Source of the DNA: Boletus sp. NGJ
Lineage: Eukaryota; Basidiomycota; Agaricomycetes; Boletales; Boletaceae
Direction: 5' to 3'
Assembly (NCBI GenBank): GCA_019096195.1
Contig: JAGTXK010000117.1
Span: 43,597-107,596, forward strand
DNA: 64,000 nucleotides
Position numbers and translations under genes: made by a program
Shown here: in pieces, positions 1 to 64,000 of the stretch
How the letters are laid out: each line of letters opens with the position of its first letter
Numbering within the stretch: position 1 is the first letter of the stretch
The notes under the pieces: model-generated
The model's database searches: none
Told to the model about the DNA's origin: nothing
Seen by the model: only the letters and a program-made list of their open reading frames with translations

Positions 1-352
1 ACCTACGAAATACCGACCACTGCGTGGCGTTCGACGTTCCCCCGCAATACCTGTCAACGGCGCATCATCTCGTCGAAACATCAGGATCGACGTACCTGCT
101 CCACGAGCGCTTTTGGAGCATCACGTTCGCAGGTGTCACCTTCCCATCGAAGCGAAACACCGTCTCTTGCATGCGATGCCACTCAATGACACCCATCGTC
201 TCAGGGACACCACTCGAACCGTTCCAGTTATACTTGGTGATGGTAGTCACTTTATTGAACGCGGTCGGTGTGGAGATGGTGTACTGAAGGTACCCTCGCT
301 CGTCAGAGATATCCGTGTTCATGTAGTTGGTGGTGCTGAATGTGAGGCGCAT
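1..352 (-). CDS. DUF6593 family protein, copy A (3' part off the window)
   Basis: The minus-strand reading frame starts at 352 with MRLTFSTTNYMNTDISDERG and continues through the YTIST, TTITKYNW, MGVIEWH and FRFDGKV blocks. This order is typical of DUF6593, a beta-rich domain of unknown function that is expanded in agaricomycetes. A donor GTACGTCG lies just after the RSWSR residues and an acceptor GACAG near position 50. The next exon reads RYCGGTSN and runs off the left edge, so the C-terminal half is missing from the window. No signal peptide is visible. Copy B at 1297-1987 is a diverged paralogue in the same orientation. The family assignment is recognition from motif order; the function is unknown. 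Confidence 0.7.
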
Positions 353-1296
353 GTCAGCGATTGAGAGTGAGAGGGGGGAAGGGGAAGTAAGACGTCCTCT
401 AGCCTTTTCGGCCGGTGAGTCTTATACAGCAGACTCCTCAAGACTTCATGTGTATGGATTTGGTCTGAGCTTGATCAAAGGCGATACGCGGCAGTGCATC
501 AATAATTAATGAATGGCGCAGCAAGCTTAGCCTCCCAAATGCGATTTGAGGGTGCCTACAGAATTCCTGGCCTGAAGTTACCCGGACCAACTTCGGCAAA
601 CGAGTAGCTGTCTTCTACTGTTCTTTGGTGATTTCATGTTGACCGGCGCAGCGCATGTACAGGCTGTGACTCGCAGCCCATCAGGAAATTCACTTTACTG
701 AGACGCACTCATACGTACTCGGCGGTTTTTGTTCCCGTCTACTAGTAAATGATAGTTAGTGTAGTGTAAGTACAGTACAAGACAAAAAGCAGCACTTGAA
801 GAAATCATCTACATACTATACTCTCGCCAAGTATACAAGTTTGCACAGGCATCTCAAGCCCGCTACGGTATCCTCGATCCATCCAAAGCTGATCGTGATG
901 CTAAGCACAAAGTCGAGCACTAATAGCAAGTACATTGGGTAAATACGTCTCCATCCAAAAAGAAAGAAAAATAGAGCACAGAGTGAGTAGAGACAGTCCG
1001 AATCGTGGAAACGGCTGTGTGGTAAACGGGGAGAGCGGTGTGGGGCAAGTGACCAACCACTGGCAATCACATCAAGTTATGTTACGCACGTATGCATCCG
1101 CGGTTGAGAGAGCGATTTATGCAGATGTGACCATCTTCTCCCGGTGAAGATAGGATGCATGGTCAGGACAGTAAGGGGATCGCATGGGTATAAGTGTCTA
1201 CGCTGGACTGCTTCTGGTTCGTGATTACGACGATGTTCGTCTCAACAAGCAGGACTTAGTTGAAAAGCCCCCTGCTATCACTCCAAAACCGTGGCA
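353..1296. other. gene-poor interval
   Basis: No convincing gene. A minus-strand frame at 816-1070 encodes a hydrophobic stretch (ALFFFLFGWRRIYPMYLLLV) that could be a membrane segment of a lost or spliced gene. It has no recognisable domain or clear start. The rest is AT-rich intergenic sequence. Confidence 0.4.
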
Positions 1297-1987
1297 TCAT
1301 TTTCGAAAGCCACAAACGCGTCGAAAATGGAAAACAAATGTGAGGATGATGTGATACAATAATCGAACCACCTCAGTACTAGAGACCTCAAGGTATGCCG
1401 GATGAAACGGTTTTATTATCCCGAGATTTTTCTTGTAGAACCGCACGAGCTGGACGTTTGACTCGTCACGCTTCATCTGCTCATAAGACACGTCCAAACC
1501 CATCATTCGTCATCTTATTCGACACCGCAGAAAACCAGAACAGAACATACCCAATAGCACGGCCCGTATGGCTGAAGCTTCCACTTGTAAGTGTGCTGAT
1601 CAGGACCTACGAAATATCGACCTAGCAGCGTTCAACGTTTCCCCAATCCACGATTCGAGTCGCCAATATCAGTCAATGTCGCGTCATCTCGTCGAAACAT
1701 CAGGAATCCACGTACGTGCTCCAAGTGCGCGTTGAGAACATCACGCTCGCAGGTGTCACCTTCCCATTGAAGCGAAACATCGTCTCTTCCATGCAATGCC
1801 ACTCAATGACACCCATTGTCTCAGGGATGCCACTCGATCCGCTCCAGTTGTACTTGGTGATGGTCGTCACCAGTTTGTTGAACGGGGAGGGTGTGGAGAT
1901 GGTATAATAAATGTACCCTCGCTCGTCAGAGATATCGATATCTGTGGTCCAGTGGCTGGCGGCACTGAATACGAGTACGAGATGCAT
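1297..1987 (-). CDS. DUF6593 family protein, copy B (possibly decaying)
   Basis: The frame from 1987 carries the same block order as copy A: DISDERGYIYYTIST, TTITKYNW, MGVIEWH, FRFNGKV. It is followed by a GTACGTGG donor near 1734. Downstream pieces continue the domain: GPDQHTYKWKLQ near 1590-1560, then a terminal exon with MKRDESNVQLVRFYKK and HPAYLEV ending at 1297. Charged VRF and PPYLEV-like ends are usual for DUF6593. Compared with copy A, the acceptor GACAG is changed to GACTG and extra bases are present. A different acceptor (GCTGCTAG near 1620) must therefore be used, or splicing is impaired. The internal exon borders are uncertain. Confidence 0.6.
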
Positions 1988-2565
1988 GTCAACGATCCGG
2001 AGTGAGAGTGAGAGTTAGAATGAGCCTGAGGGGTGGTAAGGCGTCGTTCAAATTTATCGGTCGTGTCCTATGACTTGAATGATCTAGAATGAGTGGTGCG
2101 GTGGATGGGGCGGGAATATTTATTGGCTGGATTCGTTTCTAGTGTAGCAATTTAAGGATACCTGAAGCTTGAAGTATTGCTAGCGTGAAGTCATACAGCC
2201 CATCATCATGATCGGCAAGCTGCTATATTGTTCTGTGGTGGGGCTGACTCTCGCACATAAAGGGCGAGGACATGGTCAATTGAATTCCTTTGGGCTTACT
2301 TTTGATGTATTATCAGTGTTCAGGTTGCCAGGGAGATTCACGGGGAAACCGAAAGCGTAGAGGTGGCGAATGGGCCCGGGGAAGCCGTAATGATACTTAC
2401 ATAATAAAGTAGGCTATTATTTACAGCGAAGTTGGCAACTCGTGACGTGTATAGAAGATGGTCAACTTCAGTTTTGTTCATATGGTACTTAGGGATCTGG
2501 TGCATGTTGTCTAGCGCTGGCGAAGGCAGTATGACTCAGTCTGACTCCGTCGATTCGCGCCATGC
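1988..2565. other. intergenic, divergent promoters
   Basis: No gene seen. The interval separates the start of DUF6593 copy B (minus) from the plus-strand PPOX-fold gene and so holds both promoters. Confidence 0.5.
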
Positions 2566-2574
2566 TATATAAAG
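2566..2574 (+). promoter_or_regulatory. TATA box of the PPOX-fold gene
   Basis: TATATAAAG lies about 50 bp upstream of the ATG at 2624, the only strong TATA match in this intergenic region. Confidence 0.6.
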
Positions 2575-2623
2575 TCCTCAGGCGCTTCAATATTGGACCT
2601 CAACCACCTTTCGACGTTCAATC

Positions 2624-3647
2624 ATGAATAGCTATCCAAAGGAACGGAGGAACACCGTGAACAGGTTGAACAAACGAGGTGAGATTTTCGGACCTGCTCG
2701 AAATGCGGCAGTGTAGCCAACCAATGCCAACTAAATAAACTCTTTGATGACAGCGGCATACGACTACGAAACCGTCCATGGCATCGTCAATGCTGCATCC
2801 GTCGTGCATGTCTCCTTTCTTCCACCTTCACCCTCTGGTAGCTATGACGATCCCGGCGAGCGTATGCCAATCATATTACCTATGATTGGCAAGATGGGTG
2901 TCTATCCCGAAGGTGGCGATGATGCGCCTGCATGTTATCTGCACGGTGGGAGTGCCACGCATATCTCTCCATGTTGAAAAATCCACAAGTGTTGATCGCC
3001 TCGAACATTCTCTAGGTTACGTATCCAGCCGGCTCATGAAGATCTCGTCCACCGTCTCCGCCTCGGACGCAGGCGAATCGGATGGACTACCCGTGTGCAT
3101 CGCAGCGACCCATGTCGATGGCCTTGTGCTCTCCCTAAGCCCCTTCTCACACAGCTACAACTATCGCTCGGCCGTCCTTCAAGGCACTGCTACCGTGGTC
3201 CTGGACGTCGACGAGAAGCTCTGGGCGATGACCCTCATTACCAACGGCGTCTTACCCAAACGGTGGGAAACCTCCCGGACCCCGCCCACAAGTGCAGAGT
3301 TGCAGAGCACGCGAATCCTCAAAGTGCGCATAGTGAGTGCAAGCGCCAAGGTAAGAGCAGACGGACCGCATGATGAGCGGTTGGATGTAGAAGACGGAGA
3401 ACTCGTTAAGAGAGTGTGGACAGGCGTAGTGCCGGTATGTCCCCCTGATATGAAGATTTACTTTAGCGGTCCAACGTGCGCCGTTTTTCAGGTCTTTGAG
3501 GGGTTCGGAGAGCCTGTGCCAAGCACGTACAATGGTGTACCGACCATACCGCAGGACATTCGGGAGTATCTGAGGCGAGAAAATGTGAAGAGAAAGAACG
3601 ATGCTATCCGTGTTGCAACGGGTGGAGATCAAAGTGTCGCAGAATAA
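2624..3647 (+). CDS. Flavin-nucleotide-binding PPOX-fold protein (Pyridox_ox_2 type)
   Basis: Four exons (2624-2678, 2754-2945, 3016-3434, 3492-3647) join in frame to 273 codons plus stop. The protein begins MNSYPKERRNTVNRLNKR and continues with YDYETVHGIVN, VVHVSFLPPSP and ILPMIGKMG. Then come CIAATHVDGLVLSLSPF, HSYNYRSAV and EKLWAMTLITN, and later RILKVRIVSASAKVR and RVWTGVVPV. This order matches fungal pyridoxamine-5'-phosphate-oxidase-like FMN-binding proteins of the Pyridox_ox_2 group. Members are split-barrel proteins, usually dimeric and cytosolic, and their physiological substrate is generally unknown. The start is supported by the TATA box about 50 bp upstream and by the conserved YPK..RNTV opening. 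All introns are GT-AG and 56-75 bp. No lesion was seen. Confidence 0.85.
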
Positions 3648-4044
3648 GCATTTGTTGTGTCCTTGCGAAAACCACTTCCCATTGGCTTACTCCTCCCTGA
3701 ACGGACCAAAGGGTCAATGCAAGAGGGTCGTCTGTTCTTCCACACAATAATAACACCGTATTTCTCTGATTGCCATCTTGGTGCACCCCCTACTAATGCC
3801 CTAGTTCGCCGTCTCAGTATTTCCCTTTGTCAGCATGGTATGGGAGTTATGAATTTATGGAAGACATGCTTTGCCTACGCTTACGCCATGGTGAGTACGT
3901 CGCTCTGCTGCTAGATATGCTAATCGCAAGGTTTGAAACCCAAATTAACGCAACCAATAGCATGTAGCGATGGCAAGTATACAGCCTTCAGGCCTTCAGG
4001 TCCCTTCCGAGTCGCAGTACAGGAATACCTTCAGAGGTTCGTGT
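3648..4044. other. intergenic
   Basis: Only short unrelated open frames; no gene seen. Confidence 0.4.
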
Positions 4045-4320
4045 GGATTGCCGGTGGCGACCGCCGACTCTCCTCCATCTCCTCCATGGCTGACCCGACG
4101 GTTTGGGAGACATATAAAGAGAGGACAGTAAGTGTGCCCAGGGCAGCATCGATACGTCTCAGCGTCCACACCATCGCCTTGTCAATACCGATGGCCGCAT
4201 TTCCGAACTAGACCTTGAAAAGCTAGGCGAGCGAGAATTGACCGCGCTTTCACATGGATTTTGATACACCCACCTCGAGGGTTTACAGCCCGTAAGGGAG
4301 CTCGAGGTGAACCACGCGAC
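4045..4320. repeat. Dispersed repeat R, copy 1
   Basis: Contains the core CTGACCCGACGGTTTGGGAG, then GCGTCCACACCATC and GGCGAGCGAGAATTGACC, ending in CTCGAGGGTTTACAG. The same order of blocks recurs near 5815-6110, 8050-8335 and 9765-10120, always next to a copy of the small paralogous gene. It does not itself encode a recognisable protein. It marks the outer part of the segmental duplication unit. Confidence 0.7.
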
Positions 4321-4456
4321 TTAGAGACTTTCTGTACATTTGTTTGCCGCCAACGTGCTACTTACTAATCCTACAAAGCGCTTCACGTCACGGCACTCCC
4401 GAAACATCCTGCGACAACTGACGTGTATTCATACAAATCTTTTCCACCACAAAAGC

Positions 4457-4889
4457 TTAGAATTTGACATCCCAGGAGCCACTGAGCCCCTTCTGCAAAC
4501 CGGTCCCAGACCAGGTCAGGTTACTTCCCTGGTACAACTTGACCGTAAGACGTGCGACTACGAGCTTATAGTTGCCGGTGAGACCGGAAGGCGACTTGGA
4601 GCCTACGAATGCACCAGTTCCTTTCTTGTTGCATGGACCGCTACCGGAAGGACCTGGAGAGAATTTGGCGTAGATAGTGCCACCAGCACCCACGAGCGCG
4701 AGCTTCGAACCAGAAGCAGGTGCATCCTCCAACGCTTGGATTTCATCGGCAGCAGCAATCTGGTCGTCGAGCTCGACAACAAGGTCGGCATCAACCTCGA
4801 TGCTGAGTGAGTCGATGACTGAGTCATGTGTCAGGAATGAATTGCGTGGGCACAGCGACAGAAACGTGCATACTTTCAACGGCGGACAT
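4457..4889 (-). CDS. Small protein of unknown family, paralogue 1 of 4
   Basis: Exon 1 is only 16 bp (4874-4889, MSAVE), then a 55-bp GTATGC-CAG intron, then exon 2 (4457-4818). The joined frame gives 125 residues. An acidic N-terminal part (VVELDDQIAAADEIQALE) precedes a probable all-beta domain with TIYAKFSPGPSGSGPC, NKKGTGAF, LTGNYKLVVARLTVKLYQGS and SGTGLQKGLSGSW. There is one cysteine, no signal peptide and no membrane segment, so a soluble intracellular protein is likely. I do not recognise the family. The start is chosen because the 16-bp first exon and its donor are conserved in all four copies. The gene lies head-to-head with paralogue 2 across the inverted repeat. Confidence 0.75.
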
Positions 4890-5055
4890 GATCACAGAGG
4901 ACAAAGGTTTTGAATAACGAATTCGTCAAAGAGCTTGAGCTGGACAAACACGATTCAGTGGACTGAGAGTAGGTGTGGACGGATGATGTACTCAGTTGTG
5001 CAGTTGCTTGCAACAGACTGGAGAACTGGGGAACAGAATTGATTGCTCAGACTGG

Positions 5056-5063
5056 CTTTTATG
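5056..5063 (-). promoter_or_regulatory. TATA-like element of paralogue 1
   Basis: On the minus strand the sequence reads CATAAAAG about 170 bp upstream of the ATG at 4889. The element is at the same place in paralogues 2 (7033-7040) and 3 (about 8973-8980). It appears as a full TATAAAAG in paralogue 4 (11509-11516). Confidence 0.45.
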
Positions 5064-5623
5064 GGCCATTCCCCCTTCCACTGACGTCTTATCTCCGCCG
5101 GGTAGGAAAGCGAGCTGGGGGCGAGTGAAAGGCGATCGATGCATATGCGCTGGAAAGCTGACGTTTGAACGGCATGATAAGAAAATCAGCCTGCCTTTTA
5201 GAGATTTTATATTGGGAGCAAACTCTGTCGCGAGATACTTGGGGTCCGGAAGTGGCGTTTGGGAATGGGCAGAGTGTTGCAGGCGTAAAGTTCGATTGAA
5301 GAGCCTGTACGATTGTACGATGTCGCTGGGGGAGGGGACAAAACATGGCTGTGGAGGGACAAAATTCTTTCCTGCGCAAGTGTTGATCATATCCCGCCTG
5401 GGGATGGCAAGGAGAGGAATCCTCGCTGGCTACTTCCAGTACTTGCAGTATTGCATGGGAACGAGAAAATCCCTGGTGCCCGTCAGGGTCCAGCTGGTAG
5501 TTACGGCTAGCTAATCGTTGATAATCCTATAAACTGTTAATATCCGCGCCAGTGACGAAGAAATGATACGTCATATCACAGCAGACAATTCAGTTGTCGT
5601 TATGATGAACCGAGTCAATTGAA

Positions 5624-6459
5624 TCTGCTGGAAAGTCGTGAGGAGCTCTGAGAGAGCTGATAATCTGTGGCGATGCCACTAAGCATTGCCCGTTTTGTGC
5701 GTTCAGGCACAGACTAACTGACTTAGTACAGGCGCACCATTCCGAAGTCGAAGGACTCGCTTACAGTAAGCTGCTGATGGGCCTCTTTCTCCCCAGAGAG
5801 TTCCCACTCGCCTCAGAGGCTCGTGTCGATCGCGAGTGGCCACGCATGACTCTCCTTTACGGCCGACCCGACAATTTGAGAGACGTAGATGAGGTGGACG
5901 GGTAGCGTGCCCGGGGCAGCGCCAATACATCTCAGCGTCCAAACTATCCCTGGCATTTCTGCTTTAGACCTTGACAAACTAGGGAAGCGAGAATGACCGC
6001 GCTATTACCTGGATTTTGATAGGCCCGTCTCGAAGGTTTACAGGACCGTAATGCCTGCATGTCGATATCCAAAGCGATTGTACGTAGGGCTTATCGCTGA
6101 AAAAGGGGCGAGTAGCCGAATTCAACCTCCTCACCCGCAAATCCTTTTTTCACAGTTGACCGACTCGTCCTCTGCGTGCGTCCAAAGGGGGGTTTATAGA
6201 TAGTCATGTATACAATTGGTCATCTCCGTGGTAACTACAGGCTCTGGATATCGTTCAATAGGTCGTCGGTCGGCCGACTATGGCGCTGACTACCCAGCCC
6301 ACCTCATTGCGTATGCTTGACCATCAACTTGAACGATGATAGCTCCAATTGACGATTCGAACTCATATAGGCGGGAGGAAACCGCATCGTGAGCAACCAT
6401 GACAAATGTATTCATGGAAAGTTCCGTTCGGCGATGCTCTCAGCATCTGACTCCACGAT
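5624..6459. repeat. Spacer between inverted-repeat arms, containing repeat R copy 2 (about 5700-6110)
   Basis: The spacer carries the R blocks GCCTCAGAGGCTCGTGTCGA, CCGACCCGACAATTTGAGAG and GGTTTACAGGACCGTAATGC. These are followed by GCTGAAAAAGGGGCGAG, which also occurs at copies 3 and 4. No protein-coding gene was found in it. Confidence 0.6.
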
Positions 6460-7765
6460 ATTCAATTGACTCGGATGATCATAACGACGATTGAATTGTC
6501 TGCTGTGATATGACGTACCATTTCTTCGTCACTGGCACGGATATTGATATCAACAGTTAATAGGATGGCATCAGCGATAAGCCAGCAGAAAAGGTGCGCC
6601 CCACAGGCTAGCCGAGCTTCTACCAGGACCCCTGACGGGTACCCACCAGCAATTTTCTCGTTTCCGTGCAGTACTGCACTGGAAGTAGCCACGAGGATTC
6701 TCTCCTCTTGGGATATGATTAAAACTTGCACAGGGTAAATTTTCGTTGCTTCACAACCATAATCTATCCCCTCCCCCAGCGACTCGGACTTTGTACTACA
6801 AGCTCGTCAAGTCTGTAACCCTCTGCCCGTTTCCAGACGCCACTTCTGGACCCCAAGCATCTCGCGACAGAGTTTGCTCCCGATGTGAAACCTCTGAAAG
6901 GCAGGGAGATTTTCTTATCATGCCGTTCAAACGTCAGCTTTCCAGCGCATATGCACCGATCGCCGTTCACTCGCCCCCAGCTCGCTTTTCCTACCCGGCG
7001 GAGATAAGACGTCAGTGGAAGGGGGAATGGCCCATAAAAGCCAGCCTGAGCAATCAATTCTGTTCCCCAGTTCTCCAGTCTGTTGCAAGCAACTGCACAA
7101 CTGAGTACATCATCCGTCCACACCTACTCTCAGTCCACTGAATCGTGTTTGTCCAGCTCAAGCTCTTTGACGAATTCGTTATTCAAAACCTTTGTCCTCT
7201 GTGATCATGTCCGCCGTTGAAAGTATGCATGTCTCTGTCGTTGTGCCCACGCAATTCATTCCTGACACATGACTCAGTCATCGACTCACTCAGCATCGAG
7301 CTTGATGCCGACCTTGTTGTCGAGTTCGACGACCAGATTGCTGCTGCCGATGAAATCCAAGCATTGGAGTATCCAGGTGCTGCTTATTCGAAGCTCGCGC
7401 TCGTGAGCGTTGGTGGCACTATCTACGCCAAATTCTCTCCGGGTCCTTCTGGTAGCGGTCCATGCAACAAGAAAGGAACTGGTGCATTCGCAGGCTCCAA
7501 GTCGCCTTCCGGTTTCACCGGAAACTATAAGCTCGTAGTCGCACGTCTTACGGTCAAGTTGTACCAGGGAGATAACCTGGTCTGGTCTGGGACCGGTTTG
7601 CAGAAGGGGCTCAGTGGCTCCTGGGATGTCAAATTATAAGCTTTTGTGGTGGAGTATGAATACATGTCAGTTGTCGTAGGATGAAAGTGCCCTGACGTGT
7701 AGTGCTTTGTAGTATTAGTAAGTAGCTGTAGCAGCACGTTGGCGGCAAACAAACTTACAGAATGA
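6460..7765. repeat. Right arm of the large inverted repeat
   Basis: Reverse-complement partner of 4325-5623. It carries paralogue 2 on the plus strand with its promoter region. The arms differ by scattered substitutions and small indels, so the duplication is recent but not immediate. Confidence 0.85.
7207..7639 (+). CDS. Small protein of unknown family, paralogue 2 of 4
   Basis: Exons 7207-7222 and 7278-7639 give 125 residues, beginning MSAVEIIDSLSIELDADLVV. Compared with paralogue 1 it has VEFDDQ for VELDDQ, EYPGAAYSK for the EDAPASGSK segment, and a YQGDNLVW turn; the remainder is nearly identical. The beta-domain signatures GTIYAKFSPGPSG, KKGTGAF and SGTGLQKGLSGSWDVKL are intact. It is the only copy on the plus strand because it lies in the inverted arm. 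The reading frame is intact and the promoter and splice sites match those of copy 1, so it is probably expressed. The function is unknown. Confidence 0.75.
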
Positions 7766-7864
7766 AAGAGGCTCCAAGTCACGTCGTTCACCTCCCTTAC
7801 AAGTTTTTTGCCAGTCGTTGACTCCTCCAAAGTGGGTTCCATATATATTTCTTGCGGTCAGCTC

Positions 7865-8335
7865 TAAGAGAGATAATCGATAATCAATAATCTGTGGCGA
7901 TGAGTCACTAGTATTGCCCGTTTTGTGCGCTCAGGTAAGTTCCTGCGGCACAGACTAACTGACTTAGTACAGGCACACCATTCTGAAGTCCGAGAAGGAC
8001 TCAGGCTCGCTTAAGCCGATGCCTCCTAGATTTCCCCACCCGCCTCAGAGGCTCGTGTTGATCGTGGGCGGCCACGCTCGACTCTCCCCCATCTTTACGG
8101 CTGACCCGACAATTTGGGAGGCGTAGAAAGAGTGGACGGTTGGTGTACTATCCCCTTGTCAACATTGATGGCCGCACTTCTGCTTTAAACCTTGACATGC
8201 CAGGCAAGCGAGAATGACTATCACCTGGATTTTGATAGGCCCGCCTCGAGGGTTTACAGGACCGTAATGCCTGTTGATATCCAAAGCGATCGTACGTAGG
8301 ACTTATCGCTGAAAAAGGGGCGAGCAGCCGAATCA
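7865..8335. repeat. Dispersed repeat R, copy 3
   Basis: Contains GCCTCAGAGGCTCGTGTTGA, GCTGACCCGACAATTTGGGA, GGGTTTACAGGACCGTAATG and GCTGAAAAAGGGGCGAGCAG in the same order as copy 2. It ends directly at the 3' side of paralogue 3. Confidence 0.7.
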
Positions 8336-8375
8336 TCCTACGACAATTGACATGTATTCATACAGATCTGTTCCA

Positions 8376-8811
8376 TCACAAAAGCTTAGAACTTGGCGTC
8401 CCAGGTGCCAGTAAGCCCCTTCTGCAAACCGCTCGGGCCCAGATCACCTTCTTTTCATGGTTCAACTTGACCGTGAGGCATCCGACTTCGAGCCTATGGT
8501 TACCGGTGAGATCGGCAGGTGGTTTAAGGCCTGTGAATGCACCAGTCCCATTCTTGTCGCATGGACCGCTACCAGAAGGACCTGGAGAGAATTTGGCGTA
8601 GATGGTGCCACCAGCACCCACAAGCGTGAGCTTTGCAGAAGGCCGTGGTTTCAAGGAGCTGATTTCGTCGGCAGCATTCAAGTGGTCGTTGAGCTCGACA
8701 ACAAGGTCGGGGTCAACCTCGATACCGAGTGAGTTGCAGACTGAGTCATATGTCAGGAATGAATTGCGCGGGCACGACAGCGGGGACGTGCATACTTTCA
8801 TCGGCAGACAT
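8376..8811 (-). pseudogene. Small protein of unknown family, paralogue 3 of 4, C-terminal frameshift
   Basis: Exon 1 is 8796-8811 (MSADE) and exon 2 starts at 8740. The frame follows the family (VDPDLVVELNDHLNAADEIS, TIYAKFSPGPSGSGPC, KNGTGAF, LTGNHRLEV) as far as KKVIW near 8440. There one base is missing relative to the other copies. The conserved SGTGLQKGL ending is replaced by ARAVCRRGLL and the frame closes at 8376. The family-type ending can still be read in the neighbouring frame, with a stop at 8386-8388. It is therefore either a recent pseudogene or a variant with an altered last 20 or so residues. A single-base assembly error cannot be excluded. Confidence 0.65.
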
Positions 8812-9639
8812 GATCGTAAAGTACAAAGGTTTTGAATAACGAATTCGTCAAGGAGCATGTGTCGAACAAACGCGATTCAACGAACTGAGAATAGGCGCGA
8901 ACGGATGATGTACTTGCCTACTACTATGCAGTTGCTTGCGATAGTGGGGCACAGAAAGGATTTCTCGGGCTGGCTTTTATGGGCCTATCCCCCCTCCACT
9001 GACGGAATGATATCTCATCTCCGCCAGGTAGGAAAGTAAACTGGATACGGGCGAACGTTTGAACGGCGAACGATACAGATGTATTGGAAAGCTGATCTTT
9101 GAATGGCATGACTAGAAATCTGTCTGCCTTTTAGAGGCGGTGGGCAGTGTTTATGTGGGAGTAAAACGTAGTGGAAAATCCACCGCCTTGTGTCAGTGTC
9201 TTCCGGAGAAGTGGCCTTGAAACTTGAAGAGCCCGTACAAGGTCCGAACTCAGAGGAAGAATTGTGGCTCTAGACTCTGGAGGGGACAAAATTCTTACCC
9301 CATGCAAGTTTTGATCACATCCTGCCTGGGGATGGAATCCGCGCTGGCTAGTTCCAGCGGTACTGCACGCGAACGATGAAATTGCTGGTGGGTACCCGAA
9401 AGGGTCCTGGAGTCCTGGAGTCCTGGTACTAGTAGTTCAGCTCGCCTATGGCAGTGGGATCCAGCACCTCCTCTGCTGGCGCCTGGCTTATTGCCAATAA
9501 TCCTGATATCCGCACCAGTGACGAAGCAATGATGTCACACGTAGTAGACAATTCGATCGTTGTTATTATTGTCGACTGGATCTCCAATCTTGCTCAGATA
9601 CTGAGGCCTTGAGATCTAAGAAAGTTGATAATCTGTGGC

Positions 9640-10120
9640 ACTACTATATTGCCCAGTTTGTGCGGTCAGTGGGAAGCACAGACTGACTATTAGACCTACC
9701 ATTCTGAAGTCAAATGACTCGATTATCTGCTGATGCCCATACTCCCACCCGCCTCAGAGGCTCGTGTCAATTGCAGGTGGCAACGCTCGACTCTCCTCCA
9801 TCCTGACGGCTGACCCGACAATTTGGGAGACGTACTAGAAAGGGTGGACGCCGGTTAGTGTGCCCGGGGCAGCGCCCATGTGACATCTCAGCGTCCACAC
9901 CATCCCCTTGTCAACACTGATGGCCGATTTTCGAACTAGACCTAGGCGAACGAGAGTTGACTGCGCTATCACCTGGATTTTGATAAACCGGCCTCGAGGG
10001 TTTACGGGACCGCAGTGCCTGTTAACATCCAAAGCGACTGTACGTATCAGTAGGGCCCAGCACTGAAAAGGGGGACGAGCGTAGGAGGCGAATGCGATCA
10101 TTCTCGCCGACCCTGCGAAT
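9640..10120. repeat. Dispersed repeat R, copy 4
   Basis: Contains CCGCCTCAGAGGCTCGTGTC, GCTGACCCGACAATTTGGGA, GGTTTACGGGACCGCAGTGC and a GACGAGCG end. The order is as in copies 2 and 3, but divergence is higher. Confidence 0.65.
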
Positions 10121-10780
10121 CCTTTTTCCGTACTAATCGTCTCGTCCTCCACGCACGTGCCATGGGGATTTTGTAGATAGTAATGACTATCAGCGGCCAA
10201 CTTTGCGATGAGCAGAGCCTCTGTCCGTGCCGGACATCGTTTGATAGGTCGTCGGTCGACTGGGTCACTGACTATCCTGCCCACCCCACCTTTCGTTTTT
10301 TTTTACCGTCAACGATGTCAACTCCAGTTGACATTTGGTAAACAGTGCAGGAAGCGCACTGCGGGTAGAAACAGCACTGTGAGAAAGTTGTACGTGTGTA
10401 CGAGTTGCGACGCTAAAACGCTTGAGAACGAGTCGTAGTGAGTAACTTAAGCAACCAAGACAAATAGTACGATGTTCATGGTGCACGTAACTCGGTTTTG
10501 TGCTCACCTTTGTCAAAATATACGGCGAAGCAACTTCAAGTTGATTGTCAGGTTTTCGGCCACGCTCACGTATCGTTACCGGAGAGCAAGAAATACTAGA
10601 AGGCGATCGGAATGGAGCAACTTGAAGTCCGCGTTCTGCACGGGAAAACGACACCGCAGCAGTGTACAAGATCAAGAACAAACATAGTATGGAATCCATC
10701 GTAACTCCTCCAGCTTGAAGGAGTCAATGTAATTAGGGTGAACCGCATGATCAGACTTGGTGCCAGTGCCTTTCTTTACA
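10121..10780. other. intergenic
   Basis: A minus-strand open frame at 10265-10699 starts with a hydrophobic stretch (MDSILCLFLILYTAAVSF). It has no recognisable continuation, splice support or family, so I do not call a gene. Confidence 0.35.
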
Positions 10781-10913
10781 TATGTTTGTTTCCCGCCAAC
10801 TTGCCGCTACAGCTACTCCTCAATTCAATTGGACCCGTCCCCGCTCACGTCACTCTCGAATTCTCCTACGACAACTGACATGTATTTATACAGATCTCTT
10901 CCACCACAAATGC

Positions 10914-11352
10914 TTAGAGCTTGATGTTCCACGTCCCGCTGAGCCCCTTCTGCAAACCGGTTCCAGACCAGATTACCTTACTTCCCTGCTGCAACTTGAC
11001 CGTGACACGGCCGACCTCGAGCTGATAGTTACCGGAGAGACCGGAAACTGGCTTGGAGCTTGCGAATGCACCAGTCCCTTTCTTGGCGCATGGGCCGGTA
11101 CCAGCAGGACCCGGAGAGAACTTGGCGTAGATAGTGCTACCACTGCCCACAAGCGCGAGCTTCGTAGTAGCCGTAGCAGTCGCATGCTGCTCCAAGGAGT
11201 GGACTTCGTCGGCAGCAGCCAAATGCTCGTCGAGCTCGACAACAAGGTTGGGGTCACCCTGGATACCGAGTGAGTTGATGACTGGGTCACATGTCAGGAA
11301 TGCATCGCGCGGGCACGACAGCAAAGACGTGCATACTTTCAGTTGCGGACAT
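10914..11352 (-). CDS. Small protein of unknown family, paralogue 4 of 4
   Basis: Exon 1 (11337-11352, MSATE) and exon 2 (10914-11281) join to 127 residues. The N-terminal helix-like part (LVVELDEHLAAADEVHSLEQ) is followed by an HATATATTK insertion. Then comes the beta domain: STIYAKFSPGPAGTGPC, KKGTGAF, LSGNYQLEVGRVTVKLQQ and SGTGLQKGLSGTWNIKL. It is the most diverged of the four but keeps the 16-bp first exon and a full TATAAAAG at 11509-11516 on the minus strand. No lesion was seen, so it is probably a functional member. The biochemical role is unknown. Confidence 0.75.
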
Positions 11353-13126
11353 GATCACGAAAGTACAAAGGTTTGGGTAACGAATTCGTCAAAGGGCCTG
11401 AGTGGAACAAATGCGATTCAGCGGACTGGGAGTAGGCGCGGAGGGACTGTACTTGCCTATGCAGTTGCTTGTGATAGACTGGGGAACAGCATCAATCACT
11501 CGGGCTGGCTTTTATAGACCTTCCCCCCCTCCGCTGACGAAACGATTTTTTATCTCCGCGGGGTAGGAAGGCGAGCTGAAGGTGGGTCATGTACGGTGAT
11601 CGATGCACATGCGCTGGAAAGCTGACATCTCGCACTTCGAATTGCGCCGTGCGCCAGTGTATGGCATGGCAGGAAGACCTGTCTCCCTTTGAGAGGTTTT
11701 GTTGGGAAGAAACTCTGCTCGGAAGCTTGGGATACGTATAGTCCGTCAGCGTCCCCCGCGGAAGTGACCTCGGGAAATGGACAGAGGGGAAATCCGATTT
11801 TCTTGCCACGGAAGTGGCGCTGGGGAGCGTCACGGTGAACCTGAAGCGCACCTCATAAAGTGGTCAAAGTGCCCACCTCATATGAACTGGGATCGCATCG
11901 GTCAAAGAATAGGTTGATGTCGACCCGCCACAGAACGAGTGGCAGCACCGTTCCTCAACTAGCGGCGGTGGCGTCAGGTATTTTCACGAGCTCCAATCGA
12001 GTGGCACAATGTAGCTCGAAGGGACCATAAAATATCACGTCTCGCGATGAGCATCGGCACGTTTGGAAACTCGCCTTGTATTTGGATCACGGCCATGGCT
12101 ATGATGTGGCACGCCTATTACGCTGCTAGAGAGCATACGGATTCGAAAGAACTTCAAGTTGCCAATATAAATGAGAACTCGGAATTACCTTGCTTGATTA
12201 TTCAACCCCTGAGCAACAGTGACAACATCACCAAATTGCGCCACGCTCAACCAAAATAATTTGTTTCTTCCGTCTTCTCCTCGTGTTACTAAGCTAGGAA
12301 GTGTTAACATCAATCACACGTTTTACTGTCTGTTTCACTTGCTTCTACCATCTCGTTGTCTTATTCACGTACCTACATCATATATACATTCTCGCTGGCA
12401 AGGAAGGTTGGCGCCGACGCTCAGTCTACTTCCCAAATTCAATATTTTTCCACGATTCATTTCGTGGCGGGTTTGCTTCGCGGTATACATGCAGTAATGT
12501 ACTACAGCCTGGGGGTGGCGGCAAACGATTCATCTAGACAAATATTGACCTGCCAGTGCAACTGCGAACAGGTTCGAGCAACGTCACGGTATGTATGATA
12601 CAATTTGAACCCGCAGGACGAGATTGTCGTGGTTTATACGATCAACAATGGAACAGCCTCACTGGCATGCTGTCAGGACCAAAAGGCTCTGCAGCATGGG
12701 ATGGAACCCGCCCGATGTTGTGCGCAGGATCCGCAGTTCAGTTCCAGTCGCAAGACTCGCAACCCAAGAAGATCTCTCTGGTGCATTACTGAAAACTCAA
12801 ACTCGCCACCTGCCCCGTGGTCACACTCGTGGTAGAGAAACGTTCGTTGACAAAAGTTATTCGTCACACAAGCAAAAGTGGAAACCCTGCTTTTCATAAG
12901 TTTAGGAAAAGAACCTATCTACCTACTACAAGCATGCAAGTACTCAGTACTATATGTGATATGTGCGCACGCCCAACGACGACGACGGCAAGCAATGAGA
13001 AGAAGAAAGAGAATGTAAAAAAAGGATAGTATCAATGCCAGTCATGAACAGTCGGATGTGATGAGAGTAGATTACATGCACAAGAAAAAAAAAAAGGGAA
13101 AGTCGTCTACGAACAACCGCCATACT
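11353..13126. other. upstream region of paralogue 4 and gene-poor interval
   Basis: The first 500 bp resemble the promoter segments of the other paralogues. Beyond about 11.9 kb no gene is clear. A plus-strand frame at 12556-12792 (…NSLTGMLSGPKGSAAWDGTR…SQPKKISLVHY) ends cleanly and looks weakly protein-like, but it has no recognisable family or reliable start. Confidence 0.35.
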
Positions 13127-14897
13127 TCAGGGAAGCAAGCGGGACTTCTCGTTGACGAAAAAGTCTTGGGCCTGGAAAAGGTCGTGTGAGCGTCCTGGAT
13201 TGATCGTTGAACGCATGGACACTCGAACCTCGTCTTCCCTCATAACTTCATACCGCTTCGTGCGCTTCGTCTGTGTGTACTTTCGGTATACCGCAAACGC
13301 AAACGCACCGAAGGCGAGCATAGAAACGAGCGCGAGCCAGAATGGCGTAAAGGCACCCTCGTTAGCGATCGCAGCATACCCGAATGGGAACCAGCTTGTC
13401 GAGCATGTGGAAGCCCACTTGTCCTGCGGAACCACATGGTGCTGTGTGAGTGTGAGCGTGAGTAAAACATCGTCTACGAGCCTGTACGGCCTGACGAACC
13501 TCCAATCGGTAGATAAACTCGGTCACTGGGACTTTTTGTTCTGGGTGCCCAAAGATGTGCAGAGTTTGGAACTCGTCATCGTCAGTACCGTTCTTGAATT
13601 TGAGACGAACAAAATCTCGGAACTCGGGAGCGGGACCACGGAGAACCTCAAACGCCAAAGCAGAAGCATAGTTGGCTGTAAGTTACGTCAATAAGCACAT
13701 GGTAAGACCCCTGAGAGGAGCATACGCACGAAGTCCAAAGAGTTGCCCGTTGTCGCCATGTGCGTTCAACATGGAAAAGAGAGAGATGAAAGGTTGGTAA
13801 CTGGTCTCGATGAGCAAGACTCGGAGCGGGTCGTCGTCGAAAGCAATTCGTTCAAGGGACTTGGTAATTGGGGAAAGGATGGCTCTTCCGGCGACTGAAA
13901 AGTGTGTCACGTGTTCTGACGACTTGGGAAACTACAATGTGACTCACGGTTTCCAATGCCTCCAAGATCTTTGTCGGAAAAGACCGCAGTTTCCTTGTAG
14001 TTTACCCAACCACGTGCTTGCTCGATCAATGTTGGTGGAAGTCGGAATGCAAAAGTCTGGTTGTGGATAAGTTGCGTGTTGAGGTAATCATACACCTGTG
14101 CCACACGCAATCAGAAATGAAAGAATGGAATGAAAACGTCTACGAACATTCCACTACAATGAGAGGAGGGAGTCAGAAGCTGACACAAGCTAAGGCCACT
14201 CGGAAGCGTACCATATCAACAAGCGACGTAGGTCTACCAAACATGTAGTCATGGACCGATTCGAAGAAGTGCTCTGCGTCCTTGGCAGCTTGCATGAACT
14301 CCTCCGAAGCGTAAACCTCGGAAACGTGTTTTTTGAAAGCCTGGACACGCGTTTAATATGACGGCCACGCGAAATGGTGAGCGACACGCGGACCTTGCAG
14401 TCGGTCCAGGGCTCGAGCACACGATCGTCTCCTACTGTGGCCATCTCGACGGGGACATATTGATAGCCTCCGAGCGGGGATATAACGGCAGATCCGTTGG
14501 CGAGTTCAATTTTGTTATGCAGAGTCGGTGGGAACATCCCCTGCAACATTGCGATACCGGAGTCAAAGATCGCGGCACTCTCGCCACCTGACTTTGCGTG
14601 GACGTTGACTTTATTGGGCGGGATGGGGTGGGTCGGGTCCAGAGGCATGTCACGGATGTGGAGAGGCGAAGACGAGTCTAGGTAAATAGACTTGAGGTAA
14701 GAGCCGAGCTGGAACGACTCGGCCTATCATAGTGACATATCAGCATGCTTCGTCAAGGAAGAGTGAATGGTCACACGCACGGCACCGAGGGGAGTGGACT
14801 CGGTGAATGACGGTGCATAGCTGTAGGGGTCTTGGGAGAACTCTGAACGATCCCCATTACTTGCGAGGATGAGCACACCGAGAACTTTGGGTACCAT
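13127..14897 (-). CDS. Histidine-phosphatase (clade 2 acid phosphatase-like) fold protein, catalytic motifs missing
   Basis: Seven exons (14781-14897, 14394-14723, 14212-14340, 13948-14095, 13730-13894, 13500-13675, 13127-13423) join in frame to about 453 residues. Family landmarks are VLGVLILASNGDRSEF, STPLGAAESFQLGSYLKSIY, SGGESAAIFDSGIAMLQG and PLGGYQYVPVE. Further on are VYDYLNTQLIHN, SYQPFISLF and GLPNYASALAFEV. Residues near the end (FTPFWLALVSMLAFGAFAFAVYR) form one C-terminal membrane helix with a basic cytosolic tail. In active members the first motif is RHGxRxP; here it reads SNGDRSE. No HD/HAE dyad is visible at the second site (IETSYQP). It is therefore probably a membrane-anchored pseudophosphatase. 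No signal peptide exon was found, so the true start may lie upstream. Confidence 0.75.
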
Positions 14898-15860
14898 TTG
14901 TCGAATCGTCAAATGTCAGCGAAATATGACAGTGAGTATTGCCGGAGAGTATTGTCCAAAGACTGACACGAGCACCAAGGGAGAGAGTGGGTTGGAAAAG
15001 TCGGTATCATTCGAGGGTTTTGATATCTCCCGCCATGAGGCGGGCATCGCCAAGCTACTTAGCGAAGCGACCAAGGGCGATGACGGGTCGCATGGCAAAC
15101 GGCATGGTCCATTCCCTGCCACGCTTCGAGGGTGTGTGGGCCCTGTGGGGATCATGAGATGCCAGTTCGTGCAACCTCCCCGCTGCCACTTGTACGTGGT
15201 TTCCGGGCACCGGAAGCTTGAAACCGCCTGAAGATCACGTCAGCTAGGAGCATGCCATGTGATATTAAGGGAAAGAACAGACTTGATTGCAATAATACGG
15301 ACTGGATGCGGTCCAGCTTGCGCGGACATGCGCAAGAAGCATGGCGGCCTATCCGAAATAGTGGCGAGCAAGTGGGTGCACGTGCCGGACCGCGAACTGG
15401 ATGTATCGTCCTCAGTTCGGTTGAAAACAAGCACTGAGTGACATGGCAAGGCTCACTGTGGAATGCAACGTAGGTCATCGAGCTGGCGCTAGAAAGCAAC
15501 AGGCGCTTCAGGGTGGCGCCCATGGTGGACACACCGAGTCAGACACGTGCTTGGGGGCAGGAAAAAGACGTCCGTAATGAAAGTCGCGCTTCCCACCCGC
15601 GGAAACAAACATAATCAAAAGCAACACGATGATGTTACGCAGCAGCCAATGCCCTGCCTCGGCGGCAAACACAATGAATTTTCCAAGGCGTATGCTCTCC
15701 TATCTGCCGGCCCACAATGGAGCACGTAATGATGGATGATCGCAAGAAGGGGGGATAGCCTAACCGTGGCTTTGCAGTGCATCATTGAAGTTCTGTGGTG
15801 CCACCAACGTGCTCGGACCTCACAGATCATGGAGTGAATCTCATGGGGAAAAAACAAGTG
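14898..15860. other. upstream region
   Basis: No clear gene. A missing N-terminal exon of the phosphatase-like gene could lie here; a minus-strand ATG at 15523 (MGATLKRLLLSSASS) is the only weak candidate. Confidence 0.3.
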
Positions 15861-16290
15861 GCGATGGCCAATCCACATTATTCTGCAGACTGCGATGATA
15901 GAATTGGCAGTGCTTGCCAGTGAAGAAGAAGATGCGAACCCGACACTGGCCACAGCGCCAGCCCGAGATAAGCGCAGCCACGACCGGTGCCGCTTCTTTT
16001 CTCGATCCAATGTCAGCGATGCAGCGTGCAAGCAACATTTTCACGCTTCCTGGTGATAAATGATATCAAGACATAGCAACTTGCACCGTTGACCAATGCA
16101 GGTTTGAGCTGGATGTCCCAGTGTCACCTCGTACGACTTGGATGACATTCACCGGTCTACTCTGACTTCTTCATAGAACATCACAGCATCATTCGTCGCA
16201 TGTCATTCATACCACCTGAAGCGCTGATCTCGACACTGGTATCGGGTTTCATAGAAATCCCGCTGCCCAGGGCACCGGCACTTCGAACTC
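15861..16290. repeat. Direct repeat DR, copy 1
   Basis: Matches 18267-18672 in the same orientation. Shared tracts include GCGCAGCCACGACCGGTGCC, GCAACATTTTCACGC, AAGACATAGCAACTTGCACC and GACATTCACCGGTCTACTCT. Copies differ by small indels and substitutions. Confidence 0.85.
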
Positions 16291-16716
16291 GGGTGTCCAA
16301 AAGGTACGCGAGGCCCTTGTCTGCTATTGTCCCATTGCTTCGTATCATTGGGACGAATTCCTGAATTCCTGATCCATTGCCGTTGTAGCAATGCGGGAAT
16401 TTGTGCTGCTACGAGAGGAGAGGAAGCGGTTGGCAGGGCAGCTCCGACCACACTTCAAATGTGTTCCCGAAAACCGTGCATGGCGTGAACAACCAATATT
16501 TCCCTCTCTACGCCAGAGCGGGGTGTTGGTAGTTGGTAGAGTCTTTCGAGCAGCCATCGGGCACACAGGACTGAGGACAGACCTGAAAGCCTCTCATTCC
16601 CTTAGGATCGGCATAATGTTCCCGTTTGTACTTTCCTACGATCATATCGCACAGTTGTAGAGGTATTTGTGTGCAGTGAAATATTCAGAGCTCAGCACGG
16701 GAGATCGAGTACAAAA

Positions 16717-17710
16717 TCAGATGGGCCTATTCCTCTTCTCTTTTACATCCATAGCGCTACCCTCATCTTCTTCTTTTACATGCAAATCGCCATCCTCGTC
16801 TTCCTCTTTTACATCCGAATCGCAATCAGGGAGATCAGCAAGGACATCTTTTGGAAGGTATTAGGTTACATAGAAGGGCTATAGAATGACGCTGTACTTA
16901 CCCCCGGCATAGATACGCTCTGGCTCGTCGTCGTCGGGGCCTTGCTCGAGTTGTGCATACGGATGTTCGAACCACTCCCGGAAGATATTTATTCCATCTT
17001 GTATGAGCTTGGTGGTCGATGCAGTCCTGATATTCCATTGTGCTGCTTTCCCGTCCCAGTCCTGTCCAAAGTGTACCTTTGCGTATTCCCAATCTATTTT
17101 ATTATTCCTGGAAATGAGCGGCAGCCGTCACATGAAGGAAAAAGAGGAAAGTCTCACTCACCAAGCGTGAAGACATCTGTTGTGCGCAGATTCATTTCTG
17201 GATGATCCCGTTGCCACAATATCACCGCACTGGGATCGTGCCTCCCAACAAAACATTCTTCTACCATGTAGATATCAAAAAAACGGATCGCGACATCCTC
17301 GTTCGTCGCTGCTGCCTCCCTGAATGCTGGCCGACAGAAGTCCAGGACGTTAAAGAAATAAACGAGGTTCGACTTCATAGCCTCCCTCATCTCCCACGTG
17401 ATCAATGAGTCTTCACTCTGTTGACAGAACAGCAATGCCGCCAGGACATCCCCACGCCATAGGAATCGGCAGACCAGACGCTCATAACGAGCCGGAATCG
17501 GTGTGAGAATTCCTTGACGAGTATTATCCGTACTGTCTTGCCATTCGATATTCACCTTGGACCCCGATGTAACTACACGATATGTCGTCCCAGCTCGGGT
17601 TTCGATATCATCATCCTCTGGGACCTCGAGTGGGAACAAGGAGCCACTGGGTAGTTTTCTGTACCTTGGAACTACCTCGTTGGATATGTTTGGAAGTTGG
17701 CTGTAATCCT
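16717..17710 (-). CDS. Uncharacterised protein with acidic VKEE-repeat C-terminus (5' end unclear)
   Basis: Coding pieces on the minus strand, in order: YSQLPNISNEVVPRYRK with FPLEVPEDDDIETRAG and onward to DVFTLG (17710-17154). Next comes an exon with DWEYAKVHFGQDWDGKAAQW and FREWFEHPYAQLEQGPDDDE (about 17110-16910). The last exon has DVLADLPDCDSDVKEEDEDG, HVKEEDEG and MDVKEK, with a stop at 16717. The final intron (GTAAGT to AAAAG) is in phase; the junction near 17150-17110 is not and may use another site or carry a lesion. Upstream, KTYSTACKAVIDTSTWSPLP (17840-17760) is probably an earlier exon. No family is recognised. The gene sits between the two copies of direct repeat DR. Confidence 0.55.
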
Positions 17711-18266
17711 AGCAGTGATCAGAAATCAATACAAGGAGGGGGGAAGCATACGGGTACCTTTGGGGGGGAGTGGCGACCAAGTCGAAGTATCGATAACCGC
17801 CTTACATGCTGTGCTGTAAGTCTTGTAGGTAAGGGCCACTCTCAGAGGGGTTCCCCGCGAGGAATGCCGGGGTCTCCCTCGGCTACATGGTTGCCAAGCT
17901 CGCTCACGACACGCTCGCGCCCGACGCTCGGCGACGACGCTGGTTCTCGACGAGCGCGAGCCTCCACCATTGGCAGCACTTTGATGAGGCACCTACGGTC
18001 TCTTAGACCTATTCCTGCCTACATCCAATATATATATCTGAGACCCTACCTCGAGCACACTACCCAGTTCCCAATGTGAAGTCGAGCAGCTCCGTGATGT
18101 CCCAGCGAGGTCACGACGTGGCTCGGTGTGCTAAACAGGATTTCCCATGTGCTACCCGTGGACCTTATTTGGAGCGTCTGCATCAGTACTTGGTGAGTGC
18201 TTGAGTTCTTTGTTAGTTGAATGTCAGTGCATGAGCAATGAGCATTATTCCGACTTTGACGGACCA
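17711..18266. other. 5' region of the VKEE-repeat gene
   Basis: Holds at least one probable upstream exon (about 17840-17760), but I could not settle a start codon. The rest looks non-coding. Confidence 0.3.
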
Positions 18267-18672
18267 GCGATGGCTAATCCACATCGTTCTGCAGAATTGG
18301 CAGTGATTGAAAGAGAAGGTACGAACCCGACACGGGCACAGCGCCAGTCTGAGATAAAGCGCAGCCACGACCGGTGCCGCTTCTTTTCTCAATCTAATAT
18401 CAGCGATGCAGCGTGCGAGCAACATTTTCACGCCTGTTGGTGATAACTGATAGGATCAAGACATAGCAACTTGCACCGCTAACCAATCCAAGTTCGAGCT
18501 GAATGTGTCGACTCGTACGACTGGGTGGACATTCACCGGTCTACTCTGACTTCTCCATAGAACACCACAGCATCATTCGTCGCATGTCTTCCATACTACC
18601 TGAAGCGCTGATCTCGACACTGGTATCAGATTTCATAGAGATCCCGCCCCCAGGGCACCGGCACTTCGACTC
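18267..18672. repeat. Direct repeat DR, copy 2
   Basis: Partner of 15861-16290. It shares the tracts CATTCGTCGCATGTC, CTGAAGCGCTGATCTCGACA and CAGGGCACCGGCACTTCGA. The two copies lie about 2.4 kb apart and bracket the VKEE-repeat gene. Confidence 0.85.
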
Positions 18673-19241
18673 GACGGCTGGGACCTTCAGGATGGATGCG
18701 GTGTTCCTTGGTGTCGAATTCGAATTCTTGAATCTTACGCCGTAACTAGCCGATACACACCTGTCCTTCCGCCCATCATTTGAAATAGCTGACTGAGATA
18801 CTCGGATCAACGACTATCCTGTACGCTCCATCGACCCGGATGCAGCCAATGGTGGCATGCAGTCAGCGCAAAAGAGACCGACCCAGCGAATGTGTTTGTG
18901 TAGTAACGGTAATTTCCGAGAGAACTTGCCCATACATCTCACCTAGTTTCTCGCCTCGTCGATCAAACTTGTCCTTGGCCGTTCCTATCGCCAAAGGGTC
19001 ACGGGGTTGCCCACAGCAACTCGATTTGCACAGGGATTCACAGGAACTGGAATATGTTAGTCGGAAATGACGAGCAAGGTCTTGGCGCAATCGCTCGCTG
19101 GGTTGACGTAGACAACTTCCATTCCCTCGTATTCGCGTCATCAATGTTCGGGAAAGACGGGCATGTTCCGGGCCAGTAAACTTTCTGGGACAAATCGTTC
19201 GATTTGGCAGCAAGCTAGAATCGCAAAAACGGAGTACATCA
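18673..19241. other. gene-poor interval
   Basis: A minus-strand frame (18863-19213) has a protein-like patch (AKDKFDRRGEKLGEMYGQ) followed by a possible donor. It could be an exon of a decayed gene, but nothing else supports it. Confidence 0.3.
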
Positions 19242-20597
19242 TCAGGCTGACCTTCGCGGCAGTGCCTTCCATCCTTTCCTGAGTCCCTTTGCTTCGATGA
19301 TGCTTGCAGGCATGCAATACACCGGATCTAAATCTACCAGACCAGGGTATCCCAAGAGGGACAGACCTACGATGCGTCCCGTTCAACAACGCTAACATTC
19401 GGATGCGTCTGGTTTATTCGACGTACCTGCGACTCCAAAGTGGGTATGGAAGACGTCCACCATGTCGCCCGGTCGATCAGCGATGCCGCCCGTCTCTGGA
19501 TCCTGGGCAGAAATAATGAACCCAACGAGCTTCTCACTGTCGATCCAGTTGATCCTATTCAGGATCGACAATGCCGACAGCACCCAAAACGAATAGCAGA
19601 CCTATTCAGTAACGTGTCAATCAACACCAACGACAAGAAAGCGACTGGCCCGCCGCGCTCACGTCCGGCAATTTCTCTGGGCGCCCGTTGAGTCCCCCAT
19701 TCGGAAGTTGCCGCTCTGACAACCACCAGCATAGCATCTCCGAATCGACCTCATCTAGTCGATCGAGGATTGCGAGCGCAGCCACACAGACGAAGACTTT
19801 TATTTTTATTTTTATTTTAAAAAAACAAGGCGGCGCGTGAGCTTTGCGGGACTCACACCGTCAACGACGTGGTTTACAGTTACTCACCTTGCGCGGAATG
19901 GCTTTCTGCGCCGGCGCTCGCACCGTACCCACCGTCGAAATTGCGACACTGACGGAGGTACGAGACTGCTTTCTCGACGTCCATGGCCTCCAAACGACCG
20001 AGGAGCGACAGTGCGTTGACGGCGATGTAGAGGAACCGGGTATCGATCTCGCCAAAGGCGTCGCCTGCGAATACCCCGGAGGGTTGTTGGAGTGATACAA
20101 TGACTGGGGTGGATTGTAATTAGGTGCTTGTACCGAGTAGGGTGACGCACATTTGACGACGCGGTCAATGTCCAGTCTGTCGAGCGCGTCTTGTGTGACA
20201 AGGATCTGGATCGCACTTAATGTGGAAAGAATATGCGGGTCGTGATCTGGATGTGCACCAAAGCCACCTGGATTGTGTAGGAGATAAGTGGTGGATCAGG
20301 CTCAGGCAGGAGAGAACGAAGGAGGGAACAAACCTGCCTCGTCGTCCCAACAGCTCATCACGTACTCGATCATCTCTTCCCGGTCGAGGGCATCTTGGCG
20401 CCCCATGATGCACAGTGCTGTGAGTCCCCAATAAATGGCATTCATCCGCAGGTGTGCGGTGAGATGATAAGCGAGATCATCTTTATTCTGTGCGATGGTC
20501 AGCGACGCGTGGTAGAGAGCATGCGAGTGCTCACGTTTCCGAGCGACTGAATGTACGATACGTGCAAGGGTACGAGCAGTTTGTCTTCTGTGCTCAT
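19242..20597 (-). CDS. BET2: Rab geranylgeranyltransferase (type II) beta subunit
   Basis: Seven exons (20535-20597, 20334-20487, 20151-20267, 19888-20103, 19663-19796, 19427-19601, 19242-19366) join to 327 residues, the usual length for this subunit. The enzyme attaches geranylgeranyl groups to C-terminal cysteines of Rab GTPases, working with the alpha subunit and Rab escort protein. Prenyltransferase repeats are plain: [51 protein letters not shown] and [20 protein letters not shown]. Zinc ligands are expected at the Asp and Cys of DVCYSFW and the His of FHTHFGVAG, all present. The start [12 protein letters not shown] precedes the conserved [10 protein letters not shown]. One intron contains an unusual ATTTT/TTTTA repeat next to its acceptor (about 19798-19825). 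No lesions were found. Confidence 0.92.
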
Positions 20598-21787
20598 CGT
20601 CGTGATTAGCGTGATTACTACTTACTTTTGCTTACCACTTGGTCAATCACATAATTGGTCAGTCACAAAATCTCACGCTTCGTCCGAGTTGCCAGATTCG
20701 CGTATTACTAAAGCATAGTAGTAAAATTTTTCATTCATTCCCGCCCAGCATGGGCTGGGAAGGTTGGTATAATTGGATGTAGTAGTAGAGTGCAGATATG
20801 CATTCATGTTTAGGCGATTTGTGGATCATGCACATGGTTCAGGTATCCAGTATCTCTGCTCTCGGCGAAGGGGGATGCGAGTTCAGATCAGACTCGACCA
20901 CTGACGGCACGCTGGTCACACTAATTCGTGCCATCTCTACGAAATAGTAGCTTTCCAGTAAATAAATTGTTGAACAATAAAGCCGTTTTTAAAAAGTAAC
21001 CAAGCGACAATGACAAGAAAAACGTAGAAACGTTACACAAAATGCTATGCTTCTGCTCCACCTTGCCGCCTAAATTGACGATAGAATCGGCGATGTGTTC
21101 TCGAAACTCTTGACAAAGCGGCTTAGTTCACCTGGTGGAAGCCCAAAAAACTTCACGCAAATGACGTCAGGGCGGTGAGCGCCGCAGAGAGCGCGCCATG
21201 GGCGTCATGAACGTGGTATGAAACATAGACCACTGTGACTTGGGTAGAATATTGGTGGAATGCAAACAAAGCATTCCACACACGGACCCAAAAGCCCACC
21301 GCATGCGGCACTGATTAGCATTGGGAACTTTGGACATTATTAACAAAGGTGACTTATAGTTACATTTGGATCCCCCGCGGTAATAAAGGTACCAGCTTGC
21401 TGATAGGGGCTTTTGGGTGAGACAGTCTAGTAGGGACAGATTCCTTTTTTGGATTTATTCATTTTTCGGCGTATGCCGGGAAGAGACGGACAGAGCAACT
21501 CAGCTTTGCAGCCATTCTGTCACGTCGTTTGACTCGACGACCAACTCGAACGTCTACCACGAGCCCTCCTCGCCCAAGAAACCAAGAAAACCACACACAG
21601 TTCAAGTTTTCGTGTTCGAGGTGTTGCCATCCGGTGCAACGCGAGACCGCTTTGTCTCTACCCCGATTTGGTGCTGTTCATTGGCTAGTGGAACAGTAAA
21701 ACAAAAACAATAGCAGCCACACGTATATCTGTGCTTCTCGCCCGTCTCTCGCTTGCAGAGGAATTTTCTCCGCACCCTTCAGTCCCA
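20598..21787. other. divergent intergenic region
   Basis: Separates BET2 (minus) from the plus-strand gene at 21788. A TTGCAG acceptor at about 21752-21757, just upstream of the ATG, suggests a 5'UTR intron. Otherwise no gene is seen. Confidence 0.4.
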
Positions 21788-22971
21788 ATGCCTGCTTCCG
21801 AGGTTCAAGGTCCCTTGGGCTTACAGCTAAACCTCCCATCTCACATTCCTGGCGTCCGCTCGGTGGCTTACAACACCTCAGAAGACCAATTGCTGGCACC
21901 CGGCCGGACACGCACCCAGCCGATAGGAGAGTCCAGTCAAGGACCCTCGTACGTTCGAGAGAGACAGAGCGAGAGCTCGTTGAATGTTCATGCTCCCATG
22001 CCTGTGCCTCGATCACCCCCGGCAGCAGATAATGCCGTAAGTATCACCATCAACATGCCCGCCCGTCGTCACTGACGTGGTACCTTGTTCAGGCCCCGGA
22101 ATCACCACCGTCTGCACCCTCACCTGTGCCTACAGAAATAATTGCTGTGGATCTCACACAAGAAGAAATCGTCGATGATATTCAACAATCGGGGATCAAA
22201 GTACGCGACTTTGCGTACGAAAAATCCGTTCCTCTCGAGCAATACTCGCCCGAATTATTTGATCCCATTCTTGGTTGGCATGTTTATGAAGCAATGCTCG
22301 AGAATCCCAATCCCGAGAGAAACCCTCTCAATGGAAGACATCTACGTAGACTGCTAGACCTTGGTTGGGTCTCTGAAGAAGCGGACGGACACCGGTGGCT
22401 GAAGAAAGACAGGGAGGCATTGGAAAAGTTTGACAGCCGCCCTCATTATCCCTGGAAGTCCCTCGACTTACCCAAGCCCAAAAAGGATGATCTGAGGGAG
22501 GTAGCGACATCGAGATTCCAATGGGTGAACGCCGAGCAGCTCGTCCCTCAATTCGTCAACCGTGGCATCTCCCGCCTGGCGGCTGCCTTTCGTGGCTCGC
22601 GCAAAACCGCGCGGTTTCAAAAGCGACCTGCAATCGACGCCACCGAAACCGAGGAAGACTCTGAAGCCTCCCCTCAGTTAAAGAAAAGACGGTTGTCGGT
22701 TAGTGCAGAGTCAGTAGCTTCGGGAAGTCAACCCGCTCCAAGTTCGCCTGCGTACTTTCCTTTGACGTTGGTCAATGGCAAACCACCACAGCAGTTTCCG
22801 GCTGGACATCCATCGGATGGTCCACCGCGTCCCGCCCCAGCCCCAACACAAGGAACACTCTCCCGTTCTTTACAACGCCACCTTTCCATGACATCGTTAT
22901 CCTCCCCATGTTCTGTAGACGTCTCTCGCTCAGATTCGCGGACGTTGACCTCGGGTACGAATCACGAGTGA
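21788..22971 (+). CDS. Uncharacterised protein, possibly nuclear
   Basis: Two exons (21788-22036 and 22093-22971) joined by a GTAAGT-TTCAG intron give 375 residues. The N-terminus (MPASEVQGPLGLQL) and the region to VPTEIIAVDL are low-complexity and proline-rich. The centre looks folded: DLTQEEIVDDIQQSGIKVRD, LFDPILGWHVYEAMLENP and LRRLLDLGWVSEEADGHRWL. The tail is serine/proline-rich, with a basic cluster LKKRRLSV that could act as a nuclear localisation signal. I do not recognise the family. The ATG at 21788 is the first in frame after a likely 5'UTR intron acceptor. The frame is intact throughout. Confidence 0.7.
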
Positions 22972-23767
22972 TCTACACCGATGCCCTTTAATCCTTATAC
23001 CTCTGGGTGTTGATTGTCGGTGACCCAAGGACATGGGATGTAGGGTGTACAGATTTTGCCATGAACAGTTATTTTTGGGGTTAGCAGGAAGGGGGGGAAA
23101 AAGAGAGGGAACATTGTATCAGTAATGTATCCAACCTGTTACCCTCTTGTAATATGTGTTTCAAATTCCGATTTTCATTTTTGCCTCTAGTTACAGGTTC
23201 TATTCTGCCAGCCTGGCTGAAACTCTGGCGTGTTCGGATATTGAAGTACTAGTCTTAGCGTTGTGAGACTCCACTGTGAGTGCATGTCACCAGGATTTGA
23301 CATTGACACACTTGACTACAAGCCTTACATCAAGAATAGCTCGACAAAACGGCCTGTCAGGGTCCAAGAGAGCTCTTCTCTTTAACGTCGGCCCTTTGAT
23401 GATTACCCGTTCCGGTCCGTCACGTATTACTATTATGTCGACCGAAGTTGCCAGCGATCGAACAAACGCTCCATGACTGCCGAACAGCGCGTAGGCTTAC
23501 ACCTGAGACGACATTCGACGGATAAAACCATGCCAGGAGGACTGACTCTCCGGGAGTCCGGGAGTCAGTTCTTCAGTCCCCGGCAGAAGGCTCCTAGTTT
23601 GGTGATGCGGGCGGCTCACTAGCGCTCACTTATCTACTTATCTCAAGATACTTAACACCAACCTGTTATGGCATGTATTATCGTGACCGACCTCGTGGTG
23701 ACCCTCTTAAGACTATCCCAAACAAATCCCAAGGCACTACGGGGCTCAGGGCTGGCGGAGGCTCACA
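22972..23767. other. intergenic
   Basis: 3'UTR of the preceding gene and promoter of the next; no gene seen. Confidence 0.45.
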
Positions 23768-26700
23768 ATGGATCCACCTTGTAAACCTCACAACCTTTTC
23801 GGCGATGACGATGCCTATGCTCCCAGCAAGCTCAACAAGGGAAAACAAAAAGCGGAAGGTGTGCCTCGTGCCAAAATATTAATCTGTCACAGAAACTGAG
23901 ACAGGTGGCGCCTTTAGACCCTTTGGACGAGGAAGTCGTCTCACCTCATGTTCAAGGTGTCCGACTCTCCTCTTTCGACTCGGACAGATGCTTTGCGTTC
24001 GAGCCCGCTTCTGAGTCTTCTCCTCCGCTGATATCTATTGACACACACCCTCCTACGAATGTTGCTGGCTCTGACAGTGGAGACGAAAGTCTCTACCAAT
24101 CCGTCGATGAAGAAAACTCATCAGATAATCAGGTGTGTTCATTCAACTCAACCCATCCTGATATCTCAAGATCGATCGTGGATTACAAGATGGATATAGA
24201 CGCTCCGCCTCAGGCTCACCAACGGGATGAATTAGACTTGGGCCATTCCATCAAAGGCATGTATCGCATCCTCGATCTTATCTCGGAGCAGAGTAGTGGT
24301 GGTCTCGGTGAGTATCCCACTCAGACCGGCGCGCTTATTCTCATTGTTGATCTGGTATCAGTCGATAAGATTATCATATCCCAAAACTCGCTCGAGGCAT
24401 TCATAAATAATGTTTGTCCGGGTGCATACGTGTCAATGACCAGAGTCAATTTCAGGGTTCTCGATAACTTTGCCATAAAACCTGTCGGAGTCTACGGTAG
24501 CAAAGTGGAACTTGTCCGATTCCTATTGCAGCTTGGCGCCATCCCCGAAAGCATGTATGTCTATGTCTTGTTCATTCTACGTAATAAACATTGACACTGT
24601 TTTCACAGTGCGACACAGCTTCTCATCGATTCCGACACACATGAACGCACACGACCGGCTCTCCGATCAGGCTTGTACATCATCACAACACCAGAGCAAA
24701 CCGTGGGTTCTCATCAAATATTTGTTCTATACTGGCCCGAGCAAACAACTTGGGACGACTCCGCGGTAAGCTCCGTTCGTCGCAATCGCATCACATTTAT
24801 GAGGTTCGTTCATATTGATCCCATCCGAAACGACCAACGTTCGAATCCATGTCGCACAGGTACCTGACGAAAATGTGTGATCAAGTCGTGTCTCTGATCT
24901 CACCCGAACATGCGCAAACCATCCTTTGGAGTGAGGAAGATAGCAGTGGCGACGGTGGTGACAATATCAACCAAGAGGAGTCAGACCGAGCGTTCACCTT
25001 CGTAGTCGCACAGACCAGCGAACAGGAAGAGTCCGTGGTTGTCCGTGAGGGCTTCAAAGTCAGTTCGTCCGGATCGTGTGCACTGGCGTCATCTCGACTG
25101 ACACACTGGGCATTTCCTAGGCAATCTCGCCGGCGATTGTGCTTCCAAAAGCACCTGCCGAAGATCCGGATCCGGCGAAACCTGCACCGATCACACCGTT
25201 TTTGCTGTCTGGAGAGACGACGCAAGGATTCATGACAGTGGAACATCGAGAGGCGGAGGTTACGCAGGAGATTTTCAGGGGAGATCTGATCTCAGCGATG
25301 CAACTAGAAACATTTTTGTGAGTGCACTCCTTTGCCATGGGGACAACTTGTCTTTATGGGGTCGACAGGAAATCCGACCGCCTCTGTCTGGACCAAAGGT
25401 TGGACGACAAGGCCATACAAATCCTGGTTCGCTGCGGACTTGAGAAGAGATTTCAAGCGCCATGCAGGAAATGGAAATCTGACTCCGACGCCATTCGGAA
25501 CACATCCGACTCAAACACCAAGCGGGAGAGAGTGAATATATCAACGAAATTGCAAACGAAGCTACCCGCGCTCCGAAGGTCATTGTTTGAGGCGATTCTA
25601 GACGAAGTGCTGCAATTGTATCCGTGAGTACGGCATTTTCTGATTGCGTTGTTCGCCTACTTATCCTGGGAAATATTAGATGCTTTAATCGAGGGGCGTT
25701 CGCTTATCATGGAGATCAAGGAGAGAAGTCTATCAACAATCCAGGTTTGCTTCGACAATTGTCATCAATATATGTTGATCCATGTCGCTTCAGTACCCCT
25801 CTTCGAGATCCTGAGGTCCTATCCGAAAACCAACCAAACAGCCACGCAGGCGCTACGCAATGACTTTCAGAATATCTCAAACCAAGATTTTCAAACTGCC
25901 AAGAACCACATCAGTGTGTTCAAGGAACTGACTCTACTTCTGGCGACGAGGCATCTGGAGCTGGATGAGCGGACCCATATGCAGATCTTGGAAGCCGTAT
26001 TAATGGGGAACATGGAACAGGTCAAGGTGAATGCAAAAGGGAATAACGGAGCTGGTGGCGGTGTCCGCAAGCAGAACAACATGCGATCGATTTTGAATCC
26101 GTTGTCGTGGGTCTCGACTTTACTCTCGCTATCGAGGACGACGTCGGGGAGAGAATTGAACGGCGAGTTGGACGTACTCGTTCACACCGCGACAGAGGCA
26201 GCAACGCACGTCTCTGACAGTCAGTTTTTGAGCCAGTTGGGACAGGACGAGGAGTTGTATGCGCAACATTTTCCGCAATTCAAGGTGTTAGCGGATAGGG
26301 CAAGAAACAAGGCATTTGAGTACTTGAATGTTACCCTCACGAGGACGTTGAAGAAACTCATGCCGCAAGTAGAGAAGACACAAGCTGAGGAGTGTGCGGA
26401 GGGAATCAAGCGCAAACATGCGAAGGGCGCGGAAGAAATGCAGGTTAAGTTGAGAAAGAATCTGATCAAAGATCTGAATGATTTGTCCTTACAGACTCCG
26501 CATTCGTGCGTCTCCAGGTGATTGATCGTGAACCACAAGCTAACCTTGTTGTTCGTAGACATACGTTGTCAATCGATGACGTGACGCAATCTTATGGTGA
26601 GTGGTGGCGTGGTTTACATGCGTCGCGGACAGTATTCACCTGTATGTAGCTTCAACTTTGTCTCCAAAATCGTTCCAGATCTATTGTTCGCGATCGACGC

Positions 26701-29700
26701 AACGAGACCAAACGGCCTTACTATACACAGTGCATCTGATGAACTTGACGGCACAAGATCGACATGAGTTACAACTGAATCCGAGTGCGATCCCTTCACC
26801 TCAATTCAGATTCAGCCATAAGTTCAGCTTGCCCTTGGGCCATTCCGTAGTGTGCGTCCGTGTTTCCTCGCCTGAGTCGTGTAACTTGACCTAAACCCTG
26901 TCTTTCAACTTCGAGCAGACGAGCACAGTTGCTTGAAGGAGAGAAACTCTTGTTGGTCGTCGCTGATCGTGCGGGGAATTTGATTGTCTACCTCGATCGA
27001 CTGGCGAGTATGGACGGCGCGATTCCGCTCCGCGGGAAGTCACTCAATCGTGAAAAGATTGGGCAGGATTTTCTGTTGGCGTACGACGAGTCGAAGAGCA
27101 TGCTGGCAGTTGTGTCATCAGACAAGGTACGTATTTGCTTACGTTACAACGGTCGTGATGTTGAGGTCCCGCTCGTTTACAGCTGCTACTGAACATTTTC
27201 GTTTTCGACGACGCGCGGGGATTCCAGGCGCTGGGAAGTGTAATTGACTTGCGCCAATGGTACAGCGAGGTGTTGTCTATTCGTCTTGCATGCTTTGTGA
27301 GCGGGAGCGAAGAATTAGTGCTTGTCGATTCACACTCGCAGGCGAGGGTGTTTTCTCTGGTGACGCTTCAGTTTCGGTGCGTCAATCCAGTTTCCTCTAT
27401 TCCACGCGATTATCGCTGATGAGGGATGGGGATGACTAGGCCTGCCACACTCCGGCTCGACCAGGTGCCCTGTAGTGTGAGTTCCACGCCTGATGGCGCC
27501 TGTCTGTTGGTGGCGCAAACCCGCGGGAGCGACGTGTTAGTGACAGCCTATCACTGGAGTACCTTTGGCTCCACGGAGGGAACCCCGCTTGATTTAGCCC
27601 CGCTCACTGTCAAGAACGGTCTCGTCGTCACGTCGCTGATCAGCCGAACAGCAGTGCATATCGTCGTGCTGGACTTCGAAACGCATGCATGCCGATCGCA
27701 AGCGCTGGACATTACCCGAAAGGTGACCGAGTATGCCTTCAAGGAAAAGGGCGTGCGGGGTTCTTCCGCACGACACGTGGCAGGAGGGGAAGGCAGAAGC
27801 ACAACCGCACACAACTGCCTCATCGATTGTCACGCCGATGTCTGGACCCGCTTCCCTGTCTTGCCCGCAGTGCAACGCGAAACGATATCCCCTTTGAGTC
27901 TCCGGAGCGCGCGGACGCTTGTGTTTGTGACGGATCGTGATTATCAAAATTATGCACCACGTTTTGCGGAGATGATCCTCAAATTTGAGAGGGCGACTAA
28001 GAAGCCAACGGGGGACATTCTCAAGTCCATTCAGGTCTCAGCTGCGCGGTTTGTCGTCTTTGCTGCCGAATTATGTGGTGGTGGTAAGCACCCGAAGTCG
28101 ACTCGGAATCGTGCTTGGAACGTCTCGGATTACCGTGCAGGCGAATGGCTCGTTGAATTCCTGTGCTTGATTCCGATTCACCTTGCACTGGCGAAGGAGA
28201 ACCGGTTCATGCCGCTGAAGGATGGGGTGTATTCTCCAGAGCTGGAGAGGTCGTTGTTGGGTGCGGACGTGAACTGCATCGTGGACAGTCTCTCGTTTGG
28301 GTGGTATGAGTCGTTGTTTCAGTCATATATGGCGTCCAAGGTGTGTATTGTCGCTGTCGTTAGTGCGAGATTCTGCTTTCTCATGGCGTGGATGATAGCC
28401 CGTCAAGGTGGTGTCCTCGATGGGAGAACAGTCGGTTGGGAAGAGTTTTGCGCTGAACCATCTCGTCGATACCTCCTTTGCTGGGTCGGCAATGCGAACG
28501 ACAGAGGGGGTGTGGATGTCGGTAACGCCGACGAAGGATGCCTTGATCGTCGCGCTGGATTTTGAAGGTCAGCCCTGTGTACTTTCTTGCGGAGTTCACT
28601 CCACCTTATTTCGGCACGCGTGACTTTTCATCGCTAGGTGTACACAGTATTGAAAGGTCCGCTCAAGAGGACACGCTGCTCGTTTTGTTCAACACTGCCA
28701 TTTCAAACTTGGTAAGTAAGATGAAGTCGTGTCTGGTGGGAGGGATTTGGACGTTGACTAACAATGTTTCATATTGCAGGTACTGTTCCGCAATAACTTT
28801 GCGCTCAGTCGAGACATTACCGGACTGTTTCAGTCGTTCCAGTCCAGTTCCACAGTGTTGGATCCGAAGGCGAATCCGTCATTATTCCAGTCAACATTGG
28901 TCATCATCATTAAGGTGTGTTTGCTGCGGTCTGGGACTGCATCATCTATGTGGACAGGATCTGTCTGAGGCATGTCTTCTTTATGACACAGGACGTCGTC
29001 GACTCGGACAAGGTCGAGATCACCAAAGAGTGGGTGACGGTTACTTGTTATATTTTTTTCGTACAGCGCCGCTCATCATAGGTCTTCTTCGTTCTCAGAT
29101 TTTCCCTCAAGTTCCAACGGATCGTGCAAGATGAGCAAGAGGCGAATTTCATTTCTCGGTTGCATGCCGGGAAGCTAAATATCATTCCTTGGTAAGGACT
29201 GGGGGGCTTGAATAGATAGTTCAGGAATTTCACACTTCGTTGGTCCCCCACACAGGCCAGTCATTGAGTCCAAGGAATTTTACAAGCTATTTCCTACTTT
29301 AACGCGATGGTTGGATCAGCAGGTGGTCACGCATCGGTCGGCGGGGGAGTTTTTGCACTTGATGAAGACGTTAATGGCCAAGTTGAAGGTGAGAGTGTTT
29401 TCTCGGAGGAAAAGGTATCATGTGTCTTGCTGACTAGTGAATGTGTTCAAGGCCAACGATTGGGGTGCTATGTCTCGTAAGAACATGCGTGTTTTTATAT
29501 GGACTATGTGATGACTTTCGGGTTTAGAAACTATGGCATCTCATCGTGCAGGACTGATTTCGACGCTCCTTACTGATGCGCTTGCCTTTGGATATATCAA
29601 CCCGGACAGAGAGCCTCTAAAGGTGAGTTTGCACTTCTGACCTCTCTGCGCTGGCTATGACGCTGACTTCATCGGCATAGAATCTGGATACAGACTCGTT

Positions 29701-32700
29701 GATCGACCTGCCAGATGCACCCTACCAACTTTCCATTGGCGATGATGGTGATCAATCTGCGTCCCGTGACCGCTTCCTTATGGCGCTTAGGACGGCCTGG
29801 GAGGGCTACGCATCCCGCCAATACACACCCGAGGATGAATGGATTGCGAGTTTGACCCAGCACCTTGAAACGATCGTGAACTTGCGGATCGCCCACGTAC
29901 GCGAATGGCTAAACCAGAATCTCTCGCGGTTCCAGCCAGTTGGCGGCGGCGGGAGCCACGAGCGCATCGACGAGTTGAAACGTCACTTTGAGAGCTCCAT
30001 TGTGGACTTGAGGGGTAACGTCCAGCTGTGTGGGTTGCCATGTGCGGCGTGTCAGCTTCGCTGTATACAGAGCCGGGCGCACGAGGGTGCACACGACTGT
30101 CAGTCCGGCCATCTGTGTGTGCACGAGTGTGATTTCTGTTTGGCGATTGAGCCAGGGGAGCATCGGCCATGTACAATGAGGTGAGTGATGTTTGCATTGT
30201 GATGTCGTACGTCTCGTGCTGAGTCCAATGTGATAGTGCGGGCCACGCGGGGAAGCACATGTACGTGTTCGTTGCTTTGGCTGAGCGCGCAGTGGCACAC
30301 GTTTCTTTGTAGATGCATCGTAAACAAACATTTGTGCGGGAAGCCATGCAGGTTTTCTGGAAGGCAAGGATGTTTAGATATGTGTGCAAAGGTATCTGTT
30401 CTCATTCGAGGCATCTATTCGGCTCTGACGACAAAAAAGGTCATTGATCACCCTGACGAGGAGCATATCTGCGCGGCTCCAGTCCACGCATGTGGGAAGG
30501 CAAGTCACTGCTGACTACTTTGAACCTTTGTAAATGTTCATTCTGAAGCGCTACTTTCTTGCTAGCCATGTGATCTCTCCAGCATTCGACTCGTTGACGA
30601 GAGTTTATATTCGTGTCCTGGGACATGCAGAATCCCAAGGTAGTTTCTTCTTTGTGGTGATATTACGGATCTTGCACGCGCTCATGCACTCTTGAAGTGA
30701 CATCGATCATTCCATCCACCAATGCGACGCTCGGTTGTGTTCCATTCAGTGCCAGTTGTGCAAACGCCTGTGTGCAGACCGAGACCACATGCATGGTCTC
30801 GACTCTAGCGCGATCCATCTATGCGGGTGTGTATGAAGTTGAAGCGGCGGCAACATTTATCTCTGATCCGTGAATCACAGACAAGAACATTTGTGTACTG
30901 TCCTTTGTGCTGCCCCAGGTATATGCGAGATCGACACGGCGCCACACTCCATCGAGGCGACATTTACGGGCAGAAATGAAACATTCCAATATACCAAAGT
31001 ATGTTGTCTGGTCTCCAACATCCGCTCTGGTACTGATCTTTCTCGCAGTATTCTCAGGGTTCGTTTGTGTTCTTCTATGCATTCCTACATTGATCCGATG
31101 ATGTTCCGAAACGACAGTTGCGAAACGCTTGAGGTGTATCAAACTGATCCCACCAGGCGCTAGGGGTCACGGGGGACCCCACAACCACAGCTTGGACATG
31201 AAAATCGTTCATTTTTGTGAAGCGAGGTATAGCGATTGAATACTCTGTACACCCCTCTTTCCCTCACAGTAATCCAGATGCGCAAACTGCAATTATTTTT
31301 GCACGTTACCTCTTGGTGAGTTGTACGTGCGGACCCGGGATCAGTTGCGTCCTAACAGCTCGCTCAAAGGCCATCCACAACAACAGCACGAGACGCGCCA
31401 TGGGTCCATGTCGCGTACCCGCTGGACTGTGGATGGGCCGGACGATGTACCTCTGGAAATCGAAGGGCGCAAATTTTCTACTAATGACGAGGGTGCTCCG
31501 ATGATGTGTAACCTTGTTTGCTCGGCAATGGGGCGGCACGTCCACATTGACTATTGTCGCGCGGATGACAAGGGGGCATGTACTGGCAATAATGAACTGC
31601 AGCATCTGCCGAGGAAGATACAGCCCGATCCCGATCGAGCAAAGGACGTGCTTACGCACGGTCTGATCTGGAAGCGGAGCGGTGAGTGAGGTGTGAGTAT
31701 ATTTGGGGTGGCTGATCGTCTGTCTGGGGACAGGTTTTAAAGACCCGTATTCAAGAGAAGAGCAAACCAACTTTGGAAAATGGTTCGTTCTCATTCGGGT
31801 TTTGCGTTCGCCAGTGACCGACGGTTCACACACGTTGACAGTGATGCCATGTGTGGAGGTACGCGAATCTCCGAGGTCACTTTACAACCCAAGGGCCATC
31901 TCACAAGCGCGTTCATTGGATAGGTCCCGAACACACGGCTGCTAGCGGTGGGGCAGCTATACCCTCTTACTGTGTTTTGCCCCTTTTCCATGCACCGTTG
32001 AATCCCAACGTTGCACCGGTGATGGGTTACATCTCACAGGACGGACATCAATTTGCATGCAGGAATCCAGTCGTAATGCAACAAGCATTCCATGTGTGAG
32101 TCCATCCATTGTATGCATGCCTGCGTAGCTTGAGAATTTGATTTGATTTGGCAGGATCTTTGTCGCTGATCAGTAGGTTCCACTCGTGCTCGACCAGGGG
32201 GGATATACTCATCACCATACTCATGTGAATAGTTCCGGTTCGATGGGTTCGCGCGATCTACAGCCACTCGCCAACACACCGGCGACTGCTCGAATCAAAT
32301 CACACGCAAACAATCGATATGGCGCTGTGCTTTCATCGTTGTATAGTTTCTGGACAGCGCGTGCAGCGGCAATTACGGGTTCGAATACTACCCGACGGGA
32401 CGCATACAGTGTGGTCTTGTTTGATCATGGCTTCGCAACCCCAGTCGTGGATGATTTTGCGAGCACACCAGACCAATTGCTGGGCGCTCTCCTCGGTTTT
32501 TCTACGAATGGCGGGACCAACTTTACTCTCGCGATTCAACAAGCACAAGCAATCATGCAGGAAAACTGGAGCACGGAAAGGTAAACGTCTTGTCTCCGTC
32601 CAGTCCCAAATTTTGATATCAGAATTCCCGTTGGAACAGATCCCCAGTCATCATTTTCCTTTCCGATGGTAATTGTGAAATCGGAGATAACATCATGCAG

Positions 32701-33097
32701 GATCTGTGCCGTACGGCCATTCGACTTGGGTAAATATTGTCATTTGCAAGCTACCATATCGTCTGACGGGCGTTCTCTTTTACCAACGCAGAAAAGCGGT
32801 GTCGTTTCATGCTGTGTCGTTCGGGCCAGAGGTTTCTTCAACGCACCTGCGTCGCATGGCCGAGATTGCGCGCGATGTGCAGAACAATGCACCGAGAGAT
32901 CCACTTGTGCCGGCTGCCGCGACTGTCCTTTCGTCGTATACGCGGGCGCTCGACACGGTGCGCGCGCATATCTCGTGGTTTCCAGGCTACATATACTAAC
33001 CGACTTTCGGTCTGCATCACGCTAGGTCCAACTCGCGCAGACGTTCCTGGGTATTGCAGACTCGTTGCGAAAGCCAAGAGGGGCACTGATGCAATAA
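23768..33097 (+). pseudogene. Giant VWA-domain GBP/URG4-like GTPase, with frameshifts and in-frame stops
   Basis: About 9.3 kb and more than 20 short exons. It starts MDPPCKPHNLFGDDDAYAPS at 23768 and ends with …SLRKPRGALMQ at 33097. Order of parts: acidic N-terminal region; a helical stretch (WEILDALIEGR to LRKNLIKDLNDLSLQ, 25.6-26.5 kb); a beta-rich WD-like region (RAGNLIVYLDRLASMDGAI, VFDDARGFQALGS, 26.9-27.8 kb). Then a GBP-type GTPase with P-loop GEQSVGKS, TTEGVWMS switch and DFEG (28.4-28.6 kb); a Cys/His-rich array (CGLPCAACQLRC, HLCVHECDFC, 30.0-31.2 kb); and a C-terminal VWA domain (SSGSMGS, VIIFLSDGNCEIGD, 32.2-33.1 kb). Most splice junctions keep frame. However, between 25310 and 25630 the frame changes at a T5 run (25313-25317) and a T3 run (25586-25588), with TGA at 25480 and 25625. 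A TAG lies at 32174. The VWA metal site reads NSSGS where DxSxS is usual. Confidence 0.7.
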
Positions 33098-33964
33098 GGT
33101 GGATGTTTTGGCGTTTTTTTTTGTGATGTCTATTATCTCTTGTGCGTTCGAGTGCAACAAAATACTTGCAGGATGGTGTACTGTGCTACCTTGCTTTGAC
33201 TCCTTCTCGAATATGCCTTTCGTATTAGGTCCCGTATGCCCGACGAATTGTCGTACCAGTCGGTGGCAGAGCACTCAACGACCTCTCTGGAGGCCAGAAA
33301 GCCCCTGCCATCATAATACACCCGACCGAACTTCCGCGTGATCGTGGTTTTTGCGGGAGCGAGTGAAATGTGAAAGGTGTCCGACTAACTAGTTGCACAA
33401 ATCTAGTGGTCCCTTGAAGACGAAGTTGCTCGGGATCAGAGCCCTATCTGCATGCAAAAACGGACGAGCGCTGTGCATGGTTGCCGCTACGTCGTCTCTC
33501 TTCAAGCATGTTTTGCTCCGAGTATGTAAACCGAGCTCCGATTAGGCGGTGCGAACTCGAGCGAAACGACCCGAGTCGTTAATAAAGCCTCGGATGAGGA
33601 TTGGACTGAAGCTGTAGTACTAGTGTTTTGTTTCCGAACCAATGGTCCCAAGCCGAGCGGGCTCAAATATTTGAATCCGGCATGGTCTGACAATTCGTGA
33701 CGCTTCGTGACTGATAGACAGTATGCGTCCTTGCGATAAGGAGTATTTACAGGCGATGGCGCTGAACGTCATCTTCCTGTGGTGCGCATGCGCAGTAGAC
33801 GGTCTTCTGATTAGAACTAACAATATGTACACAGCACCGGCAATACCCCAGGAAAGCGAGGGGCAGTATGACTCCCCTTCCAGGGTGGGGTAGAAAAAAA
33901 AACACTATCTGTCCCCTATATACAAGGGCTTATGCTTTCATGTTTCTCTCTGCTACGAACAAAC
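33098..33964. other. intergenic
   Basis: No gene seen. TATATA-like sequence near 33918 may serve the following oxidase pseudogene. Confidence 0.4.
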
Positions 33965-36231
33965 ATGAGAGCGCTCCATGCGACCGTGTTCCTCGGGACG
34001 CTGTCGGGGCTGTTCAGTACTTCTGGAGCTAGTGGTGCCGTCTCAAGCTCAGGCTGTCTCTGCACCATCGACCAACAGTATTGGCCCTCCGCCGCCACCT
34101 TCTCCCAGCTCCAATCACAACTCTCCCAACCACTCGTCTACCCCCCTCCCCACCGCCTCCGGATGCTACCCTCCCTCAAACCCATCCGGGAACTGCACTG
34201 ACGTCATCACGAACTGGTACGACGGCAACTGGCGCGCATCGCGCCCCGGTTCGATGGAGATGGCCAATTACGAGACGTACGAGCTTCAGAACGGGACGAT
34301 CGACGCGTGTTTTTTGAATACGAGTATCACGGGGACGTGTGGGCAGGGCCGGGTGCCTGTCATCGGTGTCGACGCGCGTTCGGTGGGGGATATACAAGCG
34401 GCGGTTGGATTCGCGGTCGAGCATGGCTTGAAGCTGGTCGTCAAGAATACGGGGTAAGTCAACGCCGTGTGTCGGCGCGGGTGCGGGTCGAGTGGCGCTA
34501 ATCGTGCGTGAATGATTCATATACGTGTCTGGCGGCAATTGTGGGCTCTATGTAGCCATGATTTCGTTGGGCGTAGTGCGGCGCGGGGTTAGTTTGTGGT
34601 GTGGACGCACAATATGAAGAGCATTACGTATGACCCCGCGTTCGTTCCACAGGGTGCACCGAGCAACGAGACTTTTGAAGGTCGGTCGGTCGGTTTGGGA
34701 GGTACCGTGGACATTGTTCACTGATGCGCCTGTTTGTACGGCCGTGACGCTTGGCGCTGGTATGCAGTGGTACGAAGCGTATGTTGCGGTGAATGAGCAT
34801 GGCCATTTGATGGTTGGCGGCATCTCTGTGAACGGTTCTCTCGGGGTGCTGCTGGTGGATGGTTGGCGGGCGGAGGACACTCATCCTTGTCGCCCACCTA
34901 TGGTCTTGGTAAAGTCCTCGTCGACCAACCTCATCACGAGGCTCCAGGATTTCTTATAATGCCTGATAATGCCTTGTCATATAGACCTAGCGTTTTTCAT
35001 GTTATCCGACCATTGTTATTTGGTTATTGTACTTAAGAAGGTCTTATAAGCGCTGATAATAGCCTTGCCCAGGCCCCCATTGTCGTGTGACATGGCAAAC
35101 ATTCACATTGTCACAAAAGCAGATATAACGCTAGGGTGGTCGTCGTGATGGCCTACGGAACGTGAAGCTGATCATCTCATGAAGGCGTGGATAACACTCT
35201 AGAAATATCCGTCGTGCTGTCCACAGGCGAGTACTTGACCACGAGCGAGCATCAGTATGCGGATCTCTTCTGGGCCTTGCGTGGCGGCGGCGGGAGCACG
35301 TACGGGATCGTGACCTCGGTCACCTACCGCACGTACCCCGCGGTCCCTTTCCAGCTCTGGGTATACCAGGCAAACATCACCAACTCCTCCGCACTATCAG
35401 AACTAGTCGAGGGCGTTTTGCGCTACCAAACCCAATTTGTTGGGGTGGATACGGCGTCATATCTAGCCAACAAGTCATCTTCACCTATGCTGCACCGAAT
35501 ATGACCAACGAGACTGTCACGACGACGACGCAGGCGTGGCAAAACTTTTCACACTCCTTGGCACCTTATGGGGTCGTGTCTGCGAGCGAAACGTTTTATT
35601 ATTCGCCTTGGTATGACCTAGTTTATGAATCAATGTCTGGTAGTGGGAAGCCGGACGGTGAATATCTCTTGATCACCTCTCGCCTCTTATCGCGAAACAC
35701 AGTCGCGAATAATTACAGTCAAGTCGCGCAGGTGCTCATTGGCACTAATGCATCTTTCAAGTGCGTTCAGTTTGCGCTCTCTCCCTTTTGGGGTGGCTGA
35801 CGGTGATCCACGTAGTACCATCGCTGGCGGCAGAGTGAGCCACTTTGGCGCTGATTCTGCTGGATTAAATCCTGCATGGCGAAATGCAGTCGTCGAGACG
35901 GTGTGCGGGGTTTTTTGGGATGAGGACACGTCGTCGACGGATATCCGAGGTATGATCCACCAACTTCAAGGATGGATCCAGACGATGTATGATGTGACAC
36001 CCAACGACGGTGCTTATTTCAACGAGGTGTGTCATTGTTGCATACGCCCGGTCGAGAACGTGGTTCACTGACGCCCGTACCATCGCGATGTTCGAATAGG
36101 CGTCTGCGTTTGAGGTCGATTGGCCATACACGTTCTTCGGTGCACATTATTCGACGTTGAAAAGCATCAAGGACAAGTACGATCCCTATCGGATGTTCGT
36201 CGTTACGGAGGGGGTCGGATCCGAGGACTAG
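33965..36231 (+). pseudogene. FAD-linked oxidase (berberine-bridge-enzyme type), multiply disrupted
   Basis: The start MRALHATVFLGTLSGLFSTS looks like a signal peptide, so the ancestor was a secreted flavoenzyme. Family landmarks follow: DARSVGDIQAAVGFAVEHGL, VKNTGHDFVGRS (His for covalent FAD), AVTLGAGMQWYEAY, LFWALRGGGGSTYGIVTSVT and YFNEASAFEVDWPYTFFG, with YDPYRMFVVTEGVGSED at the end. The lesions seen are: an extra base in the C-run 34141-34146; TAG at 34590-34592; a probable intron acceptor changed to TGTACG near 34737; a lost base near 34843-34846; an oversized insertion-like intron at 34907-35184; a lost base near 35471; and TAG at 36229 where family members usually have Trp. Several independent lesions make it a pseudogene rather than a sequencing slip. 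Confidence 0.85.
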
Positions 36232-36863
36232 AACAGAGAATCGACGCGTCGATATGGATCATGACGGGCTCTCTGGATTTTTGTTTTGATATTGTTCCCC
36301 GTGCGTGTTCCATGTTATCTAAATATCGCGTCGTCTGTCTTATCGAGATGACGCACGAAATTACCGTGGTTCCGGTCCGGGGGTTCGTTAGACGGACGCG
36401 ATATCGGTGGCGAGATTGCTGTAAAGCTTCGAGAAAAATGACTTGATAAGCGTGGTAGCGGCAATATGTCATTTACTCTCAAGAATGAGTGTTCCGAGTT
36501 GTACACGTTGTGTCCTCGAGGTTTCAGTGTGTTGTGGCTATCATCTCCGATAGGATCCGAGGTGTGAGCCAGTAGCCTCGTGTTCATCTACTTTCAAGTC
36601 CTACGTTTAACGTTGCGGAAAAACGTGGATCACTTTGCCGCCGACACCTCGAGTTAGGTGTGCCAGTGTGTGTGAATACAACTAAAAGGTCGGTCAGTGT
36701 TTTGAGTTTGACTCACACCGAATACCAGAACACGAGGTATCCACCTTGCGACTCGCCAGCAACGTGTCCCATACTCGACGTTTCGGTTCCTGACAGGCAG
36801 CGGCGTGCAGCTGAGCTCTAGTTTTCAACCATCAAGCCATCAAGCAGACCCCGAAGGCCCCCT
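36232..36863. other. intergenic
   Basis: No gene seen. It holds the end of the oxidase pseudogene and the promoter of the AlkB-like gene. Confidence 0.4.
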
Positions 36864-37997
36864 TTGCGTAGTGTGTCTTCGTGTCTCATACGTACCATGT
36901 GCGCCACCCACGTCCGATTCTTGCGGCGGCATCTCGGTTTATTGAATCTTACTCGATTCACACACAGGCCACGCAATGCACTACCTCCGAGCCTCGGAGT
37001 AGGCGATAGAATCGGCGAGGGCGATTCCGGACTCGTGCTCGACGTTCTCCCGCCGGCGTTGGCGGAGGTTGCGTTTGAGAATATGAGGAAAGAGGTGGCA
37101 TGGAACGTGATGTATCATCGAGGCATGTCCAGCGCTTACAACACCGTCTGCATGCGCTCATGTGGTACGTACGATATGTTCACACATCAGGTGGCGAAGT
37201 GCCCCGACTGGTGGCAGTAGAGGGGGACGTCGCTGCGGACGGAAGGTGAGCGAAACACAAAAGGCTCGTTACGACCGACTGCGCATTAAATTCATACTTT
37301 TTTTTTCTGTAACTCGTGATATAGTTTTCCCATATACCGGCATCCAGCGGACGAGTCTCCCGCGCTTTGTCCGTTTTCGCCGACGGTCTCTCTGATTCGG
37401 GCGCATGTGCAAAAGGCGCTCGATCACCCAGTGAACCATGTCCTGATTCAGCATTATCGAAGTGGGGCAGATTACATTTCAGAACATTCGGATAAGACGA
37501 TCGACGTGGTCCGTGGGTCCAAGATTGTCAACGTCAGCCTTGGTGCACAGCGCGTCATGACCCTGCGTTTGAAGCGAGACGGCGTGAACGATGCGGGGCA
37601 CGGTGGTGTTCCTAGGCCGTCGCAGAAAATCCCACTCCCACATAACTCGATGTTCGTGTTGGGACTAGAGACCAACGCCAAGTGGTTGCACGCGATCAAT
37701 CACGACAAGCGGCCGATACAACTCAAGTCCCCCGAAGAGCAGTTCATGAATGGGGAGCGCATCAGCTTGACGTTTCGACATATTGGGACGTTTCTTTCGG
37801 ATGATGAATCGCGTATCTATGGGCAGGGGGCCAAGAGCAAGATCAGGGAGGATGCACGGCCTGTCGTGAGAGGAACAGAAGAGGCTGTGGGGCTTTTGGA
37901 AGCATTTGGTAAGGAAAACCAACAAAGTGAATTTGACTGGGATTCTGTATATGGGGAGGGATCCGACATCCTTCATTTTACTCCGCGGAACGCGTGA
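36864..37997 (+). CDS. AlkB-like 2-oxoglutarate/Fe(II)-dependent dioxygenase
   Basis: Exons 36864-37122, 37191-37245 and 37325-37997 join to 328 residues. The catalytic double-stranded beta-helix is clear: NHVLIQHYRSGADYISEHSD carries the HxD iron ligands, followed by TIDVVRGSKIVNVSLGAQRV. The distal histidine is probably in KWLHAINHDKRP, and the 2-oxoglutarate-binding arginines in RISLTFRHIGTF. AlkB homologues oxidatively remove methyl groups from nucleic acids or proteins; which substrate applies here cannot be told. The N-terminus (…SGLVLDVLPPALAEVAFENM) fits the family, but the first 35 or so residues are unusual and the start at 36864 is uncertain. The first intron is GC-AG (GAG|GCATGT). 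No lesions were found. Confidence 0.8.
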
Positions 37998-38725
37998 CGA
38001 GGGACAAGGTTGGATCGTCGTCGTTGAATGAAAGATGCTTGTTATTGTTATTGTTTTTTTTTTTTTTTTATGAATTCGTTGTAAATGCCTAGCAACGCTA
38101 GCGGGTGAGTTACATAGGTTCACACCACTGTTTTTCTTTGGCCACCATCACTGACAATTTGACATCGCTATCGCTCTTTCCTGTCACCGTATCCGCAGCG
38201 CAGGCCGCTGCTCTCGCGTGCACACTGCACGACGCGTCCGCTCGTTACTGACACCCCATCAAAATTTCCGGGCTTATTAGGTCCAGACTATCTTTATCTG
38301 GAGGCTACCGTAACCGGGACCTTCATTTGATGGTAAGCGGAACCAGTTCATGTGTTCATACCTTTTTTGGGTTACAGGGGGTTGAGGTTTTTCAGGGCGC
38401 TCCGCGTGTTGAATTTTGTTGCGGGCCCTCCTTCTTTTCCCTGCTTCAGCTTTCCTGCTGTTCACTTGCGGAAAGTCAGAGACACGAGGCTACTGATCGC
38501 GCTACACGAGGCTCCCTATTCTTGTCACTCGCCTCTCCTCATTCCATTATCTTCCTTACTCTCGTCCCCCACGGCAACTTATAATCTCTATTCTAACCGT
38601 TAAAAAAATACGACAAAAAAAATCCCATCTTCCCGAACGCGACACCGACGCTCTCCACGCCCACGCCGCTTCACGAGCTCGCTTATTTTACTGCCTCTTT
38701 GCATGATATCCATTTCATTAACGAA
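37998..38725. other. intergenic, includes promoter and 5'UTR of the next gene
   Basis: Contains a T-run (about 38056-38070) and pyrimidine-rich sequence before the ATG at 38726. No gene seen. Confidence 0.4.
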
Positions 38726-41700
38726 ATGTTACGACTCCAGCCCAGTACCCCTTCCGTTTCTCCCAAGAGCCTGTCCCCTGGACCGTCTGACCAGCGGGGT
38801 GAACTCTCCGAGCAGCCATCTTCCTCTACCCACCCTAGGGCATCCGAAGGTTCGGAAGGTTATCCCTCCTGGCTCCCTAGACGTCCTCCCCCACCGGACC
38901 CAGGCTCCACCATCCACTCATCCAATGGCCAATACACGCCTGGGCTTACCCCCGTTGAACCATTCAGCGTTGGCCGCAAGCCCACTCCACGTTCTGTTCG
39001 TGTCGTCAGCCTTCAGGATGCCACCCAGCCTGGTCGGGACCATCACAACATCACAGAACAGTCGCGGTTCAGTAACCCACTGCGCCCCCGTGTCTGGTCC
39101 CGCGCGACGACTGCTGGAGTGAGTCCGACACTGGTGTCCGCCGCTGTCCGTGCGCAAGACCGCGCTCGTCCTAAATTCCGTTCCAACGGTCTCCATCCCG
39201 AACTCCTGCGAAACCCAACCTTCTTGGCGAGGCTCTACTTTTACTTGTTTCCCTTCTTCACGCTTTACCACATTCCTCTGCAAACCTTCTTTGACTTCAA
39301 TGCTGTATTTATATTGTTACAGTGCGTATCTGTCGTTCATGTTGTCTATTGCTTCCGTGCTCACCATGATTGCTAGGGTCGCAGAGTATCCCAATCCGAC
39401 AGCACCTGGTGTGTCGGGGTCTGGAAAGAATTGGGCACTTGGCGCGACAGCTTATATAGCTTGTTGGCTGGTTGGGGTCTTCATCGTGTTTGTGCTTTAT
39501 GAACTTGTTTACTCCTTCTACCGTCGATGGCGCGTTAGTAAGTGCCTCTCGTCCTTGTCCTTGTGGAGAACTTCCAACTGAGACTGTTCCAGAACGACCG
39601 CACATCGTTCCGCTTTATTTTTCGTCCTCTGCGTTCAGCTTTACCTCCATGACATCCTACACGAACTTTTGCTTCTTGCAGTACATCCGATACTCGGCCT
39701 TTTTGGGGGAAAACGGTGGCCTCCGTGATGGTCTCGCCGAAACGTTCTGGTTTTATTCCCAGAACTTGCCCACCGTCGCGCTCCTCTTGCCTCGAGCAGG
39801 TCTCTGCGTCGCATTGCTCTTGTCGTTCTCATCTGCGAATCCGGAATACGTTGGTTTGATCGAAGCTGGCTTCAATGGTCGGGATGCGACCTTCTTCCGC
39901 GCGTCTAATGGCACGTTGACAGATTACGCCCGCGGCGTTCTGTTCGCCAATGCTGCGTGGACAGCATGGCGTGCACTCGTCCTCCTTGTCAGCTGGTATG
40001 TCTGCTATCACCTCGACTCGTGACGTCACTTATCCCATGTTAATCTAGGATCGGCCTATGGATCTTGAGCGGTCAAGGCTGCGCTGGACTCTGTGGTCCC
40101 CGTTACCGATGGGAGGAAGATGATCGCGAAAAGCCCTTGTCCATTTATAGCGATGCCGCTGAGGTCGCCGACGCCCTTCCCTGGAGCTGGAGGACGTCCA
40201 CGTGTGTACGCATCCAAGAAGCATTTGACTTTTGTCTCACCGTCAAGCCACCTGCGCGTTGGAGCACGACCTTGGCGAAAAAAGAAGAAGCAGAAGGGGA
40301 AGGGTTGCCCGGTGTATCGACCGCACCAGCTTTCGAAGTGGAGCAGGTGTTGGCGGCTGTGGGCTTGCCCTCTGTTCCAACGCCTGCGCGCCGAGGTGCG
40401 CTTTCGGAGGACTTGTTTGCCCATCCACGGATGGGCGACGAGGCAGGTGTCGCGCCTTTGCCAGTGCCCGAGTTGTCGGATATCATTCCCAGGGTGGTCA
40501 AACGATCCTCCAAGGATCGGGAGATCGCGGGTCCTTCGGCACCGTTGATGAAGTTGCCGTACCCGTTCGCGGGGTATGGTGCGCAGGTGTCGTCCAAGGA
40601 TCAGATACCGTTCCCACCTTCCCCTGGTTCGCGGAAGGAAAAGCGTAGATCCCCAGTCTCGAGCGGCTCCGAGGATCAACAATCTACGGAACCCAAGCCA
40701 GTGGAGGAAGAGGCCAAAGAGGAAGACGTTGAAAAAGAGGAGGAGGAGGAGGGAGAGGGAGAGATGGAAGAGAGCAGTGAAGCCCACCCACGTACCTCTG
40801 GGTCCATGTCTAGTCTGGGCCAGCCTATCCACTCCCGTTATCCCTTCCAACTCCGTCGCCCGCATGCCCGCGGCGCATCTGTGTCCTCGAGCGCTATGAC
40901 ACACTCTACCCCTCAAAAGGATACCTCGCCCTCGTCGAATTCACGTTCCGTGCATTCGAGATCCACACAGTCGACCGGGAACGGAGAGACGTCGTCCGAA
41001 TCGCCCATGTCGCAAGCGATGAGTGGCTCCGTGATGTCAAGCCCAATGTCTGGATATGGCAGCCCGATTCCTATGCCGCCTCGTCATCCTCAACCCGGTC
41101 GAGGACGCGCCCGCGCTGGAACTGTGCCTGCATTCCTATCCTCACCTTCGCCAGTCATCTTCCCAGGGCGGATCCCTAGGATTCGTACCGACAGCGAGAC
41201 CGATGATCAAATGCCCGGCGGTTACGAGTCATTTTTGAGCGAAGAACAAGACGAGGACGAAGAGGTCGACGATGCAGAAGAAGAGCCCCAGATGATGGAG
41301 CAGCCCGAACCAGAGGGACCTCACGAAGCGGCAGAAGGCGAAGACAGCTTGGGTCTACTGGGCGTTGCCCCGCGCAGCCCACACTCCTCCAACGTGAGCA
41401 GCCGGCGTCGACGTGGACGCCGCAGCTCTCAATCTGGCTCGCAATCGCGATCGAACTCGGTGTCTTCGAGGTCTAGAGCGGGATCTGCCGTGCGCTCGCG
41501 CGCGCAATCGCTCATCCAAAGTCTGGGGAACGCGTCGCGGTCGTCAGTCGAGCTCGTCCAGTTGATGCGTACCCGTGCCAACTCGTCGATGGCAAGACTC
41601 GAGGAAGACATAGTCTACACGTCTGATTCGCGTTCGCATTCTGGCAGCCCGTCACATGCCGGTAGCAGTCAAGAAAATTACACGTTTGGACAGCCGATGT

Positions 41701-42029
41701 TGTCACCGATGCATCCAGCGTCGTCCCAGAACTTGTGCACGACTGCCTCGAACGTATCCGTCTCGGCACCGTCAGAGGCCACGACCTCGCGGTTGACAGC
41801 GCGCCTAGAATCGCGGTCACGTGAACGTGATGCGGAGAGAGCGGGGATTGCTATTCCATCACCCAGGAGCGATGAGAGTCGACCGGACATCAGTACCGCA
41901 GCACAGTCCTTCATCACTGCGCCAGCGACGATCACGGGGAGGTCTGAGTCGAGCGAGCCAGTACCGTCGAGCTGGGCGGACGCAACGCATATGGTTGACA
42001 GACCAGGCACGACGTGGCGACCTGCATGA
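38726..42029 (+). CDS. Large multi-pass membrane protein with serine-rich, acidic C-terminal tail
   Basis: Four exons (38726-39321, 39377-39537, 39593-39995, 40049-42029) give 1046 residues. The N-terminal 140 or so residues are Ser/Pro-rich. At least four hydrophobic segments follow: LYFYLFPFFTLYHIPLQTFF, ATAYIACWLVGVFIVFVLYE, PTVALLLPRAGLCVALLLSF and ALVLLVSWIGLWILSG. The soluble tail of about 600 residues contains EEAKEEDVEKEEEEEGEGEM, a second acidic run (EEQDEDEEVDDAEEEPQ) and RS/SR-rich stretches (SRRRRGRRSSQSGSQSRSNS). I do not recognise a named family; similar architecture is known only as hypothetical proteins in this fungal group, as far as I can tell. The start is the first ATG in frame, and all junctions are GT-AG and in phase. 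The tail suggests heavy phosphorylation. Confidence 0.75.
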
Positions 42030-43114
42030 GCAGCCCTGTCGCACCATGGCTCTTTTTTCGAGGAACGACATGCACAATCTAACCCCGATCTCGTGTGGCG
42101 TGGCCCCCGCAGTCTTGGATAACAACAGTATACGGACGGTCGGATTTGCTAACCCCATTTTCCTTCATGACGCGAGATTTCTCTTCTTTTTGCATTTTTT
42201 TTTCTTTCCAGCATCGTATTACTAACTTTATCCTTGCACACATCACATCTATTCTTTATCGCACATGAGGCATGTTTTTTTTTTTTTACTTTTTTCCTCG
42301 CCTTTTACTTTTTCCCCCTTGCATTCTAGTTGGCGTTTTCTGTTGTCGTCGTACGTGCATCACTGTCATCATTGGTCGTGTTCATGTGCTGTCGACATGG
42401 TTAATACCACACCCGTTACTCCAAACTCTGTGCTAGACGTGGTCAAAGGAATTGAGGCTAACAATGTCGATCACAACACGGTAAGGGTTTGGTTCAAGAA
42501 AGCCATTCGGAATAAAGGCAACTTGTTTAATCCGACAAGACGGGGCCACGTAGATGGACCTCGGTGCATACGTCTACACTACTGGGGTGTAACTTGACGA
42601 AATAGGCGTTACGAACGACTCCTCGCTTCACCTTATCATCGAGTCAAACCACCCTACATGCACACATTGGAAAAAAGATCTATGTACATTCCCAATTTTT
42701 TTTCCCTATCATGTCCAGGATAGGTTCCCGAGTATTCCAAAAAGGTGGAAAAAGAAAAGAAGAAAAAACGTCATGTCGTCATCAAATTAATATCATCGAT
42801 CCGAAAAAAACCAACGTAGAGGAACCTCGAGAGAGTAAATAAGTAAGGTGGGATGCGAAGAAAACCGGGGGGACCATGTGCCATAATGCCATACATATAC
42901 CAGCTTGTTTCTACCCAGATCAGTCACGAGGAATCAAATAAGGGAAGAAGGGAGAGCGGGCAAGCGGGAGAGAACAGGAATATATCACAGATGTGCGGAT
43001 GGAGAGCATATTATCGCCGCCAGGGGTCGTGCATTGCAATGGGTGGTTCAAAAAGAAGGAAAAGGAAGAGTGGGGGGGACAAAAAAACGGGTGAAAGGAA
43101 AAGGAAATACCGCA
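42030..43114. other. convergent 3' intergenic region
   Basis: Lies between two converging genes. It has several poly-T and poly-A tracts (42195-42207, 42274-42286) that fit 3'UTRs on both strands. A plus-strand frame near 42397-42597 has no recognisable product. Confidence 0.45.
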
Positions 43115-46100
43115 TCACAACTTGAGCTCTGTCAATACTCTCCTCGCCAGCATCTGGTACTGCCACCCATCCCCACCCGCTCTCCGAAATTGAATTCCAT
43201 GAAGCGGCAACCATGGGACCTACGCACGCAAGACACGTTATCATCCGTGACAGCACGCCAAATGACAAAAGCATGCCAGCACTCACCTTGATAATATTGA
43301 TCTCAAAGCGAACCGACAATGAATTCGCACCCATCATTTCAAACACCTCTCGGTCCACTTCACCCGTGGGGAACGGTGCCAACGTCGGTCGTGGCGTCGG
43401 TGGTTGTGGTGGTACTTGCACTTGCGTTGTCGCACCAAAATCCCTTGGTATTGGCGGCAAGAGCTTGCTCTTGGTCGGTGAATGTGGTCGCAACGTATGT
43501 AACTCATCCAGAGGCGACCCGACTGTCGTCATCGTCCCATTCACGTCCTGGTGCCGCGACCCATCGGCAAGAATCGTATGCGCCGTCGACGACACGTTGA
43601 AAAACGACGATGAGCCACTACTGGGGGTCGCACTCAATGCCGTCCCGACCGAAGGTCGATGCGGAAGATCCTTTTCGGGCGTTGCCAATTCGGGCTCCTT
43701 CTCCTTGATACTTTCCCGATCGCGCGACTTGACACCGAAAGAGAGTTTCGAGGCTTTCTTGACCAATGAGCGAGGGGTTTTGCCGGTTTCGTTAGAGCCT
43801 GATGATCCGCGCCGACGATGGTTGCTAGGGCGGGACTGCGCACTCTCAGGGACAGACGAGATATCTATGGACGGTATGTGAATGCATTCGAACCCGCTCT
43901 TGGTTTCGCGGTATTGGACTTGCATCCGATCGAGCACCTTCCTAATGTCCGCCTTGAGAACGGAAGGTGGCTTCGTCGATGTCGTGGAGACACTGTTCAA
44001 CGTATTACTTCAGCGTTACCATCGCAAAGAAAAAAAAATTGGATACCGTACCTGAACAATCCTTTCAAATGAACGGGTTTGAAGTCCTTGTCCCCATGGG
44101 GAGCATCCCTAAAGCTCTCGTCACGTGAGTCAGACGTCTCGTGCTCCGCATTCTCCTCAACTTCCTCTGTACGCCCGAACTGGTTGACCGTCGCTGGTCG
44201 CCCACTGCTCGTCCCATATCCCGTCGAAGGTCGTCGATGTCGGCCAATCGTACCACCAATACTCGGGAGCAACGCACCGCCCGTACTGCTCCGTCGCTCA
44301 TGGCGTATTGCCCGGCCCTGCGGATCCAGAATCGTCGCCGCCCGCCGATGCGTATGCGACAAAGGCTGACTCTGACTCGCTGAAAGCGGTGGCGATGAAA
44401 ACGTACTCTGCCGTCGCCCCTCCGACTCTGCACCACTCTTCTCCTTCTCATGAAACATGTCAGCCACATGCGATCGCTTCTCCGCCTCCGTATCTGTCGC
44501 AGCCTTGAGTGGTACACCTCCCACAATCGTCGTTCGCTTGCCAATACTCCCTTGTTGTCCCCGCTTCCCATCATCCACGCGGACACCACCGCCCAACAAC
44601 GTCCCGAACCGCTTGACGAGCGTCGCACCCGTTGAGAGCGGCCCATCATGCACACCCCGTTCGTCCTCACCAACAATCCTCTCCTTGGCTACCGCAAATT
44701 CGCCAACCTCTGGGCCAGCCGTACGGGGCATTTGCGCCTCCTCTGCTTGCTCATCCACGGGTTTTTCCGTCCCTCCAAACACTCCGCCCCAGCCACGCAG
44801 AGCTGTCGGACGCTGGCTGAGACTGTGACTACGACGATGTGTCGACGCGGGTGGTGCACGAGGCAAGGGTGTGCCGGTAGTGGGTGTCGTTGGAGCGGTA
44901 GAGACGTCGACCCGCTTCGTTGGTGAATGTGGTGGTGGCAGTCCAACGTCACGCGCCCTCGGTTGCCCGTGGAACGTCGCAGCCGTAGGCGACGCCGTGA
45001 CAGGCGCTGCATCGTAGGACATACCAGAGTAGTGTGACGTTTCTGGTGGTGGCAAACGGGGAAGATGCATACTGTAGTCGGCCCTGGTGGAGAGGGGTGT
45101 GACTAATGATTGTGGTTCTCGCTTGGCAGGCTGGGGTTGCGTCTTGATGCCATATGCATTCGGGACGGCCTCGTCGACGGTGGGTACGCCGGGAACGGCA
45201 CCGGATTGGATGGATATTTGAGAATTGGCAAAGTGACCGGGGCCATACACGCGTTCGCGCTCGAGCTTCTCTCTAGCGAGATAGTACATGGAAATAAGTG
45301 GATGAAACCCACGCGTAGGATCTAGAGGTTCGCGGCCAGCATCAGCGATCGAGAGATGTGATTGAGAGTTGGGTGGGGAATGGGATGGGGTCGTTGGTGG
45401 TGAAGGGCCGGGTGAAAACAGCTTCCGACGGTAAAAGTCGAACCCAGAGAACCGTTTGGATTTCTTGGATGGAGTCAAGCCATCCTTGTGAAGGTTGGAC
45501 GAGGAACCGTCAAAGGAGATGGCGAGAGAGGAGTTGGAAAAGGATTCACCCCAGCGACCACCGTTTCGACTTCGTTTCCTGTCCCAAGTGGCGATGGCGC
45601 GAATGTAGCCTTCGGACTCCAGGACTGCGACCAGCCTGCGTTCAATCTCCTCCTCGGAGCCAAACTCGAACCCCTTCATGCCTCGGATGACCTGCCGGTC
45701 GAGGTCGTCCACACGAAGAGGTTCCCGATGGACGAGATGAGAGTCGGGTGGTCCACTAAAACCACGAACCATCCATGGGTGTTCAAGTACCTCGATCAAT
45801 GGGGCACGTGCCGCAGGGTTGGTGACGAGCATCCGCGATAACAAGTGCTTGCATTCTGTTCATGGGATCAGCAACGACCAACACCCTAAGGACATCGATT
45901 CGACGCACCAGCGCTCAACCAGACTGGATACTCGACAAATCCACGCTTGATCTTTGCATGCAACGCTGGCATGCTCTGATCGTCGAAGGGAACTTTGCCA
46001 CAGACAAGGACATAGAGGACGACGCCAAAACTCCATACATCGACCTCTGGACCAGTATAAACCTTTGCATTCAATAACTCGGGGGCTGCAAAGTATAATG

Positions 46101-47260
46101 AACCGCAGAAAGTAGAAAGACGTTCGGCGGGGTCATATAAATTTGAGAGTCCGAAGTCGATTATCTTGATATTTCCAGTCTCTGATATAAGTATGTTCTC
46201 GATTTTAAGGTCTGATGAAGAAATGAGTGGATACGACACGTGCAGTAACAAGATGAGACGTGCCACGATGAACCACATTATTGCGGTGACAATAGTCAAG
46301 TGCACTGCCAATCTGGCGAGCAAACTTGCGTGCAACACGTTCGCGCAGTCGACCGTGGCTGATTATGTAGTCGAGCATCTGACCGCCGCTCACGTATTCG
46401 AATACCATGTAATAATGATGTTGATGGATGATCATTTCGCGCATACCGCAGATATAAGGATGGTGGAGGAGCATGGATAAAGCGGCCTCGCGGATGGTTC
46501 TGATCTCCTTGGAGGCATCCTTGGAAGCCTGCTTTGCAATAGCCTCTGGAGAAGCGTTTGAACCGTTGGGAAGAGATGTCGAAGGGTGGACGCGGGGAAG
46601 GATTTTTATAGCGAGCTAATGAGAAAACAAACGACAACGAGGATGAGCAAAGTGCGCGCAGAGGGCGTTCTGAAGGCGACGGACCTTTTCTTCCGTGACA
46701 TTATGAATCGCGAGCTTGACTTTGCCCATGCTACCTGCGCCGAGTGTCTTGGTGAGGGTATAGTCGCCGAGGACTCTGTTTGCGCTGCGGGACTGTTTGG
46801 ATGTAGAGCCATCTCTGTGCTGGCGGTGTTTCTGGTCGGGCATGGGCTGCTGTCTGTCGCGATCAGAAGAGCTTGTTTGTGGGGACGTGTTGTAGGACTG
46901 CGGGGGCATAGAGACGGGCCGAGGTCTGGGGGTCGACTGGGCCCTCGCGGACAGTGAGGGGAGAGGGCGTGGAATGGCCGTCGCAGCCGAAGTGGATGCT
47001 GGGGAATGTGTTCTTGTTGTGACCGTCGGAGTCGCTGTCGTTGAGGTCGCTGGCGAGGACGGCGAGGAAGAGGGAGAAAGAGAGTCGAAGTTGTATGATG
47101 GATGTGGCTGGGTACGAGTGGCCGCAGCCGAGCTAATGGGCAAATCAAACTCGTACCCTCCTTGAACTACACCTCCATGTGACGGCGTGGCATCCCAGTC
47201 ATTTTCCTCAGGGACTTGTCCCAACACCGTCGCGACTGGTCCTGGGTAGAACGCTGCCAT
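43115..47260 (-). CDS. kin1: Kin1/MARK/PAR-1 type serine/threonine kinase with KA1 domain
   Basis: Six exons (46685-47260, 46264-46614, 45908-46211, 44052-45855, 43287-43992, 43115-43219) join to 1281 residues. A Ser/Pro-rich leader precedes the kinase domain: glycine loop [12 protein letters not shown], catalytic Lys in LAIKIL, catalytic loop [13 protein letters not shown] in DFGLSN, activation loop [15 protein letters not shown], and [20 protein letters not shown]. After the kinase come [22 protein letters not shown] and a long disordered linker. [20 protein letters not shown] and [20 protein letters not shown] follow, with the C-terminal KA1 membrane-binding domain ending [17 protein letters not shown]. 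Kin1 kinases act at the cell cortex in polarity, septation and exocytosis. The intron that splits the HRD motif is GC-AG (GTG|GCACGT). All junctions are in phase and no lesion was found. Confidence 0.93.
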
Positions 47261-48737
47261 CGTCGTGGACGATCCCCGCGCCAGCGCCCCCGCCGTTGAC
47301 TAAGACTCTCCAAAGGCAGTGCCCTGTCAGCTGGGTAAATCAGGCTTGTCAGGGCCAGTAGCTCCAGAAATAATCCTCAGAAATTCTGTCAGCGCTATTT
47401 TACGTTCTCGTCCTCCGTCTGAACAAAGTGCTTGATATTTCTTCACTCGGTCTCCTCTGGCCCATGCCCAAGACCCAGCACCGCAGCCCGAAATGGTGGC
47501 CTTGTTGCGGTACATGAAATGCTGGACCTCGCTCCCCAATCCAGCCCACTAATGCTAATGCGGAACGGAGTCAAACCCGTCGGAATCGCTCACATGCTCG
47601 TGGCCGTCTCGGTATCTACCCGGACAAGAGTCTATTAGTTTGCCCGAGCATGACACCGCCTTCAAGCTTCGCAGGAATCACAGCTCGCCTCGTGTCTCAC
47701 ACCTACCACCAAATCTATCAAGCACGCTCCCAGGCTATCGGCGCCAATCACTGAAGTCATTCCCCTCTCAGACTCTGACATGTACGCACTCGTCCAAGCG
47801 TTTCAGCTGTTCTTGACCCAATACTGAGCTGCCACTCCCAAAGAGGGTACCGTTCTCTACCGTAATAGGTGTCTCCCATCATTCTTTCACGGAAAGCAAG
47901 GGTGCAGCACCCTCATAACACGCCTCGAGCACTGCGTTAATCTCTCGACCCACCATCATCACCAGGGAATCCCTTTCCCCGCACCGCGGCCGCCGTCGCG
48001 CTCGTGATTACGCTCAGCACTCCCTCGACGTTCGTCTTCATCCACTCAGGATCGACCAACAACGAGACAGATCTGGTCGCTCCTTTGCCTGGCTGTACGT
48101 CTACACACCAATTCATTCAAAGTACGTCGGCCGTTCAGTATGCACTGCTCACCAACATGTTCACGCTGTCTCGCCGATACTGTAACTCGTTGACCTGGTG
48201 TCACAATCCGGCCATGCCCGTCAGCGTACTCGTCAGGTTTACGATTACCCTTCGATTACTTGGAACATTCGCCAGCAAGAAGTACCTCCAGACCATCGCC
48301 AGCCCCATCACGTTTCAACGTTGCCAAAAGAGTCCAGTTCGCCGTAAATGCAGTGTCCATCAAAACGAGATAAAGTAAAATTACGATTGAGATCAATGGT
48401 TGAACACATTCACATCTCCGCATCGAAAGAGAGGCAGTGCGCAATGCGGAGGTTCGTCCCACCAGTGGCAACCATCGCAACAGCTCCTAGTAGGAGTCAG
48501 ATTGGTGGATCACCAGTGAAGGGAAAAACAGTGGAGGAACTCAAGTGGTTGCCGTCCTGGCATATCACCGGTCACCGGTCACGTGCAGAGTGCGTATCGG
48601 TCGATCGATCGACCCCAACGTTGTAGCGTCCGGAATTTTCGACATACAGGTAGACTTTTACATTGTATCTCCGACTGAAACTAGCCAAGTGGTCCATCGC
48701 AACTATTCCTCGGCCGAGTCGTCAATGAAGGGTTCCA
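47261..48737. other. gene-poor interval upstream of the kinase
   Basis: Scattered short frames only. A minus-strand patch near 48256-48400 (TANWTLLATLKRDGAGDGLE) and another near 47970-48080 (LLVDPEWMKTNVEGVLSV) look protein-like but are separated by stops. They may be remnants of a gene I cannot name. Confidence 0.35.
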
Positions 48738-48740
48738 TCA

Positions 48741-49002
48741 CACAACACAAAAACCAATATTTATGATAGGTTTGAATGTTGTATGAAATGTGAAGATTTC
48801 AGTTAAAATTTAAGCCTGACATTTTCACAGCACTTAAACTTGAAAATTTTGCCTAATCTATATCTAAACTTCAAGCTTTTGCCTAATCTATGTCTAAACT
48901 TCAAGTTTAAGTGCCACAAAATGTCAAGACTAAATTTTAACTGCAATTTTCCCATTTCATACAACATTCAGACCCGTCCTAAATATTGATTTTTGCGTTG
49001 TG
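48741..49002. mobile_element. MITE-like element with long terminal inverted repeats
   Basis: The ends CACAACACAAAAACCAATAT (left) and, in reverse complement, CACAACGCAAAAATCAATAT (right) begin two arms of about 105 bp that match along their length (also GAATGTTGTATGAAATG, CAGTTAAAATTTA and GCACTTAAACTTGAA). A central loop of about 50 bp holds two copies of TTTTGCCTAATCTATRTCTA. It is flanked on both sides by TCA (48738-48740 and 49003-49005), a likely 3-bp target-site duplication. There is no coding capacity, so it is non-autonomous. The superfamily is not certain. Confidence 0.85.
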
Positions 49003-49005
49003 TCA

Positions 49006-49958
49006 GATTGATGACAAGCTTGAGGTTGTAGCAGATACGGCACTTGTTTGACCTCTCTACAATAAATGGGCTGTGACAGGAACCCAGTTTTACTGTTTCG
49101 GAGTTCCTTCGGCGTGTCGATCCGTGCCGCTGAGTCATCACCTTGCTCTCTTGGACCGTACTAGTGCTGTATCCCAGTTCCGGCAATCTGTGTGTCCAGT
49201 GCGAAGGACGTCATAAACTTGGTGACTGTGGGTACTTGCGGACCGACTCGGATGTTGCGGTTCATGACTCCCTCAATGAGTTTCCCTTGTTCACCATCCT
49301 CGAACTTGAAGTCAAAGCTCGATCCTCCCGATGCATGACGATGGGTTGCGCAATTCCATGGAGCGTATCGTGAAACTGACGGGATATCAGAGACTCAGAC
49401 AGCCCCTCCTCCACCTAGGAACGCGAACCCAAAGTCTGACGGAAACGTGAGAATCCGAAGATTCACATCGAAGAGGCGGAAAAGCCTCATGTCACACGCT
49501 CGATTGTTTTTCTTGTGTACCTTGATCGATATCTCCAGTGAGATCTATGAGAATTAGTTATGCACAGGTGTGAATATATATGTATGTGATGAGATATGGA
49601 AATTTGAGACAAGTGACATAACATACTTTGCTAAATAATGCAATGATCGAGTCTACGACGTTCAATCCTTCATCACTTAGCGTATACTAATCGTCGGCGC
49701 TAGAACCTCGTTTCGGACGGAGCAACCTGAGGATAATGGTGCCTGCGAGCATTTTCCCACGTTCTCCTGTTTTGGATGACTGTGTGGGAGCCGAAACCTT
49801 TCCATTCGAGGACAATGTAGGGCTACAAGGAGCCGACTAACTTCCCCAGAACAATAGTGGGCGCAAGGTTGCCATGCCATGATGCTGATGCATTCGCATG
49901 CGCATGTCACCTAAAAGTGGCATCATCCATAATTGGTTTGATAGGCTCACGGCTGGGG
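49006..49958. other. upstream region of metallothionein 1
   Basis: No gene seen. The last 300 bp (CCCACGTTCTCCTG…TTTTGGATGA…TGTGGGAG) resemble the region upstream of the decayed copy at 51165, so the duplication included the promoter. Confidence 0.45.
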
Positions 49959-49965
49959 TATAAAG
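49959..49965 (+). promoter_or_regulatory. TATA box of metallothionein 1
   Basis: TATAAAG, 89 bp before the ATG, in the context GGGGTATAA that is shared with the other intact metallothionein gene. Confidence 0.65.
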
Positions 49966-50053
49966 GGCAGTATGGGCAAGCCTGTGTGGGTTCAGTTCAA
50001 GCCCACCAACTTGTCAAAGCTTGCTAACCAAATTCTTACAACCAACTCCCGAA

Positions 50054-50279
50054 ATGCAGACCGTACGCCAACGTCTCGATCCCTTGGGCATATCGCTCAC
50101 AGTGCTTTCTGATAGGTGAACGCTACCCTCGTGAACCAAGCCGGCGCGTGCGGCGAGAGTAAATGCAACTGCGGCGATGCGTAAGTCGCATACGCTGTTA
50201 AATCGTTGGGTGATTGAATGTACTGACGATCAAACGGCTTTGCAGATGCCAGTGCAAACCTGGCCAATGCAAGTGCTAG
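50054..50279 (+). CDS. Metallothionein, copy 1
   Basis: Three tiny exons (50054-50062, 50116-50180, 50246-50279) encode 35 residues. The first exon carries only three codons (MQT). The peptide has seven cysteines, arranged C-x4-C-x-C-x3-C-x-C-x4-C-x-C, and reads …GACGESKCNCGDACQCKPGQ and then CKC. The Cys-x-Cys pairs, small size and lack of aromatic residues are diagnostic of metallothioneins, which bind Cu(I), Zn or Cd through cysteine thiolates. Seven Cys equals the count in short copper-binding fungal metallothioneins. Both introns are 53-65 bp with GT-AG ends. The second intact copy at 60948-61173 encodes the same peptide with one change (Ala14 to Asn). It is too short for ordinary ORF detection. 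Confidence 0.9.
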
Positions 50280-51164
50280 ATTGATGGTCCCGCAGAGTTC
50301 GTGATGTTGTCCATGGGCCCTTGCAACGTTCCTGTCCCTCGCAGCGTCACGTACAGTCAATGTTTCGATATTTTGTACCAAATATGATGCCCGTGTGTGA
50401 ATGGTTCTCCACCGCCTACTTCGGACTGTAATTCGAGGATTGGCTGGTGTTACCAAGTGATATTCGTTCCATGTCGTCCGCGAGACCCGACGTGGGTCCA
50501 AACTTCTTGCACGTGTTCGGTCAGCGGGGTGATGACTTGTCGTGTCAGCATGTCACGTCCCTGTCTCGTTCCCCATGACGCTCCTAGATGTCAGCACGGG
50601 TCATTCCAAAGTAACTGTCCAAGTTCATCCTTATCGTCCTCGTCCTTACAAAGGATGGACATCGGGGGCTCCTCTAGTTTCAGGATGGTCACCTGCCTGT
50701 GGGGACAAAATGCCCACCCGAGTGGACTATCATCGACGGCTTATCCTTATCCCGTGTTTCAAACGGAGCGCTGAGAGTACTCGTGATCCGCAAAAGACCG
50801 CCATTCCGGACCGGCTGGGGATATTGGTGGCTTCGAGTGTTCGCCCACGTACTCTGGAGTCCTATTTTGGATGAACCTCACGATGGCAATATATCAACGC
50901 GCCACTGTGGGAGTCGAAACTTGCCCGTTCAAGAATGGTGTGGGGTGACACATAATTAACCGAGCACCCCTGCCAACAGACGACGCAATGCTGGTCGCAT
51001 GTTATCGAAAGGTAACATGATAAGTGAGAAGTTTTGTGAACAACGGTCTTGGTAGTTGACTTGACACGCTGTCACGGACGCATTTTTGTGGTAGGCATAT
51101 AAAGGGTGTCCTGTGTGGGGCCAGCGCAAGCTCAACTTCAACACACCCAACCGGTACCCGCGGG

Positions 51165-51418
51165 ATGCAAACCGTATTCGCCCACGTGACGTAAGCCCAT
51201 ACCTTCAAGTTGATAGAAGTTCGGTGCAATCACCCAGTGCTTTTTCAAGATAGCCCAAAGGTACTCCGCAACAAATCGGCAAATGCGGGGTGCTTGGTTG
51301 TACCTGCGACAATGGGTGAGTACTTGAGTGGCATCCGTTGTTACATAAATCGGAGTGTATTGCTGGCGATCAATTGAAACGGCAGTCTAAGATGGACCTA
51401 CAAGGCGAATGCAAGTAG
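51165..51418 (+). pseudogene. Decayed tandem metallothionein copy
   Basis: It keeps the layout of copy 1: a TATAAAG about 70 bp upstream, ATGCAAACC as a 9-bp first exon followed by GT, and a middle exon with TGCGGGGTGCTTGGTTGTAC. A GTGAGT donor follows, and a last exon ends GGCGAATGCAAGTAG. Several cysteine codons are lost. The frame reading CGVLGCTC in exon 2 does not connect cleanly to exon 3, and the equivalent of the C-x-C ending is gone. It is best read as a pseudogene formed by tandem duplication of copy 1. Confidence 0.7.
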
Positions 51419-52325
51419 TAACATCCCTGCCTTCATTCACCACAGGCTTATTTTTTCCGAACTTACCTACCCAACTTCTCGATCGCCCAAACGCTCCACG
51501 CCTACACCCGCGCGATCCCTGTCTGCTTCCCTCCCTCGCCGGGACCAAACTTCCCTGCGCCAACTCAGACCCTCCTTAAATGACACCACGCACGCGCAGC
51601 ACCGGGAAGCGCGGTCAAGCATACACGGAATGGCGAGATAGTAAGCAAGGAACAGGCGTGGTCCGTGACGACCACTGCAGCAAGGAGAAAGACGTCTCCG
51701 CTCCTTCGGCGCGCCCTTTAAAAGACCGCCGCCAGTGCGAGTCCCACTTGATCTTGCATGGCGGTCAAGGGAATCGTGATCAAGCTCGACGCCTCTCAGT
51801 TGGGAACCTGATTATTCATATTATTCAATAGTGCGGACGATTTCACCCAGCGATTTCGTGAAGTCAACCACGTCGGTGATATTGCGAGGAGCGGGAACTC
51901 GGAGCTTTCCGCAATGCTGCGAGCTACATAGGACCATTGTAACCACCTCAGTTGATCCATTTAGGTATCCCGAGTAGACGGCGGCGAGAGGTTCCCCAGA
52001 TTCAAACTCCAAACATCTCTAATTTCGGAAGCAATAAAACATCGACTGTTATCGAGCTGGTAGCCTGCATCATTGCACTGTCGCAAAAGCTACACTAATT
52101 TTCTCATAGTCCGTAGTGGGCCATTCGAATGTTTCTGTGGGTCAAGAAATTTAATTTACTCATTCGACGCAACTGCAGCGCCCTCTGTGAACTAGACAAG
52201 ACTAAACAGAGATCGAAGCAAAATAAACGTGTGCTGCTGGCCGCTCATGCTAAATTACAAAAGGCCTACTATACCAGCGAGATTTTCTACATGGTAAAAA
52301 GTTGCCAAAACCCGCGGCATAGCTG
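51419..52325. other. gene-poor interval with a possible exon remnant
   Basis: A minus-strand frame at 51821-52012 reads SGEPLAAVYSGYLNGSTEVV, then SSQHCGKLRVPAPRNITDVV. It is preceded by an acceptor-like TTAG. It looks like a conserved terminal exon, but I recognise no family and see no upstream exons. Confidence 0.35.
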
Positions 52326-53951
52326 TCAGTTTAAGTACTGTAGATGACGATACGCTTCGTATGCGTGCTGTGCCTCATCAAGGTAGGCTTTGAGTCGTCT
52401 TTGGCGTGTCATATCACGAAACGTCGGGAGGGTTGGCGCAAAGATGATATCCTCCTCGTGCGTAATGCGATCAGCGACTCTTGCCTTCCAAGCCCTCCAA
52501 ACATCCCTTTGATCTGTAATGAGGGTGTCCAGCACACCTCCGACATCGACGCTCTTCACAGGACGGGGGATTCCATGGCAAAGTACAAGGCACTGGAACG
52601 TCGCTGCAGCAGCGGGTGTATGGAACTGCCACTTCCTCACGGATGGATTGCCAAGGACATTGAGGAATTTCGGCGTCCGGATAGGATAGTTTTGAGTTGG
52701 AATCGAGAGGATGAGCATCGTCCACAGGGAAGGGAGCGTGTCCAGGAGCAGCTGTAACTCGTTATACAAGGCGTAGTCGTGTATGTACAGGTACCAGGAT
52801 ACCAGCAGGGGTGCAACCCTGGCTCCTGATCTCAGAGCTAACACAGGAATCTCAGTTAGAATTAACACCATCCCGTCCAGAGTCTTAGGATGCCAAATGA
52901 TCTGTCGGATGGTTGGCCATGATGTGATAATGGTGAAGCATTGAAAGAGTGCAAATGGACCAAGGAGTTGGGACAGGTGTGATGTAAATGACGGTTGAAG
53001 AAGCCGCCACACTGGGAGAATTCCCATGAGATAGAGGAGCCCCTGGAAAAATCCCTCGAGTAACCAATGGACAACATACTTCCATACAGGCAAATCGAAG
53101 AGACCTGCGACTGGATAAGAGAGCTGGAAGCCCCCAAGTGTGATCACGTCGAGTAGTTCCTGGGTACCTCTCAGCACGACACTGAAGTCTTCATCAAACA
53201 GAATCGCATATGCTGGGGTTGGGGAACAGCATGCTTCCGATTGCTGGAGGAGGGTGAGCGTGCCATCTCCATACATAAAGGCCCATCCACATATTGCTAA
53301 GACTTTGTGCAAAGCGAGAAGAGTGATGAGCCAGGATGGTGTGAGTAGCACATTTAAGATGAGTATAAGAATGAGCATGGATGTGAGGCCATAAATATCA
53401 GCTCCTGTGCTATAGTTGTGTTGTGAAACTCCGCACAGATCTATAACGGCCACAATCAGGGGAGAGTTGCTCTCCGGTAAGGATGTTTCTACCTCGGGCT
53501 CGTACTGCGGCAGATCTCTGCTATGTTGCACAAGCAGTCTTGATAGACGGCCTGACGGGCGCCTGGAGAGGCTTGACATGGGCAAGATAAAATCGGGTCC
53601 CCGTCGTCCGAGGCTTCTATCCCAGAAGGAATGGACGAGCAAGCAGAAATCGAGGAAAATGGTTGCAAACTGAGAAGGGTGGCGGAAAACTGCGAAAACT
53701 CTGAGGATGAAGTAGTTGGCTCTCGCAGTAAACGAGGTCTCGCGCTGGTCTTCCCATCGTGAGGCAAACAAATGATAGGATTGACGAAGACTTTGGAAGA
53801 CGTCGGGCAGGTTGATTCCATTGGGGGTCTGACGTGGTAAAGCGTCGACAATTTCGAAGATGGAGGATACAAAATTGCTAAATTTGCGGGAAAAAGCGTC
53901 GAATGAATCTTCTGCATCTGATGGATCTGGAATCGGGAAATTCTGGGCCAT
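52326..53951 (-). CDS. Uncharacterised multi-pass membrane protein
   Basis: A single exon of 541 residues from the ATG at 53951 (MAQNFPIPDPSDAEDSFDAF). The open frame extends further upstream to 54230, but that part is basic and unlike the rest, so I take the internal Met. The N-terminal 170 or so residues are soluble (FSRKFSNFVSSIFEIVDALP). Several hydrophobic segments follow, including YGLTSMLILILILNVLLTP, WLITLLALHKVLAICGWAFM and GFFQGLLYLMGILPVW. The C-terminus is helical and charged (DEAQHAYEAYRHLQYLN). It is intronless, unusual among its neighbours. No known family is recognised; it is possibly a lineage-specific protein. Confidence 0.65.
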   Translation of the reverse strand: MAQNFPIPDPSDAEDSFDAFSRKFSNFVSSIFEIVDALPRQTPNGINLPDVFQSLRQSYHLFASRWEDQRETSFTARANYFILRVFAVFRHPSQFATIFLDFCLLVHSFWDRSLGRRGPDFILPMSSLSRRPSGRLSRLLVQHSRDLPQYEPEVETSLPESNSPLIVAVIDLCGVSQHNYSTGADIYGLTSMLILILILNVLLTPSWLITLLALHKVLAICGWAFMYGDGTLTLLQQSEACCSPTPAYAILFDEDFSVVLRGTQELLDVITLGGFQLSYPVAGLFDLPVWKYVVHWLLEGFFQGLLYLMGILPVWRLLQPSFTSHLSQLLGPFALFQCFTIITSWPTIRQIIWHPKTLDGMVLILTEIPVLALRSGARVAPLLVSWYLYIHDYALYNELQLLLDTLPSLWTMLILSIPTQNYPIRTPKFLNVLGNPSVRKWQFHTPAAAATFQCLVLCHGIPRPVKSVDVGGVLDTLITDQRDVWRAWKARVADRITHEEDIIFAPTLPTFRDMTRQRRLKAYLDEAQHAYEAYRHLQYLN

Positions 53952-54948
53952 GAGATATATCTGATGCCTCCGTGGCAACACAACAAACTGCCGTAGCGAC
54001 AATGTCAGGCCACAAGATATTTCAGCAGACAAAAACACACCTGAGACTCGTTGACGTAGGGGAGTGCAAATTGTCAACTTTGTCGCAGGCGAGTTCAAAG
54101 CTCGGGTCCGTCTTCGCTTCATTCCAAATCGGCAAAGTTCAGCGCTCAACGGAAATCGCCGTTGTCGTTGGGAAGCTGTGGACCGTTGAACGTTGAACGC
54201 GAGGCCTGAGGACCGAAGCGCACCTAGCATTCTGCATATCGAGTCGCTCTCGTCCGCTCCATCTCGTCCGAGTCACTCTAGAGTTGTACTGACAAGTTCA
54301 CTGACAAGTTCTCCGATCAGTAGGTCATAGTGGCTGTTCGTTGAAGTCGGTTAGTTCGAATCACAGTGACAGTACTGGTGAGGGAGGCTGAAGCACGCAT
54401 ATCAGACTATACGGAAATCTGAAGCCCCCCTCTGCGGCTCCAAAACTCGGCGCAGTACTTGCGTCGTGATCGCTGGTATTTAGTTTCGGCGTAAAATAAC
54501 ATGTAATCTTGTTGGTCCTGTGTCAGACATGTCCATGCTGCCCCAGGCATTGCAACTCGCTCGATATCCAGTTTCTGCGACTCTCCCACAAAACACCAAC
54601 GATCTTCCAAGTGAGAACGGTACGATAAACCGAATGCCCTCACAGATTCGTGAAAGAAGACCACTTGCCCCCTACCCCTATTGGACCTTCCCGGCGCGGT
54701 CCGACGGTTCGATACAACTGGTCACGCGTCATTTGTCGGCGCACACACCCACAGGCTTTTCTCGCAAAGAAAAGAGGAAAAAAAAAGGTGGGGAGGAAAC
54801 ACCCCCAGATACAGGAGAAACAATGCTCTATCGAATACATCGATTATCAGCAGAAAGCAAAAAAAAAGTGTATTACTATGACATCCAGCAAACAGAAGAA
54901 AAAGAGGATGTGAGGATGAAAACGGACGGGATCGAGACCCATTAACAT
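53952..54948. other. intergenic
   Basis: Promoter of the membrane-protein gene and 3'UTR of SUMO. A minus-strand frame at 54407-54664 has no recognisable product. Confidence 0.4.
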
Positions 54949-55655
54949 TCATGGCGCCCACCCGCCAACCTCTGATACCACCGTCAGATTCCAACTTGAC
55001 ACGCGCAAGAGGGCAAAAAATGAAGAGACGTACGTTCGACCATGACATCGATCGTGTCTGTCGCGTGGGAAAGATAGGGGTCGACCGGTCAGCGTATGTT
55101 GCAAAGCACAACAGTCGAAAGGAGAACGAAAAAAAGACGACCGCAACAAAACGGTGCTCACCATTATCCTCCATATCGAGCGAGGACGGTGTATCGTCTT
55201 CGCTTATCCTATTCCCATCGTATAAAAACCTGTTTGGAGTTCAGACAAAGAAATACATGTATGAGCATGGGCATGCACAACGCGAGCGTCTCCAGAAAAC
55301 CAAAAAATAAAAAAAGAAGTGGGAAAGAAAGAAAGAAACGCGCACCGAATGCTCGACACGTCCTTGCCCACCTTGGCCGCGTAAGCTCCCTGCAGCTTGC
55401 TCAACTTTGTATTTCGCTTGATTTTGAAAAAGACTTCGTCCCCTGTCGAGCTGACGACCTGCATCCACACGCGCGCATTCGTGTGTGTGTACGTGAAAAG
55501 GGAGAGTGGCACCGTCAGCGTTCGTATCAGCATCAGTACACCAGAGCACCATAAGAGGGAACTCTTTGGAAAGGCAGACACACCTTGACATTGATCGGGG
55601 CGTTATCCTCGGTTTTGACATCGCCCTGAGTCTGCGACGGATCCACTTCAGTCAT
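54949..55655 (-). CDS. smt3: SUMO (small ubiquitin-like modifier) precursor
   Basis: Five exons (55584-55655, 55346-55458, 55162-55229, 55034-55057, 54949-54971) give 99 residues. The flexible leader MTEVDPSQTQGDVKTEDNA is followed by the ubiquitin fold: INVKVVSSTGDEVFFKIKRN, TKLSKLQGAYAAKVGKDVSS, IRFLYDGNRISEDDTPSSLD and MEDNDTIDVMVEQVGG. The mature end is the Gly-Gly pair; the three residues after it (WAP) would be removed by a Ulp-type protease. SUMO is attached to lysines, often in VKxE sites, of nuclear proteins through the E1 (Aos1-Uba2) and E2 (Ubc9). The leader itself contains a VKTE motif that could support SUMO chains. All introns are GT-AG and in phase. It is the single copy in the window. 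Confidence 0.95.
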
Positions 55656-55939
55656 CCTTATTCTATCTTATCCTGATCCGCTCGAATCTCTCCTCTCAAA
55701 AAGTGATGCTGATCAGAAAAGCAGAGGAAAGAAAGGACAAAAGCTGGCCAACCCGCAGAGGCTCACCGAACGCGACGAGCCCCCCTCCGATTGACAGCTG
55801 TTTGTGAGCTCAGAGTGTTACCTAATCAACTGATCTACCACATTCACTGGTAGAATAAAGATTTAACGAAAATGTAAAGATTTAGAAATAAAGTGTGTGT
55901 GTATGCAAGAAAAAAAAGGAGAGAGAAGACACCCAGGAA

Positions 55940-58900
55940 TTATGTCTGGGCTCGAGCTTTCCCCTTGCCTTTGCCCCCCTCCCCCTTCGCCTTGTCGTGC
56001 TTCCCGACCAAACTCAACAACCGCCTCGCATGGCTATATACCTCGTCTTCCTCGCTCGAATCCGCCCACATATCCTCTTGCGCATCACCACTCCCGCTCC
56101 CCTTCAGACCCTTTCTCGTGTTTCGCCCTTCGCGTCCCTTTGCTCTCCTCGCATGCTCTCCCTCCCTCCTTCCCACCTCCCCGCCCTCGTCATGCGTTGA
56201 AAACGACCTACTCCACGGTGCGTACCCCTCCCCGTCTTCATCATACAACGCAGGCGGCGTCGGCGAAAACGTGGGCTGCAGGGACATCCTGACGCTTTTC
56301 CGGCGTACGGGCTGCGTTTCTGTCGAGGCGTTCGACGAGGACGGTTGTTCGATCGTGTTTGGATTGGAGCTCGACTGTGTCGTCTCGCCTCGGACGGGCA
56401 CAGACACGGACACAGGCGGGGGGTCTACAGGGGGCGGTGGAAAAGTAAAGGTAAGTGGTGGGAGTGGTGGGGTGTGGGACCGCGGTGTCGGCGACTGGGA
56501 TCGTGGTGCTGGAGAGTGTGATCGAGATCGCAGTGGCGAGAATGGTGATTGCGAACGTGGTGACGGCGGCGATGATGACACCGCTTCCCCCTCCGCAGCG
56601 AAACTCTCTCTCGTGGTTTCATAGGACGAAATCGATGCTGAATCCCTCACTGGTGATGCAATTTCTCGGCCGCGATCTTCTTCCAACTGCACCAGCTGCG
56701 CATCTGCTAGGACCACTCCTTCCTTCTCCACCTCCCAATCGTTCATCACAGGAACCACAGCCGGGGACGTCACCGGAGCTGACACGATGACGGAAGCGGG
56801 ACTCGGAGATGGTGTCCGACTCGCATTCCGCAACGCCGATCTCAGTGGCAACTTGATCGGACGCTGTCCACCTTGTTCTTGTCCCGGTCCTTGTCCGACC
56901 TGTCCACTTCCTCGTCCACCCTCATCCATCGCCATCGGTGAACTCGACGTCCTCGCATGTGCTCGACCATTCACCCCTGTCCCCATCCCTTTCTCCGCAC
57001 TTGGTAGCTCCCGATCGACCTCGCGTAACACAGACCCCGGTGCACGTGGTATATCCAACGACCTCATCTTGTCCGTCCCCATATCTACGCCGACGCCCAA
57101 CCATACCCGATCCCGATTAAGACCCTGGATCTCATTCTCATTCTGGCGGGCCACGTCTGCGACGATGCTCATCAAGCTCTGGTTCTGAGCGTGCTTGTAG
57201 GCTTGGGCGGCCTGACCGTTGGTGAGTTGTCGTCTCGCGTTATGTTTAGGTTGCGGCTCGGTTTGGGTCCGGGATGGTATGTGGGACGGTATCTGGGATT
57301 CGGACGGAGACTCTGGTTGGGATGGAGGGTCGACTGGGGGTGGTGGCTTCCGCCAAGAGATGGACCTCTCTGTCGATATGATCGTGGGCGTTGCCTGTGT
57401 AGATGTGGAGACGAGCATTGCGTGCGTATGCGCCAGGGACAACGATGCGGATCGGCGGTGTGTCGGCGATCCATCAAGCAATGGTTTACGGCTTGAAGGG
57501 GCTGTGGTTGTCATTGCGCGTCTGTGTTGGGTGCCTGTGCTAGCGTTGGTGTTGATGTTTGGATCTGCAGTCGGATCGGTGTCCGTGAGCACGCCCTTCG
57601 AGGTAGACCCACGATGGGCCAGCTGCCCCTCTTCCTCAATATCGACCTTGAGCTTGGGTCCAGACACAGACACAGGCACCTCTGGCGCATCGCTGGACAC
57701 TCGCTCCAACGACTGACGCACACGCACCCCCCGGTTGTCCACCTCCCCATCCGTATGCCCCTGATCACTCCCCCTCAAATCCGCAACGGACGTTTTCTTT
57801 TGTTTTATCGTCCCTCGGCGCGTTCGCGATCTTCCCTGCCCAGCGCCCGTAGTCGTACCCACACCAGATCCGGCGCCTGCGCCGGCTGGGCTGTCTGTGA
57901 TCGACCCGTCTGCTTTAACACCCGCACCGAGGCGATGGGTCGGGATACTGGGAGAAGATCCATTTCCGTGGATGCCGCGCCTAGAAGCACTCGGTCGACC
58001 CTTGCGTAACCGCGCCCCTGAAGCACGCCGCTCTACGTTCGCCACGGACGTCGTAGTCACGATCCCCGTCTGCGTCGGCATTGCCTCCGAATCCGAATCC
58101 TCTGCCCCACCTCTGGACCCCTTGATCCGCGCATCCGTCCTCGTCACCCACACACCTCCTCTCCCATTCGCCTTGGCATTTGTGCGACTCGGTGAGGAAT
58201 GCGAAGGCGACGAATGGCCCTCGTCCCATTCCGCACCGACCCTATCCTTGTCTTTTGGTTTCCGAAAGAGACCGCGGATAGAGCCGAAGAAAGCTATCGA
58301 GGTTCTACGTTCGCGTTTCGGAGAGCCGGAGCTGGGTGTCACTCCCGATCTCGAGCCTGAGCTTGGGAACGCAGGCTTGAACGGGCTGGTCTCGTCCCCA
58401 CGCACGTCGGGACCACTGATACGCGAACTCGGCGTAGAGGGGTCGGTGGGCAAGACGGGGGCGGACGCAGACGGACCGAGCATCGACTTCCGAATCACCT
58501 CAAATGGATCGTTTTCGACGACTTCGAGTGGGCCAACGGGGTGCTCGTCTTCAGAGCTGGTGTCGTGCGTCCCACGAGCTGCGTGGGTGGTGGGGAATGT
58601 TGTGCGGGGTATGGATGGGTTGGTGTTGGTGTTGGTGGTAACGTTGACACTGGTGTTGCAGTAGGAGACGGAGGAAGGCCCATCGGACCCTTCATCAGAG
58701 ACTTCAGTGATGTGTTGAGAAGGCGGTCGACGGGGCGGTTTAGTCCGTTTCCGTCTCGGTACGGGTGTGGGTGCAGGATTGGAGTTTGATGTAGCTTGTT
58801 TCTGCACTGCTGAATCGCCGTCGTGTGGAGGCTGCGAGCGGAACCCGGTGGGGAATGCCAATTCGGAGATGGAGTGTGCGGGTGGGAGAGTGATGGTGAG

Positions 58901-59948
58901 GTCACCCTCTTCTTCTGCGCGTGTTGTCCGTGCTTGGCCAGTGGGGGTTTGGGATTTGGTCTTCAGCTCTGCCTCGGGCTCGGTAGTGTGTCCGTGTTGT
59001 TTGGAGGCCGTCCCCTCGTGGCTTGTCTCGACGGACCGGGCTGCAGTTTGAGAGGCGCTTTGGGAAGGAGTGAGCGAGGAGCTGTCGGATGGGTACGTGT
59101 TAGGATTGAGACCGAGATGAGGTGGGATCGCTGGCGACGGTCACCGTTACATTCGGATATAGCACACGCCGAGAGCACTTACCCGTGAGACTACTCGATG
59201 CCACACCATTGGTACTGAGCGCCTGCAGTGCCTTCAACCCCTGTTTCCCCATCTCGCCCCAAACCCACCCACAATCAATGAGGGCACGACATCTCGCACC
59301 CAAACCCTCCCGTGCGATACTGACCCGACGTGCGTCGAGCTCGCGTTCTTTGGCGACGAGATGGGCCTCACAGGCTTGAAGTTCTGCTTGGGCTTGGGCG
59401 AGTTTGGCGTTGGTGCTAGCGGGGCCGGAGCCGGAGCCGGAGCCGGTGGTAGTCGAGTTAGTTGAGGGGAGTGAGGAGAGGGAGACAGAGCCGAGACCTG
59501 TCAAGGGCGTGATCAACCGGGACGAACGATGGGTGTCGCGAGTGGATTTAGAGGCTTTGATGAGACGGGTTACGCTGGGTGGGAATGAGTGAGTGTAGGT
59601 GTGGAGACGAGGACAGGGGTGGGAGGGTACGCACAGGATGTCGCGGTCCCGGAGGACGGCGGTGAGGTCGTCCTCAAGGTCCTTGAGGGAGGCGAGCTGT
59701 TCGCGCCAGGTCTCTACCGCCTGGTTATACCGCTGGAGAGCGTCGTCAGCACTGGCGAGCACGTCGACGACGGTAGCGATGGACTGGGCGGGGGAGGCAG
59801 GTTGGAAAGGAGAGGCGGCGGCATAGGCTGAGAGGGAAGCGAGTGCGGAATGGGAGAGCGGGAAAAGACTGGCAAGGTGTTTAGTGTACTCTTTCTCGTG
59901 GGCGATGAGGTTAGTCAACAGCCGCGAGTCAGGAGCGCGGTGGACCAT
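55940..59948 (-). CDS. Large protein: helical (BAR-like?) N-terminus plus disordered Ser/Pro-rich region
   Basis: Three exons (59635-59948, 59183-59574, 55940-59130) join to 1298 residues. The N-terminal 230 or so residues are strongly helical: RLLTNLIAHEKEYTKHLASL, QRYNQAVETWREQLASLKDL, EDDLTAVLRDRDILVTRLIK and LAQAQAELQACEAHLVAKER. This fits a BAR/I-BAR-like membrane-curvature module such as that of yeast Ivy1, but that is an inference from pattern only. The remaining 1000 or so residues are low-complexity and Ser/Pro/Thr-rich with many basic patches (RRKRTKPPRRPP). The C-terminus is acidic then lysine/glycine-rich (ADSSEEDEVYSHARRLLSLV). The second intron uses the acceptor GTCGCCAG; the more downstream CAG would break the frame. 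No lesions were found. Confidence 0.7.
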
Positions 59949-60947
59949 CACGAGGTGATGGTGGTGCTGGTGAAAGAATGCTCGTCGCTGTGCACGGCGA
60001 CGACAACGAGGTCTTATACTGCTGGTCTCAAACAACTACATCCGTTACAAGCGCCAGCCCTGATCGTATGTAGTACCGTTGAGCTGTCAATGTCAAGCAT
60101 GTGCCGTGAGCGGTAGCTTTTCGAAATTGACAACGACTCCCATGACGCTCAACGTCACGACTCCCCAAACTCGTCGGCTCTGGCATCTAGAAACCTTTTC
60201 CTCACTGGACAGCGTACGCTTTGTTCGAGTGGGTCGTGCACTGTCCGAGCTGCATCGACACATGGTCAGATCGCTCTACTCGTCCACGAGGTCAGCGTTC
60301 CCGTCATAGCATCGCGCGCGCTGAGTCTATCGATTTGAACCTCATAGATCTTGCACCCCGGGATGGCATCAAGTCTTTGGCCCTCATCGAGTTCCGACCG
60401 CAGTCCCAATTTTGAAGGTCGTCCGGATCATGAAATCAACGTGCTCATGCCCAATGCTATCTATTGACTTTCCAACCGAGTTCGGTGAGTTGTCGACACG
60501 CAGTCGGATATTGTCATATGATTAGATACCTGGCTTTGTGTGTGGTTTTGCCGACAGGTCCAGGCCGAGACGGCCCACTGAAGTTGGGCACCCTTCTGAG
60601 CGACCAACCCGCTCCTAGCGGTGTCTATCCTTGATAAGAACGAGGACGAGGACGAGGTTCTTGGGGAGGATAGTTGCATGTTAGGACCGCCAACGTGACA
60701 CTGATTACACCACAAGTGGTGGAACTCGATCGCACGACGGTCCCGCTGATCGAACACGCACAAGAGATTTGAACCACGTCGAGCGTCATGCTACTTGGTA
60801 TCACCAGCTATCCTCGAATTGTATTCCAAAATAGACGGTGGAGGTTTCATCCATACAAAGGCATCAGGTATGCACAACGATTTGGTAGTACGTGTTAGAG
60901 TCCACAGACGAGCATCACGAACTCCGCGGGACCGCCAATGATTCAAT
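59949..60947. other. gene-poor interval
   Basis: Short frames only (for example LETFSSLDSVRFVRVGRALS at about 60190-60250, plus strand, faintly like an F-box/LRR protein remnant). Nothing I can support as a gene. Confidence 0.3.
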
Positions 60948-61173
60948 TTAACACTTGCACTGGCCAGGTTTACACTGGCATCTGCCAAGCCATTTGATCG
61001 TCAGTACATTCATTCACCCAACGACTTAACAATGGATGCAACTTACGCATCGCCGCAGTTGCATTTACTCTCGCCGCAGTTGCCGGCTTGGTTCACGAGG
61101 GTAGCGTTCACCTATCAGAAAGTACTGTGAGCGATATACCCGAGGGATCGAGACGTTGGCGTACGGTCTGCAT
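60948..61173 (-). CDS. Metallothionein, copy 2
   Basis: Same three-exon layout as copy 1 (61165-61173, 61047-61111, 60948-60981), with identical exon lengths 9, 65 and 34 bp. The 35-residue peptide differs from copy 1 only at residue 14 (Asn for Ala) and keeps all seven cysteines. Both introns are also nearly identical to those of copy 1 (for example CGTACGCCAACGTCTCGATC), so the duplication was of genomic DNA and recent, or the copies undergo gene conversion. The orientation is opposite to copy 1 and the distance about 11 kb. The expected role is thiolate binding of copper, zinc or cadmium and metal tolerance. Extra copies usually raise dosage. Confidence 0.9.
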
Positions 61174-61243
61174 TTCGGGGGATAGTCGTTAGGTTCTGAA
61201 GAGTTGTTGAACTTGAATAAACCCCGCACAGCCTGCAACCCTT

Positions 61244-61249
61244 CTTATA
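61244..61249 (-). promoter_or_regulatory. TATA box of metallothionein 2
   Basis: TATAAG on the minus strand, about 70 bp before the ATG, preceded by GGTGGGG as in copy 1. Confidence 0.6.
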
Positions 61250-62144
61250 CCCCACCTCGCCAATTGCCAATGATTATTCATTCACCAGATCCCTCATCTT
61301 TGCCAATCGTCCGGATCATATGTCATCTTGGCGGTAGCCTTCTGTGCCCCAGATTACACCTGAAACAGGGTAGGGTCTAATTCAGCACCCAAAAATATTC
61401 ATTGAAGATAATTTCAAGAACAGATTTCATCGAGAACACAGCGAGGGTGCCGCTTTCGCTATTCGAGAGTGAACTACCTCGCCGAACGATGAAACTGAAC
61501 GTTTTTGGGTATGATTCACTCAAGTGCGATATGTTCACGAATACCGATACGGTATTTCTGCCCTGTTTCAGGTGTTGGTTGATCACCACGTTGACTCTTC
61601 GTAGTGGCCAGACTGCTCCAGACTGTGATATTTCTCGAATGTGTCGCACCGCACACAGCCCATGACGTTGATGGATTGACGTACTCATCCTTTGAAAAGA
61701 GCTGTACGCGGGCGAACGTTCGCAACAACTAGTGGGTGGCAATAATGCCTCGCGCAATCCACGCATCGATGAAGATGCGATCGTGGAATCAGCGGACACA
61801 TGCCAATCAAAGTCACACCGAGCGGGAAAACGTGTTTCAAAAGATCCTCGATCCCTTCCGGTCTTCTGCCTTTCCGATGACCCTCGAGTACTATTCCATT
61901 GTGTTCTACCTCTGCGTTCGGGCTGGGGGCTCGTCTGCAAATGACATTAGTGCCACAATGGGCATGACTCATGCATCACCCTCCAAGTGCCTTACACTCC
62001 TTTGCTGCATGTATGTGATCCACCAAATGTTGCTATTGTGGTCCATCCCTTGGGTCACATCTGGAAAAAAAAAGGGCTGGTAGTAACTCTAGTTGCTATT
62101 TAGACTATGCAGTACTGTGTACAGTACATCAGTAAATACAGGAT
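61250..62144. other. gene-poor interval
   Basis: Open frames on both strands (for example minus 61377-61940) lack recognisable domains and overlap each other. I call no gene. Confidence 0.35.
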
Positions 62145-62395
62145 TTCATCATAGTGCTCATAGTGCCATAGTAGTTTCATAGATAACTCATAGTATTCAT
62201 AGTATCATAGTATTGAAAGTGTATTCATAGTATCCATAGTATATTCATAGTGTGGATAGTATCATAGTATCATAGTACCATAGCATTTCATAGTGTTCAT
62301 AGTGTTCATAGTGTTCATAGTATCATAGTGTCATAATAACATAGCATTTTATAGCATTCATAGTACACCCATAGTAGTCATAGTCATAGTAGTAA
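62145..62395. repeat. Degenerate TTCATAGTR satellite
   Basis: About 250 bp built from CATAGT words, with regular 9-bp units in the middle (three to four TTCATAGTG in a row near 62288-62320) and irregular spacing at both sides. Confidence 0.85.
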
Positions 62396-62522
62396 TTTGA
62401 AGCTAATCCTGAACCTAAACCTAAATCGAAAGTATACAAAAAGTGTAGTCAAAGGTGTAGTCAAATGTTGTACAAAAAATGTAGGAAAGAGTGTAATACA
62501 GTGTAGCAAACATGTGTAGTGT

Positions 62523-62700
62523 TTGAAGGTCCAGTCCCAGGTCCAGTCAAGGACCAGGGACTGGACTGAACCAGACCAATTTAGGACCGGACCGCAGTCC
62601 CAGTCCTTGCTCATTTCAAAAAATTGCGGTCCCAGTCCTATGATTTCTCATCAGACTTGAGGACCGATACAGACCGGTTCAGACTGGTCCTCGTACGACA
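62523..62700. repeat. GGACTGG/CCAGTCC inverted-motif cluster
   Basis: Repeated CCAGTCC, GGACTGG and GGACCGG words in both orientations within about 180 bp (for example GGTCCAGTCCCAGGTCCAGT, later CCGGACCGCAGTCCCAGTCC). It can form many alternative foldbacks and is non-coding. Confidence 0.7.
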
Positions 62701-62718
62701 TACACAACATAGCATAGT

Positions 62719-62829
62719 CTAAGTATCAACCAACTCAATGTCCTTATCATGACCCCCTGCCTCCTCGTTCAGATCATGTAGCTCCTTGAAATCTTGCAAT
62801 ATAACCTCTTCGACATCGCATGTGTTGGC
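62719..62829 (-). pseudogene. Coding fragment (C-terminal exon remnant)
   Basis: The minus-strand frame reads ANTCDVEEVILQDFKELHDL then NEEAGGHDKDIELVDT, with a stop at 62719. It has no start codon and ends upstream at the junction with GC-rich subtelomeric sequence. Acidic endings like this occur in fungal transposon proteins, but the family cannot be fixed. It is probably a gene cut off when the subtelomeric block was joined. Confidence 0.4.
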
Positions 62830-63485
62830 ATGTGGTTAGGGAGCCGAGCCGAGCCGCGAAGCGGCGAGGCGAGGCGTTACCGGCGGTAAGGCGATAACGC
62901 TGTTGCCTCGGCAAGGGATTACCTTATGGGTCGCACTAGAGATATTGTCTACCGGTCGAGTACCAATTCGCCGGCGGTGTCTAGCCTTAGCTAGCACCCT
63001 AGTGTTTATCTACACTAAAGGCCCGTCATGGGTTTCGACCTTTTGGTCTCATCAGTAGGGGCGCACACCCCTAAACCCACACCACCTTAGGACATACTAA
63101 CCGGCTTATGTACACCTCACCATGATTGTGTGCTGTCCTGGCGCACGACTGCATTCGCCAATTCCCACGCCACAATTTCACCCTGTCCTCCTCAGCCACT
63201 CCCCTATGACCGCCATTTTTCTACACCGGTCAACGTTTGAAACATGCCTCACAAATTGCCTAGGGGATCGCTTTCACGACCCCTATGCATGATCACGTGT
63301 CAGGGTTAGGGGCGCCGTGCCGCGTGTTAGCCGGGCCGAACGCTTTTGCGACGCCAAAGTGTGAGGGGGGTACGCTGTAGGGATCGTGCCAGCTAGGTCC
63401 TCGGCGCTGGGGCGTCCGCTTCCAGTTGCCACCGGTCATTTCGTGCCGTGGGACTCATCAGACCTCTGGCGATCTGCTGACACGA

Positions 63486-63506
63486 ATTAGGGTTAGGTTA
63501 GGGGGG
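63486..63506 (+). repeat. Interstitial telomere-like tract
   Basis: TTAGGGTTAGGTTAGGGG: degenerate TTAGGG units inside the subtelomeric block. Confidence 0.7.
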
Positions 63507-63979
63507 AGCGAGCACTCGAGCGAAGCGAGAGTGCGAGCGGGGATAGTGTGGGATGGGGGGCCAGATAGGTAATAGGCTGAGGGCGACCAGCTCTCAACCA
63601 CCTATTTCGTCCGGGGACTCATCAGACCTCTGGCGGAATAGTGAAAAGAATTTCTTGGTACTCACGCTGTATTTATAGGGAGAGTACCGCGCACGGACCA
63701 TCAGTGAAACGTGTGAATAGCGGAGATAGACGCAGCGGAAATTAAACCGGATCTTGCCGGTTGTCACTCGGATCTTTCCGGTTGCGCTTCTGCGTGAGAA
63801 TTCTCTCACGGCTCGCGGTAATTAAATTGCCGAAGCCGGGTGGCGCAGTAGCCGAGTCGGGCCGGTCGGGTATCGGTCCGATGCTTCTTTCGGTTATCTC
63901 CGGGATCGGTCTAGACCACTTACGTAATATTATTCTCACCCCTTGCCGGGGGTGTGCCACCGTTAGGTTCCTAAGTTAA

Positions 63980-64000
63980 CCGGTTAGGGTTAGGTTTAGG
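63980..64000 (+). repeat. Telomere-like repeat at the window edge
   Basis: CGGTTAGGGTTAGGTTTAGG: TTAGGG-type units with variants. The G-rich strand runs 5' to 3' toward the right edge, the polarity of a right-hand chromosome end. Confidence 0.7.

Follow-up and report, generated by a model that had tools for sequence, protein, structure and literature searches.

The window (the whole stretch of 64,000 nucleotides that was analysed) contains an array of about four units, each consisting of a repeat, R, plus a small gene. The four gene copies, A to D, lie at the positions and on the strands given in the original prediction, and all four have the structure described there, a 16-bp exon 1 followed by an intron at one shared position; the intron measures 55 bp and has GT...AG borders. 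The array has relatives at two other sites in the same genome, and the copies differ considerably in how well they have been preserved.

Gene copies, promoters, and the repeated unit

Copy A (4457-4889, minus strand) consists of exon 1 at 4874-4889, the intron at 4819-4873, and exon 2 at 4457-4818, and it encodes 125 residues in an intact frame. Copy B (7207-7639, plus strand; exon 1 at 7207-7222, intron at 7223-7277, exon 2 at 7278-7639), which is inverted relative to A, C, and D, also encodes 125 residues in an intact frame, and copy D (10914-11352, minus strand; exon 1 at 11337-11352, intron at 11282-11336, exon 2 at 10914-11281) encodes an intact product of 127 residues. The frames of A, B, and D are open through to the stop codon. 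Copy C (8376-8811, minus strand) has the exon-intron plan of the other three and is degenerate, a frameshift putting it out of frame near its end. A, B, and D carry both KKGTGAF and SGTGLQKGLSG, two signatures that had been ascribed to all four copies; C reads KNGTGAF at the first motif and lacks the second.

The genome contains six copies, not four. Searching the genome of the window (32.8 Mb in 141 contigs) at the DNA and at the protein level gave six each time, a count that is a lower bound. The additional members are two full copies, E on contig C59 and F on contig C40, and these are the nearest relatives of D. All six copies have kept the same intron, and the subfamilies are separated by length differences that are in frame.

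A TATA-like element had been placed about 160 bp upstream of the genes, and one is indeed found 164-174 bp upstream of A to D. The box, whose pattern is [CT]A[TC]AAAAG, reads CATAAAAG in A (5056-5063, minus strand, at -174), B (7033-7040, plus strand, at -174), and C (8974-8981, minus strand, at -170), and TATAAAAG in D (11509-11516, minus strand, at -164). It is present in all six genomic copies, lying at -164 in E and -165 in F, and the upstream stretch around it can be aligned across all six.

R-like segments adjoin all four units of the window, just as had been claimed. A BLAST of the region against itself locates them at 4031-4295 (unit of A), 5813-6051 (second unit, where the inverted block carrying B comes after R), 8045-8267 (unit of C), and 9754-10005 (unit of D); in the pairs listed, these segments are 67-78% alike. 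Comparison of the region with itself and with C40 and C59 yields the order R-A, R plus an inverted A segment carrying B, R-C, and R-D. The inverted segment (6452-7794, minus strand) is a copy of 4304-5632 with 85% identity overall, and its core forms a 667-nt inverted pair (6987-7653 and 4443-5109) that is 96% identical. Together with unit-to-unit BLAST E values down to 0, this pair puts the similarity of the repeats far above chance. The block that carries D (10555-12174) is common to C40 (90.5% identity over 1.65 kb), and part of it (10673-12174) is common to C59 (95.5% over 1.5 kb). No counterpart of window positions 12730-18500 was found on C40.

Of the six pieces of R found across the genome, four belong to the array and two lie together in a single stretch of C40 beside F, where the left spacer, R, and the gene are ordered as in the array. 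In the 9.9 kb compared, E has no R beside it. Five of the six gene copies have R as a neighbour, and the proposal that the duplicated unit is R plus gene plus promoter holds for the four window copies and for F, but not for E.

The predicted protein

The five intact proteins are about 125 residues long, have masses of 12.7-13.1 kDa, and contain one cysteine. Hydropathy analysis reveals no strongly hydrophobic stretch in any of them, and by this measure alone no N-terminal signal peptide is seen, the best 11-residue segment within the first 35 residues scoring 0.88-1.38.

The family was not recognised originally, and it was not matched in Pfam, NCBIfam, or the PDB; "unrecognised" here means within the collections searched, fungal protein databases being outside them. 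At curated cut-offs, Pfam and NCBIfam each returned 0 families for all three proteins submitted, and in PHROGs one of three members reached an E value of 0.1, which is not a usable match. A single-sequence search of the PDB gave no convincing match. In a profile search of the PDB, three chains of LpoB had E values of 0.038-0.23, and these were taken as chance. Pattern searches produced 66 and 23 matches in bacterial/archaeal species genomes and 98 in viral contigs, none of which was confirmed.

Structure prediction, proposed at the outset as a check, backs the suggestion of a beta-rich domain at low confidence. Two AlphaFold2 runs, from 3 and 4 rows, gave best models with pLDDT values of 51.1 and 64.7, and in both models seven beta strands are predicted in the C-terminal part. 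The other four models of the first run had pLDDT values of 30-32, and in its best model the N-terminal 38 residues fall below 50. Foldseek matches (best E values of 0.46 and 0.50 in the PDB and 0.20 among viral models) were taken as noise. VapA-type beta-barrel proteins (VapD, PMC4118825) are similar to the predicted product in their small domain, glycines, and beta strands; unlike those proteins, the product here has no Pfam or PDB-sequence match. No VapA-like barrel is present among the best 50 of 200 PDB Foldseek matches, for which the query models were weak.

Selection and probable sequence exchange among the copies

Values of dN/dS were obtained from Nei-Gojobori counts in two runs with slightly different alignments; the comparisons rest on small numbers of changes (5-23 each), and the pairs are not independent. 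Within the D/E/F lineage the ratios are low (0.08 for D/E, 0.19 for D/F, and 0.14 for E/F), with an excess of synonymous changes over the neutral expectation at P = 0.0008-0.015 per pair. Along the branches of this lineage, 9 of 15 changes are synonymous (P = 0.0036 versus neutral), with one unpolarisable site taken as non-synonymous. A and B give a ratio of 1.17, from 18 non-synonymous and 5 synonymous changes; this value is not above neutral (P = 0.50), and the synonymous share of 5/23 differs from the 9/15 of D/E/F at P = 0.037. Pairs that set A, B, or C against the rest have ratios of 0.55-0.82 over the two runs, 2 of 11 showing a synonymous excess at P < 0.05 and the other 9 being indistinguishable from neutral. 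Together, the dN/dS values and the counts of synonymous changes support purifying selection on D, E, and F, but not on A and B. The original idea that three intact frames suggest selection holds up for D as a member of its lineage, but it is not supported for A and B, whose ratio is near 1, as under neutrality; for this pair, that is the outcome named in advance as refuting the idea.

The differences between A and B are unevenly spread: exon 2 has 23 among 362 positions and the intron 3 among 55, but exon 1 has none among 16 and the upstream stretch a single one among 220. The upstream value is low relative both to the synonymous sites of the same pair (5 of about 91; P = 0.009) and to the upstream stretch of D and F (13 of 215; P = 0.0007). 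In the matching stretch E and F differ at 14 of 215 positions and D and E at 7 of 218, and exon 2 differs less than this upstream stretch (12 of 368 positions for D/F, 12 of 368 for E/F, and 5 of 368 for D/E). The near-identity of the A and B promoters suggests gene conversion, and the simplest reading of the pattern is that conversion between the inverted arms recently covered the 5' part of the genes. Alternatively, constraint on the promoter could explain the identity; no comparable promoter constraint is seen in D/E/F.

It is also conceivable, but unlikely, that this is a new domain family of a narrow fungal group in which D, E, and F are locked by selection, while A and B share a promoter by conversion and diversify in their exon under positive selection. 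If so, the A/B pair would generate diversity naturally on a small scale, its expression staying constant while the product varies.

Block ends, dispersal, and the absence of E

Several features agree with the D/E/F block being, or riding on, a non-autonomous mobile element that dispersed it, the array being a by-product. D ceases to match E, F, and contig C127 at one point, window position 12174. A near-palindrome, AACTTCAAGTTG, lies near the left end (10532-10543, plus strand) and near the right end (12150-12161, plus strand) of the block, and it also brackets F on C40. With at most one mismatch this motif matches the window 6 times versus 0.39 expected, and 4 of the 6 matches are at these ends. 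A 13-nt form that is one base longer, CAACTTCAAGTTG, brackets F (C40:342164 and 343812); the genome has 16 occurrences of it, versus 0 of a reversed control. In addition, D lies between the arms of a perfect 12-nt inverted pair (10617-10628/12151-12162), and the left spacer contains a 77-nt piece that recurs on C71, on C137, and elsewhere on C40. The 12-13-nt near-palindrome around the D and F blocks favours mobility of the block.

Other observations count against an element. All six pieces of R are in the array or beside F, and R and the left spacer, which are outside the bracketed block, are also common to D and F. E has only the right-end motif, and no inverted pair like that of D was found around it. 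Furthermore, E and F share 27 bases past the common end, so that the breakpoint at 12174 may belong to the window side. Reading the flanks by eye established no target-site duplication. A mobile element as the cause of the dispersal is improbable; the D block may have moved as one, which would not account for the R and spacer common to D and F. F is also flanked by a different 13-nt pair (92%).

Copy E is missing from C127, whose match corresponds to the C59 locus minus about 1.1 kb inside the shared block, the gene included. The two contigs are 99.6-100% identical in 3.2 kb of flanking sequence and 99.9-100% identical in two further stretches that bring the total to 19.8 kb, and C127:180-9000 matches C59:582631-591426 at 99%. 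Both block ends are kept on C127, which therefore points to an internal deletion rather than an empty site. C127 is likely a second nuclear haplotype, a reading based on the two nuclear haplotypes reported for Rhizoctonia solani AG-8 (PMC12774589); alternatively, it could stem from a recent segmental duplication or a fault of the assembly. The genome gave a single 5.8S/ITS hit, on C81, which appears to carry C-to-T mutations relative to the usual 5.8S sequence. D and F were considered as alleles and judged unlikely to be so, because C59 and C127 are 99.9-100% identical where compared and D and F are further apart.

A gene family probably evolving by birth and death

We favour, with a probability of roughly two in three, the reading that these copies form a genuine gene family, not recognised in the libraries searched, that evolves by birth and death. 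Besides the four paralogues at one locus there are two dispersed copies, and degenerate or lost members (C, and E on C127) exist beside the constrained D, E, and F. In outline, the sequence shows a unit made up of left spacer, R, gene, and promoter, about 2 kb long, that recurs head to tail, with one segment, B, in inverted orientation and matching A, and a D-type gene block that is also present at two other sites, those of E and F. Purifying selection keeps the D/E/F lineage. The A/B coding exon diverges without detectable constraint, its promoter and exon 1 probably being held nearly identical by conversion between the inverted arms; C is degenerate, and E is absent from a near-identical second contig.

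Fungal lineage-restricted (orphan) gene families are known to evolve in this manner, through tandem duplication, gene conversion, and loss. The family resembles them in its local array, homogenised inverted pair, degenerate member, and presence/absence, and differs in that its protein matches no family searched. Segmental duplication has been reported in Rhizoctonia solani AG1-IA (PMC9890813), and duplicated segments and altered paralogues are found in both cases; unlike that case, the unit here is about 2 kb and is present at few loci.

Quite improbably, the copies could be relics, duplicated DNA whose frames are open by chance or youth and that makes no functional protein. The neutrality of A/B, the broken C, and the absence of E from C127 would agree with this, but the synonymous excess in D/E/F, the retention of the intron and TATA-like box in all six copies, and the in-frame length differences between subfamilies argue against it.

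Small Cys-rich secreted fungal effectors are likewise small, amplified, and unannotated. RsSCR10 is an example (PMC8421026); the proteins here share those three properties and differ in having no signal-like N-terminus and one cysteine. That the proteins are fast-evolving secreted effectors and that diversifying selection acts on A and B is very improbable: the branch of B (9 non-synonymous and 0 synonymous changes, versus 3 and 2 for A, with 9 changes that could not be polarised), the A/B ratio itself, and the local amplification and presence/absence fit such proteins, but there is no hydrophobic N-terminal signal, the cysteine is single, the ratio is not above neutral, and D/E/F are conserved.

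For the birth-and-death family favoured here, the product would be soluble and have a mass of about 13 kDa; its N-terminus would be acidic and structurally uncertain, and its C-terminal part is a beta domain in the models. It is probably not classically secreted, and transcription from the conserved TATA promoter is predicted. Its likeliest role, proposed tentatively, may be intracellular binding (of a ligand or carbohydrate) or defence, performed by D, E, and F, with A and B as redundant or specialising extras. The dynamics are ordinary and show no departure from known gene-family evolution. The conserved D/E/F protein is a worthwhile target for structure determination, and copies of this unannotated gene in four states (constrained, drifting, broken, and missing) are available for comparison in one genome.

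Frames in and beside the array

Two frames in the window have domain matches: one on the minus strand at window 68-421, which matches DUF6593 in Pfam (E 1.6e-07), and one on the plus strand at 2886-3644, which lies next to the four-gene array and matches Pyridox_ox_2 (E 2.2e-22). Long plus-strand frames run antisense over the first and last array genes, A (4340-4810) and D (10782-11273), and are probably a by-product of codon use.

Repeated and possibly mutated sequence on other contigs

Several window stretches recur on other contigs of this genome. Window 1334-2019 resembles C8:13700-14364 at 78% identity, and the short stretch 9334-9410 has counterparts on C71, C137, and C40:36033 (75-85%). 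The segment at window 12283-12436, shortly past the 12174 breakpoint, has two counterparts on C101 (87-88%) and is perhaps a small dispersed repeat. The contig-end repeats at C127:1-1640, shared with many contigs, are perhaps subtelomeric.

The genome has a single 5.8S rRNA match, C81:1729574-1729740. By eye, it appears C-to-T mutated against the expected 5.8S sequence. Hypermutation with a CpG bias is on record for R. solani AG8 (PMC4014442).

A near-palindrome around the D and F blocks

A CAACTTCAAGTTG-like near-palindrome brackets the block containing D (window 10532-10543 and 12150-12161), and likewise the block of its C40 paralogue, F (C40:342164 and 343812). Its 13-nt form has 16 exact sites genome-wide. 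The near-palindrome could represent element ends or a binding site.
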